Shown here in pieces: positions 1-64,000 of a stretch of DNA of 64,000 nt; position 1 is the stretch's first letter; each line of letters begins with the position of its first letter. This stretch comes from Mesostigma viride (taxonomy: Eukaryota > Streptophyta > Mesostigmatophyceae > Mesostigmatales > Mesostigmataceae). The stretch lies in NCBI GenBank assembly GCA_009746045.1, contig RPFO01000384.1, positions 58,501 to 122,500 on the forward strand. The letters run 5' to 3'. Under the pieces are notes generated by a model that worked only from the letters and a program-made list of their open reading frames with translations, was not told the DNA's origin and ran no database searches. The position numbers and the translations under genes are program-made.

Positions 1-1134
1 TCCGCGATCCCGAAACGCCCGAAAACTCGGCCGCGAGGTGGAACTTCTCGGGAAAAGGTGGTGGCTGTGCCATGCCTTGCATCCGTGGATTCTAGCTAGA
101 CGTCAACTTTATTTGGCCCTTAATGCATTCATTCACCCGGCAACTAAATACAATTATGTGCGCAACGGTGCAAGGCGTGTGGAATATCTTTTCGGTCGAG
201 TCGTCAATGGGCGCAAGGGCTGTCATAGGAAGCCACCTGTCATTTTATTATCGAGGGCGTTTCTAGCTGGCTGGCTAGTTGATGAGTGGTGAACGTGACA
301 GCATTCAAATTACTTCAGTGTTGGTTTTGGCGGGTATGTCAGCTTTACGTCTTCACTCTTCAGTCTTGTTGTTGTTTGAGGTCCGCACATGGGCGACAGA
401 GATTTGGATTTACAGTCATTCACGCCTTAAGTTGGTAAATAAGGCGTGAATGGAAGGTACCACGTCAAGACTATGTTGGAGGTCAATAAGTACGCGACCA
501 ATCGAGAAACGAAGAAATAAGGCGGGCCAATAATTCGCGTCGTGATGAAACCACAAGAGCTGCCACATGCCAAGCCGTACACTGAGCGCGAAATGGGCCG
601 TATGACACGAATCTCTCAGGAACTTTCGTACTGAAATAACTGGCTAGCAAGGGCTAGGGCTAGCAATGATAATCCTGTGACCTGCGGACAAGGATTCAGT
701 AACCATGCGCTGGACGCAGCATCTCCCCGCGTGTGGCGAACAACACAGCTCCGGCAACCAGGTCCATCTCTGTCGACAGAGCATTCCGGTCACGTCAAAC
801 CAGGTGGAGGGCTCTGACTTCTGACATCCGTAACCAAGTTCGCGGTCAGGAGTCGGTGGTACCGTAAAAGTGCCGTTCTTTCCGTAGTTCATGCTGACGC
901 TGGGAAGCCCTGCTACGCTATTCCATGACCGGTCTTTTTGGATAAACGCCCGCAAGGCTCTGGTCGCAAATCCTCCTCGTTACACGCTCTTTCTCGCCTC
1001 ACTAGCCTGTCACGCATTTCGTCACTCCGAGCGGGTCTGGGCGAGTTACGTAGAACACGGGGTGGAAGCCCCGCCTGCTCTAGCTTCGTGTTAACTGCGG
1101 GATTTCTAAGGGACTTTGAGTGGCTGCCGCCACA
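1..1134. other. Upstream region of the starch synthase gene
   Basis: I recognise no gene here. Short open frames occur on both strands but none has recognisable motifs or splice structure. The region ends in the 5' leader of the starch synthase gene: an in-frame TGA at 1117-1119 closes the frame just before the ATG at 1135. The only structured sequence is the palindrome at 417-452, listed separately. Confidence 0.5.
411..452. repeat. Palindromic remnant of a short inverted-repeat transposon
   Basis: The stretch 417-452 is a hairpin whose arms read CATTCACGCCTTA and its reverse complement around a short loop. Together with the preceding TACAG, its left end matches the start of the terminal repeat of the element at 55291-56206 (TACAGTCATTC, then a CGC..TTAAGTTG pattern). 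It is probably a reduced relative of that family, but no target duplication was established. Confidence 0.4.
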
Positions 1135-2605
1135 ATGGCGCAGGCTATGGCGGCTTTGCGTGTTTCGTACCCTGTAGCAACTTCCCGAGAAGTCGGATCC
1201 GTCAAGTGTGACGTGCCGAGTGCCTCCTTGAATCCACGGCGGGTGGCAGGGTTTAGCCTGCCTGGATTTCAAATTCGCCCTCTGTACAGCCCTTTGGGGA
1301 AGAAAAAGGCGGCCGTATGGCGGGTTACAGCCGTAATGGATGGCAGGGGCAGCGACACGACCACGACATCGCAGAATTCTCTGTGGGAAAAGCAACGGGA
1401 GCTCATGCAGCAGGTGTGTGGAACATCGAAATTGCAGCATTTGCTCGTGCAAGATGGCACAAAAAGGATTCTGCCTTGATAATAAATTCTGCTGATACGG
1501 TAATTCCAAGCTGTCTGGGTTAATTATAATCATCTCTCGATCTGTGCCCGTCTCCTTGTCTGCCTTTTGTAATTGCTGCCCGATTTAATTTGCCGGGGCT
1601 GCCTGTGGACAGTTAGAAGAGCGGAAGCGGCTACATGAGCAAGTCATGAAAAACATTCGGGACGGCAAGCTGCCTCCCAATATAGCGGAGAAGATCGCGA
1701 GCTCGGAGCCCGCGCTCGCGGATGTAGTGAAGCGGGGCGTTCTCTCCCGGTCGGACCCGGTCGCGCCGCCCAGGCGGACGCCTCCGTCAGCGCCAATCCC
1801 GGCCCCGCCTTCCCCTTCGCCACCTCCTGCTAGCTCCCCAGTGCCGATGCCAGCACCATCCTCGCCGATCCCCGTTGCATCCGCGCCCCCGCCCCCACCC
1901 CCACCCCCAGCGGCCCCCGCTGCCACATCGGCATCCTCTGCACCGAAAACCGTTCGTAAGCGGACGGCGGGCCCCGTCCCTGGCGCCCCTGTCCCCAGCG
2001 TCAAGCCTCCCTCATCACCCCTCCCGCCACCACCTGCGGCGCCATCGGTTCCTGACATGTCCGCCCGACTAGCCACGCCACCCCCGGCCCCGGCCCCTTC
2101 ACCCCCGGTAGAAAAAGAGGAAGATACTGACATTCCGACGGGCCGCCGCCGCCCGCCACCCTCCAGCGCCGTCTCATCCACCTCGGCCGCTCCCAGCTCC
2201 GAATTCGTTCCCAGCGGCATCCCGGGCGTTGTCCGGACGGTGAAGCCGACGCCTCCGCCCATCCCCACGCCCTCTCCCTCCCCCATCGAGGAGCCCCGTG
2301 CGCGGGTGACCCCCCCCCGGGCGCCGCTACCCCCCGTCCCCAAGGCCCCCGTGGTCGCGGAGCCGCCCAAGGAAGAGGCGCCCAAGGCCCCTCTTGCGGG
2401 GGAGCATGTGATGAACGTGGTGGTGGTCGCGTCCGAGTGCGCCCCCTGGTCCAAGACGGGTGGCCTGGGGGACGTGGTGGGCGCGTTGCCCAAGGCGTTG
2501 TCCAAGCGGGGCCACCGCGTCATGTGCATCTCGCCGCGCTACTCCAACTACCAGGACATGTGGGACACGAAAGTGCGCAAGCGGTACAACGTGGACGGCC
2601 AGGTG

Positions 2606-2701
<96 letters not shown>

Positions 2702-4428
2702 GCGCGCGTATGTGTGCATGCGGAGAGGTATAGTTCTGGCAATCCATGGGATGATGATGATGGTGGTGCTGGTGGTGGATGGTGGGTGGTGGAGGTGACG
2801 GTGACGGTGGTGATGGTGAGGAGGAGGAGAAGGAGGAGGAGGAGGAGGAGGAGGGAGGAGGAGGGAGAGGGGAGGAGGAGGAGGAGGAGGAGGAGGAGGA
2901 GGAGGAGAGAGAGGAGGAGGAGGAGGAGGGGGAGGGGGGGGGAGGGTGATAGTGCTTTCACTGAATTGAGGGGCCCTGAGTACCCGTGGAGGCTGATGGT
3001 TAGATACAAGCCAGCAGCCTGGCCTGGGCCGTTCTTGTGTCCTCGTCTGGTAAGGGTGGGTGCGTGTGTGGGTGATCCAAGGGTGGGAGCGTGTGTGGGT
3101 GATCCAAGTACCGGATGATCCATTCACCCAAGTACTGGATGATCCATTCACCCAAGTACCGGATGATCGATTCACCCAAGTACTGGATGATCCATTCACC
3201 CAAGTACTGGATGATCCATTCACCCAAGTACTGGATGATCCATTGGCATTAGACAATAAGTGGAGCACCCACGGGCAAGCGAGGGGTGGGAGAGGAGGGG
3301 CAGGGAGTGCGGCGACAAGTCGGGGGAATGCACCTAATAGTGCACCTTATAGTAGGTATATAGATGCATGGTGGCCTTTGCCTTAGTTTCTCGCTTGTGC
3401 CCACCGGTTAACCATGTTAGGGAGGACAGGGGACGGAGGGAAAGGATTGATGGGGACTAAAGCTCTCATAATGTAGGAAATATGCAACAATAAGCCATGA
3501 GCAATAAGCAACCAGGACGCCAAGGTGGGCGACCTGTCAAATCCCTTCTTTCATGTCAACCTGTCAAATTGACGGATCCTTACACCCACTGGCCCGCTTG
3601 CATCGGTTCGGTTGCACCCCCGCAGGACATTGAGGTGGGCTACTTCCACGGCTATATTGACGGCGTGGACTATGTCACTGTGGACGCGGCGGTCTTCCAC
3701 CATTACCACAACAACATCTACGGAGGCAGCCGCGAGGAGGTGATGCGGCGCTGCGTGCTGCTCTGCAAGGCCGCCATCGAGGTACGTGGGTCACTGTGGG
3801 GTCACTGTACGTAACCACTCTAGACACTATATGTATGCCACAAGTTGGGTAGATTCGCCTAGTTGCACAGCGATGATGCCAGGTGTTTCATTCGAGGAAT
3901 AACGCCTTCGTTCAGGCAGTCGATGTGCGTGAATCGCCAGCGCACGCTGTGTGCTTGTAAATGTGATGACGAGCGGGGTGGCTGGTCCAGCGATACGAGA
4001 TCCCCCCTGTGTGCTGTAACACCTGGAAGTAGCACCACACTCGAGCAGACAAGAGTGCCCTAGAAACTGTGTGACTGATCACCCGGTATGGCTGCGATCT
4101 GTGGGGGGGGACAGTCCCAAGATGATCCGCTGACAGTTTCAAGGCACGTTTACTAGGGGTACGCATAATGAGCCAAAAGTTGCAAGGCTAGGGTGGATGC
4201 GGATGGATTTTTATGGCACTTCAAGACACAGGCAAGGAACGACTCCCACACACATGTCATTGGTTGTCTATTCGATGAAAGTTTGGGATGACCTGGGCCA
4301 TGGTGAGGATGCCTGCAGCGACCAGCAACATTCAGCGTGGGAGTCTATGCGTGCGCTCCTGTGCCAGGCCCCGCAACATTTTGTGCTGGGGTGGTGTGCT
4401 GCTTAAGTGCTGCACACGCCAGCGAGTG

Positions 4429-4522
<94 letters not shown>

Positions 4523-7244
4523 TACCCCCCCTTCCCTCTCTCCCTCTTCCGCCCTCCCCCCCCCCCCCTCCACTTACGCACATGCGCGTTCCTTGTATCT
4601 CTTCTGAAGCTGATATCCGTCACGCCAACTGCCATGGCTCATGGCTGTGCCTGTCCACCCACCTGCTAACCTTATCACATGGCCATGGCCTGTGCCCCCT
4701 GTGCTGATTCTCCCCTACCCCACCCACCCCTTTTGCATAAACTCTATTTGTCCGCAGGCCCCCTGGCACGTGCCATGCGGCGGCGCCACGTACGGCGACA
4801 ACAACCTGGTCTTCATCTGCAACGACTGGCAGACGGCACTCCTCCCCGTGTACCTGCAGGCTTACTACCGGGACCATGGCATGATGCAGTACACGCGCGC
4901 AGTGCTCGTCATCCATAACCTCGCGCACCAGGTGAGGGGTGACAGTAGCTAGCGTGGCTGGTGCACCAGGAGAGGCATGTCAGTAGACACACCATCCAGC
5001 GTTATTAGTGTGGGTGTTTTATTAGTTGTGGATTCGCCATAGCTATTATGTTCGCAACTAACATTGGCGTTGTCCACAAAACGTCCACAAAACAGTACCT
5101 TAGTTGTATCTTTCGGGGCGGCGCGCAAATCCAGAATCCAATCATTGTGTGCATTGATTGGAACGTGGTGTCCTCCCGCGCCGGACGAGCACTTGTCCCC
5201 GCGTGTGATACATGCCACCCAGCTGTCTCATCGCGCTCCACTCAAGATAGCTCACATCCGGTGTCAAGCTCGAATAAGGTTGCCTGTTTGACCTAGTCTC
5301 AATAGAAAGCAGGCGAGTTGTGGACATCGCCAAGAGTGTGGGTGTGCAAATGGAGCGGGCCACACACGAAGCAGGAGCAGGAAGTAAGCAAGTATTCTCG
5401 GTTTGCAAGTGCTGTGGCCCGCACTAATACGCCGGACGATGTAGCTCGGTGGCTGGTGGACAGGAAGACACGATAGGTGGCACGCGGCATGGATGGATGC
5501 ATCACCTGAGGCGTGGCAGTCGCCAGCGCGATGGGCTGCAGGCCGCAGGCCGGATGCCATGGTTGAAACTATGCCTGAGCAATGGGAGCATGTACCAGGA
5601 GAGCGCACCGGGCGGCCGCTATTTCTTGGCCTTTTGCTTAGCCCAGGCTTAGCTTGGCACAGGATGGCATGTCAATTCATGGCGATGGATGGTTTCTCTC
5701 GCTTGTCACCATCTTGGCCCGTTCTGGGTTCCCATCTAAAAGCTTGCTATTGTTTTCTGTTCTTGGCGGCAGCGAGCGCGCGGCACTGTGGGTGTAGGAC
5801 GGAACTTTTGCCCATGGGAACAGCCTTTGCGATGGTTGCCGTAGGACAGCCCCCCTAGGTGGGGGCCAGGTTGCGCATGCCCAAAGCCCTGCCCGAGTTG
5901 TAGGAAGTCAGCCAAGTGCCGGGTCGCTGTCTAGGCTGTAGACTATGTGGAAATGTTTTGCTAGCTGCAATCATGCCGCGGAGCGTCCGCCACCCAACCG
6001 TGCACTTGTTCCCTCCCTGTCCTGCTTCTCTGTGCGCTTCTTCCATCGTCCAGTTCTCCCTTCTCCATCGCTCCGGTCTGTCCTCCCCAAAACCAAAACC
6101 ACAACCACAACCACAACCACAAACCGCATGTGCTTGTTTCCCCCTTTGCTTCTGCACCGCCTTTCTCTACAGATGCCCCCCTTTTGACCTCCCTGCCCTT
6201 GCCACCACCACCCCTGCCCCTTGTCCCCCCTCAACCCTGGCTGTCTCCCCCCCCTTCTTCCCGCCCTTCTCCCCTTTCCCCCACCAGGGCCGTGGCCCCA
6301 TGGCGGACTACCACATCCTGGGCCTGCCCGAGCACTACCGCAACAAGTTCTACCTCGACGACCCCTTTGGAGGCGTGCACATGAACGTGTTCATGGCAGG
6401 ACTCATCTGCGCGCACCGGCTGGTTGCCGTCTCGCACGGATACGCCTGGGAGTGCCAGACGCAAGAGGGGGGGTGGGGGCTGGACCTGGTCATGCGCGAC
6501 CACGCGTGGAAGCTGCGGGGAATCGTAAACGGGATCGACCTGAACGAGTGGGACCCTGCCGTCGACGTGCACCTCAAGAACGACGGGTATGAAAACTTCT
6601 CCGCGGAGACGGTCAAGGAGGGCAAGGCCGCGTGCAAGGCCGCGCTGCAAAAGGAGCTGGGGCTGCCCATCAAGCCGGACGTGCCGCTGCTCGGGTTCAT
6701 CGGTCGGTTGGACCATCAGAAGGGGGTGGACCTGATCATGGAGGCCATGCCATGGCTGGCCAATCAGAACTGCCAGATCGTCATGCTGGGCACCGGCCGC
6801 AAAGACCTGGAGGACGCGCTCCGGTGGGCCGAGTCGTCGCACCGTGACAAGTGCCGCTGCTGGGTGGGCTTCTCCGTCCAGATGGCGCACCGGATCACTG
6901 CGGGGACCGACATCCTGCTCATGCCATCGCGGTTCGAGCCATGCGGGCTCAACCAGCTCTACGCGATGAAGTACGGGACTGTCCCCGTGGTACACGCGGT
7001 GGGCGGCCTCAAGGACACGGTCGGCCAGTACGACCCGTACGGGAACAAGGGTGAGGGGTGGGTGTTTGGTCACTGCAACACGGGCGCGATGATCGACGCC
7101 ACGGGCAACGCGCTCAACACCTACTTCAACTTCCGTGACTCGTTCGAGGCGATCCGCCAGCGCTGCATGTCGCAGGACTTCAGCTGGGACCAGGCCGCGC
7201 AGCTGTACGAGCAGGTGCTCATTGACGCCAAGTACCAGTGGTAA
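1135..7244 (+). CDS. SS2: Starch synthase II (ADP-glucose: alpha-1,4-glucan glucosyltransferase, GT5)
   Basis: Transfers glucose from ADP-glucose to growing amylopectin chains in the plastid. Exons are 1135-1413, 1613-2602, 3626-3781, 4758-4931 and 6288-7244; all four introns are GT-AG and phase 0, giving 851 residues. The ATG at 1135 is preceded by CCGCCACA and an in-frame TGA at 1117, so the start is well supported. Residues 1 to about 70 look like a transit peptide. About 115-345 is a Pro/Ala/Ser-rich linker. The GT5 catalytic domain starts near 360 with the ADP-glucose-binding KTGGLGD motif (K374). The last exon carries the GT1 lobe with [11 protein letters not shown] and [14 protein letters not shown], and the protein ends AKYQW as plant SSII enzymes do. 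The SSII assignment, rather than SSI or SSIII, rests on this ending and on similarity along the whole catalytic region. Introns 2 and 3 hold long CT microsatellites. Confidence 0.95.
2607..2691 (+). repeat. (CT)n microsatellite in SS2 intron 2
   Basis: About 42 uninterrupted CT dinucleotides begin only a few bases after the 5' splice site of intron 2 (GT at 2603). It is polypyrimidine on the transcribed sense strand. Confidence 0.95.
2818..2945 (+). repeat. GGA/GAG-rich purine tract in SS2 intron 2
   Basis: An imperfect GAG trinucleotide array interrupted by short GGGA runs. Long Arg/Glu and Pro-rich open frames that cross it are repeat artefacts. Confidence 0.9.
3108..3245 (+). repeat. 24-bp minisatellite in SS2 intron 2
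   Basis: Between five and six tandem copies of a 24-bp unit built around CAAGTACTGGATGATCCATT, with single-base variants (CTGG or CCGG; CCATT or CGATT). It ends about 380 bp before exon 3. Confidence 0.9.
4432..4518 (+). repeat. (CT)n microsatellite in SS2 intron 3
   Basis: About 43 CT units followed by a C-rich pyrimidine tract to about 4570. It is the second long sense-strand CT array in this gene. Confidence 0.95.
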
Positions 7245-8825
7245 AGAGGCATGGCCGACAAGGGAGACCTCCATGTACCTGTGGGAAAGGGAGGGCGCCG
7301 ACAAGGGATGATGGGATACCCCCAAGAATCACTTTTGGGGGGCAAGGAGGGCATGTTTCGGGGATGATGGGGCCAAGGATCATGGGTTGGGTTACCAAGG
7401 GCCATCGGTGATGGGAGTCATCGAACCCGTGGGAATGGGCTTATCGCTGTGGTAACCTGTGGTGAAGGAGGGCGGGGAGAAGCGTGGTAAAGGAGGGGAG
7501 GGGGATGCGAGAAAGGAAAGGATGCGCACGGCTAGACATTGGAGACAAGGAAGGGGAGGGCAGGAGCCTACGCGAGACCAGGACAGCCAAGCAACTGGGT
7601 TGCTGCCGGTGTCAGGATGCTGGCTACCCCCATGGTAGGCAGCGCAGGGTGAAGACCCTGCACCGTGCCACACTGCGAATGCCATGTGCGAGCAGACTCT
7701 AGGGTGAGCCTGGGTTGAGGAGACAAGCAAGGGGGGGCGGCTAACAGTATCGTGGAAGTGGGGCATGTACCCGGACAGGCTGCCAGGGGGGAGCGGAGGC
7801 AGCTCTGCGCACGGTACGCCCCTCCTTGGTATCCCCTGGGGGGGGGGGGGGGGGGGGGGGGCAGCGGTGCAGGCACGTTGGGAGCAGACATTGGTCTGCC
7901 GCACCAGTCACCGGACTGCTTTGAGCAATCAGTTCAATGCTGCCACATCGACGTGCTCCCCTGCCTGCAGCTCGCCCAAAGGGCATGTGCTTGGGCCTGC
8001 CATGCGCGGCTGTGCCGGGCTGGCTTTCTTCCTTGCACTGGAATGAACAGTGTCTACATCATGTCCAAGTGAGGCAATGCTGCCATGTGACCGTGCCATG
8101 GATGTTGAATGGATGGCCTCCACGCATGGCTGCCTTTCTCTCATGGCCACACTAGCGGGGGGCGAAGCATATCTAGTATGTGTGCTTTGCTGGGCTCGCC
8201 CCCACAAATTCAACGTGTCTTTGCTGTAGCATTTCAAGGCTTGGCAGGCCGCTGCTTGGCTTTGCCTTGAGCAAGGTTGACGAGGAATCACATGACAAAA
8301 TCATCGCAATCGCGTCTTCCTTTGTCGGTGGTACAGCCAGGTATTTTAAGCGGACCATTGTGAATTACTAGTAGTTAAGCTGGTGGCAACTGCCACCTTT
8401 TGTAGCTGGCAAGTGCAACCATCAGTTGATGCAGCCCTTATGATGGGGGCTTGAAGCAGCCGTTGTTGTCCAATAAGCTTGGTGGCATTTAGTTTCTTTA
8501 CAATGTACATAAATATGGTTGTTACATCAATGATTATGGAAAGTTCGTTCATTCTGAAGGTCGATCATGTGAGACAACTATGTACGTTCGATTTCTGGCC
8601 TGTGCTGGTTGTCTCCTTGATGTTGTCAAGCAAATCAAAATTAATTGGTTGTTTATAAGAAATGCTCCAGGGGCTGCAATCAGCTGTATATCAAACCGAG
8701 CTGTGTCTTTGCACCTTTCGATCTAGCAGGCAGCTATACTCCTTGATACTCCTAGCCATCCATCCATCCGTCGGGGTTCATGCTCGATCCGTGACTCCCC
8801 AATGTGAGCAATTACTACAGTAGTG
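7245..8825. other. Downstream flank of SS2, no gene recognised
   Basis: No ORF with recognisable domains. The segment contains a run of about 22 G at 7840-7861 and otherwise unique-looking sequence. The 3' UTR and polyadenylation site of SS2 presumably lie at the start but are not marked by an obvious motif. From about 8573 the text resembles repeat-family sequence found again near 39627 and 41404. Confidence 0.5.
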
Positions 8826-8935
8826 GTCAAGATCACTTTGCGACGAACTACTTTGCGACCCAAAAACAAGGTGAAATTTATAGTTTGCGACCCAAAATGA
8901 AGGCAAAGTTTTAGGTTTGCGAACCCACCGACTTG
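8826..8935 (+). repeat. Terminal-repeat fragment related to the element at 55087
   Basis: The sequence GTAGTGGTCAAGATCACTTT followed by repeated TTTGCGACCCAAAA units matches the left end of the inverted-repeat element at 55087-55205, up to and including GACTTGTTTA. It gives the unoccupied-site comparison for the tiny insertion that follows at 8941. Confidence 0.7.
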
Positions 8936-8940
8936 TTTAT

Positions 8941-8987
8941 TCTGATCAGGCACTCCGCAAAGGTGAAAACCATTTGCGTTCAGTGTT
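8941..8987 (+). mobile_element. Tiny (~47-nt) hairpin insertion, copy 1, with 8-bp target duplication
   Basis: Insert begins TCTGATCAG and contains CGCAAAGGT-GAAA-ACC(A)TTTGCG, a 9-bp stem with one extra A in this copy and a GAAA loop. It is flanked by TTGTTTAT at 8933-8940 and 8988-8995. The related sequence at about 55197-55215 has the same flank with one copy of that word and no insert, so the insertion is supported by an empty site. Two more copies are at 39337 and 51249. Confidence 0.75.
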
Positions 8988-9009
8988 TTGTTTATGGTCC
9001 GAGTTGCTG

Positions 9010-9352
9010 TAGCGGCTATCCTCAGGACCAATAACCTCCACCTGCGGACTTCTACCCTGGCTAGCAACGGGCCGCGGGGCCCGTGGGGAGAAAACAGGAG
9101 CATACCCCTCGGGGAGGTGCTTATCGCACATGGCATGCCACGGAGTACTATGCTAATCTCATTAGAAAAATAATTGCACACAAGTTTAAACAAATATCGT
9201 CTGCATCATCCCCCAACCGTTAAGCATCAGATGGGGATGTAATCCTCATCCGAGCTGTCCTCTACTGTAATGGCAGACGAGGCGGTAGTGTAGCGGCTAT
9301 CCTCAAGACCAATAACCTCCACCTGCGGCCTTCTACCCTGGCTAGCAACGGA
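9010..9352. repeat. Duplicated ~58-bp segment (two copies 280 bp apart)
   Basis: The segment starting GTAGCGGCTATCCTCA at about 9010 recurs at about 9291 with only a few changes. On the minus strand it encodes SQGR-PQVEVIG-EDSRY in both places. The 9291 copy is followed on the minus strand by an acidic ending (DSSDEDY). It may be the C-terminal coding end of an unidentified transposon protein; the family is not recognised. Confidence 0.55.
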
Positions 9353-9539
9353 GCTATCTGTAGGAAGACCTGCATGGAGCCTGGAGACAGAGGGTAACAA
9401 GAAAGGTTTATAGGGAAAACACACACACACACACATGCACGCTGCCCAGGCATATTGTCTCGCAAGTCTAGGATACACACAGCTAATCCATACTAAACCG
9501 CTCCTATGTAGTGAGACAACTATGCCTGGACGCATGGCG

Positions 9540-9700
9540 CTCAAATCAGGTCAGACAGGCGGTAACGAGGGCGCTCGTGTCCAAGCCAGGCTCGAACCCC
9601 AGAGCAGTAAAGCGCGCTGTCTGGCACATGCCGTGAGTTGAATTGAATTGAATTGAATTGGAACATAGCTCCGTTGGGAGTACATGTAGCACATATCCCT
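9540..9700 (-). mobile_element. Short LINE ORF2 remnant with 3' hairpin and tail
   Basis: On the minus strand 9540-9625 resembles the RT region of the LINE at 45820-45905 (..RPRYRLSDLI against ..RPGYRLADLI). It abuts a (GAATT)n tract at 9637-9660 and the reverse complement of the family I 3'-terminal stem-loop (CTCCCAACGGAG) at about 9665-9690. Several retroposon pieces seem to have landed on each other here. Confidence 0.6.
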
Positions 9701-11545
9701 GAGCCGCATCCACTCCCTACGAGCCACGAGGTAGCCATGGCTGACGGCGGAGCTCAGAACTTTTGCGTCTGAGCCCCAAATTCCGTCAGATCACTTGCAA
9801 CCGATGCATCTTTTCTAGGCGCATCTGCTACTACCAACGGTTACAGCTGTAACGCAGTATTGTGACCAGCCTGCAGCTATTACGCGAACTGCTATTATGA
9901 CGAGCAAACGCTCCTCTACGCAACGCAGCCTGACGAATGAAAATACGTCTGCAGCTCCGGCTGCAGCTTCGCCCTCAGGTCCGGAAGGTAGCGGTGACAC
10001 TAGTCGCGCACTGGTGGTTGCCCAGCCCCCAACCGGGCTTGCCTCGCCATCTGCATCGCCTGAGCCCAAGCGCAGTCGCCCTGCCGAGCCGCACTGGGAC
10101 GAGATCGCCTTTGACATCAACGCACCTGGCTTCTGGACTCGAACCCCGGGAGCCTTTATGGTCCGCGCATGAACCGCCCCCGGCTCCAGCGCTACGCCCT
10201 CTGCTCCCTCCTCGGGCGTTCCGACGCCGAGATCTGGGCCCCCCCTCCAACCGTCGCAACCGAAGCCATCGTCCGCACCCTCCTTAAGGAAGCTTTCGAG
10301 CAGCACGTGACCCCCCTTGCCACAGATGTGGCGGCAATGGGCGGCACGCTGGCTGCTGAGCTCCCTCACATTTCCACCACCGTCACCTCCACCTCCACCC
10401 TCCTCGCCTCCACCTCCACTGCCACCTCCACCTCCACCGCCACCCTCAAGGCCCAGCTTCTCGACATCGACCAACGCCTAAAGGACACTGCCATAGCCAT
10501 CGAGTGCATGCAGAACACCGCCGGCATCACCGCCCAAGCGGTGAGGGACATCGCCACCAAGCCAGCCCCCGCTGGCTCAGGCGCCGACGCCCCTCCCACC
10601 CAGACCTGGGCGGACTTGCTTAAGCACCACGCCACCTCCACCACCTCCACCATCGCGGCACAGCTTAAACAACAAGCCCTCGACCTCCGCGAGGAGGCCG
10701 ACCGCACCCAGCGCAGCCACAACGTCATAGTCAAGAACTTCGACCAGCCGGCAGGTGAGGACTCGACGACTCTTCTCACGGCATTTAAGCGCGACATTCT
10801 TGCCCCCATGCACATTACTGGTGAGCTGCGCATGTCGGCTGTTCGCCTCCCCCGCGCGCGGGGGAAGGCTGGCCCGGCACCCGTGCTCCTCACCTTTAAG
10901 TACATGGCGGACAAGGTGTTGTTTCTTAAAAACCGCAAGAAGCTCTCGAGGACTCACTTCACGTTGGACGACGACCTGACCCTGGCCCAGCAACAACGGA
11001 GACGCGAACTATGGCCGACCTACCTCCAGATACGGCAAAGCGCAGGGGGGAAACCGGTATACTGGAGGGGGGACGTCATCCATGTCGACCACAAGCCTTG
11101 GCAGGCACCCCCAGTCTAGGGAATATAGCAGTAGTGTAGATTTAAGGCTAGCCTACCACGCGGCCCCAGCGCATGTGCGCCCATAATGGCCATGGATGAT
11201 GCATTTAAGAATTTAGCCACGCCATGCCTATAACGGGACCCCCATGGATGTTGCACTAAGAATTTAGCCATGCTATGCCTATGCAGAGAGATGCTCTCTG
11301 TCGAGAAGCCATGTTCTAGCTCTAGTATAGCCATGATGATCTTCCCCCACATAACATACTCCCCCTTAGCTGGGCATAGTGTGAAGATTATGAGGGTGCA
11401 GGTGCCCTGGTGCACCTAGAGCAAGGGTAGCTTACATTCCCACCCTTGCAGGAAGTAGCTTAGAATGTATTAAAAGCCATATGCCCCTTCTCAGGGATAT
11501 GTGCTACATGTACTCCCAACGGAGTTATGTTTCTAATTAATTAAT
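9700..11545 (+). mobile_element. ORF1-only non-LTR retroposon, copy 1
   Basis: A 5' leader at 9700-9896 (shared with the copy at 49485) leads into an ORF1 gene (9897-11119). A conserved ~400-bp 3' UTR follows directly, ending in the stem-loop CTCCCAACGGAG and a (TTAA)n tail at about 11530-11545. No endonuclease or reverse transcriptase lies between ORF1 and the 3' UTR. The copies at 42955-44802 and 49485-51520 have the same layout, so this looks like a stable non-autonomous family rather than one deleted element. Confidence 0.75.
9897..11119 (+). pseudogene. ORF1 protein of ORF1-only retroposon copy 1 (frame-broken)
   Basis: RNA-binding ORF1-type protein. Frame 1 covers 9897-10172 and a second frame 10169-11119; compared with the copy at 49630 about 200 bp encoding a FYGSYASLFDLCKRL segment is missing at the break. 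The second frame has a Thr/Ser-rich coiled region, then a C-terminal part with NVIVKNF, RLPRARGKAGPAPVLLTFK and LDDDLTLAQQQRRRELWPTY. This resembles the RRM plus C-terminal domain layout of L1-type ORF1 proteins. The function (RNA chaperone in a retrotransposition particle) is inferred from that resemblance. Confidence 0.7.
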
Positions 11546-11715
11546 TAATATCCCTGAGAAGGGGCATATGGATTTTAATACATTCTTGGCCACTTCCTGC
11601 AAGGGTAGGGTGTAAACTACCCTCTAGGTGCACCAAGTGCATGCCGTGATCCACGACAATAATATGAACAGATATACGTACGGGGACAGGACACAACCTT
11701 GCCACACCCCGTGGT
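11545..11715 (-). mobile_element. Inverted LINE 3' fragment and ORF2 scrap
   Basis: Directly after the (TTAA)n tail the sequence turns round: 11545-11635 is the reverse complement of the 3' UTR just upstream (CCCTTCTCAGGGATAT and ATGTATTAAAAGCCATATG motifs), making a large imperfect inverted repeat around the tail. It continues at 11640-11715 into minus-strand LINE ORF2 sequence matching 45918-45984. Confidence 0.65.
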
Positions 11716-11893
11716 GCATGATGGGGCAATTGATTATAATATAGGTTGTCTCCTTGATAATTAATTAACTAATTATACTCGTGTTAATTAATTAACTAAA
11801 CTCGTGCTCGTCTTGTGGAGTCTCAGAGCATTAACACCGATGGATGGACTAATTAATTAATTGATTAGACTCGTGCTCCCGTTGGGGAGTCGT
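11716..11893. repeat. AT-rich (TTAA)n tails and family III hairpin
   Basis: Several (TTAA)n runs lie beside variants of ACTCGTGCTCCCGTTGGGGA, which is the reverse complement of the family III 3'-terminal hairpin. The same hairpin-plus-tail recurs at 22885-22935 and 42748-42825. These look like piled-up retroposon 3' ends. Confidence 0.6.
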
Positions 11894-12592
11894 TGGATGG
11901 ATGCATGGATGGATGGATGGATGGATGGATGGATGGATGGATGGATGGATGGATGGATGGATGGATGGATGGATGGATGGATGGATGGATGGATGGATGG
12001 ATGGATGGATGGATGGATGGATGGATGGATGGATGGATGGATGGATGGATGGATGGATGGATGGATGGATGGATGGATGGATGGATGGATGGATGGATGG
12101 ATGGATGGATGGATGGATGGATGGATGGATGGATGGATGGATGGATGGATGGATGGATGGATGGATGGATGGATGGATGGATGGATGGATGGATGGATGG
12201 ATGGATGGATGGATGGATGGATGGATGGATGGATGGATGGATGGATGGATGGATGGATGGATGGATGGATGGATGGATGGATGGATGGATGGATGGATGG
12301 ATGGATGGATGGATGGATGGATGGATGGATGGATGGATGGATGGATGGATGGATGGATGGATGGATGGATGGATGGATGGATGGATGGATGGATGGATGG
12401 ATGGATGGATGGATGGATGGATGGATGGATGGATGGATGGATGGATGGATGGATGGATGGATGGATGGATGGATGGATGGATGGATGGATGGATGGATGG
12501 ATGGATGGATGGATGGATGGATGGATGGATGGATGGATGGATGGATGGATGGATGGATGGATGGATGGATGGATGGATGGATGGATGGATGG
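11894..12592 (+). repeat. GGAT tetranucleotide array 1 (~0.7 kb)
   Basis: About 172 nearly perfect GGAT units with one early GCAT variant. It reads as DGWM on the plus strand and SIHP on the minus strand in every frame that stays open, so the long ORFs across it are artefacts. It sits between a family III hairpin and a family I 3' UTR. Confidence 0.97.
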
Positions 12593-12992
12593 GGCATCTA
12601 TGGGTTTGTAATACAATCAGGGCTACAACCTGCAGGTGGAGGATGTACAACTATCACCTGCTCTGGGTGCACAAGGTGCACCTGCACCCGGCCATGATGG
12701 TTCGAATGCCTAGCTCCTTAACAAGCACAGGCACCCAGGGGGGGCTTGAGGAGAGGGCCTAGAAGGCCTGCATGACATATATGGTATGTGGCTGGGCTAT
12801 AGCTGGTAGTACACATGGCATCTCAGCAGAGAGTAACTCCCTGCATAGGCATCGCATGGCTAAATTCTTAATGCATCATCCATGGGAGGTCCCATTGTGG
12901 GCTGGGCGCGGCTAAATACTGAAAGCATCATCCATCCATGGGGGCCATTATGGGCGCACATGCGCGTGGGCCACTTGCAAAGGCTAAGCCTA
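12593..12992 (-). mobile_element. Family I retroposon 3' UTR fragment
   Basis: Nearly identical to 43022-43420, which is the 3' UTR of the minus-strand ORF1-only copy 2. It begins in GGGGCATCTATGGGTTTG exactly where GGAT array 1 stops, and ends in AGGCTAAGCCTA where array 2 begins. Confidence 0.8.
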
Positions 12993-13652
12993 ATGGATGG
13001 ATGGATGGATGGATGGATGGAATGGATGGAAAAATATGGATGGATGGATGGATGGATGGATGGATGGATGGATGGATGGATGGATGGATGGATGGATGGA
13101 TGGATGGATGGATGGATGGATGGATGGATGGATGGATGGATGGATGGATGGATGGATGGATGGATGGATGGATGGATGGATGGATGGATGGATGGATGGA
13201 TGGATGGATGGATGGATGGATGGATGGATGGATGGATGGATGGATGGATGGATGGATGGATGGATGGATGGATGGATGGATGGATGGATGGATGGATGGA
13301 TGGATGGATGGATGGATGGATGGATGGATGGATGGATGGATGGATGGATGGATGGATGGATGGATGGATGGATGGATGGATGGATGGATGGATGGATGGA
13401 TGGATGGATGGATGGATGGATGGATGGATGGATGGATGGATGGATGGATGGATGGATGGATGGATGGATGGATGGATGGATGGATGGATGGATGGATGGA
13501 TGGATGGATGGATGGATGGATGGATGGATGGATGGATGGATGGATGGATGGATGGATGGATGGATGGATGGATGGATGGATGGATGGATGGATGGATGGA
13601 TGGATGGATGGATGGATGGATGGATGGATGGATGGATGGATGGATGGATGGG
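12993..13652 (+). repeat. GGAT tetranucleotide array 2 (~0.66 kb)
   Basis: About 160 GGAT units, pure apart from a short interruption (GGAATGGATGGAAAAATATG) near the left end. It begins within the sequence of the retroposon 3' UTR. Confidence 0.97.
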
Positions 13653-13691
13653 TACACGCAATCCTACCGGTCTAAGCTATCTACAAAAAAA

Positions 13692-14019
13692 GGGGGATGG
13701 TGGGGAAAGGGAAATGGTGGGGTGGTGCCTTCCGCAGTTCGCACGCCTGCCTGTGAGCCCTCATACAGCCGGCGAATGGCAGCAATATAAATGATGGGGG
13801 CATGCGATCCAAAGCTAGGATGGCCCAAAGAGCCTCCCAGGGGACCGTGTCAAAAGCCTTGATATAGTCAACAAAAATGAAGACCACCGGAAAACCATCA
13901 GGGCAAATGCGACGCATCACGCACCTCCTCCATCAGCCGGTGCGCGACAAATACATGCAGCCATGACAGTGGTACGGCCACGACGGAAACCCATCTGAGA
14001 CTCACCCCGGTGTGGGTCC
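13692..14019 (-). pseudogene. LINE ORF2 (RT) remnant, part left of the copia insertion
   Basis: Matches minus-strand 45985-46285 of the better preserved LINE, encoding the RT segment around VFIFVDYIKAFDTVPWEALWAI. It carries several small insertions (for example in GACGCATCACGCACCTCC) that break the frame. The copia-like element interrupts it at 14020, and it resumes at 22039. Confidence 0.8.
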
Positions 14020-14715
14020 AGTTAACGTTCTTCGCACACGCAATGTGAAGGATATGGTTGCAATGCAGCAATGTGTGAATATGGTTGGAAACGGAGCTTT
14101 GTTAAAATCGGATAATGTTTACAGCGCTCACACACTTGAGGCTTGTACACGCGCTTGCCAAGTCAAGGCACAACACGTGAGGCGGGCTCGCAAGAGATGC
14201 CCATTTGGCACTGGCCTATTGTTTATATACTTGTGCACTGTGCTTGCTAGTCCTGAGCAGCCTAGGAGGCCTGCTCAGTAATAACACCCCCGGTACAGTA
14301 TTCACTACCTGTACAGCGCCCACTCCTATACAGTAGGTCTGCCATACAGGCACAGTGACCACAGAGCACAGTCCACAGTGACTATTGCATCTGCACCTAG
14401 AAGTCCAGGACTAAGCCTGCGGTACCAACAGACCACAGGTTAAGGTTCCTATTTCCTGCGTACGACGTATTAATCCAATACCGTCGTAGGTACAGCACCT
14501 AATTCCTGTCAGCCCAGGAATTACTGTCGACCCCATATGTCGTCGGCAAATATTCACGTCCGACTTAGAAGAACAGCCGGCTCGCGCTCGCGCGCGACCG
14601 GGAAGTCGGAACGCCATAACTTTCTTGATACTTGTCGGAATGAACTCGTTCCGGTGCCGCTGGAATCGCAGAGATATGCCGAATCAGGATCACGCCAATG
14701 CGCTTGGCGTTAACT
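14020..14715 (-). repeat. 3' LTR (element sense) of the copia-like element
   Basis: 696 bp, nearly identical to 21344-22038. Short terminal inverted repeat AGTTAACG/CGTTAACT. Confidence 0.93.
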
Positions 14716-14734
14716 CCAATCCTTTCTTTTCTTG
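14716..14734 (-). other. Polypurine tract next to the 3' LTR
   Basis: On the minus strand the bases just before the LTR read AAGAAAAGAAAGG and then ATTGG. The position and purine content fit the plus-strand DNA priming site of an LTR retrotransposon. Confidence 0.6.
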
Positions 14735-15463
14735 AGCTGTAGCAGCTCACACAAGTCTACATACAAACACACACAATGGGTACTGGATATCCTCCCCAGA
14801 CTACAAGTCACAACCCGCTGGGCATGACAGTCAGCTTGGATTCCTTATTATATGTACATAGCACCCATACTGGCTCAGGAGCACAAACAAATTACAATGA
14901 GTCCCTATCCCTTCACGGGAGGCTCGTTGTGTTACCCATGTACAAGAGGTTGGCCAACTGTGGCAGCCCATAGGTGTTCAGCTAAGAACTTGAGAAGTAT
15001 GTACAACCTTCAGGACCTTAGGCGAAACCCCACAGATCACCCACAACAGCTCATCAGAAAACATTGCTGACCCCCAGACGGGAGTCGGCGCCGGTCTGCT
15101 GCCCCTTATCGAACCAGACACAACATCTACGCGAAGCACATGCAAAACACAAGCTCCCATACTCGTTCCAACCGTGGAAAATCAGGGGACCTGTCGCCAC
15201 CTCACCAGCATGGTGGATGGGTCAGCCAGTCCGTGAAACTCCGCCTTAAGACGGCACCAGGGAATCGAACCCCGCCCACAAACCACAGATCTGGGGAAAC
15301 CTCAGACTGAGATGAAAACCCCAGATAGACATCTCTCCATCAGAGACAATGTCAGACATTCCCACACCAGAGACATGTCTCACCCCTCAAGGTGTGCTCA
15401 GGATTATGTACAATCAAGCTCCCAGCCTGATATCCAGAGACTTAAGCACCCAGCTCTCAGCTT

Positions 15464-18400
15464 TTAGACAGATAGACCGACTTGACAGTCAGCATTCATG
15501 AGCTTCCTCAGTACATTGTACTGGGCTGGGGCCTTGTGTGGCAGCTTTGTCAATGCATCAGCAGGGTTCTCCTCGCCAGGGATATGCTTCAAGTCAACCA
15601 AACTGGCCAACTCCTTCAGCAACAAATAATCCAGGTCCCGGCTCCTGGCCAGCTGCTTGTGAACAAACTGGACCATACCCATGCTGTCTGTTAGCAACAA
15701 CGTCTCCATCTGCAAGGTCCAAGGGGTAACTGAAGCCAGCTCCAGCATTAACTCCTTTATGTACAGGCTGGACTGGATCCCCTCGCATATGGCCCTGCAT
15801 TCTGCCACATCTGAACTGATACAGACCCTCTTCTGCAGTCTGCTGTACCAGCTGAACAAACTTGCCCTGCTCTGATAAAAAGCAAACAGAGCAGCAGATC
15901 TCCCCCTGACCTTGGTAACCTGGCGAGCATCCATGGAACTGTCAACAAAGATCTCCAAGGTGATAGGCTGGGCAAAGTCAATCCCAGACAAAATCAGATC
16001 AGGGGTACTCTCCACCAACCGGGCTATGACTCGAGGCTTCTCATCCTCAAGCACCTCATCAGGCATTCTGCTATGGACCATCAAAGACGGACCACAGATG
16101 CTGGCAAACCAGGCCCACATGCCTCTCAACTCAGGTCCTGCAGCCTGGGTGATCTTCTCTGGCAAGGCCTTCACAATGGTCTGTTTATAATCTCCTCCAG
16201 CCTGAAGCCTGATACTCCACTCCCCGTCCCTCCTGAACAGGGTAGCCTGCATTCCACAGAACACTACAGGCTTGTTGGGCTCCTGCCACAGCTCCTTGCC
16301 CAGTGAAAACTTGCCACTGATGACAGGAATAAACTTCTTCAGCCAGGTCGTGGGGGCTAGCAAATGCAGATCATCTCCATGCAAACTAGCATACACTGGC
16401 AGACCCTCCCATTGGGCCAGCAGCAAACAGGGATCAACTGAAGACACTCTCAAGCCACACTCACTGATCAGAGCTTCCTGCAGCGTGAGTCTCCAGATGA
16501 TTGGGCTCGACCTGAGTCCTTCCAGGCCCTTCAGAATAACCAGGAATTGTTGATGCAGCTCCAGCTTCCAGATGGCAGGCACCTCAACACAGTAAGGCTC
16601 ATCCTGCTTCCACACCCTCCTGGCCACTTCTGGATCAGATTTTAAAAATGCCCTCTTGAAGTCCAGCAGCACTGATGACATAGCTGCTCCCCTGTTCAGC
16701 AACCCCACGTAGAGACATAGCAAAATTCTCCATGTGTCGTGTAGCATCCCTGGCGTGTATAGCTCCTCTCCTGGCAGACTCCCCGTGCCGTGATACTCAT
16801 TCAGGACAGGCCTGACATGGGGCACTGATACCTCATCCACAACCTTCCTCTTCAGCACAAATCTCAAAGCAAGCTTCCTTGATGCTGGGGGACGTCTGTC
16901 TGTTGGTGCAGCACACTCAAACTGCAACCACTCCTCCAATGCCTTGGAGAAGGCGAGCTTCCAAGCCTCAAACAAAGTAGGCGAGCTCATCTCTTGGACC
17001 AGCTGGTCATATGTCAAAGGAGAGTGTGCAGCAAGGCTCCTGTGAGTTATGCCAATACTGCTGGGGTGCAACACAGCTGGAATCACCAAACTGGCCGCTG
17101 GGGGCACCTCCCCTTCATCCCATTTTACACCCTTGACCGGCTTGGCCCTGCACCTGACTGGAAATGTTGTCCTGAAATTTTCTAGGGGAATCATCCCCCA
17201 GCCATCTCTTCTCAGAGCTGTAGCTCTGATAGAAATCCCAGGATTGCCCAGAAAATTCTGACCCAAAATCACAGGGCCATCATAGTCCTCTAGGACAAGG
17301 AAGGTCACATCCACACCCATGACAGGGGCAGTAACCTCTCCCAACACCCTTAGATGCGTCCTACCACTGAAATCAGACACCCAGGGGCAACTTGGTTCTC
17401 CGACCAGCAGTTCTCCTGTATGCTGAGGTCCCATGACAGAAACCTGTGCATTGGTATCTATCTCCATGGCAGCTACCTCAGGTTCATCCAACTGGACAAG
17501 CTTGGACACCTTAGGCTCCTTCTTGGCTCTTTGCAAAGCCTGTACAATATCTGATAGACGCACACCCCTAGGCCTGGTGTCGGGCCGTTCCGGAGGTGCA
17601 GCCTGTCCGCCTGCTTGCCCAACCACCGTATGTGAAGGTACCCCAGGGGCCGGGCCAGGGTCACCCTGAGGGCTCGATACAGCTGTAGCACCCTGATCAG
17701 GAAGCTCCACGTCACCCCCGCCTTGTACACCAGCGGGCACCTGGAAGAGGTCTCCTTGATTACCTCCCCGGGGACGGATCTTTGACCAGGACAGACGGTG
17801 CACTGCTTGGGAGCCATCAATGGCCACCCAGCACTTATGGCCAGCGGCTTCTACTCGGGTCACCACCCCATCATGCCAGCTGCCACGTTTCCCTGGAAAG
17901 CTTGGTTCCTTCCACACAACAACCTGTTGTCCAACGTTAGGTTCTAGGACACTCCAGCCCTTGTCTTTCTGCCTCAGCTTGAGGAACTTGGCCTCTAGCT
18001 TCTCCTTCCATGCCTGCTCAGCATCAGCTGGCAGCATCCTGGTATGCAGCATAAGAGGATTGATGGCAATGTCACCAAAGAACATGGGAGTCCTCAGGTT
18101 CAGCCTGTCCTCCACAGAACGTAGCCATGCAGATGTCACAATGGCAGATGACGTCCTTGGAATCCTCTCCACCAGCAGCACAGTCTTGATCTCTTGGATG
18201 GCTCTCTCCACCACCCCTTGCTGGCCGTGGCTCTCCCTGGGTGTAATCAGCAACTCTGGAAACTCTGGCAGGTTCTCACAGCACTCAAACTGAATGTCAC
18301 ACTGCAACAACTCCAACCCAGGGTACCTGCTCCTTGTCAACTTCAGAGCAGCAATCAATGTAGGCTTCTCCATGTCAGGCAGGATCTCTAGGGTCTTGTA

Positions 18401-19054
18401 CTTGGTATATCTGTCCACTGCCACCAGCAGCTTCAAACCCCTGATTCTCTGAATATCTACCTGCACATGGCCTGGCTGCAAAATAGGAGTCCTGGCATGA
18501 GACTGCTTGGGCTTTCTAGCAACTAGCCTGCACTTGCAAGCTTGAGCAACCTGTTGGCAGATGGAGTACAACTCACTTCCTCCCAGCCGTCTAGCAACTT
18601 GCAAAGACTGAGCTGCATGGCCAAACATGGTATGCAACCTTGAGGCAATGTCATACAAGAGAGAAAACCTTTTATTGTCATTATTAGCACTCAAGGTATG
18701 TACAGATCCCTTATGTACAGGAGGCACCAGGGTCGTGCCTGTCAGACTGTCTCCAGCCCTATCCTCATCCTGACCATCCTGTGCCAGTCCTGCACGGTCA
18801 GAATGCTTCTGAGATCCACCTGGGTCCACATCACCAGGTCCTACCTCAGGCTCAGCACCGCCATGGCGGGCACGTTGGCGAGTAACCACTGCAGCTACAG
18901 CTGGCATACTCTCTGTGGTAACCAAGCTTGCCCCATCGTGTCCAATAGGCTCTTTCACTAGAGCATGGGGCTGCCCCTCACTGCTGTCACTAGCAGCTTC
19001 ATTACACACCCCTGGGGGCACCCTCCAGGGTTCAGGGATGTGTGCAGGCTCAAG
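15464..19054 (-). CDS. Pol polyprotein: integrase, protease-like, reverse transcriptase, RNase H
   Basis: Runs in the same frame as gag, directly after a UGA at 19055-19057. No ATG is needed if the stop is read through; 1185 residues follow a GTG at 19021 and these are numbered here. Integrase comes first: an H-x4-H ... C-x-C zinc region (about 130-164), then D189, D242 and E272 in QVDIQ, QCDIQ and GVVERAIQEIK, then a basic SH3-like tail to about 420. Next is a retropepsin-like stretch, MEIDTNAQVSVM (about 519-530) with VILGQNF later; the usual D-T-G is D-T-N here. RT follows (about 680-900), with SLHGDDLHLL at the catalytic site where Y-x-D-D is usual. RNase H ends the protein (about 1020-1165, TDSMGMV and NPADALTK). 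Usual copia order places protease before integrase. Confidence 0.88.
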   Translation of the reverse strand, partial: LEPAHIPEPWRVPPGVCNEAASDSSEGQPHALVKEPIGHDGASLVTTESMPAVAAVVTRQRARHGGAEPEVGPGDVDPGGSQKHSDRAGLAQDGQDEDRAGDSLTGTTLVPPVHKGSVHTLSANNDNKRFSLLYDIASRLHTMFGHAAQSLQVARRLGGSELYSICQQVAQACKCRLVARKPKQSHARTPILQPGHVQVDIQRIRGLKLLVAVDRYTKYKTLEILPDMEKPTLIAALKLTRSRYPGLELLQCDIQFECCENLPEFPELLITPRESHGQQGVVERAIQEIKTVLLVERIPRTSSAIVTSAWLRSVEDRLNLRTPMFFGDIAINPLMLHTRMLPADAEQAWKEKLEAKFLKLRQKDKGWSVLEPNVGQQVVVWKEPSFPGKRGSWHDGVVTRVEAAGHKCWVAIDGSQAVHRLSWSKIRPRGGNQGDLFQVPAGVQGGGDVELPDQGATAVSSPQGDPGPAPGVPSHTVVGQAGGQAAPPERPDTRPRGVRLSDIVQALQRAKKEPKVSKLVQLDEPEVAAMEIDTNAQVSVMGPQHTGELLVGEPSCPWVSDFSGRTHLRVLGEVTAPVMGVDVTFLVLEDYDGPVILGQNFLGNPGISIRATALRRDGWGMIPLENFRTTFPVRCRAKPVKGVKWDEGEVPPAASLVIPAVLHPSSIGITHRSLAAHSPLTYDQLVQEMSSPTLFEAWKLAFSKALEEWLQFECAAPTDRRPPASRKLALRFVLKRKVVDEVSVPHVRPVLNEYHGTGSLPGEELYTPGMLHDTWRILLCLYVGLLNRGAAMSSVLLDFKRAFLKSDPEVARRVWKQDEPYCVEVPAIWKLELHQQFLVILKGLEGLRSSPIIWRLTLQEALISECGLRVSSVDPCLLLAQWEGLPVYASLHGDDLHLLAPTTWLKKFIPVISGKFSLGKELWQEPNKPVVFCGMQATLFRRDGEWSIRLQAGGDYKQTIVKALPEKITQAAGPELRGMWAWFASICGPSLMVHSRMPDEVLEDEKPRVIARLVESTPDLILSGIDFAQPITLEIFVDSSMDARQVTKVRGRSAALFAFYQSRASLFSWYSRLQKRVCISSDVAECRAICEGIQSSLYIKELMLELASVTPWTLQMETLLLTDSMGMVQFVHKQLARSRDLDYLLLKELASLVDLKHIPGEENPADALTKLPHKAPAQYNVLRKLMNADCQVGLSV

Positions 19055-20233
19055 TCAATGATCAGCAGCCTTGCCCTTGCCCTTGTCCTGGGATGGACCA
19101 GCCTTGTCCTTGCTGCCACCCTGAGCTGGCTTGCTCTGACCTTCCTGCCTCAGGTACGAGGGACACTCATTCCTGAAGTGACCCTTCCCCTGGCAGAAAT
19201 AACATTCCACCTGACTGATGTCCCGTGAGGTCCCACTGCTGGGCCCAGCCTTGGGAGGACCACCCACCCTCTTGAAGTCAAACTGGGACTGTGGATGTCC
19301 CGACTTCGGCGGGGTCCCCCGTCCAGCCCTTCTGTCACGCCCCCTCCTGGACCTTCCTCGACCCCTTGAAGAGGTCTCAGGCCCTCTCGAGGGCGCTGGG
19401 CCCCCGTGGCCCGATCCCCTCATGGACTTAACCGTGGGTTCAGTGGCCTCCTCATCACCCTGACGAGGGCGCTTACCACCCACGTACTTGCCGCTGAAAC
19501 ACTCATACAACTGGTCCGTCATGGCTGCCCAGCCATGGACCTGTCGCATGTGGATGGTCACATTATCCATGGTGACCGGATCCAGCTGCAGCGACTTGAG
19601 AAAGTCGCCCATGGCCATCCGATCTGCGACGAAGAAGCCCTTGGCCATGGCGTCCTCCCTCAGCTTGACGAAGTCTTCAAAGGCGTGGACCACTAGCTGC
19701 CCCTTGATGGGCTTGTAGTCCAGGTATTCTTGCTTCAGGTGGGACCCATCTATGGTCCTCTTGTCACTCAGGAACGACCTGAGTCGCGTCATAAACGCCG
19801 CCCAGGTGTCCCCCGCCGCGTGTCGCTCCCGAACAAACTTGAACAGCCGCCTCGCCGACTGCCTTATGTAGGCACTAGACGCCAGGATGCGAAGCTTGTC
19901 ACCGTTGTATATCTCCGTGTACAAGTTCATGTCCTCTAACATCCTCTCAGCATCCCGGGGCTGCCAATTGTCCTTGATGGACTGAAACTGGCCTAGCACC
20001 GCGTACCCCTCAGCAACGGTTGGTCGCTTAGGCGCCGCTTGATCTGCGGCTGGCGCGTGCTGACCGCCCTGCGATCCTTGGCTCTGATTATCTGGCATCT
20101 CAGCCTGGTCTCCCAGCGCCTGGCCGTCCCCGCGTCCATCGCGTCCATCTCGTCCATCTCGTCCATCTATCCCAGCGCCGCGCCGTCCGAAGCCCATAAA
20201 GCCCGCTTGTTGGTTGATAGCTCCATCCTCCAT
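19055..20233 (-). CDS. Gag protein with zinc knuckle
   Basis: 392 residues from the ATG at 20233. The N-terminus has (GRD)n repeats. The middle (about 80-270) is a helical capsid-like region typical of copia gag. A basic Arg/Gly region leads to a CCHC knuckle, CYFCQGKGHFRNEC, near residue 345, and the end is Lys/Gly-rich. It packages element RNA. The stop is UGA followed by CUU; the pol frame continues without shift, suggesting readthrough. Confidence 0.88.
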   Translation of the reverse strand: MEDGAINQQAGFMGFGRRGAGIDGRDGRDGRDGRGDGQALGDQAEMPDNQSQGSQGGQHAPAADQAAPKRPTVAEGYAVLGQFQSIKDNWQPRDAERMLEDMNLYTEIYNGDKLRILASSAYIRQSARRLFKFVRERHAAGDTWAAFMTRLRSFLSDKRTIDGSHLKQEYLDYKPIKGQLVVHAFEDFVKLREDAMAKGFFVADRMAMGDFLKSLQLDPVTMDNVTIHMRQVHGWAAMTDQLYECFSGKYVGGKRPRQGDEEATEPTVKSMRGSGHGGPAPSRGPETSSRGRGRSRRGRDRRAGRGTPPKSGHPQSQFDFKRVGGPPKAGPSSGTSRDISQVECYFCQGKGHFRNECPSYLRQEGQSKPAQGGSKDKAGPSQDKGKGKAADH

Positions 20234-21343
20234 GATGGCCTCTGTTCAGATCTGCTACAGCCAGCCAAGTGGCCAAGCAGCAATTAAAGCAATATAAGCT
20301 ACTGAACAAGAAAGGAAAGTGCCAAGTGTTACCACTCAGGCAAGACCACCACGGCTGGCCCCAGGCGCGTCCTGGTTCTCCTTGTCGCTGTCGTCGTCGC
20401 TGTCGCTCACCACAATCAGCTCTGGTACCCTGCTACCTGCTGCGCCGTCGTCGACCCGCTGTCGGCCCGCGATGACTGAATCGTCACCGTTGGTAAAGTA
20501 GACAGGTGACAACCCGTCGTTGGCACCCGCGGATTGTACTTGGCACCTCGTGGTCGCCAAGTGTCTCGTCGCCTAGCCCAGCGACACCCCCTGCTCCTAC
20601 CTCAAGGTCACTATCGTACCCAAGAGGTGCAAACTCTCCCAACGCGTCACACGAACGCGAAGGGGCGGGGGCAGCTCCTGAAAAGGAACTCTTACTCGCT
20701 CTGGAAACCTGCCGACTCTTGTCGCGCGCTGTCCTCCGGCGATGGCTTCCGCTGTCGCCCCGACCTCTGCAAGCCGCCTGTAGTGCTCCGCTCCGCGTCG
20801 TTCACGCCTAACTGGCCCCGCTGCAACACCCTCGTCGCCGATGCCGCCTGCGAAAGCACGTGGTACTCCCGCGCCCGCTACTGTCGGTACAAACTCGTGT
20901 CGCCCTGCGCCAGCTGCTCCGCAACCTCGCCTCGCCTTGCGCCAACTCCGTCCGCACTCGCTCTGCTACTGCAGTAATCACCGTCTGGATGCCGACCAAC
21001 CCGTGAAGCTCCTGCTCAAGGTCGTCGATGCTCCGGTGCTCCGGAATGACGATGGTTTGTACGTGTCGCAGAATTCGCTCCCAATCTTCGACCTGGTCGT
21101 CGACGAATTGCACGAAGCTGCGATTTACAGGCGGACGATCTGCAAGCAATAAAGATAGATCCCGAACGACACGCGTAATTCAGGAGAAATCGAACCCCCA
21201 GCAGACTGCCGAAACCGGAAATCCTGCTGCCGTTGTTCCTCCTGCACCATTCACCACCGGACGAGCTCCTCTCGTCGTCAACGCTGCACACCGCAACCGG
21301 CAACGACCCTCCTGGCCGTTCCGCTGAGACTGGTTGTAATTTG
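20234..21343 (-). other. Element leader between 5' LTR and gag, with possible extra ORFs
   Basis: Unusually long (1.1 kb). On the minus strand 21149-20808 encodes a 113-residue helical, charged peptide (EDWERILRHVQTIVIPEHRS..) and 20560-20336 an acidic one (VVSDSDDDSDKENQD). They lie in different frames. They could be an additional accessory ORF that is spliced or has decayed; neither is recognised. A clear tRNA primer-binding site next to the LTR was not found by eye. Confidence 0.4.
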
Positions 21344-22038
21344 AGTTAACGTTCTTCGCACACGCAATGTGAAGGATATGGTTGCAATGCAGCAATGTGT
21401 GAATATGGTTGGAAACGGAGCTTTGTTAAAATCGGATAATGTTTACAGCGCTCACACACTTGAGGCTTGTACACGCGCTTGCCAAGTCAAGGCACAACAC
21501 GTGAGGCGGGCTCGCAAGAGATGCCCATTTGGCACTGGCCTATTGTTTATATACTTGTGCACTGTGCTTGCTAGTCCTGAGCAGCCTAGGAGGCCTGCTC
21601 AGTAATAACACCCCGGTACAGTATTCACTACCTGTACAGCGCCCACTCCTATACAGTAGGTCTGCCATACAGGCACAGTGACCACAGAGCACAGTCCACA
21701 GTGACTATTGCATCTGCACCTAGAAGTCCAGGACTAAGCCTGCGGTACCAACAGACCACAGGTTAAGGTTCCTATTTCCTGCGTACGACGTATCAATCCA
21801 ATACCGTCGTAGGTACAGCACCTAATTCCTGTCAGCCCAGGAATTACTGTCGACCCCATATGTCGTCGGCAAATATTCACGTCCGACTTAGAAGAACAGC
21901 CGGCTCGCGCTCGCGCGCGACCGGGAAGTCGGAACGCCATAACTTTCTTGATACTCGTCGGAATGAACTCGTTCCGGTGCCGCTGGAATCGCAGAGATAT
22001 GCCGAATCAGGATCACGCCAATGCGCTTGGCGTTAACT
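21344..22038 (-). repeat. 5' LTR (element sense) of the copia-like element
   Basis: 695 bp, pair of 14020-14715. It contains the presumed promoter; the same sequence in the other copy is displaced by one base owing to a single-base indel. Confidence 0.93.
21546..21553 (-). promoter_or_regulatory. TATA box in the 5' LTR
   Basis: TATATAAA on the element's sense strand, about 485 nt from the LTR's outer end, which would put transcription start near 21515. This is a motif match only. Confidence 0.5.
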
Positions 22039-22451
22039 GGTCCAGCGCGGCGCGGAGCCTGCACTGAAGCATCACTGTGGGCATGAAGAAGACCTTCAGC
22101 GCGGCGCTCTGGAGGCAGACACCCCGATAACTACCGGGGTCAGCAGCAGAGCCCTTCTTGTATACAGCATGACTTGGATGGCCGTCTGCCACTCATTCAG
22201 CAGGCGGAGGCTCATCAGAGAGCAGAACGCGATTGCAGAACGCCCGAGCAGAAGCTCCCGCACCGCCAGGTCAGGGGTCTTCAGCAGCTCGGCCGAAAGG
22301 TGACCAGTCGGCACCGACCGCCGCGTCGTATACCACTATACCTCAAGCTACGAGCAATTAAGGGCGCCGTCCTATTCCTTCAAAGTGAAGGGGTGGACGA
22401 CGTCGTCAGTGGTGGCAACGGACAGCGCCCTCCTGTGAGGCGGCCGGGGAC
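22039..22451 (-). pseudogene. LINE ORF2 (RT) remnant, part right of the copia insertion
   Basis: Continues the remnant at 13692-14019 and matches minus-strand 46278-46650. It has short insertions of 2 to 7 bases relative to that copy (for example TTGTATACAGC against TTGTACAGC, and CACTCATTCAGC against CACTCAGC), so the frame is lost. Confidence 0.8.
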
Positions 22452-23389
22452 TTAATAGTCTGAATAGGTATTGTCTGAAGGCAATCAACAAATAATTATC
22501 AACAATTAGTTTTGCGGGCTTCGCCCGCGACATTAGAGCAATCGTACTCTTTTGTGGCCGGTCCCCGGCCAGGAAGCCCCGGCTAGGGAGATGCGTGACA
22601 CCACTTACCGACCGCCACCAAGTGCCAGGTGGCGCTAGCCCCGCCAAGGAGCGTGCGCTAGCTAATTAGGGGTTCGAGCACAATCATCATGATGGAGGCA
22701 TTGGCAAAAGCGTGGAGGAAACACACACACACATGCACACACACACACACACACACACTGTCACACACACCACGAGCAAAATATGCATGCACAATCATTA
22801 TTAAGGTAGATTTGATGAGTCCGCACTACCGGGATTGTGGAAGCTGAAGGCAGCCAATATCACGGTGCCTGAAATCAAAGTAAGAAATTAATTAATTAAT
22901 TAATTAAATACGTGCTCCCGTTGGGGAGTCACGGAGCACCGGAGCACTAGTGAGTGCTTTGAATCCCTGTGTATGCACGTAACAGGAAGACAGGGCAGAG
23001 ACCCCCTTTCTCCTTCATGCCAGAAGCATGCCACAGCAGCAATCGGACACGATAGACGATCCGGCAAATTCTGTGGGTGCAATAATAAGACCCGCGTGAG
23101 CATATCATGGCAAGCCGGAGCGTGGGCGGGCAAGCAGGCGGAGCATACTGCTAGGGCGTACCGGCGTAGCATTGCTGGCTGCTGGCTTTACAAATGCTAA
23201 GCTAAGGTAAGGCTATGGCTGGCCGTGTGTATCGCGCCGGTTAGCGGTGCACGTGACTAGGTATGGTGGCAAGGCTAGGCATTGCTAATTACATTCTGGC
23301 CATGGCGGCTGACGACAATGGCTGATATGCCATGGTGGCAGTGACTACCAATGACAAGGGCTAATCTAGCCCGCAGGGGGCGTCCACAT
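22452..23389. other. No gene recognised; CA repeat and a retroposon tail
   Basis: Contains a short GCGGGCTTCGCCCGC hairpin near 22515, a (CA)n microsatellite at about 22722-22770, and a (TTAA)n tail with family III hairpin at 22885-22935. Nothing else recognised. Confidence 0.5.
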
Positions 23390-23590
23390 CTTGCTTGTGG
23401 TTGATCATCAGGTCCCCGCCCCGGCCTCCAGTATACACCTTGGGCTTCTGGGGATCCTGCTAGGTGGCGGAGGTATTCCCGCCACGTACAGGCCGCGTCG
23501 CTGCTGCTGCTGAGCGGGGGTCAGGTCGTCGACTCGACGTCCAGCGTCCAGGTGAGGTCGTGTGCAACCTCTTTTGACGAGAAAGGAACC
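23390..23590 (-). pseudogene. Decayed ORF1 C-terminal fragment
   Basis: On the minus strand it encodes DDLTPAQQQQRRGLY, matching DDLTLAQQQRRRELW of the ORF1-only retroposons, and the nearby CCTCCAGTATAC matches 43502. It is strongly diverged. Confidence 0.55.
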
Positions 23591-24409
23591 GCTGCTTGTC
23601 CTCAGGGGAGGGGAAAAGTAAGAAAAGAGTACTATTAATCTATGAGCCGGTAAGTTAAACCATATATAGAATGTCACAAAGGGACGAACTGTGCAATTGC
23701 GCAGTGGAGCTACCGAGCTACTCGCGGAGTTCAGCTCCAGATTGACGTACTGGTATGTATGCCTGCACTGGAGCGCGCTGCGCGCGGGGAACAGTGATCT
23801 CGCCAACCGCCCAAACCGCTTACAGGCTGTGGATCAGACGAAAGTCCACGTGTGCATGAGCTTCCTGCGCGTTTGAAACTGGTTCGGGAGAACAAAGTTT
23901 GAGCAACAGCCCAAAAGTTTGTGACGGTCATATCTGGAGCTCGCGAACACAGGCAATCGCAGAGTTTTCTAGTAGGAGCAATTTGCGCGTACGGATCTCT
24001 GCCAAATGGCTCACCTGGGTGTAACCACGAAAAACGTGATAATATCAAAGAGACAACCAAAGTGATAATATGGACGCCGTGGTTTGACCTTTTTGTGATT
24101 GGTCGCAATGAAATTACGCGCAGCTCATTCGTCAAGCGGAAGTGTAAGTCGCGCTGCTGAGTGGCTGAAGCAGAAAGCCGTTCGAAAGAGCTAGTGTTAG
24201 CTAAATTTGTGCCACGGCTGCTTTTTACAAATTTTAGTATAAAGGTTGATACTAAATGCTGCCGGCGCTGGGACGCGAGAAACGCTAAAGTTCAAGTTGC
24301 TCCAATGTTCACGGATTTTATCGAAGTCACTTAATCATGGCTCTCTAAACATAGTTTGATCTTAATTTATAATGAGATGGAGAAAAAATTCAATTAAATC
24401 AAATAATAA
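23591..24409. other. No gene recognised
   Basis: Unique-looking moderately AT-rich sequence with short open frames only. Nothing identifiable. Confidence 0.4.
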
Positions 24410-25200
24410 CATGTCTCCTTGATATCTCCGTCCATCGGGAAATCATGTCGTGCTCTCGTATTCCCTTGATGGATGGAGACCTGTGAGCGAAGCCGCGAAA
24501 TCTAACTAAGCTAACTTTAAGCTTATCGATCTGGAAAATCCTAACTATGCTACTCAGCAAAGCGCCCCTTCCTCCTTGGGGGGGGGGCTTGCCCACAGGG
24601 GCTGGCGTGTGCATGGGCCTGGAGACAATTGTCTGCCACCTCTTCTTGTTCTGCATTGCAGTCCAAGCAAGAGAGAGGGACGAACTGCGGTGTTCAAAGT
24701 GAAATGGAAGGGTAGCCACTATATAGCTAGGTTGAAAGGGTTCACGTGACGTATACCTTTTGAGGTCAATGCGGCCTTATCCAGATCGGTAGTGGCCAAA
24801 GATTTGGCCAGTTTTTCTGGCCAGCTGGCAGGAGCTAGGTTGAGATGTAAACCTGCCACGGTCTAGGTTTCTTTGTTAACGACGTAGTGATTAACTAGAT
24901 CTAGATTCTGACAACAGCTCTAATCCTCAGGCAACATGGGACCGCCATTAAGTTTTAACGTGACTCCGTTGGGAGATCTTGTAGCCCGTATTCCCTTGCT
25001 TTAATTTAGTTTAATTTTTGAAAATTCCCTTGCTTGATGGATGGGGCGAGCAAAGCCGCGAAACCTAACTTAGCTAATTCTAAACTAATCTATAAAACCC
25101 TAGCTATTCTACTCAGCGAAGCGCCCCTTCCTCGATCCTGAGGGGGGGGGGGGGGGGGGGGCTTGCCCACAGGGGCGGACCGCCATGCGTCCAGGAATAG
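24410..25200 (-). mobile_element. Two diverged LINE 3' ends in tandem
   Basis: On the minus strand 24540-24720 encodes AWTAMQNKKRWQTIVS followed by PVGKPPPQ, the C-terminus of the LINE ORF2 (compare LWTAMQDKERWKKIVK and PVGKPPPPK at 37630-37735). A second, more decayed copy of the same 3' region lies at 24945-25190. It includes GTGACTCCGTTGGGAGA, a variant of the 3'-terminal hairpin. Both have long G runs. Confidence 0.65.
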
Positions 25201-26939
25201 TTGTCTAACTTAAGATAAGTTCGTCATGCATGGCCGATCCAACTGACTTTTGCACTTGATGCCCAAAGGAAAGGGATCATCAAAATGCTTTGCCAAAAGC
25301 GGCATGAAGGGGCAGTTGCAAAACACCTTTTTGACTCCATTTACTGACCACTTTTTTATTGATCAATTAACCCCTTTCTTGACAATGGGGTTTTCCCATA
25401 CGTACCAGGAAAAAGGTTTAGATCGAGCAGATTGGCCCCTACTTTACCAAATCTCACGAGTCGCAGGATCCAAGGCCCCCCAAGGTACAGAAGGGCATAC
25501 CAGTGAGACAACCCACAGAGAATATAGTTGTAAGTTACCAGCTGGGAAAATGAGGCCGAATTCAAGCCAGAGCCTAACCGCATCACCGATGATGTTCAGA
25601 TATCCACGCCCCGACATCAGCCCGGCACTTGCTCATCAGTTAGCAGCGCCAAGGCCAGGAGCCGTGCTTATGCCCCTCATGCCAAAGGGCAGGTGGGCAA
25701 CCTGCATGGCATTTCTATACCGAAGCTCGTCTCCCCCGTCCGCTCCATGGTGAACGACAGTGAGGTTGACACCGGTACCGAACGGCAACAAGCGACATGC
25801 GAGACATCTTCCCGGCCCGGGCACTTGGATCAAGCGTTACTGGCCATTTCCGCATCGTCATTACTAGTCATCCCTTACCAAAGAGATGCAAGGGAAACAC
25901 AGCTACTCCGGACTGGTCCGGTCCGACCACCAGCATATGTCACCATCCCTTGGGCACGTGCCACCCCAAGCCGCTTGCTTCACACCTTTCCCTCCCACAT
26001 GAACGCTTTCATGTAACAGGGGCATGCCTACCGCCGCACCTCTCAGCTTCCCCTCAGGCACAGCTAGGCGATGCGGGGCGGCAGTGACACCCACAAAACC
26101 CTCCAATCGTGGCCGTTGAAGCCACTTTGCAGGTGGTTGGTGTAAAAAAGTCTAGCTACTAGTAATGCCATTCTTCCACCCAGCGCCGACATAAGCGTAA
26201 CCACGCTGCGTGCCCCGGCGGCCCGCCTAGTAAAACGTCACTTGCCACTACGCCTACCACCCATTCAGAACAAACCACCACCACACCCATTGTCCCAGGA
26301 AGCACCTGCCAGGCCAGTCCCCATTCTCGCTGGTGATGCGCACCTGGCAGCATCCAACTGCTGCCACTCATGCTTGGTGACGTCTACCAGGATCACGTCC
26401 GGCCCCTCTGGTACCGTCTGCCAGCCTAATACCGTTGCCAGCGTCTTCCACAACATGGGGATCCAGCCACCCCCCAGTGCGCTTGCCTTGAAAAACTCTC
26501 ACTCAATGGCTGCCGCTGCCAACCTACTACGTGCCTGACTGGTCGCCCGCATACCACCGGTCCTCACTCATAGCCGCTGCCAGCCCGCAGTACCAGTCTT
26601 CATCGGCAACAGCCCTGCCAATCGGCCATCTCAGAACCAGAACTCTCAGAAACGTACTACAAGAGTACTCTCAGAACCGCGGACCCGACCCCATTTTTAT
26701 TGATTATGCCAGGGGACGCCTCCGCAACGCCGAACTGGAAGAAGGGTCCAATCCACACGGATCATTCTGCCATCTGCCACGCCAAGTAACCATGACACAC
26801 CGGCGCTGGCTGTGCATCTAGTGCCGCCTTCCCCACGGCTTGGCAAGGCACCCTCCTTGTGGATCGTGGAAATTTTGCCGACGGTGCCTAGTACCCATCC
26901 CCCGTGATGCTGAGTGAGCCATGGTGCCGGATGCCAGGT
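25201..26939. other. Coding-like but unrecognised stretch
   Basis: Open segments occur on both strands (25250-25753 plus; 26265-26456 minus, with ATVLGWQTVPEGPDVILVDV). The composition is protein-like but frames break often. It may be a decayed mobile-element gene; I recognise no family. The final ~100 bp are the 3' flank of the minus-strand gene at 26940. Confidence 0.35.
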
Positions 26940-28371
26940 CTAATACCCGTCTTCGCTGTCCTCCCGGTCGGCCTGCGCGTTGTATGCCTCGGTCGATTTA
27001 ATCCACAGCCACGCGCTGAGGGGGAAGCCGGTGAACACAAACCAGCCCAGCAGCAGCGGGTAGAGGGGGCTGTCGGGCCCCAGCACGCCAAACACAGGGT
27101 TCTTGTACAGGTACTCAAAGACCGAGCCGACCTGTGGGGGGGGGGCGGGGAATGGCATGGGGTATAATTAACGGCACTAGCAAGACTTTTGTGTTAGCAA
27201 TATAGCAGACGGTAACATGGGGCTCTTGTACAGGTACTCTAACACACAGCCGAACGGGGGAAAAAGGGGGCGATGGGCAAGGCAGCGTGAGCGATGACAG
27301 CAAGGGACTGTCGTCTTAGAATTTCATGAAGTAGGTTTAACATAGGGTCATTATTTCTGGAGTGGCGGATGCCATAAAGACCTGGCAAGTTTCGCATCAG
27401 CAGAAGTAGCAAAGCTCTAGAGCATATTGTAGGGGGGTATTGTTGTAGGGAGCAAGTTGCCAAAAATAACACAGGGTGACACAACATCTAGGCTTCAAAG
27501 GTCACAGATTGTTCCACTGCATGGCCCTGACCCTGACTTGACGAGGAGGACCGTAACTAAAGGTTGGGGTCTGACAAGTACTGACCAGAGGAGACCACAC
27601 GCCACGTGCCGCGGTGCTTGCTGAGGGCCTACTGGTAGCAATGTCCATGGTAGGAGCAAGCCCGAGCCTGGTCTACGCCAAAGTGGTCAAGGTGGTCTGC
27701 GACGAGGATACCGTGGCGAGTAGCGCTTGGCTACGGGGCGCAGGGTGGTTGCCGTGCATTGCCAAGCATAGCATGGATGAAGCAGGCTGTTAAGAATAAC
27801 CGACACTGCTTTCGGAGACAGGGCCTAAAAGACATACTTGCCAGCCACAGCACGGCTGCAGCCCTGGCGACACGAAAGAATGACAGCAATGCGGTACAGA
27901 ATCTACGCCGCGAACTGTATGAGTAAGAAGTTCACGTAGTATGTCGGTAGACAAATGGAAATCCTATCATGTCTCGTCCAGTTGGGCATCCAACAGCTGA
28001 TTGCATACCGCGGCAATGGCGACGACTCCGGAGGCCAGGAGGTAGACGTAGAAGGGAACGCCACTGGAGGAAGGATTAGCGCCCGTTGCTCCGCCCTCGC
28101 TCTTTATCCATGGCATGGCTTTGAGGTCGGGCACGTATTCGTCCTTCGTGGGGGTCTTCTCCCCCTTTCCCCCTTCCTCTGCCCGGACTGAAAACAAAGG
28201 GCGCGAGCTGCATAGCCTCGAGGAAAACAGCTGGCCACTTCCCGGTACTAGCAATGCGGTTCCTTGGAAACTGGCATTTGGCTTTAATACCGAGCGGTTT
28301 ACCTTCCCAAGCGGGATGGCCGCGATTGCTGGAACAAACGCCGGCGTGACGCGAGCGACTTGAGTTGCCAT
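26940..28371 (-). CDS. Small putative chloroplast membrane protein
   Basis: Exon 1 is 28371-28009 and exon 2 is 27131-26940, joined phase 0 (GT-AG), giving 184 residues. Residues 1 to about 62 are Ala/Ser/Arg-rich with few acids, a chloroplast-transit-like leader; ..SVRAEEGG looks like the processing zone. Two hydrophobic segments follow: FYVYLLASGVVAIAA, at the exon junction, and PLYPLLLGWFVFTGFPLSAWLW. Between them is SVFEYLYKNPVFGVLGPDSP, a motif I associate with small conserved plastid proteins but cannot name. The end is acidic (DREDSEDGY). A thylakoid or envelope location is inferred. It is transcribed away from the phosphoglycerate mutase gene, with 570 bp between the two ATGs. Confidence 0.75.
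27185..27255 (-). repeat. Partial exon duplication inside the intron
   Basis: TCTTGTACAGGTACTC, found in exon 2 at about 27100, recurs at about 27223 in similar surroundings (GGG before, ACACAGCCGA after, a G run beyond). It looks like a decayed duplicate of the 5' end of exon 2; the copy is frame-disrupted and probably not used. Confidence 0.55.
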
Positions 28372-28941
28372 ATATGCAAGACTATTTTATGCCCAAATAT
28401 GTATCCACGGCGCTCACTACCGGGACAGCATAAGGCTATCGCAATTAATATTTCCGCAGGCACAAATGCTCGCGTACAGTGCTAAGTACGCACAAACGCA
28501 CCAACTGCGTTCTGCTCTCACATACGCACACGTAAACCCAAGGTTGATTTTCCCTGGGGTAACTTGTAACCCAAGTCACATGATCCCCGCACGGATTTCC
28601 CCCGCAACACACTGCCACGCGGCTCGCGCGCGTTCGTTGTCATCCCACACGCGCCGCGCGGCGCGCAGTCCACTCGTTGCCGTTTAGTTACGTGGCGGCC
28701 AGCAAAGTGCTCGATCTCGACGGCAAGCAAGATGCAGATGCGGCGCGGCGCGTGCATGGTTGGCAGGTCCCCGCGACGTGCATGCGTGATTACGTCAGTA
28801 GGCGACCAGGTGGCGACGGGCGATTTCTCGACGGTTGGGCATGAGGGGCTTATGACCTCGACCAGTCTGCTCGCTCGCGGTCTTCGTCACTTAGCCGGGC
28901 ATCCACTCGGCGTGGCACGCTGCGCTCGCCGTAATTGCACA
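28372..28941. promoter_or_regulatory. Shared intergenic region of two divergent genes
   Basis: 570 bp between the ATG of the small membrane protein (28371, minus) and the ATG chosen for phosphoglycerate mutase (28942, plus). Upstream in-frame ATGs at 28732 and 28852 would shorten it. It presumably holds both promoters; I see no unmistakable TATA box. Confidence 0.45.
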
Positions 28942-31900
28942 ATGGCAGAAAGCATTGAGTCCGTCGCCCAGCGCCTGCGTGATATTTGGGGTCTCGGGGA
29001 GGGGCCGCAGGTCGAGGATGCACTGTACAAATACGCGACGTGTCCGGCGGAGGGGGCGCCTGTCTTCAAGATGAACTCGTGGAAGGACGTAGTGAGCGCC
29101 TTCCATGGCGTCAAGGTCGATGACCAGTTCGTACCCCCGGCCGTGCGCGTTGACGAGAAGGGCGTTCCAGTAGGGACCGTTAAGTCGGGAGATAGCATTA
29201 TTTATTTCGATTTCCGTACCGACCGTGCCAAGCCTCTCACGGCGGCATTCCTTGACGTGCCATTCGGTGGCCAGGTCGGCGGGCTCAGCGATGAGGCCAA
29301 GGCAAAGAGGCCAACGGACATTAGCTTCGTCACCATGACGCACTACGATGGCAACTTCTTGAAGTCTCCCCAGCTGAAGGAGGCCTTCAACCCGGCCGAG
29401 CCCCTCAAGGACACGTATGCGGAGGTTGCAGGAAAGGCCGGCATTAAGCAGGTAAAAAAAAGTCGACTATTCTGTCATGAAACAAGCCTCATAATTTCCC
29501 GCGCAGAACAGCCTGCCAGGTATATGTGACCTTAGGGAGGTTGGATACTCTGCCGGCGAGGTGCAGTCATAGCCCAGTCCGTATGGTCACTGTATGAGGA
29601 AGCATGGCACGAACTAGTTAGCGTGTGCTGTCTGCGGGCAGCATTGCTTCCTGCCCTCCTGCCCTTCCGCCCTTCCCCCCCCTGCCCTTGTGCCCCCCTG
29701 CTCTCCTGCCTTCCTGTCCTTGTGTCCTTGTGCCCCCCTTGTTTTCTTTTGTGCCTGTTATCTTGTATGCACACCTCGCGTGCACCAGCATGGCAGCGCT
29801 GGACGCACGCCTGGCCTGCGCACTCCTGGACACTTTGTACCATACTATCTCTGTACTATCAGCATACTATTGCAGCAGCAGCAGCAGCAGGAGGATAGCA
29901 TGGCAGAAGCATGTCACCACAGAAGCACCATCCCAGCGTATCACTTCTGCACATCATCATCACCACAGCATCCAGTTCTCATTCTCAAGTTGTCACAGCG
30001 CACGCGTGCGCTCTGTTCTACAAACCCTGCCCCGCCCGGCCCGGCCCGGCCCGGCCCGGCCCGGCCCGGCCCGGCCCTGCCCTGCTGTGCCGCGCGTGCT
30101 GCATGAGCCACCTTCCCTTCCCCAGTGCCCACCTTGTGTCTCACGGGCGAAAGGCTCCTCCGCTCTGTGCCCTTCGCCAGTGGCGCAATCGCCCTGGCCC
30201 ATCCTGGCCCCATTTCTGTCCCATTTTTTGACCGGCCACGACCCTTTTAGGGTGGCGCTCCCACTCCCCTGCCACATGTTACACCCTCGCGCTCTGGTGC
30301 CCACTTCAAACCTCGAACCCCGAATCATACAACGTAGGCCCCCCAATGCAAAGCTTTGCACAGCGAACCGCTGCTGGCAGCAGTCGCGTCGGTGCCCCTT
30401 GGTCGTGTCTACCTCCACCCACCCCGCTTGGTTGTGTGTACCCACACCCACCCACCCTGTAAACCCACAACTCTCTGGTGCCTTGTTGTGGCACCTTGCC
30501 GCACACTGGCATCGCACTCTGACCTTGGCCCCTTGTTCTGCCCCCCGTAACCCTGTCTCGCTCCCCCAGTGCCCATGTCCCCCCCCTCCCCCTCCCTGCT
30601 CTCTCCTCTCCTCCACATGGCTCGCCCATTCCCCGGTCCCTCCCCCCCCCTTGTTTCTCATCTCTTTGTTTCATCTCTCTCTACATATAAACTAAGCCAT
30701 GACTGGTGCCACGTGAGGGTGCGTCTGCCTCTTTTCTCATCGCCCTTCCATTTTCCCTTTCCTTCCGTGTCCCTCTGCGCCTTCCCTCGCCCCGCATCTC
30801 CCACATACTGTGCTTGGGTGGGGGCTGTACACAATTTGTTTTGAAAAAACTATTTACTTGAACTTTTACTTTATTCCCTGCAGTTACCCCTATGCTGGCC
30901 CGCGGTGCTCATTCCTTGTCCGCTTCGCCCCCTCGTCCGCTCTCATGTCCCATAGCCCCCCTCTCTCGTCCCGATGAGGGTTTCGTAGTCTGACAGACCC
31001 TCGTCCCCCCTTACGACCTGCGTTGCTTTCTGCCTTGCCCCTAATGCTGCTCTTCCCATGGCCTGTCTCCCCTGGCTTGCATTGCTTTGGTCCGTTTCCC
31101 TGCCTCTTGCATTGCCTCTGAAGCTTACCCTTGCCCTGCCTCTTTGCCTTGCACTGGCTCCTCCTTGGTCTGTGGTCTTGTTTGGTTAAACTCGTTTTTT
31201 CTCTATCGCCTTGCCTTGGGCATGCTTGTGCCCCTCTCATTTCTGGCTGTGTGTGCCAGCTGGTGGTGGGTGAGTCGGAGAAGTGGCGCGCCGTGACCTG
31301 GTTCAAGGACGGCCGCCGCAACCTGGGCTACACGCAGCAGACCGACGACGAGGCGATGCGCGTGGACACGCACCCGACACTGCCGATCACCGTCAAGGTG
31401 GTCAAGTCCCGCAAGGTGGCCGCGCACATCCAGGCGCCGCAGATGCGCGCGCAGGAGATCACCGAGGTGCTCCGCGAGGGCGTCCGCGAGGGCGTCCCCG
31501 ACATCTTCGTCAACTATGCCAACGCAGACATGGTCGGCCACGCGATGACGGATGCCGCGTGGTTCGATGGCGTCGTAGAGGCGATCCTGGAGCTGGACCG
31601 GTGCCTGGGCACGCTGGTCCCGGAGGCGCTCGCGGCGGGCTACGTGGTCATGATCACGGGCGATCACGGCAACGCGGAGCAGATGCTCCACGAGAACGGG
31701 AAGGCTAACCCCGCGCACACGACCAACAAGGTGCCCTACATCATCCTGGGCCTGGGCGACCGCAAGTGCAGCATCAAGCCGGAGGGCCTCACGATCGGGT
31801 GCATGGCCCCGACCTCGCTACACCTGCTGGGGATTGCCCCGCCTGCGTCGTGGGACCGCGAGAGCGCGCTGGAGGGCGACGTCAAGCCCAGCAAGGACGC

Positions 31901-32576
31901 CAAGGTTTTCAAGATCATCCTGGACGGATACGGCCTGCGGGACGAGGAGTACGGCAACGCTATGTTCGCGGCCGCCCAGAAGAAGGGGTCCCCTCTGCAC
32001 ATGGACCGGTGGATGAAGGGCGAGGATGGGGCGCTGGCCGCGCCGGCTGAGGCGTCCGGCGAGCCGTGCGGGTACCCTGCGGGCGAGGCTGGGACGACTG
32101 AGTTTGGCCACGTCATCTTTGACGCCGGACGGATGGTTCGGTCGGACGTCACGCTGATCGACCACGCGCTCGCGGTGGGCATCTTTGACAAGAACCAGGC
32201 GTTTGCGGACGCGTTTGCGGCGGTCAAGGCCAAGGACGGGGCCACGCTGCACGTGATGGGCATCCTGTCGGACGGCATGGTGCACTCGTCGCTCAAGCAT
32301 CTGGAGGGGATCCTTCGGCTCGCGGCCGCGAGTGGCCTGCCCAAGGAGAAGCTCTCCCTGCACCCGATCCTGGACGGGCGCGACGTGCCGGGAGACAGCT
32401 CGCCCAAGTTCCTGGCATGGCTCGAGGAGGTGATCGCAAAGTACAGCGTGGGGCAGATCAACTCGGTGTGGGGCCGCGGGTGGGGCAAGGACCGTGACAA
32501 CCGTTGGAAGCGCATCGAGGCGGCATTCCTGTCGCTCGTCACCGGCAATGGCGCAGTCCACGTGCAGCTGCCCTAG
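28942..32576 (+). CDS. iPGM: 2,3-bisphosphoglycerate-independent phosphoglycerate mutase, circularly permuted
   Basis: Interconverts 3- and 2-phosphoglycerate in glycolysis. Exons are 28942-29451 and 31260-32576 (phase 0, GT-AG; intron 1808 bp): 608 residues. The order of parts is rotated. Residues 1-170 equal the middle of the usual protein (DQFVPP at 61-66, DFRTDR at 90-95). Residues 171-370 equal the usual C-terminus: metal ligands D260/H264 in NADMVGH, D305/H306 in GDHGNAE, H323 in PAHTTN, then the normal ending LHLLGI. A ~10-residue linker leads to the usual N-terminus: D392 in ILDGYG, GTTEFGH with T450 where Ser is the phospho-acceptor, SDGMVHS, GRD (554-555) and DRDNRW. The protein stops just after. 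The native C-to-N join lies within exon 2. Starts at 28732 and 28852 are in frame and would add a basic, targeting-like leader. Confidence 0.93.
29452..31259 (+). other. Intron of the phosphoglycerate mutase gene
   Basis: Starts GTAAAA and ends TGTGTGCCAG. It is pyrimidine-rich on the sense strand, with a (GGCCC)n run at about 30030-30075, a short AGC run at about 29873-29892, and long CCT/CCC tracts. Open frames inside (for example 29625-30695) are compositional artefacts. Confidence 0.85.
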
Positions 32577-33186
32577 AGCGGCCGTGGGGGTGGTCAAGAG
32601 GCGCATACCTTGAGCCGTGGCGGGGGGGGGGGGCTCTGCATGCCAAGTAAGGCAACCATTCCTCTGGTAGGTTGCGATGGTCTTGAGCAGTGGTGGGGTA
32701 GAAAGGTCGCAAACGTGGAGGAGTGAGAGGGTGACAGGGTGTTACAGCCCAGGCCTGAGAGCATATGTAACAGCATGGGCGCATCCCATGAGGGTAGGCA
32801 CGGGCGCAGGGTGGTGACGTCTTATTGGGCCCGCTGTTCTGACCTATGTCATAAAATGTTCACAGGATTATTCAGCTGATACCTTGATGGGCGGGAGAAG
32901 AGGGGGTTTGCCCTTCATGGCTTTACCTGCAGTTACCTGCAGTGCGGCTGGAATAACTCCCAAGGGTGCATTCAAGACGTTCCGCGACCTCTGGGATGGA
33001 TGATTACTCGCCATCTGCAGACCATGCCACCTTGGGTTTGCGTCGGTCATCTGTGCCAGATTTCCGGGATCTGTAGCCATGTTCAAGTTTTGAGCGTTTC
33101 CAGTACAGACCACGAAATGAGATTAATAAAGTTAGACAACGAATAGAGAGGTTAATGGAGAGGTTAATGCTTGGTGCATGTTTTAA
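32577..33186. other. Downstream flank of iPGM, no gene recognised
   Basis: Holds the presumed 3' UTR and unique sequence; G run near 32622-32632. It ends at the TTAA that borders the inverted-repeat element. Confidence 0.5.
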
Positions 33187-33767
33187 GGGGACGGGACACA
33201 TCGGAATTTTTTGGCGCCAAAAAATTCGCGCCGGTACCCCCGGACCGTGAAATTGTGGTGCACAATGCGCCCACCTGGTGCGGAGGTGGCCATGGCGACG
33301 TGCGTTTCGTAAAAAATTGCCTAATCGGCCAGGCGACAAGCGAAAAATGTACGCCGGTGGTTTTAAACGATGTACTAGTATGATGTTTCATAGCCAGATA
33401 TGCACAATTTGAAAAGTCGGTGCCTTTCTTAATCCAGATTTGCACGGGGGTCTAATCCGAAAATCTGGCGGCATATATTAATTTAGAATGCGTGCCTGCG
33501 ACGGTACAATTTAAGATTTGTGGGTTATATTGATGCAGGAAGAAGCGTTTAGTAATGGAAACCGTGAAAACATCCTAAGCGGCTTCGATCTGCGGCCATT
33601 TCCCGTCATTTCTGAAATGACATCGTTCAGGCCTGCGCGATCCGCGGTCAAGCCATCCATGGCTGGCTGGCTGTCTCGCGCGCCTGGGTAGGAAATAAAG
33701 CCGGCCGTGGTACGTTCATTTGCCGCATGTCACCGCCCAGTCTGTTTGCGCTCTAAATGCTCCTGTC

Positions 33768-34178
33768 ATGAAGCTTTGGCGCCGATTCCGGGTGTTCTTG
33801 CTATTTTGTTCGCCACTTGTTGCAGTTGCGCTATCTGATTTTCCGCAGGTTTCAATGTTTTGCCTTATGCTGCGTATGGCATGCTTCTTAAAGCTAGCAA
33901 GAGTTGATTGGGCAGTTTTGCGGCTCTGCTACACTTTGTTTTATGGAGTTTTTCATATGGTTGACATTGTATATTGCGTAGTCAAGGACCCTAGCTGCCT
34001 GGGAGCGGCATCAACGTTGCAAGGAGCTGGCGAGCTCATAAACGCTTGTCTTGGCTCTTCAGCCTGCTGGAAAACAAGGTGTGAAGTTGTAGGGAAGGTG
34101 AGCATGTGTGATATAGTTATCTCCTTCCTATATTCTCCTTCCTATATATCTCCTTCCTATATGTTTTGCTTCCATTAA
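33768..34178 (+). CDS. Hypothetical ORF with signal-peptide-like start
   Basis: 137 residues from the ATG at 33768: MKLWRRFRVFLLFCSPLVAVALS is basic then strongly hydrophobic, like a secretion signal. The rest is Cys-rich and hydrophobic without a recognised family. It lies inside the TTAA element, upstream of the LINE. It could be chance coding in transposon DNA; no splice or homology support. Confidence 0.25.
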   Translation: MKLWRRFRVFLLFCSPLVAVALSDFPQVSMFCLMLRMACFLKLARVDWAVLRLCYTLFYGVFHMVDIVYCVVKDPSCLGAASTLQGAGELINACLGSSACWKTRCEVVGKVSMCDIVISFLYSPSYISPSYMFCFH

Positions 34179-34404
34179 ACATGGCTGGGGCTTCCTAGAT
34201 GATAAGGATCAGGTGCTTATTATGACAATATTAAAGGATGGCCCTTTTATCCTTTAGCATCATGACTGGCCCCGGATTTCGAAAGTTATCGCCGGCGGCC
34301 TGCCCAGCAGATATCGCTATTTTTCTGCACGTTATGGCGGCACCACGCACGTGAGCCGTGCGCCTGCGCCCCCTGCCATCGTCTAGGTGCTATTAAACGT
34401 AGCC

Positions 34405-35580
34405 ATGGAGGCCCCCGCATCGTCTTCAGTTCTTGCTGCCGAGTCTCTCGAGGACAAACTTGCTGCAAACAAAATCGCCACCGACATTGCCGCGGCCAAG
34501 AAAGCCGCTAACAAGCGCACCAAGACTTCGGCAGCGACTTCGGAAGCAACTCCGATAGCGGTTGAAACCTCCTTGCCGGACTCCATTTCTTCCTCATTCT
34601 ACATGCCAGTCGCACGTTTGAGCCTGGACGACATCGCTGCCTTCCTTGGCTTCAGCGACGCCGAGGTGCGACGCGTGCTGCAGCTCCGCTACGAACACAA
34701 CGCCCCGATTCGCCACCCTCGCACCGGCCAGGTTATGGACGCTCCTTCGGATACCATTGATGCTTTGGAGCCCAAGGATTGCCGTCTTGCATGTCTTATT
34801 TCGTGCTGCTCTGAACTTGTCGAGCTGCCGGCGACACCCATCGCCAGGCCAGCCCCCGCGACCGACACTACCGTGCCGCTGCAGGACCTCGCACAGTCTT
34901 TTACGACCGTGCAGGGCGACATTAAGGTCCTGAAGGAGACGATGCTGGAGCTGAAGAAAGCCATGGCAGCCCCTGCCAAAACTACCACGTTTGCCGATGT
35001 CACCGGCAAGCAATTGACCACCATTGTTCAACAGGCGGCCAAGTCTGCAGCTACCGCTGCGGTCACCCAGAATGCAGTGCAGCAACGCCAACGCAATATG
35101 GTAATCAAAGGCTTCCAGAAAGGCGCGGCAGCACAGGAGACAGCACACTCACTTGCCGAGGAGCTGCGCGGCCCAGCGTTTCTGGGGAAGCTGCAGCTCC
35201 AGAACCGTGTTGCCATTGAACGTGCCATTCGGCTGCCAGGCCCTCTGGGCCTGGTCGTCGTCACCATGGCCTCCATGCACGACAAACGCCTCGTGCTGGG
35301 AGCACGTCGTCTGCTCCAACGCGATGACTTCAGCCTCGACGAGGACTACACGACGGCTCAACTGAAGGCGAGGAGCGCGGTGTGGAACAGCACCATCGTC
35401 CAGGAGACCAAGAAGCAAGAGACCAAGGGTAAGCGCATTAAGTTGCGTCTGCTTCAGGATGGCTCCTTTGCAGCATTCTTTGATGGGCACAGGATTACAG
35501 GTGTTCCGATTAACACCCCCGGAGCGGAGTCTCGTCAGGCGTCTAGCCAGAAGGGTGCTGCCTCTGTTGGTAGACAGTAG
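34405..35580 (+). CDS. LINE ORF1 protein (RT-deleted LINE)
   Basis: 391 residues from the ATG at 34405 (the frame opens at 34387 with GTG). The N-terminus is Ala/Lys-rich; the middle has a helical region; QRNMVIKGFQKG followed by RAIRLPGPLGLVVVTM and DFSLDEDYTTAQLKARSAVW matches, distantly, the RRM and C-terminal parts of the ORF1-only retroposons. It lies 5' of an endonuclease-containing ORF2 as in two-ORF LINEs. Likely an RNA-binding protein of the retrotransposition particle. Confidence 0.7.
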   Translation: MEAPASSSVLAAESLEDKLAANKIATDIAAAKKAANKRTKTSAATSEATPIAVETSLPDSISSSFYMPVARLSLDDIAAFLGFSDAEVRRVLQLRYEHNAPIRHPRTGQVMDAPSDTIDALEPKDCRLACLISCCSELVELPATPIARPAPATDTTVPLQDLAQSFTTVQGDIKVLKETMLELKKAMAAPAKTTTFADVTGKQLTTIVQQAAKSAATAAVTQNAVQQRQRNMVIKGFQKGAAAQETAHSLAEELRGPAFLGKLQLQNRVAIERAIRLPGPLGLVVVTMASMHDKRLVLGARRLLQRDDFSLDEDYTTAQLKARSAVWNSTIVQETKKQETKGKRIKLRLLQDGSFAAFFDGHRITGVPINTPGAESRQASSQKGAASVGRQ

Positions 35581-35654
35581 GTAGACAACCTTCCTCGTCG
35601 GCTCGCGGCTAACAGGCTTCGGGGACAGCCTCTAAATAGTCCCGTTCCACTACC

Positions 35655-37738
35655 ATGCATCGACCTAACAGTCGACTGAGACACATGGTGGTGCCGGTAT
35701 CTCGGGCCAGAACGACAGCTCTCAGCAGCAAGATTAGCAACACCCAACGCATGCTAGATTTCCTACGCCTCTGCGTTGCGCAAGCATCCCCGAATACCCA
35801 GAGCAGGCGGCAGGCTCGCATCCTACGCTTGCAGGACAAAATAAATGCGATGAAAAGCACTATTTCTACCGCTTCCCTTCCCCCCTCCGTTTCACCCCCA
35901 CCTCCACCCCCGCCGCACCCACCCCCATCACCCATCGTCGTCCTCCCCTGGTGGGCCAGCAGGCATCCTTGGCCCTTGCCACTTTTAACACCCGCACATT
36001 GCTAGATGACGACCATAGCTGCCGGGTAGAGGAGCTAGTCGCATTCTGCATTGAGCATCGTGTGTCTATATTAGGCGTCCAGGAACACCGCCGCACGGTG
36101 CCACTTGGCATGGTGAGCACTGATCGCTTGGCGGGTGGCTGGCGGTTTTTCTTCGCTGGCAGCGGTACGTCTGGCCAAGGTGGTGTTGGTCTTTTGTGTT
36201 CGCCGCTGGCAGTTGCTAGCCTCAGCACGCTTAAGTTTCTAACGCCACGCCTTATGGTAGCACACTTCACCTCCGTCGAGGGGCGGTCTAAACACCACCT
36301 CACGGTGGGGGTGGGCTACGCACCCCATAGTGGTCTACCTGCGTTGGAACGCCAGAAGTTCTTCGAGGACTTGCATAGCCTTGAGGGGGCCACCCCGGCC
36401 CGCCACTTTTTGGTTATGCTGCTAGACGCCAATGCCACGCTCCCCGTGGGTACTGCTGGCAGTCGCTTTGCGCCTGCTGACACTGCTGCTAATGACAACA
36501 CTCCCCTGTTTTCTGCCTTTTTGCGGGATAGCGGGATGGTTGCTGTCAACTGCCACTTCCAACGTCCCTCCCAGGACTTGGTCACTTTTCGTGGCCCTAA
36601 CGGCCGTCAGGCCTGTCTGGACTACGTGGTGGTACGGCAGCCCAGGTGTACCTCGGTTCTGGACACCCGAGTGTTTGACACGCCCACGGTGTGCTCTGAC
36701 CACCGGTTGGTGCGCGCGACCCTTCGGCTCCGGTTCCACGTCCCCGCGCGCCGCGCCCCAGTGGTCCGCCCTGACTGGTCTGCTCTACGTCCGGTCAAGG
36801 GAGATCCTGAGGACTGGACGGACGCCGAGCACGAGCGGAACTGGTGCCGACGGAAGTACCTGTCGGCACTGGACGCCCGGGCGGACGTCGACGAGCTGGA
36901 CAAGGGTGCCCCCAACGCAGCCATTTTTGCGGGCTTTGCGGCCCGTGCCCCGTTGCTGGCGGCCCGGCACCTGCCGGTCATGCCCCGCCGCCGCCCCGGC
37001 CCGCTCTACCGCCAGGACCCCAAGGTCTTGGCCGCCCGGCACCGCCTCAAGCGTAACCGGGCAAGCTGTTGGGGAGTTGGCTTCCGGACACTGCCGACGA
37101 TGTGGACACCCGCATCGGCCTTTCCTGGGCCAAGCTCCGTTCGCTCAACACCTACCGACTGGCGCTCCAAGGGCCTGGACGAGCACCGCAAGCGCATGCT
37201 CTTCAAGGTCCTCGTCCTCACGGTGCTCACGTATGGCGCCGAGGCATGGACACTCACGGCAACACTGGCAGCCAAGCTAGACGGCACGGTAACCCGGATG
37301 CTCCGACAGGTCCTGAATGTCGGGTTTTCTCAGCGTAGGTCCTTAGAGTCTTTGTATCACGGTATGCCGCGTATTTCGGACGAGATTAGACAGCGTAGGA
37401 TAGCATTTGTAGGACATCTTGCTCGCACCAGCCAGGTCGACACCGCCCTTGGTCTGGCCGGTCCCCAGCGGCTCGGCCAACCGGGGCGGCACATTTTGAC
37501 CTGGCCTGGCCCCAAGAACATTCCTAAAAAGGTAGGGAAACATGCCATGACCTATACCCAGATGTTGCTGGACGACCTAGTGGTCCCAGCCCAGTTTGAG
37601 TACCGCATCCACTCTCTCTCCCGTCTTTGGACTGCCATGCAGGACAAGGAGCGGTGGAAGAAGATTGTCAAGGCACACACGCCCGACCCTGTGGGCAAGC
37701 CACCTCCCCCCAAGCGGAGGAGGCGTTTTGATGAGTAG
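35655..37738 (+). pseudogene. LINE ORF2 with endonuclease but reverse transcriptase deleted
   Basis: The N-terminal part (35655-about 35940) runs into a C-rich Pro tract where the frame shifts. The open frame then continues from about 35951 to 37738. It carries an exonuclease/endonuclease/phosphatase-type domain: ATFNTRTL near the start, GVQEHR, LLDANATL, and CSDHRLVRATL at the end. At about 37061 it jumps from ..HRLKRNR directly to sequence that lies past the RT in the copy at 44803-47112, so about 1.4 kb with all RT motifs is missing. A second small indel restores the frame at DWRSKGLDEHRKRMLF, and the normal C-terminus (PVGKPPPPKRRRRFDE) follows. Not autonomous. Confidence 0.85.
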
Positions 37739-37866
37739 TGTAGTTAGGCTTTTCTAGATAGAGTTAGGATAGTTCGATCACGCGGCTTCCTCCACCCCAT
37801 CCATCATGAAATATGTGCTACATGACCTCCCCACGGAGGCATGTTATAATTTAATTTAATTTTTTA
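37739..37866 (+). other. LINE 3' UTR with terminal hairpin (family II) and AT tail
   Basis: ACATGACCTCCCCACGGAGG-CATGT forms a near-perfect stem around CCAC (about 37820-37845), followed by a (TTTAA)n-type tail. The minus-strand twin is at 44803-44860. Confidence 0.75.
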
Positions 37867-38016
37867 ATCATGACTGGGTATTAGCTATGAGGTGATTCCC
37901 GCAAGTGGTCATGCCTGCTTGCGTAATGATTGAAGAGTCGGTGGATGTCTTCTTCAAGCTTCTAGCATTTGCTTTACGTGCTTCTGCCCAATTTGCAGGG
38001 GGCAAGCTTAGGAATG

Positions 38017-38326
38017 CCTAGCCTTATTTAGTAATGTTGTGCCCATGCAGGGAGTCACTCTCTGCTGAGAAGCCATGCCATAGCTCTTGTATAGCCATGA
38101 TGATCTTCCCCCTCACAGGCATGCTCCCACCTTACCCGGGCATAGCGTGATAGACCATGAGGGTGCGGGTGCCCTGGTGCACCTAGAGCAAGTGTTGTTT
38201 ACATTCCCACCCTTGCAGGAAGTAGCTTAGAATGTATTATAGGCTCATATGCCCCTTCTCAGGGCTATGTGCTACATATACTCCCAACGGAGTTATGTTC
38301 CTAATTAATTAATTAATTAATTAATT
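38017..38326 (+). mobile_element. 5'-truncated family I retroposon with 13-bp target duplication
   Basis: Contains only the last ~310 bp of the family I 3' UTR, with the CTCCCAACGGAG hairpin and a (TTAA)n tail. AAGCTTAGGAATG flanks it at 38004-38016 and 38327-38339. 5' truncation, a tail and a 13-bp duplication indicate target-primed reverse transcription. Confidence 0.85.
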
Positions 38327-38339
38327 AAGCTTAGGAATG

Positions 38340-39034
38340 TGCTTATGGTGTCCCTCATGCCACGGTGTACCAAGCATGCAGGGTGGCAGCTATAACATGA
38401 TGTACTAAGGGCAAACTAGCTCAGAATGACCTGGGATTTTGTGGCAAGCTTTTTAACATCATCAATGAATTAATTTGACTTGGTTTGGCCCAGTTGGTGG
38501 TGGGCTAGGGTGTAATAGGTCTGTTGTTTGTGCTCATAAGCGGGATTTTCTATCATTTTTTTTTTGCATGTTTACACCCATCAACATGAGTAAACGTGCT
38601 CAGAATGAGCTCTAACTTTGTGAGAGTGAAATTCCCACCCTAGGCCTAGTATAAATGTCATCACTGAAATTTTTGCATGTGTCTACTATTTGATTTATTT
38701 TTTTAGGACCAAAAAAATACGTGTTTTGGGCTAAACCCCATCAAATAGTCTAAACGTGCTTATTTTGTGGTCCTGAGTAGCCAGATTTATTTGCAAGGGT
38801 GGGGATTTTAGGAAAATATGTGGTTTGGTCACTTTTGGTTTGCCCAGTCTCCTAGGAAAAATCGGCCTAAAATAGCGTCTTTTTCTATTTTTAGCTCATA
38901 ACTGGGTCATGCTGGGGGGTAGTACCACCCCCAAGTGGCTGGAAAATTTTTTTTTTTCACATATTTATGGTTCCCAAGCATAACTGGATTTTTATCCCAT
39001 GCACAGGTCTGTTTTCCAGAAAAGTGCACTTTCA
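38340..39034. other. AT-rich interior of the TTAA element
   Basis: No ORF of note. Contains several homopolymer T runs and GGGTGGGG-type motifs; probably the original right-hand interior of the element. Confidence 0.4.
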
Positions 39035-39239
39035 ATGTGTCCCGTCCCCTTAATCCAGAACCGATTGCTTGATTGGGAGTTTTTGAATGGAAGAATGCCC
39101 GGCCAAGTCTGCCGGCATAAGAAAAATCGCAAGCTTCCCTGGCTGGCCATAATTCTTTTGTAAGTAAACAGATGTAGGCACCTTTTTTTCCCCAGCCGGC
39201 CCAGCCCCTTAGTTTTTCTTAGTAACTGACTTGCGTGTC

Positions 39240-39330
39240 ATGCGCATGGGCATGCCACGGAGTACTTTGCTAATCTCATTAGAAAATAATTTACACGAAA
39301 GTTACCTATATCGTCTGCATCCTGCCCCAA
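39240..39330 (+). repeat. Dispersed repeat shared with 9130-9220
   Basis: GGCATGCCACGGAGTACT and about 80 following bases recur, diverged, at 9132-9217. In each place a copy of the tiny hairpin insertion lies nearby, but on different sides, so the two are separate units. Confidence 0.55.
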
Positions 39331-39336
39331 CCATAT

Positions 39337-39444
39337 TCTGATCAGACACTCCGCAAAGGTGAAAACCTTTGCGTTCAGTGCCGGGCCGCGGAAAACGCGG
39401 AAAACGCGATCTGCAAATGAATCCGACCGGAATCGAACTGGGGA
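39337..39444 (+). mobile_element. Tiny hairpin insertion, copy 3, with a longer 3' part
   Basis: Begins TCTGATCAGACACTCCGCAA like the other copies, with the perfect stem CGCAAAGGT-GAAA-ACCTTTGCG, then continues for about 60 extra bases. CCAACCATAT occurs at 39327-39336 and again at 39445-39454, a 10-11 bp direct repeat that fits a target duplication. The 3' extension includes GGAATCGAACTGGGG, which resembles a reversed tRNA T-arm. Confidence 0.6.
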
Positions 39445-39662
39445 CCAACCATATTAACTGTTTCCGGCCCCACCGTCTAGGTCATCTAGTCGCTCCACAC
39501 GTAAGCCAGCCATAATTTCAATGCACAAGGATACACATTTCCATCACCATTCATCTTCATCATCCTGAACGACTCGAAAACGCGGAAAAGATAACGGCAG
39601 GCTCGAGCTACCATGGTCCGGATTCTCCCGATTTCTGGCCTGCGCTGGTTGTCTCTTTGATA

Positions 39663-41403
39663 TTAACTCGCGTTAGCACAATTATAACGCAATTTTTTGC
39701 GTTATAACACTTTATTTCAATTAAACACATCTAATGAAGCAAGCATGATATGGGGTATCTGAGGCCAGTTATGAATTCTCTGAGATATATAAAAAAATGT
39801 GGTATATGGTCTTGGCATGTAATTCTCAGCCTGGCTATGTGAAATTGTAACTTGAAGTCACATGGGTCTTGTAAACTAAGACCCCCTCATGTAGCCAAGA
39901 GGCTGCAAGGAACATGGGTCATGCAATGCAAAGCCCAATTTTTTTGGGTTATAGTCAACTCATGTGGAGTCTCCCACGTCAAGGTCAGACCCAAATAAGC
40001 AGTGTAGCTATTTTCCCCACACCTTCAAAGATATAACGCTACAACGCCATAGCACTCCAGGCATGCAGTGAGCTTCAAGCCTACCATCCCCAAAGTGCCT
40101 TCATAGGGGCAAAACCTTGATAGCGGTTTCTTAGGGGATGACATAGCAGCGGGGAAACGTAACGTGCCAATGCTAGATGACATCTGCACACTAATATGAC
40201 ACAAAGGCAGTATATATATGCAGTATGATATGTGCATGGACAAGCAAAAGGTTGGGGGGTGGTAGGCTTAGAGACGCAAGGAAGGCACACACGGGGAAGG
40301 CATTTTCTGTGTTAAAAAAACATGCACGGAAAGCACAAAAGCATTGGTGTAAACCAGAACGTGCACTGCCAGCTATTTCTTACCCCTATGGTGGTAAGCT
40401 ATTGGCAAAAGAAATGGTAACATTTGGTGGCAATCTGCGCACCGTGCATACCGAGAAGAATAATCAATATGGCGCAAACCTTGCACAGAAACGCCCCTTT
40501 ATGGTGGGAAATGGGCATAGAAACAAAAGCACTTCATGTAAAAAAGCTATTTCCCACGTGTAACTAGACAACAGTTGCTTGCCTGCACCAGACTGACAGC
40601 AGCTCTAAAACGTGTGACCTGAGCGTGCTTCTTCCCACAAAGGTGGCCAGAGAAGGAAGCGTTGCTGCAAGAACAAGACGAGAAACAGATGGATTAGACG
40701 TAACTGAGTATGTGACACGCTGTGGCACTAAGTTCCACGTCATAGACCCACAGTTGGCAAGCGATCTCCGCTCTGCCCCGTGCAGGCGCAACCCACCGGC
40801 GAACAGACCTGACGCCGTTCCCACATTGTTGATCCGAGCAGCACGATCCTTGCGATTTACCCCACACATTGACTTACGATATCATTTCAGCAAATATAAA
40901 TTAGAAGTCCGTTGATAATAGTGGAAGTAAAATGCCGGCAGATATCTACTTGGCCCTGGAGGTCGATACGAGCTCTTAGCGCCAGAACAAGGCCATGAAA
41001 GCCCTATACAGATCCCAAACCTGCGCATCTAACCAGCCATAACATATCAGGCCTCGAAATTATCGAAAATAAAGCCACGATGTCACTTTCGTAGGTCGCG
41101 GGCACGCGATAATTGCGTACTACGGTTGAAAATACGCACATGATCTGTCCGCCATCGCCGTCGTCGTCCTCATGAAGTACCCTAACTTTGGTGGTGTACA
41201 TCTTGTTAGTTCTTCTGGCATTCTTGTCCGATGCCCCTAGGTATTTTTTTACAGGATCTTAGGGTTGTAAACTTCTTTGGAAACTACTACTTTGACCCGG
41301 AAACTATTGGGAAATAGTTGTTTGAACCCCATGTTAACAACGCAATTTTTTGCGTTATAACCTCACAACGCAAAAAATTGCGTTATGAAATAACGCGAGT
41401 TAA
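39663..41403. mobile_element. Inverted-repeat element with AACGCAAAAAATTGCGTT palindromes
   Basis: Left end TTAACTCGCGTTA (39663-39675) and right end TAACGCGAGTTAA (41391-41403) are exact inverted copies. Just inside each is the palindrome AACGCAATTTTTTGCGTT (about 39687 left, about 41339 and 41369 right). If the outer TTAA is the target duplication, this is a second TTAA-type element. The flanks (GTTGTCTC left, GAGACAAC right) are also inverted copies, so an outer element is possible. Inside, 40225-40563 and 40625-40915 are open on the plus strand but not recognised. Confidence 0.6.
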
Positions 41404-42250
41404 GTGAGACAACTATTCCTGGACGCATGGCGATCCAATGTCGTGGACTTGATTAATTAATTAGACTCGTGCTTCCAATGTCGTGGAATTGCGATCCAAA
41501 CTACCCATCAACATTCTCTTCCGACCAGGAGATTTTTTCCAGGAAACTTAACAGGAGGAAAAAATGGTTTCGACTTAGGACTTCCGTTTTTTGCAAAACT
41601 TAGCCCTGACCGGGAGAAGACAAGTCTGCGGCCTGCGGGGGATGAGATTAAATAAGAGGTACCTTGAAATTAAATAAGAGGCGTGCATCTATGAATATAT
41701 AGTTTTGGAGGCGAGTTTCTGTTGGCGTGAAGTCGTAGTATAGTACGATTGATAGATTGGTAGTGCATTGGTGGTACTGCACGACGGTATTGGACGGAGT
41801 TCCCGGAATCCCGGTCTGGCAAGCGGATTTTGCATCTCACGGGTACATCTCACGGGTACACGACGCGGCACGAAAATGGCTCGCAGAAAAGCTAGGAACC
41901 TAGCTGGCGACTATTTGGCGCCGCGTCGGTCGTGACGTTGTTTACTCCGTTGGATCTGCATCTACGGCGTTCGTGGGTTGTTTCGAAACCCGGTCGATGA
42001 GATTTAACGGAGAAGTCGGGTATATAACTGATCCCTTTTTGACAACTTCGTGAAAATGTAAAAGTCGAAATGAATTAAATGGCTTGACATGTTGTCGACT
42101 TGTTGTCCAATAATTATTCTCGGGCCCCGCCTCGGGCTATAAGTTTGCAAAAAAAAAGTCTGTAAGTCCGGGCAAAGGTGAACAGGAGGAAAAAACTTAA
42201 TACGTCCAGGCGAATCAATAAATTAATTAATTAATAGACACTTGACTGCG
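41404..42250. other. No gene recognised
   Basis: Starts with GTGAGACAACTATTCCTGGA, a repeat word also at 9511 and, reversed, at about 25185. Two short (TTAA)n tails at about 41452 and 42220. Otherwise nothing identifiable. Confidence 0.4.
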
Positions 42251-42747
42251 TGGATGGATGGATGGGTGGGTGGGTGGGTGGGTGGGTGGGTGGGTGGGTG
42301 GGTGGGTGGGTGGGTGGGTGGGTGGGTGGGTGGGTGGGTGGGTGGGTGGGTGGGTGGGTGGGTGGGTGGGTGGGTGGGTGGGTGGGTGGGTGGGTGGGTG
42401 GGTGGGTGGGTGGGTGGGTGGGTGGGTGGGTGGGTGGGTGGGTGGGTGGGTGGGTGGGTGGGTGGGTGGGTGGGTGGGTGGGTGGGTGGGTGGGTGGGTG
42501 GGTGGGTGGGTGGGTGGGTGGGTGGGTGGGTGGGTGGGTGGGTGGGTGGGTGGGTGGGTGGGTGGGTGGGTGGGTGGGTGGGTGGGTGGGTGGGTGGGTG
42601 GGTGGGTGGGTGGGGGGGTGGGTGGGTGGGTGGGTGGGTGGGTGGGTGGGTGGGTGGGTGGGTGGGTGGGTGGGTGGGTGGGGGGTGGGTGGGTGGGTGG
42701 GTGGGTGGGTGGGTGGGTGGGTGGGTGGGTGGGTGGATGGATGGATT
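42251..42747 (+). repeat. GGGT tetranucleotide array with GGAT edges
   Basis: About 117 GGGT units between short GGAT runs at both edges, with two one-base variants near 42613 and 42681. Lies between a (TTAA)n tail with TTGACTGCG and a (TTAA)n tail with the family III hairpin. ORFs across it are artefacts. Confidence 0.97.
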
Positions 42748-42830
42748 CATTAATTAATTAATTAATTAATTAATTAATTAATTAATTAGACTCGTGCTCC
42801 CGTTGGGGAGTCACGGGCTGGATCATGACC
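42748..42830 (-). repeat. (TTAA)n tail and family III 3' hairpin
   Basis: Reverse complement reads CGTGACTCCCCAACGGGAGC-ACG then AGTC and (TTAA)n. Stem arms CGTG..TCCC and GGGA..CACG pair around CAAC. Confidence 0.7.
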
Positions 42831-42954
42831 GCAGCTGATCGCTCAAAAGGGTGCCCTCAACCAAAAGGAGTTGATCGAAAAGCGATGAAACAATTTCAAG
42901 CAAGAAGAACCTCTAAGTTGTAAATAGGTTGCAAGTATGCCAGAGAATTAAGCT

Positions 42955-44802
42955 TGGAATTAATTAATTAATTAAAATCATAGCTCCGTTGGGAGCATAT
43001 GTAACACATAGCCCTGAGAAAGGGGCATCTATGGGTTTGTAATACAATCAGGGCTACAACCTGCAGGGGGAGGATGTACAACTGTCACCTGCTCTGGGTG
43101 CACAAGGTGCACCTGCACCGCCATGATGGTTCATGCCTCCTTAACAAGCACAGGCACCCAGGGGGGGCTTGAGGAGAGGGCCTAGAAGGCCTGCATGACA
43201 TATGGGGTGGAGGGTATGTGGCTAGGCTATAGCTGGTGTACACATGGCATCTCAGCAGAGAGTAACTCCCTGCATAGGCATCGCATGGCTAAATTCTTAA
43301 TGCATCATCCATGGGAGGTCCCATTGTAGGCTGAGCGCGGCTAGATACTGAAAGCATCATCCATGGGGGCCATTATGGGCGCACATGCGCGTGGGCCACT
43401 TGCAAAGGCTAAGCCTATCTAATCTACACTGGTATATTCCCTAGCCTGGAGTGGCAGGAGGGGCCTGCCAGGGCTTGTGGTCAACGTGGATGACCGCCCC
43501 CCTCCAGTATACCGGCTTCCCCCCTGCACGCTGCCGGAGCTGAAGGTAGGTCGGCCATAGCTCGCGCCGCCGCTGTTGCTGGGCCAAGGTCAAGTCGTCG
43601 TCCAGCGTGAAGCGAGTCTCCGAGAGCTTCTTGCGGCATTTAAGGAATGCCAGCTTGTCCGTCATGTACTTAAAGGTGAGGAGCACGGGTGCCGGGCCAG
43701 CCTTCCCCCGCGCGCGGGGGAGGCGGACAACCGACATGTCCAGCTCACCAGTGAGTAACATGGGGGCAAGAATGGCGCGCTTAACTGCCTCAAGGAGACT
43801 CGTGGAGGTCCGTCACCTGCCGGCTGGTCGAAGTGCTTGACGATGACATTGTGGCTGCGCTTGTCGAGCTCGGCCGCCTCGCGAAGGTCGAGGGCTTGTT
43901 GCTTGAGTTGTGCCGCGATGGTGGAGGTGGTGGAGGTGGTGTGATGCTTAAGCAAGTCCGCCCAGGTGGAGGGAACATCACTGGCCGGGCCAGCAGGTGC
44001 CGGCTGGGCAGCGATTTCCTGCACCGCTTGGGCGGTGAGGCCGGCGGTGTCATGCAAGCTCTCAAGGGCGGTGGCGGTGGCTTGAAGGCGTTGGTCGAGG
44101 TCGAGGAGCTGGGCTTTGATGTCGGCAGTGAAGGCGGAAACGGCGGTGGAGGTGGAGGCGGCGGCGGTGGAAATGTGAGGAAGTTCAGCAGTCAGCGTGC
44201 CGCGCGATTGCTGAAATGTCGGCAGCAAGGGGGGTCACGTGCTGCTGGAAGGCTTCCGTCAGGATGGAACGGAGTGTGGGGTCGGAGATGGATGGAGCCC
44301 AGATCTCGCCGTCAGAGCGCTTGAGAAGGGAGTTGAGGATGGCGTGCTGGAGTTCGGGGCGCTTGCACCCGGGCAGCAGGGTGAGGTGTCGCCAGAGGCG
44401 GCCGTCCGGGAGGATGAGGCGATTGTTGTCGTGGAGATGGAGGCACAGCGGGTCGTAAAGCGATTCAAGCGTAGTCCCCGAAGAAGATGCATCTCATAGC
44501 ATCGGTCGGAGACGGGTTGGTCCAGTCGTAATCAGTGACCATGAAAGGCAGTTGCCGAAAGCTCGGTTCTGAGGGGCGTGAGGACCCTCCTGTTTTGTCG
44601 GCTGAGCGGGTGCGCTTGGGGTCAGGCGATGCAGATGGCGAGGCGTTAAGCCCGGGAGGTTGCTGGACGACCACCAGTGCACGACTAGTGTCACCGCTGC
44701 CTGCCGGACCTGATGGCGGAGCTGCAGCCTGAGCTGCAGACGTATTTCATTGCCGAGCGCAGCCGCCAGGCTGCGTTGCGTCGAGGCGCGTTTATTCGCC
44801 AT
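42955..44802 (-). mobile_element. ORF1-only non-LTR retroposon, copy 2
   Basis: Read leftwards: ORF1 from 44802, 3' UTR 43440-43006, hairpin GCTCCCAACGGAGC and (TTAA)n tail to about 42955. No RT between ORF1 and the 3' UTR. Its 5' leader has been displaced to 47113-47190 by the LINE inserted at its start codon. Confidence 0.75.
43441..44802 (-). pseudogene. ORF1 of retroposon copy 2 (several frame breaks)
   Basis: Starts ATGGCGAATAAACGCGCC at 44802 (MANKRASTQRS). Pieces are open at 44802-44494, 44228-43662 and 43761-43441. The last ends in LDDDLTLAQQQRRRELWPTY and KPVYWRGAVIHVDHKPWQAP, as in the other copies. The middle Ala/Thr-rich coiled region is present. At least two frameshifts prevent a full protein. 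Confidence 0.7.
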
Positions 44803-47112
44803 TAAATTAAATTAAATTAAATTATAACATGCCTCCGTGGGGAGGTCATGTAGCACATATTCCATGATGGATGGGGTGGAGGAAGCCGCGTGGTCGAACT
44901 ATACTAACACTAGGCTATCTAGAAAATCCTAACTACACTACTCATCAAAACGCCTCCTCCGCTTGGGGGGAGGTGGCTTGCCCACAGGGTCGGGCGTGTG
45001 CGCCTTGACAATCTTCTTCCACCGCGTCTTGTCCTGCATGACAGTCCAAAGACGGGAGAGAGAGTGTATGCGGTGCTCAAACTGGGCTGGGACCACTAGG
45101 TCGTCCAGCAACATCTGAACGTAGTTGGTGACAGGTTTCCCTACCCTTTTGGGAATGTCCGCGGGGCCAGGCCAGGTCAGAATATGCCGCCCTGGCTGGC
45201 CAAGCCGCTGGGGGCCGGCCAGACCAAGGGTGGTGTCGACCTGGCTAGTGCGGGCAAGGTGTCCTACAAATGCTATCCTACGCTGCCTAATCTCGTCCGA
45301 AACACGAGGCATGCCATGATACAAAGACTCTGATGACGGACGCTCGGAAAAACCTACGTTAAGGACCTGCCGGAGCATCCTGTAAACTGTGCCGTCGAGC
45401 CGAGCTGCCAGTTTGGGTGGGAGGGTCCACGCCTCGGCGCCATACGTGAGCACCGTGAGGACGAGGACCTTGAAGAGCATGCGTTTGCGGTGCCCGTCCA
45501 GGCCCTTCGAGCGCCAGTAAGGTGTGAGCGAACGGAGCTTGGCCCAGGCGAGGGCGATGCGGGTGTCCACATCGTCGTCGGTGTCAGGAAGCCAGCTCCC
45601 CAACAGCTTGAAGCGGTCGCGGAACGGGACCTCCGTCCCGTCGAGCAGGCGCGGCAGCGGTGGTTTACTGGAGGCCCCTATCACCATCGCCTCAGTCTTG
45701 ACACTAATCTCCAACCCCACCGCCCGCGCCTCCAGGCCCAGGCAGTCCAGCCAGGTCTGAATGTGCTCGGGGCTCTCGATGAGGGTGGTATCATCCGCAT
45801 AAATCAGGTCGGCAAGGCGGTACCCCGGTCTAACCCCGCCGTGCTCTTTCACGTTAAGGATGTCCAAGCCTGGCTCGAACCCCTTAAGAGCAGTAAAGCG
45901 CGCACGTGCCCGGCGCATGACGTGATCCACGACAATAATGAACAGGTATGGGGACAGGACACAACCTTGCCACACCCCGTGGTGAAGGGGGAATGGTGGA
46001 GTGGTGCCCTCCGCAGTCCGCACTACTGCCTGTGAGCCCTCATACAGTCGGCGAATGGCAGCAATAAACGCAGGTGGTACCCGATCCAGAGCTAGGATGG
46101 CCCAAAGAGCCTCCCAGAGAACCGTGTCAAAGGCCTTGATATAGTCAACAAAAATGAAGACCAGCGGCAAACTGTCAGGGGGAAGTCGACGCACCTCCTC
46201 CATCAACCGGCGCGCGACAAACACAGCCATGACAGTGTTACGACCACTACGGAAACCCATCTGAGACTCACCCAGGTGTGGGTCCAGCGCGGCGCGGAGC
46301 CTGTGCAGCATCATGCGCATGAAGACCTTCAGCGCGGCGCTCTGGAGGCAGACACCCCGGTAGTTGCCGGGGTCAGCAGCAGAGCCCTTCTTGTACAGCA
46401 TGACGCGGATGGCCGTCTGCCACTCAGCAGGCGGAGGCTCGTCAGAGAGCAGGACACGGTTGCAGAACGCCAGCAGAAGATCCCTAACCGCCAGATCAGG
46501 GGTCTTCAGCAGCTCAGCAGAAAGGTGGTCGGCACCGACCGCTGCATCGTACCGCAGGCGAGCAAGGGCGCCGTCCAATTCCTCCAAAGTGAAGGGGGGG
46601 ACAACGTCGTCAGTGGCAAGGCGGCCCTCCTGCAAGGCGGGGACTTGGTAGTCCGCGGCCGAGGAGGGGGGCGCCGGTGGCGGCGGGGGTCCGGCGACCC
46701 CGAGGCGGGCGGCCGTCTCGGGGTGCAGCGGCGGGGGGGGGGCGCGAGCCCCACCGGTCAAGGAAACATTGTGGGCCAACCAGCGGTCAAGGCTTACCGG
46801 CGCCGTGCCGTCCCCCGTATGCTCCACCGGGGTGGCCGCTGCCGCCGGCCGCCGAGCCGGTCGAGGTGGTACCACATGTCCTTGCCCTGGTTGCGGGCCT
46901 GGCAGGCCTTGGCATCCGCGATGCACTGGGCCGCCTCCGCGTCCTGAGCGTGCGCGTAGGCCTCCACAAGGGCGGCCTTGAGCGATGGTTTCTGCAGCGG
47001 GTCCCGGTTACGCTTGAGGCGGTGCCGGGCGGCCAAGACCTTGGGGTCCTGGCGGTAGAGCGGGCCGGGGCGGCGGCGGGGCATGACCGGCAGGTGCCGG
47101 GCCGCCAGCAAC
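44803..47112 (-). mobile_element. LINE with RT domain, 5'-truncated, inserted at ORF1 start of copy 2
   Basis: Read leftwards it starts inside ORF2 (LLAARHLPVMPRRRPG, about 47112), contains RT and the C-terminus, and ends with the family II hairpin (GACCTCCCCACGGAGGC) and (TTTAA)n tail at 44803. ATGGCG occurs on both sides, and the 5' junction also has a 21-bp direct repeat in the host leader. Confidence 0.8.
44938..47112 (-). pseudogene. LINE ORF2: reverse transcriptase and C-terminal domain
   Basis: The main frame is open from 46926 to 44938 (662 codons). It has VFIFVDYIKAFDTV (about 256-269), VWQGCVLSPYLF (about 318-329) and the catalytic YADD (376-379), then GSWLPDTDDDVDTRIA, YGAEAWTL and RRIAFVGHLART, ending PVGKPPPPKRRRRFDE. 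RT copies element RNA at the nicked target. The N-terminal piece (47112-about 46840) is in another frame, so one frameshift lies near 46840-46860, and the endonuclease domain is missing through 5' truncation. The C-terminal GAEAWTL..GHLART pattern is typical of several LINE clades; I do not assign one. Confidence 0.85.
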
Positions 47113-47190
47113 GCCATATATTGCGTAATAGCCGTATTATTCGCCATATATTGCGTAATAGCGTCGGAAAATTATATTATAAGCTTGGAA
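47113..47190 (-). other. Displaced 5' leader of retroposon copy 2
   Basis: Minus-strand AATTTTCCGACGCTATTACG matches the leader before ORF1 at 49599-49618. It contains a 21-bp direct repeat (GCTATTACGCAATATATG, then GCG) separated by nine bases. Confidence 0.7.
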
Positions 47191-47818
47191 GGGCCACTGT
47201 TCAACCCAAAAGTGCACCGTTAACCACGGAAACCACCAAGAAGGGCCGGCGGCCCATTGTGGCCCCCACCACAGCAGATACAACGACAAAAAGCTTCACA
47301 ATTAATTCTGGTAAGATGTAGTCACTGATCGAGGTACGTAAGGTCACACCCACTTATCCCACCCCTAGATCCCCTGCTCATCTGCGTCCTTGGCACTTGG
47401 AGCTGATCACCCCGGGCGAGGAGTATCCATAGCCAGCTTTGGGGAAGGAGGTGTTGGAGAGGGCGGCGCCATGCCCTCGACTGCGCGCCAGCAACCCCGC
47501 CCCACGAGTTAGAGTCGACTGTAGATCTAGGTTGGAGGACCCCTCTACAGGTTCTTGATGCCAATGATATCTACCCTACAACCGATGCCTGGCACGGCGG
47601 GCTCGGTCTCTAGCCTGAATGGCTTTGGACGCTCGGCGACTTAGGTGAAATTCCTCCGAGTCCAGTAAAACATCCGTGGAACCAGACTAACTAGAAAGAC
47701 CTACACCTAATCCATGACTAACTGTCATGGACGAACTGTACATTAATTAATTAATTAATAGACACGTGACTGCGTCACGTGACCTTAAGTCCTCAGTGGG
47801 AGGGTAACATGGGATGGA
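47191..47818. other. No gene recognised; palindromic tail at 47738-47780
   Basis: A (TTAA)n tail is followed by GACACGTGACTGCGTCACGT-GAC, a strong palindrome (CACGTGAC / GTCACGTG) that may be another 3' hairpin variant (a related TAATAGACACTTGACTGCG is at 42232). Otherwise unidentified. Confidence 0.5.
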
Positions 47819-48640
47819 ATGGATGGTGTAAGCTATCTAGGTCCTAGTTACAGGGGTGTGGGCACCGCGGCCCGAATCGCTATGAGTGCCATACGCAGTC
47901 ACACGCGGAGCCCCCACAGACTTGGCGATGGTCTCCTTCATCACTACTTGCCATCTATCCTTGCGTACCATCTGCCTCCATATTACAGACAAACCAGGAG
48001 GCTGCCCGGATGTGAGCCCGTCACGTCTAGTGTAGCACATGTCCATGCCGAGTCTATCACGAAAAGTCCACGGGTGGCGGCCCTGCCTCGCGCGGCCTGG
48101 GGCACGCCAGGTGAGGACATATCGCCCAGGCTGGGCGGGCTTGGTGCCAGCTAGTCTATCTGATGTGTCTACCTGATCTGTGCGGGTCAGGTGCCCGGCT
48201 AGGCCCAGGCGCCTGTGCCTAATAATGTGGGAAACATAGGGCAAGTCAGCGTACAAATCCTCATTACTAAGTGCAAACCAAAGGGGATGTTAAGGACCTT
48301 GCGCAGCATCTTGCATGGTGACGTTGCCGTCGAGTCGTTGCTCCAGCTCCTGCGTCAGTGTCCAGGTCTCGGCGCCGTAGGTCAGGATCGTCAGAATGAC
48401 GACCTTGAAGAGGTCACGCTTGTTGATCTAGGGCGGGGTTGCTCCATCAGCGGCAGTGGTCATGGAGTTGCGCCCACGCCATGCCGATCCGTGTCGTCAG
48501 GTCGTCCTCGCTGTCGGGAAGCCAACTGCCGAGCAGCTTGAAGCGGCCTGAAGTAGGGTAGTTGACCTCGGTGTCGTCTAAGAGGCGGAGTGTGGGTAGG
48601 GGCCCTGCCATGCCGAGGGCCAGGGCCCGTCCTGTACATG
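47819..48640 (-). pseudogene. ORF2 C-terminal remnant of a second LINE family
   Basis: Minus-strand 48256-47837 encodes RRLGLAGHLTRTDQVDTSDRL and then QPGRYVLTW. This is the same segment as IAFVGHLARTSQVDTALGL / GRHILTWPGP of the other LINE but clearly diverged. Further pieces (LGSWLPDSEDDL-type, about 48500-48540) lie upstream in other frames. Confidence 0.65.
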
Positions 48641-49484
48641 GTCGCCTAGTATATCAGTGAGAACTCGTATCCCTGGAATGGAATACTCATTACGAATATC
48701 AAGACGTTCTTTATCATGATACCGACATGCAGCTTCAGTTTATGGACCAGAACCAGGACCCATGTAAAATCCCAATCCACGGGCAATGCCCCCTCGGAAA
48801 GTAGACGTGAGTCAAACTTTATGCCATAGCAATCAAACCGAGAGAGGGCAATCACTTTCCACAAATTCCTTTACATGCCCGCCGTCGTGCTCGTAGGGTG
48901 GAGGACCGAAGATCCATAGGGCGTGCACAGATATCCTCATTCACGGCCCACAATTGATGACACGAAGCATTCCCTGACCAATAGGTACAACCCCATCAAT
49001 AACTAACTACGAATATGCGCACACTGGAAAGTGCCCCAGACTAAGGCTCAGCCCACCACGTGGCTCGGCCTTGCTAATCGGCGCTATAGGTCAGCGCCCG
49101 GCCCAGACCTACGTAACATATGCTAGTAAAAGCACCCCGAAACTGCAACGTAGGTCAACCCATTGAAAAGGGTGCGTTGCTCAGACAGCTCAGTACTATA
49201 GTCTAACGACAGTATATTGTTACGGCCAACTTGTCCAATAAAGAACCCTAAGTAAATAGGCTTGGACGTAAGAGCTGGCATTGGATCCGCAGCTACCGGC
49301 CTCCTGCTCATCCGGCATCCAAAAAGATAACCCAACTGCGAAAGAGTGGCGCCAGTAATTAAAAAACCGTGCTAGATATGCTACGTGAGCTGGGTGCATA
49401 GGCGTACTACACACAGGGCGGTATATACGCAGAACATGACCTATACCGTCGAGATCATAACGCATCTTCACCAATATTCCACGA
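48641..49484. other. No gene recognised
   Basis: Short open frames only; no motif or repeat identified by eye apart from the approach to the retroposon leader at 49485. Confidence 0.4.
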
Positions 49485-49629
49485 GCCACGAGCCACGAGG
49501 TAGCCATGGCTGTCGGAGCTCATAACTGTCACGTTTGAGCGCCGAATTCAGCTGTGAATATCACAATCGCTTCGTCTTTCTAAGACGCACAGGCTGATAT
49601 AATTTTCCGACGCTATTACGCCATATACG

Positions 49630-51023
49630 ATGAGCAAACGCCCATCGACGCAACGCAGCCTGACGGCTGCGCTCGGCAATGAAAATACGTCTGCAGCTCC
49701 GGCTGCAGCTTCGCCATCAGGGCCGGCAGGCAGTGATGACACTAGTCGCGCACTGGTGGTCGTCCAGCACCCTCCCGGGCTTCCTGCCTCGCCTTCAGCC
49801 TCGCCTGAGCCAAAACGCAGCCGCCCAACCGAACCGAGCTGGTCTGAGCGCGACTTTGACGTTGACGGGTTATTTTCCACCTTCGACGAAGCCAGACCCA
49901 GCTATTTCGACATGCCACCCATCAAGATACTGGAGCTCGTGTTTTATGGGTCATACGCCTCCCTTTTCGACCTGTGCAAGCGCCTTCAAAGCCATAGCCG
50001 CCTCCGCACTGGACCTGACGGCCGGTTTTCAATCCGACAACAGGGTGAGAACCTGGCCCGCTGGTCTCGCCCCCGTCTTCAGCTCGCCGCCCTCTTTTCC
50101 ATCCTTCAGCGCTGTGTCACGGACCTCTGGACCCCCTCCCCCTTGACCGAATCCACCTTCCTCCTCCACCTCCAAGAAACCATCTCACAGCACGTGACGC
50201 CCCTAGCTGCAGATGTGGCAGCTGTGGGTCGCACGCTGGCTGCTGAGCTCCCCACCATCCCCACCGCCATGCACCGCCACCCTCCTCGCCTCCACCCCCC
50301 CCCTCTGCCTCCACCGACTCCATCACCGCCCAGCTCCGCGACATTGACCAACGTCTTAAGGATAATGCCATCGCTATCGAGGTCCTGCAGAACACCGCGG
50401 GCCTCACCGCCCAGGCGGTGAAGGACATTGCCGCCAAGCCAGCCTCTGCTGGCCTGGCCGGCGATGCTCCTCCCATCACGACCTGGGCGGACATGCTTAA
50501 GCAGCACACCACCTCCACCACCTCCGCCGTCGCAGCCCAGCTCCAGCGGCAGACGCTTGACCTCCGCGAGGAGGCCGAGCTTGCCAAGCGCAGCCTTAAC
50601 GTCATTGTCAAGAACCTCGACATGGAGGAAGGTGAGAATTCCGAGAAGCTTGCACGTGCGTTTGAGAGAGAAATTCTTAGTCGCATGGGCCTTACTGGTG
50701 AGATCGACCTGGTCGCCCACCGCCTTCCCCGCGCGCGGGGTAAGGCAGGGCCGCCCCCGCTCCTTCTCACCTTTAAGACCCCGGCGGACAAGATTTCTTT
50801 TCTCAGACGCCGCAAGCGGCTCGAGAAGACTCTCTTCACCCTTGACGACGACCTGACCCTGGCGCAGCAACAACGGCGACGGGAGCTATGGCCGACCTAC
50901 CTCCAGCTCCAGCAGACCAAGGCGGGGCAGCCGGTGTACTGGAAGGGGGCGGCCATCTACGTCGGCCACAAGCCCTGGCATGCGACCCCCGCGGCCCCAA
51001 CGACTCCAGACGCCCCAGCTTAG
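49630..51023 (+). pseudogene. ORF1 of retroposon copy 3 (one frameshift)
   Basis: The most complete ORF1 of this family. Frame 1 (49630-50421) has a Ser/Pro-rich start, then LELVFYGSYASLFDLCKRLQ and a helical region. At about 50300 a C-rich run seems to shift the frame, and 50418-51023 continues with a coiled region, LNVIVKNLDMEEGENS, HRLPRARGKAGPPPLLLTFK and LDDDLTLAQQQRRRELWPTY. It resembles L1-type ORF1 proteins (coiled coil, RRM, C-terminal domain). Only one or two base changes appear to separate it from an intact gene. Confidence 0.75.
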
Positions 51024-51248
51024 GGGAATACAGCAGTAGTAGTGTAGAATAGATAGACCGTGGCCATGTACATGTACGCCTCCTAGAGGCACTATCCTAG
51101 CTCAGCCACGCGCTTTATTTAATCATGTACATGTGTGCCTATGATGTGCCACACCCCCAGATGATGCCTAGCTTTATTTAGTTATGCTGTGCCCATGCAG
51201 AGAGCTGCTCTCTGCTGAGATGCCACGCTCTAGCTTTTGTATAGCTAT

Positions 51249-51290
51249 TCTGATCAGACACTCCGCAAAGGTGAAAACCTTTGCGTTATG
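51249..51290 (+). mobile_element. Tiny 42-nt hairpin insertion, copy 2, with 11-bp target duplication
   Basis: Insert starts TCTGATCAGACACTCCGCAA and ends GCGTTATG. TGTATAGCTAT flanks it at 51238-51248 and 51291-51301. The undisturbed version of the host 3' UTR is at about 38094-38112 (TTGTATAGCCATGATGATCT). The stem CGCAAAGGT-GAAA-ACCTTTGCG is perfect. Confidence 0.85.
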
Positions 51291-51520
51291 TGTATAGCTA
51301 TGATGATCTTCCCCCCCGTGCCAGGATCCCCCCCTCAGGCGGGTTGAACCTGAGACAGCATGGTGGTGCCGGTGCCCTGGTGCACCTAGAGCAAGTGTCG
51401 TTTACATTCCCACCCTTGCAGGAAGTAGCTTAGAATGTTTTGAAGCCCATATGCCCCTTCTCAAGGGCTATGTGCTACATATACTCCCAACGGAGTTATG
51501 TTCCTAATTAATTAATTAAT

Positions 51521-52088
51521 TACCTATAGATTAAAAGTATAGTCGGTGCCTATAGCTTTAATATGGAATTATTGAGTTCTTGTCTTTCGATATGCCACTG
51601 AAGTACTCCCCGCATATCAGATAGTGCCACCTTGGCATATTGATCATTGCGGCGACTCAGATAAGCAATATCCGATAGACCAGTGATAGTTGGTTATAGA
51701 TCATGCGCCAATCTGGCGCGAGGCCTTGGACGGCTACCCTGGCCCCCTTGGCACTAATAACGCCGGGCGACCCCTTGGACCAAGCCTTACCCAAGGCCCA
51801 CCCCATTGAGGTAATCCCGTGGCAAGTTTTCCCCTGCTGGGCCTTATCGCGGCAGGTAATCCCTTCTGGCGCACATCCATGTAGGTAGTTTGGCGTTAAA
51901 GCCTTGTTGACTCTACGAACACCAGCGACCAGAACTTGAATAGTCCCAAAGCTTGACCCGTCGATGGGGGCGCTCCCAACGTCTTGTCTGTTGTTGTCGT
52001 TGTCTATCATATGATCAACTCGTACATCAGGCCCCATACTTTCCAAAACCGCACTTAACATATGGTCCTCTTCCCGTCCCCAGTGCGG
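51521..52088. other. 3' flank of the RAD17-like gene
   Basis: Unique-looking sequence between the retroposon tail and the stop codon of the RAD17-like gene; presumably includes its 3' UTR. No other gene seen. Confidence 0.5.
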
Positions 52089-55000
52089 TCAGTCCTCAAT
52101 CTCTTCTGCCACCGTCTCATCATCCAATTGCATGTGCAGGACTCCCCCATCGGCAAACTGAGCATCTGCAGGCTGTGCTGTAGGGAGCGGGCCGAGAGGG
52201 AACATGGGAGACCACATGTCCGCCCTATGCGTTTCCAATGGGGACGCGTCAGCATCCGGGAAAGGCCGCCGGTTCGATGACGTCGCCAGCTGCGTGTTGC
52301 ACCAGTAGACTGGCGGGTGCACCCCTGGGTGCCCCCTGAACCACTGCGTTGCCCGCCGCAGCTGGGGCAGGAATTCGGTCGCAAGGGAGGACCCGCCGCC
52401 GTGGCGACAGAGCAACCCGATGTGGGGGTACGCGGTGCGGGAGAACGTGTCCACGTCTCCCTGTGAAGGCAGACGTGCGGTTTCAAACAAGGGGCCATGG
52501 GTAAACGCAGTTAGAAGGGAGTTCTTGCTGGATAGTGGATGGTAAGAAGTTCCACGTGGATAGTGGAAGGAAAAAATGTTTTACAAACCACAAAACAAGA
52601 CCGACAACTGGATAGTGGAATACTAGTATGCACACGAACAAGAGACAATTAATAAAGCAACTTTCGGCAACGGCAAAAGTAAACGCGTGCACCCTCCCTC
52701 CCTCCCTCCCTCCCTCCCTCCCTCCCTCCCTCCCTCCTCCCTCCCTCCCTCCCTCCCTCCCTCCCTCCCTCCCTCCCTCCCTCCCTCCCTCCCTCCCTCC
52801 TCCCTCCCTCCCTCCCTCCTCCCTCCCTCCCTCCCTCCCTCCCTCCCTCCCTCCTCCCTCCCTCCCTCCCTCCTCCCTCCCTCCCTCCCTCCTCCCTCCC
52901 TCCCTCCCTCCCTCCCTCCGTGCCACCTCCCTCCCTCCCTCCCTCCCTCCCTCCCTCCCTCCCTCCCTCCCTCCCTCCCTCCCTCCCTCCCTCCCTCCCT
53001 CCCTCCCTCCCTCCCTCCGTGCCACCTCCCTCCCTGCCAATGCAACTGCCTTGCGAAAAACGCCAGCACTGGCCCCTACCTGGTTCTGGCGCCCCACCAT
53101 CCTGACGCGGGACGCCAGCGGCGCGCGCGTGGGGCACCACCCGGGCGCCGCCGGCTTCTCATTCGCAAAAAGGTACCCTCGCGCCGCAAGCGACATGACC
53201 GCCTGCTCTCCGAGGGTGGATGGATCCGCCCCCTCCTCGGCTGAGGTGAAACCAGCGCCAGCGCCGCTCCGCCGCCCCCCCCCCCTCGTTCCGAGCGAGC
53301 TCTGGCCGAGAATAGCATCGGCGTCGCTCAGGTAACTAAGGGCGGTCGCGCAGGCGTCGATGGTGTTGTCGTCAAAGTAGTTGAGGGCTGCGGTGGCGGG
53401 AGGTGGCAGTAGCGCACAGAAAGGTGGCGATAGTGCATGGCGGCAGGAAGGGATGGTGTTGGCGGTAGGTGCAAGGGGCCGCAAGGGCGCAAGGGCGCAA
53501 GGGCGCAAGGGCGCAAGGGCACAAGGGCACAAGGGCACAAGGGCACAAGGGCACACGGGAACAAGGGCGTAAGGGCGCAAGGGCGCAAGAGCGCAAGGGC
53601 GCAAGGGCGCAAGGGCGCAAGGGCGCAAGGGCGCAAGGGCGCAAGGGCGCAAGGGCGCAAGGGCGCAAGGGCGCAAGGGCGCAAGGGCGCAAGGGCGCAA
53701 GGGCGCAAGGGCGCAAGGGCGCAAGGGCGCAAGGGCGCAAGGGCGCAAGGGCGCAAGGGCGCAAGGGCGCAAGGGCGCAAGGGCGCAAGGGCGCAAGGGC
53801 GCAAGGGCGCAAGGGCGCAAGGGCGCAAGGGCGCAAGGGCGCAAGGGCGCAAGGGCACAAGGGCACAAGGGCGCAAGGGTACAAGGGTACAAGGGTACAA
53901 GGGCACAAGGGCACAAGGGCACAAGGGCACAAGGGCACAAGGGCACAAGGGCATAAGGGCATAAGGGCAATGTTGCATGGTGGCAGATGAATGCATAAGG
54001 ACTTTGTGGTGGCAGAGGAACCGACAATGAGGAGCGGATTCTGTGGACTCATGCACAGTCAGAGATGGGCCATGCACAGCCGCTGGACACACATGTGAGG
54101 CTACCGATATGCCAAATGTGTACATATGACATTGTGGCAGGCCTCGAACTCATACTACTGTCAGCTTGGGGAACCCCGAAAGGAGAGCACAGGCAAGCAC
54201 ACTGCTTGCTTTCTTATGCACATCGACCGACCGCCAGGGTGGTTGTATGATACATTGCACTCACCGCTCTAATACAGGAAAACCGCCGGCAGCCTGTGAC
54301 CCTCCACTCACTGCTACCTAGTACATCGTACACAACAAGATTGGTGGCCTCTCTACACCCTACTCATTGCGACAAGCCGCTGAGACAAGCTGTCGTCGTT
54401 GAGACAAGCCGCAAGCCTTGCCTCGATACCTATCACACCCTAGTCACCTTCCAAAACCAGCGGCCAAATACTTCACACCCAACGTTTTCTTGCAGAAAGA
54501 CCGCAGCATTTCCGCCTCGAGACAACCTGCACTGCCCGCCATGGCCGGTCACCCCTCCCCTCTGCATGCCGTTTCGTCCTGCCCACTGCTCTCAGCGACA
54601 GACGCCGGCACCTCCGCCTCACCACCCCATGCGCCCTGCCCAATGCTAAAACCAGTGGCCAACAACGGCAACTCACCCCGATTCTCGTGCAGAAACGATG
54701 CCACCACATGGCTACTATTGTGATGGCTGGGGATATTAAGGGGACATGTTGGGAGCCAAGTAGGGGCCCCGGCTTTTATTTATTTATTTAAGGGGACGTG
54801 GCATGGCGAATATTTTCCGCGCCAAAAAATTCGCGGTACCGTCCTTACCGTGTAAAATGTGTGCCCGGAGCGGGCAACCCTAGCAGAGGTGGCCATGGCG
54901 GCGTGCGTTTAGGCAATATTAATCAATATGGCATGGGAAAAGCTAGAAAATATGCATGAACTTTGCAGCAGATTAGTTGATGACCTCATTTCATGGCGGG

Positions 55001-58000
55001 AAGTTTACGGTTTGCAATATCGCTAATTTCTTGAACGGCTACGGGCGCGGGGGTCCAGGATGGAATTTCTTTTGCGGCTATGGGCGCGTAGTGGTCAAAA
55101 TCACTTTGCGACTAACTACTTTGCGACCCAAAATGAAGGTGAAATTTAAAGTCTGCGACCCAAAATGAAGGCAAAGTTTTAGGTTTGCGAGCCGGTCGAC
55201 TTGTTTAGGGTCGGTGGCTAGTAATGTGTCTTCACTTACCACTTGGCCTGCGTTGTCTCTTTCAGTTCACATAGCAGTATTATGGTATATTACAGTCATT
55301 CCCGCGTTAAGTTGCGTTTCTTAAGGTTGCGTTCCCGCGTTAAGTTGCGGCGCCGAAGTTTGGGGGGCGACCGCAACTTAAGCATGGAGGCCATCGCAAC
55401 TTAACGCGGTAATGACTCATTTGTAGGTGTCAGGCCATTTTTGGCCGCGCAGGAGGCCATTTTTTGCCAAGTCCGGACCCGCTACGTGATTTTAGGGGGC
55501 AAAATACGCAAGCCCCACTGGCGAGCAAATTTCCCCGCCTGCTGGCCTAATGATAGGTGAAAAGCGCGAATGCAACCTTTCAAATTCAGTTTTGCCGGCA
55601 GCCTGCGGGCTGCGGTACATAAGAATCCACGACCATGCATGGTCATCTGTAATTGAGACACTATCTTGCCGGAAATTACCACCACTATGAGTCATGCCGA
55701 ATGCACCGCTGAAGGGCAAAGACAAGGTTGTTGAGGCCACAGGCAGTCTCGCTGCATGTGGCCTCCATGCTGTTATTATTGTTTACACGCAGGCCATTGA
55801 CAGTAAATGAAGCTTCCCTCACGACTGTTCCCATGTTTTGTCACAGTCAAACGTGAAGCCGACTGGCAATTAAGTAACCCGCCGCCAAAAAAAGAGCCGA
55901 AGCCGGTCAGAGGGTTAAACACACATTTGTGTTATAAAACGCAGGCACTGCGTGGCTGCCCACGGCGTGTTTTGCAGCCCGCCTTTCAGTTTGTCCACAA
56001 TATCTGGCCTGGAAAATGGACTTTGGCCGGCTTTGACGCTGCAGCTGGATCGGGCTTGACGAGAGCTGTCGAATGCCGTATAGAAGTCCGTCAGAGGAGG
56101 AGGTGGTGGGCTGCTAGCCTAATTCTACCGTTAAGTTGCGTTCCCGCGTTAAGTTGCGGCGCCAAGTTTTAGGGGGCGATCGCAACTTAACGCGGGAATG
56201 ACTGTACTTCAATAAGGATGTATTGCCATGCCCCTTCTCAGGGATATGTCGTGCTATTGACATGTAGTCCCAACGGAGATATGTTCCAATTTAACTTTTA
56301 ACTTTTAATGACTATAACTGCCGGGACCTAGTGATGGTGTAGGCGACTGAACCCTAGCTACTCAACCAGTTCATCTAGGTAATTAACTAAGTAATGATCC
56401 GATTCCAGTTTATCTATTCCACACTATGGGGCATGGCCCTGAGTGGCCCGGTAGGTTGCGGCCGCCATGCACGGTGAGCCGCGCTGTCATGACCATGTAC
56501 TTTATGATAATAATATGCCCACAAACACTACCGTAGCATTCATGTTGTCCTCTCCCATCAGTAGTGATGATAACTGTGGTGTAAAGACCAAACATGGCAT
56601 GCAAAACATGGCCACCTGCCCGTCTCAGTGACGGACATGTGCTTGCCGCTTATCTATCGCTTCCTGCACCGCTGCAGTGTACTGAATCGGTCCCGGAGGA
56701 GCATTGGGCCCCGCTGCCTTTGAAGTCGTGAAATTGTACGCCAGCAGGCTTTGACTGCCTGGCCTGCTGGCCAGCTCCCCGCGTTTCTGCCATTATGCCT
56801 CACACGAGTCACACCGTGCACTGCACTAGCCTTAGAAGTTTGAAGAAACCTTTCAAATGACAGGGCGCGAAAATTGTGGCGCGACGCGTTCGCTAGCCAA
56901 GCTTGGGCTCTAAAGGCCCGGCGCGGCGCGGGCGCGGCGCGGTAACTATTGAACTTTGCGACCCAAAATGAAGCCCATTCATAGCAGTTTGCGAGGTCGA
57001 TTCGCAAAGTAGTTAGACGCAAAGTGATTTTGACCACTACGGTAATGAAATTTAATGGAGGTTTATGGCAGCGATTGTGAGGCAATGTAGGCTCTAAAGA
57101 GCGATTATGAAGATAACTTAATGGTGTTATCGAATTTGCGCCGAAGCTTCTCGGTTCTTGTTACATTTCTTCATTCACGGTAAGAACCTACACAGGCCTG
57201 CGCATGTCGCCTTCGACGTACTCATGGAGGGCGCACCTTCCTTGGGCGCCTGGGCTCTGGATGATGGATATTATTGTTTGGGCTTGCGTGCCACTTTCTG
57301 CATCAAACATTTCCACTCAGCCAAGTGCGCTAACGTCGGCCTTTCACCCTGTTTTAGGGCAGTTTCCATGCAGGAAGCTCGCTATTTCTTTCGTTTGCTT
57401 TGTCAGATCACTAGCACTTTCTTACAACTTCGTGTAGTTGATGGCTGGGATGATGGAGGCGCTGAGGTTAAATTGTTGGTTATGTGTTGGCGTGTATTTT
57501 CCATAATCCTTTGGACATGCACTTGCTCAGACGCTTGTGTTTAGAGCCGGATCTGACACGCCTCTTTTTGCAGCGACATCCGGCCTGTGCCTAAGCTGGC
57601 ATCAGCTGCTTAGCAAATTACCATGTTGGAAAGGAAGGTGAGCGGGGTGGTTTTGCTGGCCATACTGCAAAGTGGCATTGCATTAGATAGGTTTTTCCAT
57701 TGCTTTCCTTGAGATACAACCATTGAGATGAAAGACTTTCCTGCTTAAGTATGTGTGCAGCAAGGCAAGCTAAATATATATGATGTGAATGCTTGGCAGA
57801 CAGCACGTATGATATGCTGCCAAGTTTACAGTCTGCTTTTGTCTCTGTTGCTTGGGCAGTATTTCGAAGGTGTTTACAAGTATATTAAATATATTTGCTG
57901 AGTTCTTGCCAAAAAGGTTACACGGTAACCTTGGGTTGAGCATAGTGTATGCTCTCTTGGCATATATGCCTAGCGATGGAGCGGCTATGCTTGCGTTGGC

Positions 58001-61000
58001 AAGGTTGGCCATGCCGAGGGCAGGTGAGGCAGATGAGGTGCCTAGCCGTTTGCTTATGTTTTGTGATCGAGTGGGGCATGCTTTCTGGCTTTTTGGATGG
58101 AAAATATCATGCCTAAGTGGCCATATACAAAGAAAAACCTCCTTTAGCTTATGTTCAAGTTGTAGCACGTGTAGCCTTATAACTTGAGAGCTAGACTTGT
58201 CGGAATGACCTGGGACTTGGACCACAGCTGCCCCCCTGTCAGACGGATTCATGGTTGATTTTGTGGCCTTATCTCAAGTGTTTATGATATGTTTATTCAT
58301 AATGTCCGGTAAAAAAATACCTGTTGTGCGGGTAAATTAAAACTGTTCAAGGTTTTGCCATTTCCATGATATAAATAGCTCAGCAAGCTAAACACCCAGA
58401 GAACTAAAGATGGTTGATTTTTGGTTGCCAACGAATGTGTGCATTCGCTGGAGCATACGCAGCCCTAATTAGCGTCCTTTTCTATTTACAGCACAATATT
58501 GGCCTATATATGGGGTTAGCACAACCAACAAGGGCATGGACAACTCACCAGAGATGTTACTTAGTGCCCCCAATCATATTTCAGCATTGTGCGAATGAAT
58601 TAAAAGTGATATTAGCATAGGTCAAATTTTAAGGGTTTTGGGGTGCCACCTCCCATTTTTCGAAATAGCTCTAATAATACGTCCAGTTGCATATCAATTC
58701 CTATCATGAAGCTGGGATTCACGTTACGGCCCAACCAGCATGCCTGCGCCCGCCGCCACCCACTTAACTGTGCTTACCATGAGTTGATGGTGGCGGATTG
58801 CATGATGGCCTGTTACCTACGCACCATTATCGATCACTGCGCTAGAGTCAAATGCTCCGCGACTCCCAAACGCACGTAATTAATGCATTAAGAAATTTGC
58901 GTTCACACTCACCGTTCTCAAGCATTTAAACTCACCGTTCTCATGCAGAAACGACGTCAGCGTCTCCGCCTCAATGCCCGCGCTGGCCGCCACCAGCTCG
59001 GGGGAGGGCGAGGAAGTTGCGGAGCCCACTACGGCCGTTTCGCCCGCCTCCATCTTCAGGGGGCGCCGCCTCAGGTGGGGCGCCAGCACCAGCGGAACGG
59101 CTGCACTCGAGATATTGAGTGCATGGAGTGCACACATATACATTCATTTCATGGAGGATGATCAGTTACGGCCTAGGCTGCGAGACCGGCAACGCAATAA
59201 AGCGTGGAACAGGAAGATCATTCCCGTGAAGACGTCCAACTTGTGGGAACGGGCAGCCGCTGAGATATCATACAGCAGGTAGGGGGGCGCGGCTTGTGGC
59301 GTTGCGATGTACTCGGCCAGGGGGCGCGTTGTTTGAACACGCCGCGGGGAACACGTGTGGGAGCATGCCGCGGTGACGGGATGTGGGACCTGTCGTGTGG
59401 CTTGGTGCGGGCATGGGAGGGGGTGCCGTGTGGGGATGTGCTAGCATGGCTTGGTGCGGGCATGGGAGGGGGTGCCGCCTAAGCTGACGTGGTGGTGGCA
59501 TCGCGGCATATCTTCCGCGGCGTTGTAAATATCAGTACACATGACTCATGTACAAGGAACTCTTGGAATTTCTGCTCTGGGAGAGTGTTTGGGAACGTTT
59601 GGGTGCACGGTGCCACTCGTGTGTGTTTCGTGTTTGGGGACGTTTCGGGATTCCGTGACGTTGTATGCGCCGCGCGCTAAACCAGGCGCATTGCCAGCCA
59701 ATGCTTCTTCTTGCATCTTTTAATTCCTGAGGGTTACGCGAGGCAGAATAGAGGTACCCTCGGGGGCTTGTAGGTGGGTACTTAGCGCGAGGCCTATTTG
59801 AGCTACAATATTATATCCTTAACACGAACAAGTTGGGCGTTAAGAACCTAGACACCCAGCAGAATAACATTTACTAGACAACATAATGCGAGCGGATAGG
59901 AAGACTAGCACCGTCCATGCCTCACACATGCCCCCGTAGGCGTAGAAAATATGATGTCCTCAACAGAGTAACCGCGCCAAGCAATTTAATGCACAGTTGT
60001 TCACCAGCATCACCTTTTAAAGATACCGTCAACCTGCCTCTAACAAAATGCCTGGAGAAGCCTAGGCACGCATTCGGGGGACATAGACTCCATATGAAGG
60101 CGACAAGTCAGCAGGGGTGAGCAGCCGGGGCAGGTTCCTTGTCCCTGAACTGGGACACATCCTCACCCCGAAAGCACCACTAAAGCAATTTGAAAACTGC
60201 TGATGGAAACAAGCAGGGAAACCAATTGCGGCAGTACTTACTTGTTCAATGACAGAAGCGAACAGGGTACATGGGCATCCTCCAGCGCAAGCAAGCAAAG
60301 TGCTCCGCAACGTGCCTGGGTCATGTGTGCTACCATCCCCGTGACCCACCATCCACGGTCCATCCAACGCCGTTATCGCACCACTCTACCCAATGACTGT
60401 GCCTTCCGTGCCCTTGCCACCACATCGCGAACAATAAATTTCCAGCACCCGCGCTGCTGGGCCCCATCCTACACTCCTCCCCCTCGCCACCACAAACACT
60501 TATACTCCTGGCCCTTGCCACCACAAACGCACTACCAGTGTTAGTAGAAATGCTCCCACCTGCATTTGCGCTGCTAGCCACCGTGGGCTCCTCCTCCCCC
60601 CCTTCCAGCCGCTTGGCATGCAGGAACTTTCCCAGCGCGTGGTGGATGGACAGGACAGGGTCCCTGGACCCAGCTATACCGGCAGAACCCGCCGCGGCCT
60701 GGACACCGCCCGCGTCATGCCCCGACGACTGGCTGCCCGCAACCTGTCCCCCCTTGCCTTTCTTCCTCTTGACGCCGCGCCCGCGGCCACCGGCGGCCCC
60801 CGTGCGGACAGGCTGTGGGTCCAACCCCTGGCTGTAGAACTGGGCGGACGTTATCGCCTGGCGCAGGTCACCCCCGCTGGCCTGCACGAGCGCCGCTAGG
60901 GTGTCGTCGGGAAGCGACACGCCCTCCCCCTGGAGGACGTGTTGCAGGGCCTTGGTGGTCGCAGCCACCGTCACGGGGTTGAGGCAGATCTAGTGTGTTC

Positions 61001-64000
61001 AGCACATGGGGTTTGGTGCGTGGGACAAGTTGGGCGCACGGGACAGGTTCGGCATGAGCGTAGGTTGTAGGCATACGGTTCAGAGTCAGCAGGTAAGATT
61101 TCATGGCCGCTGGTTGGTGACAAGCATAGGTCGGCGTCGTTTTGAAATCCAAATCGTCCAGATTGAACGCATTTGTCATAATTACGTACAGCGTGATGAT
61201 GATCATGGGCGCGGTCGGTAGGCAGCACAGGTTACTGAATTATGGCTATGGATTGTTCATCCAGCACGGGTTATCAGTGTGGCTACCACGCGCACGCATC
61301 GTGGCTACTAAACAGAGAAACACAAAGGAGCCGCCTTGGTGGGATCCACTCGATCGCCCTTCGTAGCTCCACAAGCACCATCGCAGCCCTTCGTAACTCT
61401 ACAAGCACCACCGCAGCCCTTCGTAACTCTACAAGCACCACCGCAGCACTTCATAACTCTACAAGCACCACCGCAGCCCTTCATAACTCTACAAGCACCA
61501 CCGCAGCCCTTCATAACTCTACAAGCACCACCGCAGCCCTTCGTAGCTCTACAAGCACCACCATGGCACGATACAGAAACAACAGTAGCACGATAAACAA
61601 AACAAAGGCACTACAACAGCTAAGAACTACTGCGTATAGATAGACTATCAAACTTGCCAGGATAATTTATCAACCCTACCTTGGTGGCGTTGCCAGTGAG
61701 CACCGCCTGCTCCACGTCCTGCCCGACCTGCCATCCCCCGCGCCCGTTCCCCGCGCCGCCCTGCGCCGCGACCGCCCGCGGCGCCGCGTTTGTCAGCAGC
61801 ACTACAGTCGGGAACCGCGCGCTCCGCGACAACTGCGCCAGGTCCGCACACAGCCGACGCAGGTGCGCGCCGTCGTGGGCCAGCGGCAGGTCGTCCACCA
61901 GCAATAGCTTGGGCCGGGTGGTCTGACTGGGGGCGATGCTCTCATGGGGGCGGGCAAAGTTCTGGCTACTGGCCAACGGCTCACCGCCTGGATGCTGGCA
62001 CCCGCTACGCTGGGAGGACCCTGGCGCAGTAAAAGCTGGATCCAACCCCTTCGCCGTCGCCGATGTCGTGGCCAGGGACCCTGCGGGGTCGGACGGTCGT
62101 ACGCGGACCAGGTCATTGGGGGACGGCCCCCCAAAACCTACTGACAGCGCCCCCCCCTTACCGACGCTGCTGCTGCTGCTGCCACCCCAGCCGTTCTTAT
62201 TGCCGCCTTTATTGTTGCCTCCCGCTTCCCTGTGGCTGTTGCCGTTGTGGCTCGCGCTTTTATAATTGCTGTTCATGCTGTTGTGGCTGCTGTCCTTGTT
62301 GTGCACGCTGCTCGTGCTGCCGCAGGCCATGCTCATCGGGGTCGGTGTAAGGGTCGGGGTTGGTGTGGGCGTGGGCGTGCGAGGGGGAGGGGGGCGCGCC
62401 GCCATGGCCAGGGTGGGGAACTTTGCGGCGCGCTCCACAAACGCCTCAAAGTCATCCATCTTGGACGAGTAGCTGCCGCCTGGGAGGAGATGGGGTAGCA
62501 ACAAAGTCAGCAAACAGGCCGTGTCAACAGAAGACTTGAGGCGTTTCTCAGATCAGTGTCATATAGTTTATTGTCATATAGTATATTGTCGTATAGTATG
62601 TGGCAGAGCGCAGCGCGTCGGACAAGTAGCCGCCGCCGGGGTTTGGAACACATAGGCCGCATGCTATCAACACAATAGGGCGGAAACAGGTAATAGGACG
62701 TGGCAATGGCGAACGGTGTTTCAAAACCAACAGGCTTTGTTGACAGAGAGTTGTAGTGTTTGATAGATACTAGCATTATGGCATAGTGCAGTGGCGACGA
62801 ATGACTAGTCGCTAGCCGCCATTTGGGGGTATGTGGTGGTAAAAATAGACGAACCATGTCAACAGAGAGCTGTTAATACTTCCTAATAGAATATTACACC
62901 TGTTCAATCCCAAGATTTACCAGTATTCATTGAAACAACTAGTGGACTGGGCCATTAGAATAAAGGGCAAGGTGGAACGGAATAGAAAAATGATTCAGCA
63001 CGAAGAGCATGTCCCCAATCTACAGGGAAAAAGGACGGGTTGGCGGGTGAAAGAAACTACTTGGACGACAAACTACATTTTGCAACATTCCCATTACGCC
63101 AAGCAGGGCTGCCGTTGACAACTGTCACTCAATTTCCGTGTAACGTCAGACTGCGTCACAAACCCACTACGAGACGCATTAGCTTTGAACTATTCCTGCG
63201 TTGGTGCTAAAGCCCACTAGGGCTTGCCACGCAAGGTGCTTTCGTTACAAACTGTGGCCACTGACAAGTGGCGACCGTCGCGTCACTAGCATGTCACGCC
63301 AGATTTTGAGCAATGTCGTACATTCGCTACTAAAGCCTGAAAGTAGTGGCGAGCGGCCTGACCAAGGGCAGCCGGCCCACAATTTCCCATATTTAACTTA
63401 TTGCTTATCCAACGCCTGCCATCCAGGCGGCCAGCCGGGACTTAAAGCCGGCGGCTGCCCCAGCCGCCTGTGGCGGTCTCTCTCGTACAACTCTGCTAAA
63501 CTATTTTCAAAGAAATCCGATTATTACAGCATGGGCGTTTGCAAAGAATGATTAGCCGCACCCGGGGCAAGGTTGGGGGGGATTCTTCCCTGTCTTGCAG
63601 TTTTTTACTTGATAAACACACACACAGTAGGTATGCTGTTCATAATGCCGCCACCCACCGGCGCCGGCCATGTGCACGTGTTCCTCCCACAGCGTGGGCA
63701 CGGGGATGTCCCAATCCAGCACGTCCACGCCGAGCGATGCCGCCAAGGCACGCACCGCCGCCTGTGTGGGTGGGTGGGTGGTTGGGTGGGTGGGGAGAGG
63801 GGAGAGGGGAGAGGGGAGAGGGGAGAGGGGAGAGGGGAGAGGGGAGAGGGGAGAGGGGAGAGGGGAGAGGGGAGAGGGGAGAGGGGAGAGGGGAGAGGGG
63901 AGAGGGGAGAGGGGAGAGGGGAGAGGGGAGAGGGGAGAGGGGAGAGGGGAGAGGGGAGAGGGGAGAGGGGAGAGGGGAGAGGGGAGAGGGGAGAGGGGAG
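52089..64000 (-). CDS. RAD17: RAD17-like checkpoint clamp loader (N-terminus beyond window)
   Basis: With RFC2-5, RAD17 loads the 9-1-1 clamp at damaged DNA. Exons in order: 63761-63659, 62479-61680, 60989-60560, 59100-58936, 53387-53080 and 52460-52089. All are GT-AG with consistent phases (1, 0, 1, 1, 0), giving 725 residues after the cut. The first visible exon begins [20 protein letters not shown], just downstream of where Walker A should be (outside the window). Exon 2 holds the Walker B-type [12 protein letters not shown] and a sensor-1-like VVLLTNAAP. Exon 3 has [26 protein letters not shown] (sensor 2) and the RAD17-type [12 protein letters not shown]. Later exons have [48 protein letters not shown] and [12 protein letters not shown], in the family order. 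Introns are crowded with repeats and transposons. Confidence 0.9.
52690..53030 (+). repeat. CCTC tetranucleotide array in a RAD17 intron
   Basis: (CCTC)n with scattered CCTCCTCC phase slips and two CGTGCCA interruptions near 52920 and 53018. It lies in the last intron, close to the 5' splice site at 53079. Confidence 0.95.
53466..53970 (+). repeat. 8-bp AAGGGCGC array in a RAD17 intron
   Basis: About 60 copies of the octamer AAGGGCGC, with blocks of the variants AAGGGCAC and AAGGGTAC towards both edges. The open frames (RAQGRKGA plus, CALAPLRP minus) are artefacts. It ends about 80 bp from the acceptor at 53388. Confidence 0.95.
54740..54930 (+). repeat. TTAAGGGGAC ends related to the TTAA element
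   Basis: TTAAGGGGAC occurs at about 54734 and at about 54789. After the second copy, CGCGCCAAAAAATTCGC and GTGGCCATGGCGGCGTGCG parallel 33210-33305. It is a diverged left end; no matching right end was found in the window. Confidence 0.55.
55291..56206. mobile_element. Nested Tc1/pogo-type MITE, TA-flanked
   Basis: Perfect 26-bp terminal inverted repeats at 55291-55316 and 56181-56206, starting TACAGTCATTCCCGCGTTAA. If TA is the target duplication, the element starts CAGT, as pogo/Tigger-like and other Tc1/mariner elements do. Subterminal copies of GCGTTAAGTTGCG extend the symmetry. The internal ORF 55807-56172 is unrecognised. 916 bp, non-autonomous. Confidence 0.8.
56215..56312 (+). mobile_element. 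Very short family I retroposon tail
   Basis: CCCCTTCTCAGGGATATG, then a hairpin variant (GTAGTCCCAACGGAGATATG) and a TTTAACTTTTAACTTTT tail. It is a strongly 5'-truncated copy just next to the nested MITE. Confidence 0.65.
57042..58935. other. RAD17 intron, remaining part
   Basis: No gene supported. Two plus-strand frames look somewhat protein-like (57158-57544; 57852-58187 with [20 protein letters not shown]) but have no recognised family and lie inside the intron. They may be captured or decayed sequence. Confidence 0.35.
61357..61566 (+). repeat. 30-bp minisatellite in a RAD17 intron
   Basis: Seven tandem copies of a 30-bp unit (CTCTACAAGCACCACCGCAG plus CCCTTCGTAA) with few substitutions, inside intron 60990-61679. 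Confidence 0.9.
63793..64000 (+). repeat. 7-bp GGGGAGA array running off the window
   Basis: About 29 perfect GGGGAGA units from 63793 to the window end, next to a short GGGT run. It lies in the RAD17 intron just upstream (gene sense) of the exon at 63761. Confidence 0.95.

Follow-up and report, generated by a model that had tools for sequence, protein, structure and literature searches.

The gene at positions 28942-32576 of the DNA analysed here (a stretch of 64,000 nucleotides, hereafter the window), which is from the streptophyte green alga Mesostigma viride, codes for a protein which, judged by its sequence, is a true circularly permuted cofactor-independent phosphoglycerate mutase (iPGM). 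Since its halves are rotated, the protein is a variant of a known enzyme family and not a typical member. Taking all observations together, we consider it quite probable that this circularly permuted iPGM has the ordinary iPGM fold, and interconverts 3- and 2-phosphoglycerate, and, with moderate confidence, that it came to eukaryotes from bacteria of the phylum Omnitrophota; its catalysis, metal use and expression are features that we infer.

Two exons on the forward strand (28942-29451 and 31260-32576), spliced across a GT...AG intron of 1808 bases (29452-31259), yield one open frame of 608 residues. The ATG of exon 1 is found in CACAATGGC. Exon 1 (residues 1-170) encodes an N-terminal extension of 44 residues (28942-29073), for which profile alignment revealed no canonical counterpart, and the beginning of the canonical C-terminal half with the motifs DDQFVPP and FRTDR. 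Exon 2 (residues 171-608 and the stop codon) encodes the rest of the C-terminal half, a linker of about 10 residues that joins the native C-terminus to the native N-terminus (approximately residues 375-385, 31872-31904), and the entire canonical N-terminal half (residues 386-608, 31905-32573), in which DRDNRW occupies residues 581-586. The EukProt/JGI model P0003 (jgi/Mesvir1/19151, 565 aa) is 100% identical to this product over its length and starts 43 residues downstream of the start supported by the relatives.

If translation began at an in-frame ATG farther upstream, the protein would be 30 residues longer (28852-28941), with five arginines and no acidic residue in the added stretch, a possible organelle presequence; the relatives begin near 28942. 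On the opposite strand an ORF at 27967-28386 (first Met at 28371, a distance of 571 bases to the start of the iPGM gene) looks by eye like a plastid-targeted small protein, and the two genes may have a common promoter region. The window belongs to a 440-Mb assembly (G000:C36:58501-122500). It also contains ORFs that by eye resemble starch synthase and retroelements, which is consistent with a nuclear contig, as well as long tandem repeats (11849-12762 and 12860-13794) with several open frames (WMDG / HPSI by eye) that are not coding evidence.

The rotated order was apparent from a phmmer comparison with solved structures, where residues 55-368 of the query aligned with residues 226-503 of Bacillus stearothermophilus iPGM (1EJJ; i-E 6.1e-39) and residues 386-603 with 1EJJ residues 6-212 (i-E 3.1e-43), values that exclude chance. 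The Pfam iPGM_N profile was cut in two, positions 132-216 matching residues 43-136 (exon 1 alone) and positions 1-130 matching residues 470-602, which places the new ends in the transferase domain. The order along the chain is therefore the 44-residue extra piece, the C-terminal half, the linker and the N-terminal half; the canonical chain is present whole and once, rotated, with both new ends at one site. These results bear out the preliminary description of the gene, which had proposed the rotated order, a native C-to-N join within a single exon and new ends in the transferase domain, and all motifs named in it are present in the 608-residue product. It had also placed the end of the chain at DRDNRW, which does lie near the end but is followed by 22 more residues before the stop.

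Profile alignment to 174 canonical proteins showed that the cut is clean: in a segment of 62 columns the C-terminal end of the permuted chain stops at column 33, and homology restarts at column 37, corresponding to residue 45. No overlap or duplicated remnant between the two chain ends was detected in this alignment. The break falls in the loop following the helix after DRDNRW. The suggested history of tandem duplication, fusion and trimming would be expected to leave such a remnant. A counterpart of residues 1-44 is present in 10 of the 12 A1 rows (partial in P0005, absent in P0011) and also in the two close Omnitrophota domains described below; in the model of the Porphyridium protein, residues 1-50 are folded into two helices plus one strand (block pLDDT 81-93). 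The modelled fold of the first (C-terminal) half is iPGM-like: the fold alignments matched this half to iPGM structures, each alignment covering one half and none spanning both. Low-scoring matches to arginase, GTPase and nucleoside phosphorylase folds were set aside.

The same order was found in other eukaryotes. Among the matches listed, 225 proteins (P0003-P0227) comprised 14 rotated, 210 canonical and one fragmentary sequence, the rotated ones being the JGI model of the Mesostigma gene itself, 11 relatives of full or nearly full length and two that were apparently frame-shifted. Thus, the search for related sequences suggested in the preliminary description returned at least 11 further full or near-full rotated proteins (56-64% identity to the Mesostigma protein), one of them from the red alga Porphyridium purpureum, on a 2.4-Mb contig, and three with EukProt transcript-assembly names (P0004, P0007 and P0009). 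The two proteins whose frames look internally shifted (P0015 and P0016) are on long contigs. A search with a distant permuted form added 119 new proteins, four rotated and 115 canonical among the matches listed, and two of these four carried the name Candidatus Omnitrophota. With two peptide patterns no relative was found in viral contigs. The permutation, common to a red alga and Omnitrophota bacteria, was thus probably made outside Mesostigma.

When 84,980 GTDB species were scanned with two peptide patterns, 53 stretches were obtained, two of which encode a relative. Both are from metagenome-assembled genomes (MAGs) of Candidatus Omnitrophota and are 61% identical over query residues 9-608. 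In the first genome (G001, locus L002) the permuted iPGM is located inside a frame of at least 9434 codons that is open at the contig start, in the second (G002, locus L001) inside a frame of 2083 codons that is open at the contig end. Pfam matches along the uninterrupted G001 frame (L002 70-13617, G001:C2, with L026/L027) were CsrA twice, triosephosphate isomerase (TIM), the enolase C-terminal domain, the permuted iPGM, TIM, an inositol-phosphatase domain and phosphoglycerate kinase (PGK), which makes the frame a candidate glycolytic polyprotein. The enolase and TIM motifs that we take to be catalytic look intact by eye. No other enolase was found in G001 (MAGs can be incomplete), and G002 has one enolase in a frame of 460 codons and one in a frame of 2578 codons. 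In L001 the permuted iPGM is preceded, at the contig edge, by an enolase-like piece of which just the final 35 residues are present; an enoyl-CoA hydratase domain is downstream in the same frame (L001 11-6250). Each of the two genomes had one further weak, partial TIGR01307 match, in open frames 402 and 404 codons long, perhaps representing the archaeal-type mutase ApgM, which belongs to the same superfamily as iPGM and catalyzes the same reaction.

More distant permuted forms were encountered in the same phylum. The A1 profile matched in 79 of 384 genomes drawn from it, and 19 further genomes were chosen because the listing pointed to the rotated order. The C-terminal half preceded the N-terminal half in a single frame in all 19, the weakest case being L046 (C-terminal pieces 8.1 and 32.3 bits, N-terminal piece 50.1 bits). 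Of the 79 matching genomes, 26 were inspected one by one; 20 of these, G001 included, have the rotated order and six have the canonical order (G234, G164, G152, G172, G336 and G190; loci L016, L017/L048, L018, L020, L022 and L025). Canonical iPGMs were also present in frames of 2813 to 29111 codons (L016, L018, L020 and L048, in G234, G152, G172 and G164), which shows that long context and permutation are separable; permuted iPGMs also occurred in shorter frames of 693 to 904 codons (G225, G331, G317, G288 and G044). The long permuted-iPGM frame of G235 also encodes PPDK_N, AAA_18 and HEAT, that of G335 HD_4, GNAT and TPR, with RelA/SpoT and ATP-grasp matches below the cut-offs. In G110 a permuted iPGM-like domain (L047, G110:C2:170549-171754) is part of a frame listed at 70450 codons. 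Giant ORFs are common in several Omnitrophota classes and are described as poorly understood, with adhesion discussed as a role (Seymour et al. 2023, PMC10066038); the main text of that paper contains none of the words 'phosphoglycerate', 'fusion' and 'fused'. Among the open-access papers listed in searches for glycolytic enzymes or polyproteins in the giant ORFs of Omnitrophota (PMC12057145 and PMC10066038 were consulted), none fitted by title.

A tree of 57 rows was constructed, in which 25 of 45 sampled canonical sequences were kept, the fragment L040 was dropped and L042-L047 were not included. The algal-type rows and L001/L002 formed one group (support 100/100), within which L001 and L002 were sisters (99/98) and the 12 other algal-type rows grouped together (94/80). 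The same split was obtained with 44 rows (86/80), and in FastTree analyses L001/L002 were outside the algal rows with both halves (0.927) and with the C-terminal half (0.921). Taking into account that deeper permuted forms exist in Omnitrophota and that L001/L002 fall outside the algal-type rows in the joint trees, we propose with moderate confidence that the permuted enzyme arose in Omnitrophota and was passed to algae. It would have originated as a domain within a very long polypeptide, where no new start or stop codon was needed, and would then have been transferred, as a free-standing gene, to eukaryotes, among them a green alga and a red alga.

On the number of origins the tests gave different answers. 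A single clade of all 26 permuted rows was rejected (p-AU 0.021), and canonical Omnitrophota rows fall between the permuted groups, as would be expected if permuted iPGMs had arisen repeatedly at the same loop, re-cutting being eased by the very long Omnitrophota chains. When the long rows were omitted, a single clade of the remaining 18 permuted rows was not rejected (p-AU 0.265), and by profile coordinates the break is in about the same region in the permuted forms, which argues against repeated origin. The canonical rows were those nearest to the algal query, which biases the deeper branches of the tree. We regard repeated origin as possible, albeit doubtful.

Transfer in the opposite direction, i.e. 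a permutation made in eukaryotes and a gene obtained by the two Omnitrophota from an alga, would agree with the occurrence of the close type in only two of the 84,980 GTDB species, as scanned with the two peptide patterns, against several eukaryotic sequences, and also with the FastTree restricted to the N-terminal half, where L001/L002 were among the algal rows beside P0004, but with low support (0.464). Such a transfer would require the in-frame insertion of a free gene into a long bacterial ORF, and it would leave aside the deeper permuted iPGMs of 19 more Omnitrophota genomes as well as the joint trees, whose support for L001/L002 outside the algal-type rows is moderate. These observations make a eukaryotic origin unlikely.

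The assignment of the permuted enzyme to the iPGM family is supported by domain matches above the cut-offs, PF01676 (99.9 bits) and PF06415 (170.2 bits), each in two stretches. With the equivalog model TIGR01307 (cut-off 330.65 bits) three of the four tested proteins passed (P0003 with 346.1 bits, P0008 and P0004) and P0014 (320.8 bits) failed, whereas in the genome search no single stretch exceeded the cut-off. The NCBIfam model NF003897 gave 264.6 bits for the permuted protein against a cut-off of 862, the canonical control P0017 (609.4 bits) also being below it. For the active site we used the 1EJJ positions that we take to be catalytic (D12, S62, H123, R153, D154, R185, R191, R261, R264, K336, D403, H407, D444, H445 and H462). 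Fourteen of these 15 are identical in the Mesostigma protein (D392, H512, R544, D545, R576, R582, R92, R95, K178, D260, H264, D305, H306 and H323). They include the metal ligand Asp392 (31923-31925), which corresponds to Asp12, Asp260 and His264 (31527-31541; Asp403 and His407), Asp305 and His306 (31662-31667; Asp444 and His445) and His323 (31716-31718; His462), all encoded on the forward strand. At the site of the Ser62 nucleophile the protein has Thr450 (32097-32099; GTTEFGH vs GNSEVGH).

The reaction, between 3- and 2-phosphoglycerate, would follow the two-metal phosphoenzyme mechanism usual for iPGM, Thr450 accepting the phosphate in place of Ser62. The linker would bridge the native ends, the two-helix N-terminal piece being an addition, and because both new ends fall within a single transferase-domain loop, both domains could still form. 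A different view would be that the permuted protein is no longer a phosphoglycerate mutase and serves as a phosphatase, a mutase of another substrate or a sensor. Such a loss would be compatible with the Thr at the Ser62 position, which is found in all 14 algal-type rows (Mesostigma, P0004-P0014, L001 and L002), with the long stem branch of this group (1.49 changes per column) and with the dPGM-like exons of Mesostigma described below. In the same 14 rows, however, the other 14 metal- and substrate-binding positions are without exception kept; in addition, most of the tested proteins pass the iPGM equivalog model, and in the Omnitrophota frames the permuted domain comes after enolase (in L001 after the short enolase-like end). 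A Thr nucleophile is not confined to the permuted proteins, as 205 of the 210 canonical proteins listed have Ser and five have Thr in the readable motif, so Ser62 does not strictly define iPGM. Among the 13 aligned distant Omnitrophota permuted rows (L042-L047 were outside this alignment) the site is Ser in eight and Thr in five; Arg191 is replaced by Lys in five distant rows and Asp154 by Ser in one, and one row ends at a contig edge. We know of no activity for any permuted member, and since a Thr nucleophile is rare in canonical iPGM, rate or reaction may differ. Loss of the mutase function nevertheless appears quite improbable.

The genome searches detected no iPGM in the 440-Mb assembly besides the permuted gene. 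PF06415 gave two matches, and TIGR01307 and an Arabidopsis-type plant iPGM query, both with E up to 1, gave three matches each; all were in the permuted gene. The searches were done exon by exon and only the best candidates were scored, and a gene split into many short exons might therefore escape, yet multi-exon dPGM-like loci were recovered. With TIGR01258, a model of the cofactor-dependent enzyme (dPGM), ten matches at E up to 1 were obtained, none of which was above the cut-off alone: three on C1735, four on C1106 (one with an internal stop), one on C2011 and two weak ones on C1391. Thus, dPGM-like exons exist in two or three places of the genome (G000:C1735:885312-888570; C1106:449476-453908); the idea that the permuted iPGM is the sole phosphoglycerate mutase of the alga is not supported, and the permuted enzyme need not carry glycolysis.

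An assembly or annotation artefact, whether a misassembled tandem duplication, exon shuffling or a wrong exon join, has a practically negligible probability and was ruled out. The native C-to-N join lies within one exon, and the rotated order recurs in the Porphyridium protein, in sequences named as transcript assemblies, in further collections and in bacterial frames without interruption; the exon-by-exon profile and sequence searches of the genome found no canonical half elsewhere.

The Mesostigma protein resembles canonical GpmI (TIGR01307; 1EJJ) in both halves, in 14 of the 15 active-site residues and in the modelled fold of the C-terminal half, and differs from it by the rotation, the linked ends, the 44 extra N-terminal residues and the Thr in place of the Ser nucleophile. 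The usual streptophyte form is the plant-type iPGM; the plant- and trypanosomatid-type enzymes (3NVL, 3IGY) belong to the same superfamily, gave weaker matches and, unlike the Mesostigma protein, have the canonical order. Several of the permuted iPGMs sit in very long frames such as those described from the same phylum (PMC10066038). Eukaryotic TPI-GAPDH fusions (PMC3527533) combine two glycolytic enzymes in one chain, whereas in the G001 frame TIM, enolase, permuted iPGM, a second TIM, the inositol-phosphatase-like domain and PGK are together. Natural permutation with the catalytic residues in place is known from the phosphohexomutase PGM3 (PMC5570346), which has an unrelated fold and in which about 60 residues were moved within one domain, and a natural permutation distinguishes bacterial and eukaryotic glutathione synthetase, a different enzyme with a different fold (cited in PMC2876114). 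The earlier statement that no permuted iPGM has been described agrees with our searches of the accessible open-access literature, preprints excluded (PMC2876114, PMC6957218, PMC5570346, PMC11046441, PMC8550323 and PMC9487903 among others), in which none was found.

More tentatively, and with somewhat less than even confidence, we suggest that some Omnitrophota giant ORFs are metabolic polyproteins with lower glycolysis, that free re-cutting takes place inside them, and that the permuted iPGM, the only iPGM found in Mesostigma, was handed from there to eukaryotes, green and red algae among them. If the permutation is as we describe it, a central enzyme of glycolysis exists in a naturally rotated form that was not found in print (open-access, preprints excluded), and iPGM tolerates new ends within its transferase domain. 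The permuted enzymes would allow the influence of chain order on the domain movement of iPGM to be tested on a natural example. Gene transfer would link algae to the little-known bacterial phylum Omnitrophota, and the permuted iPGM would be an entry point to the giant ORFs of this phylum, which have been called poorly understood (Seymour et al. 2023, PMC10066038).
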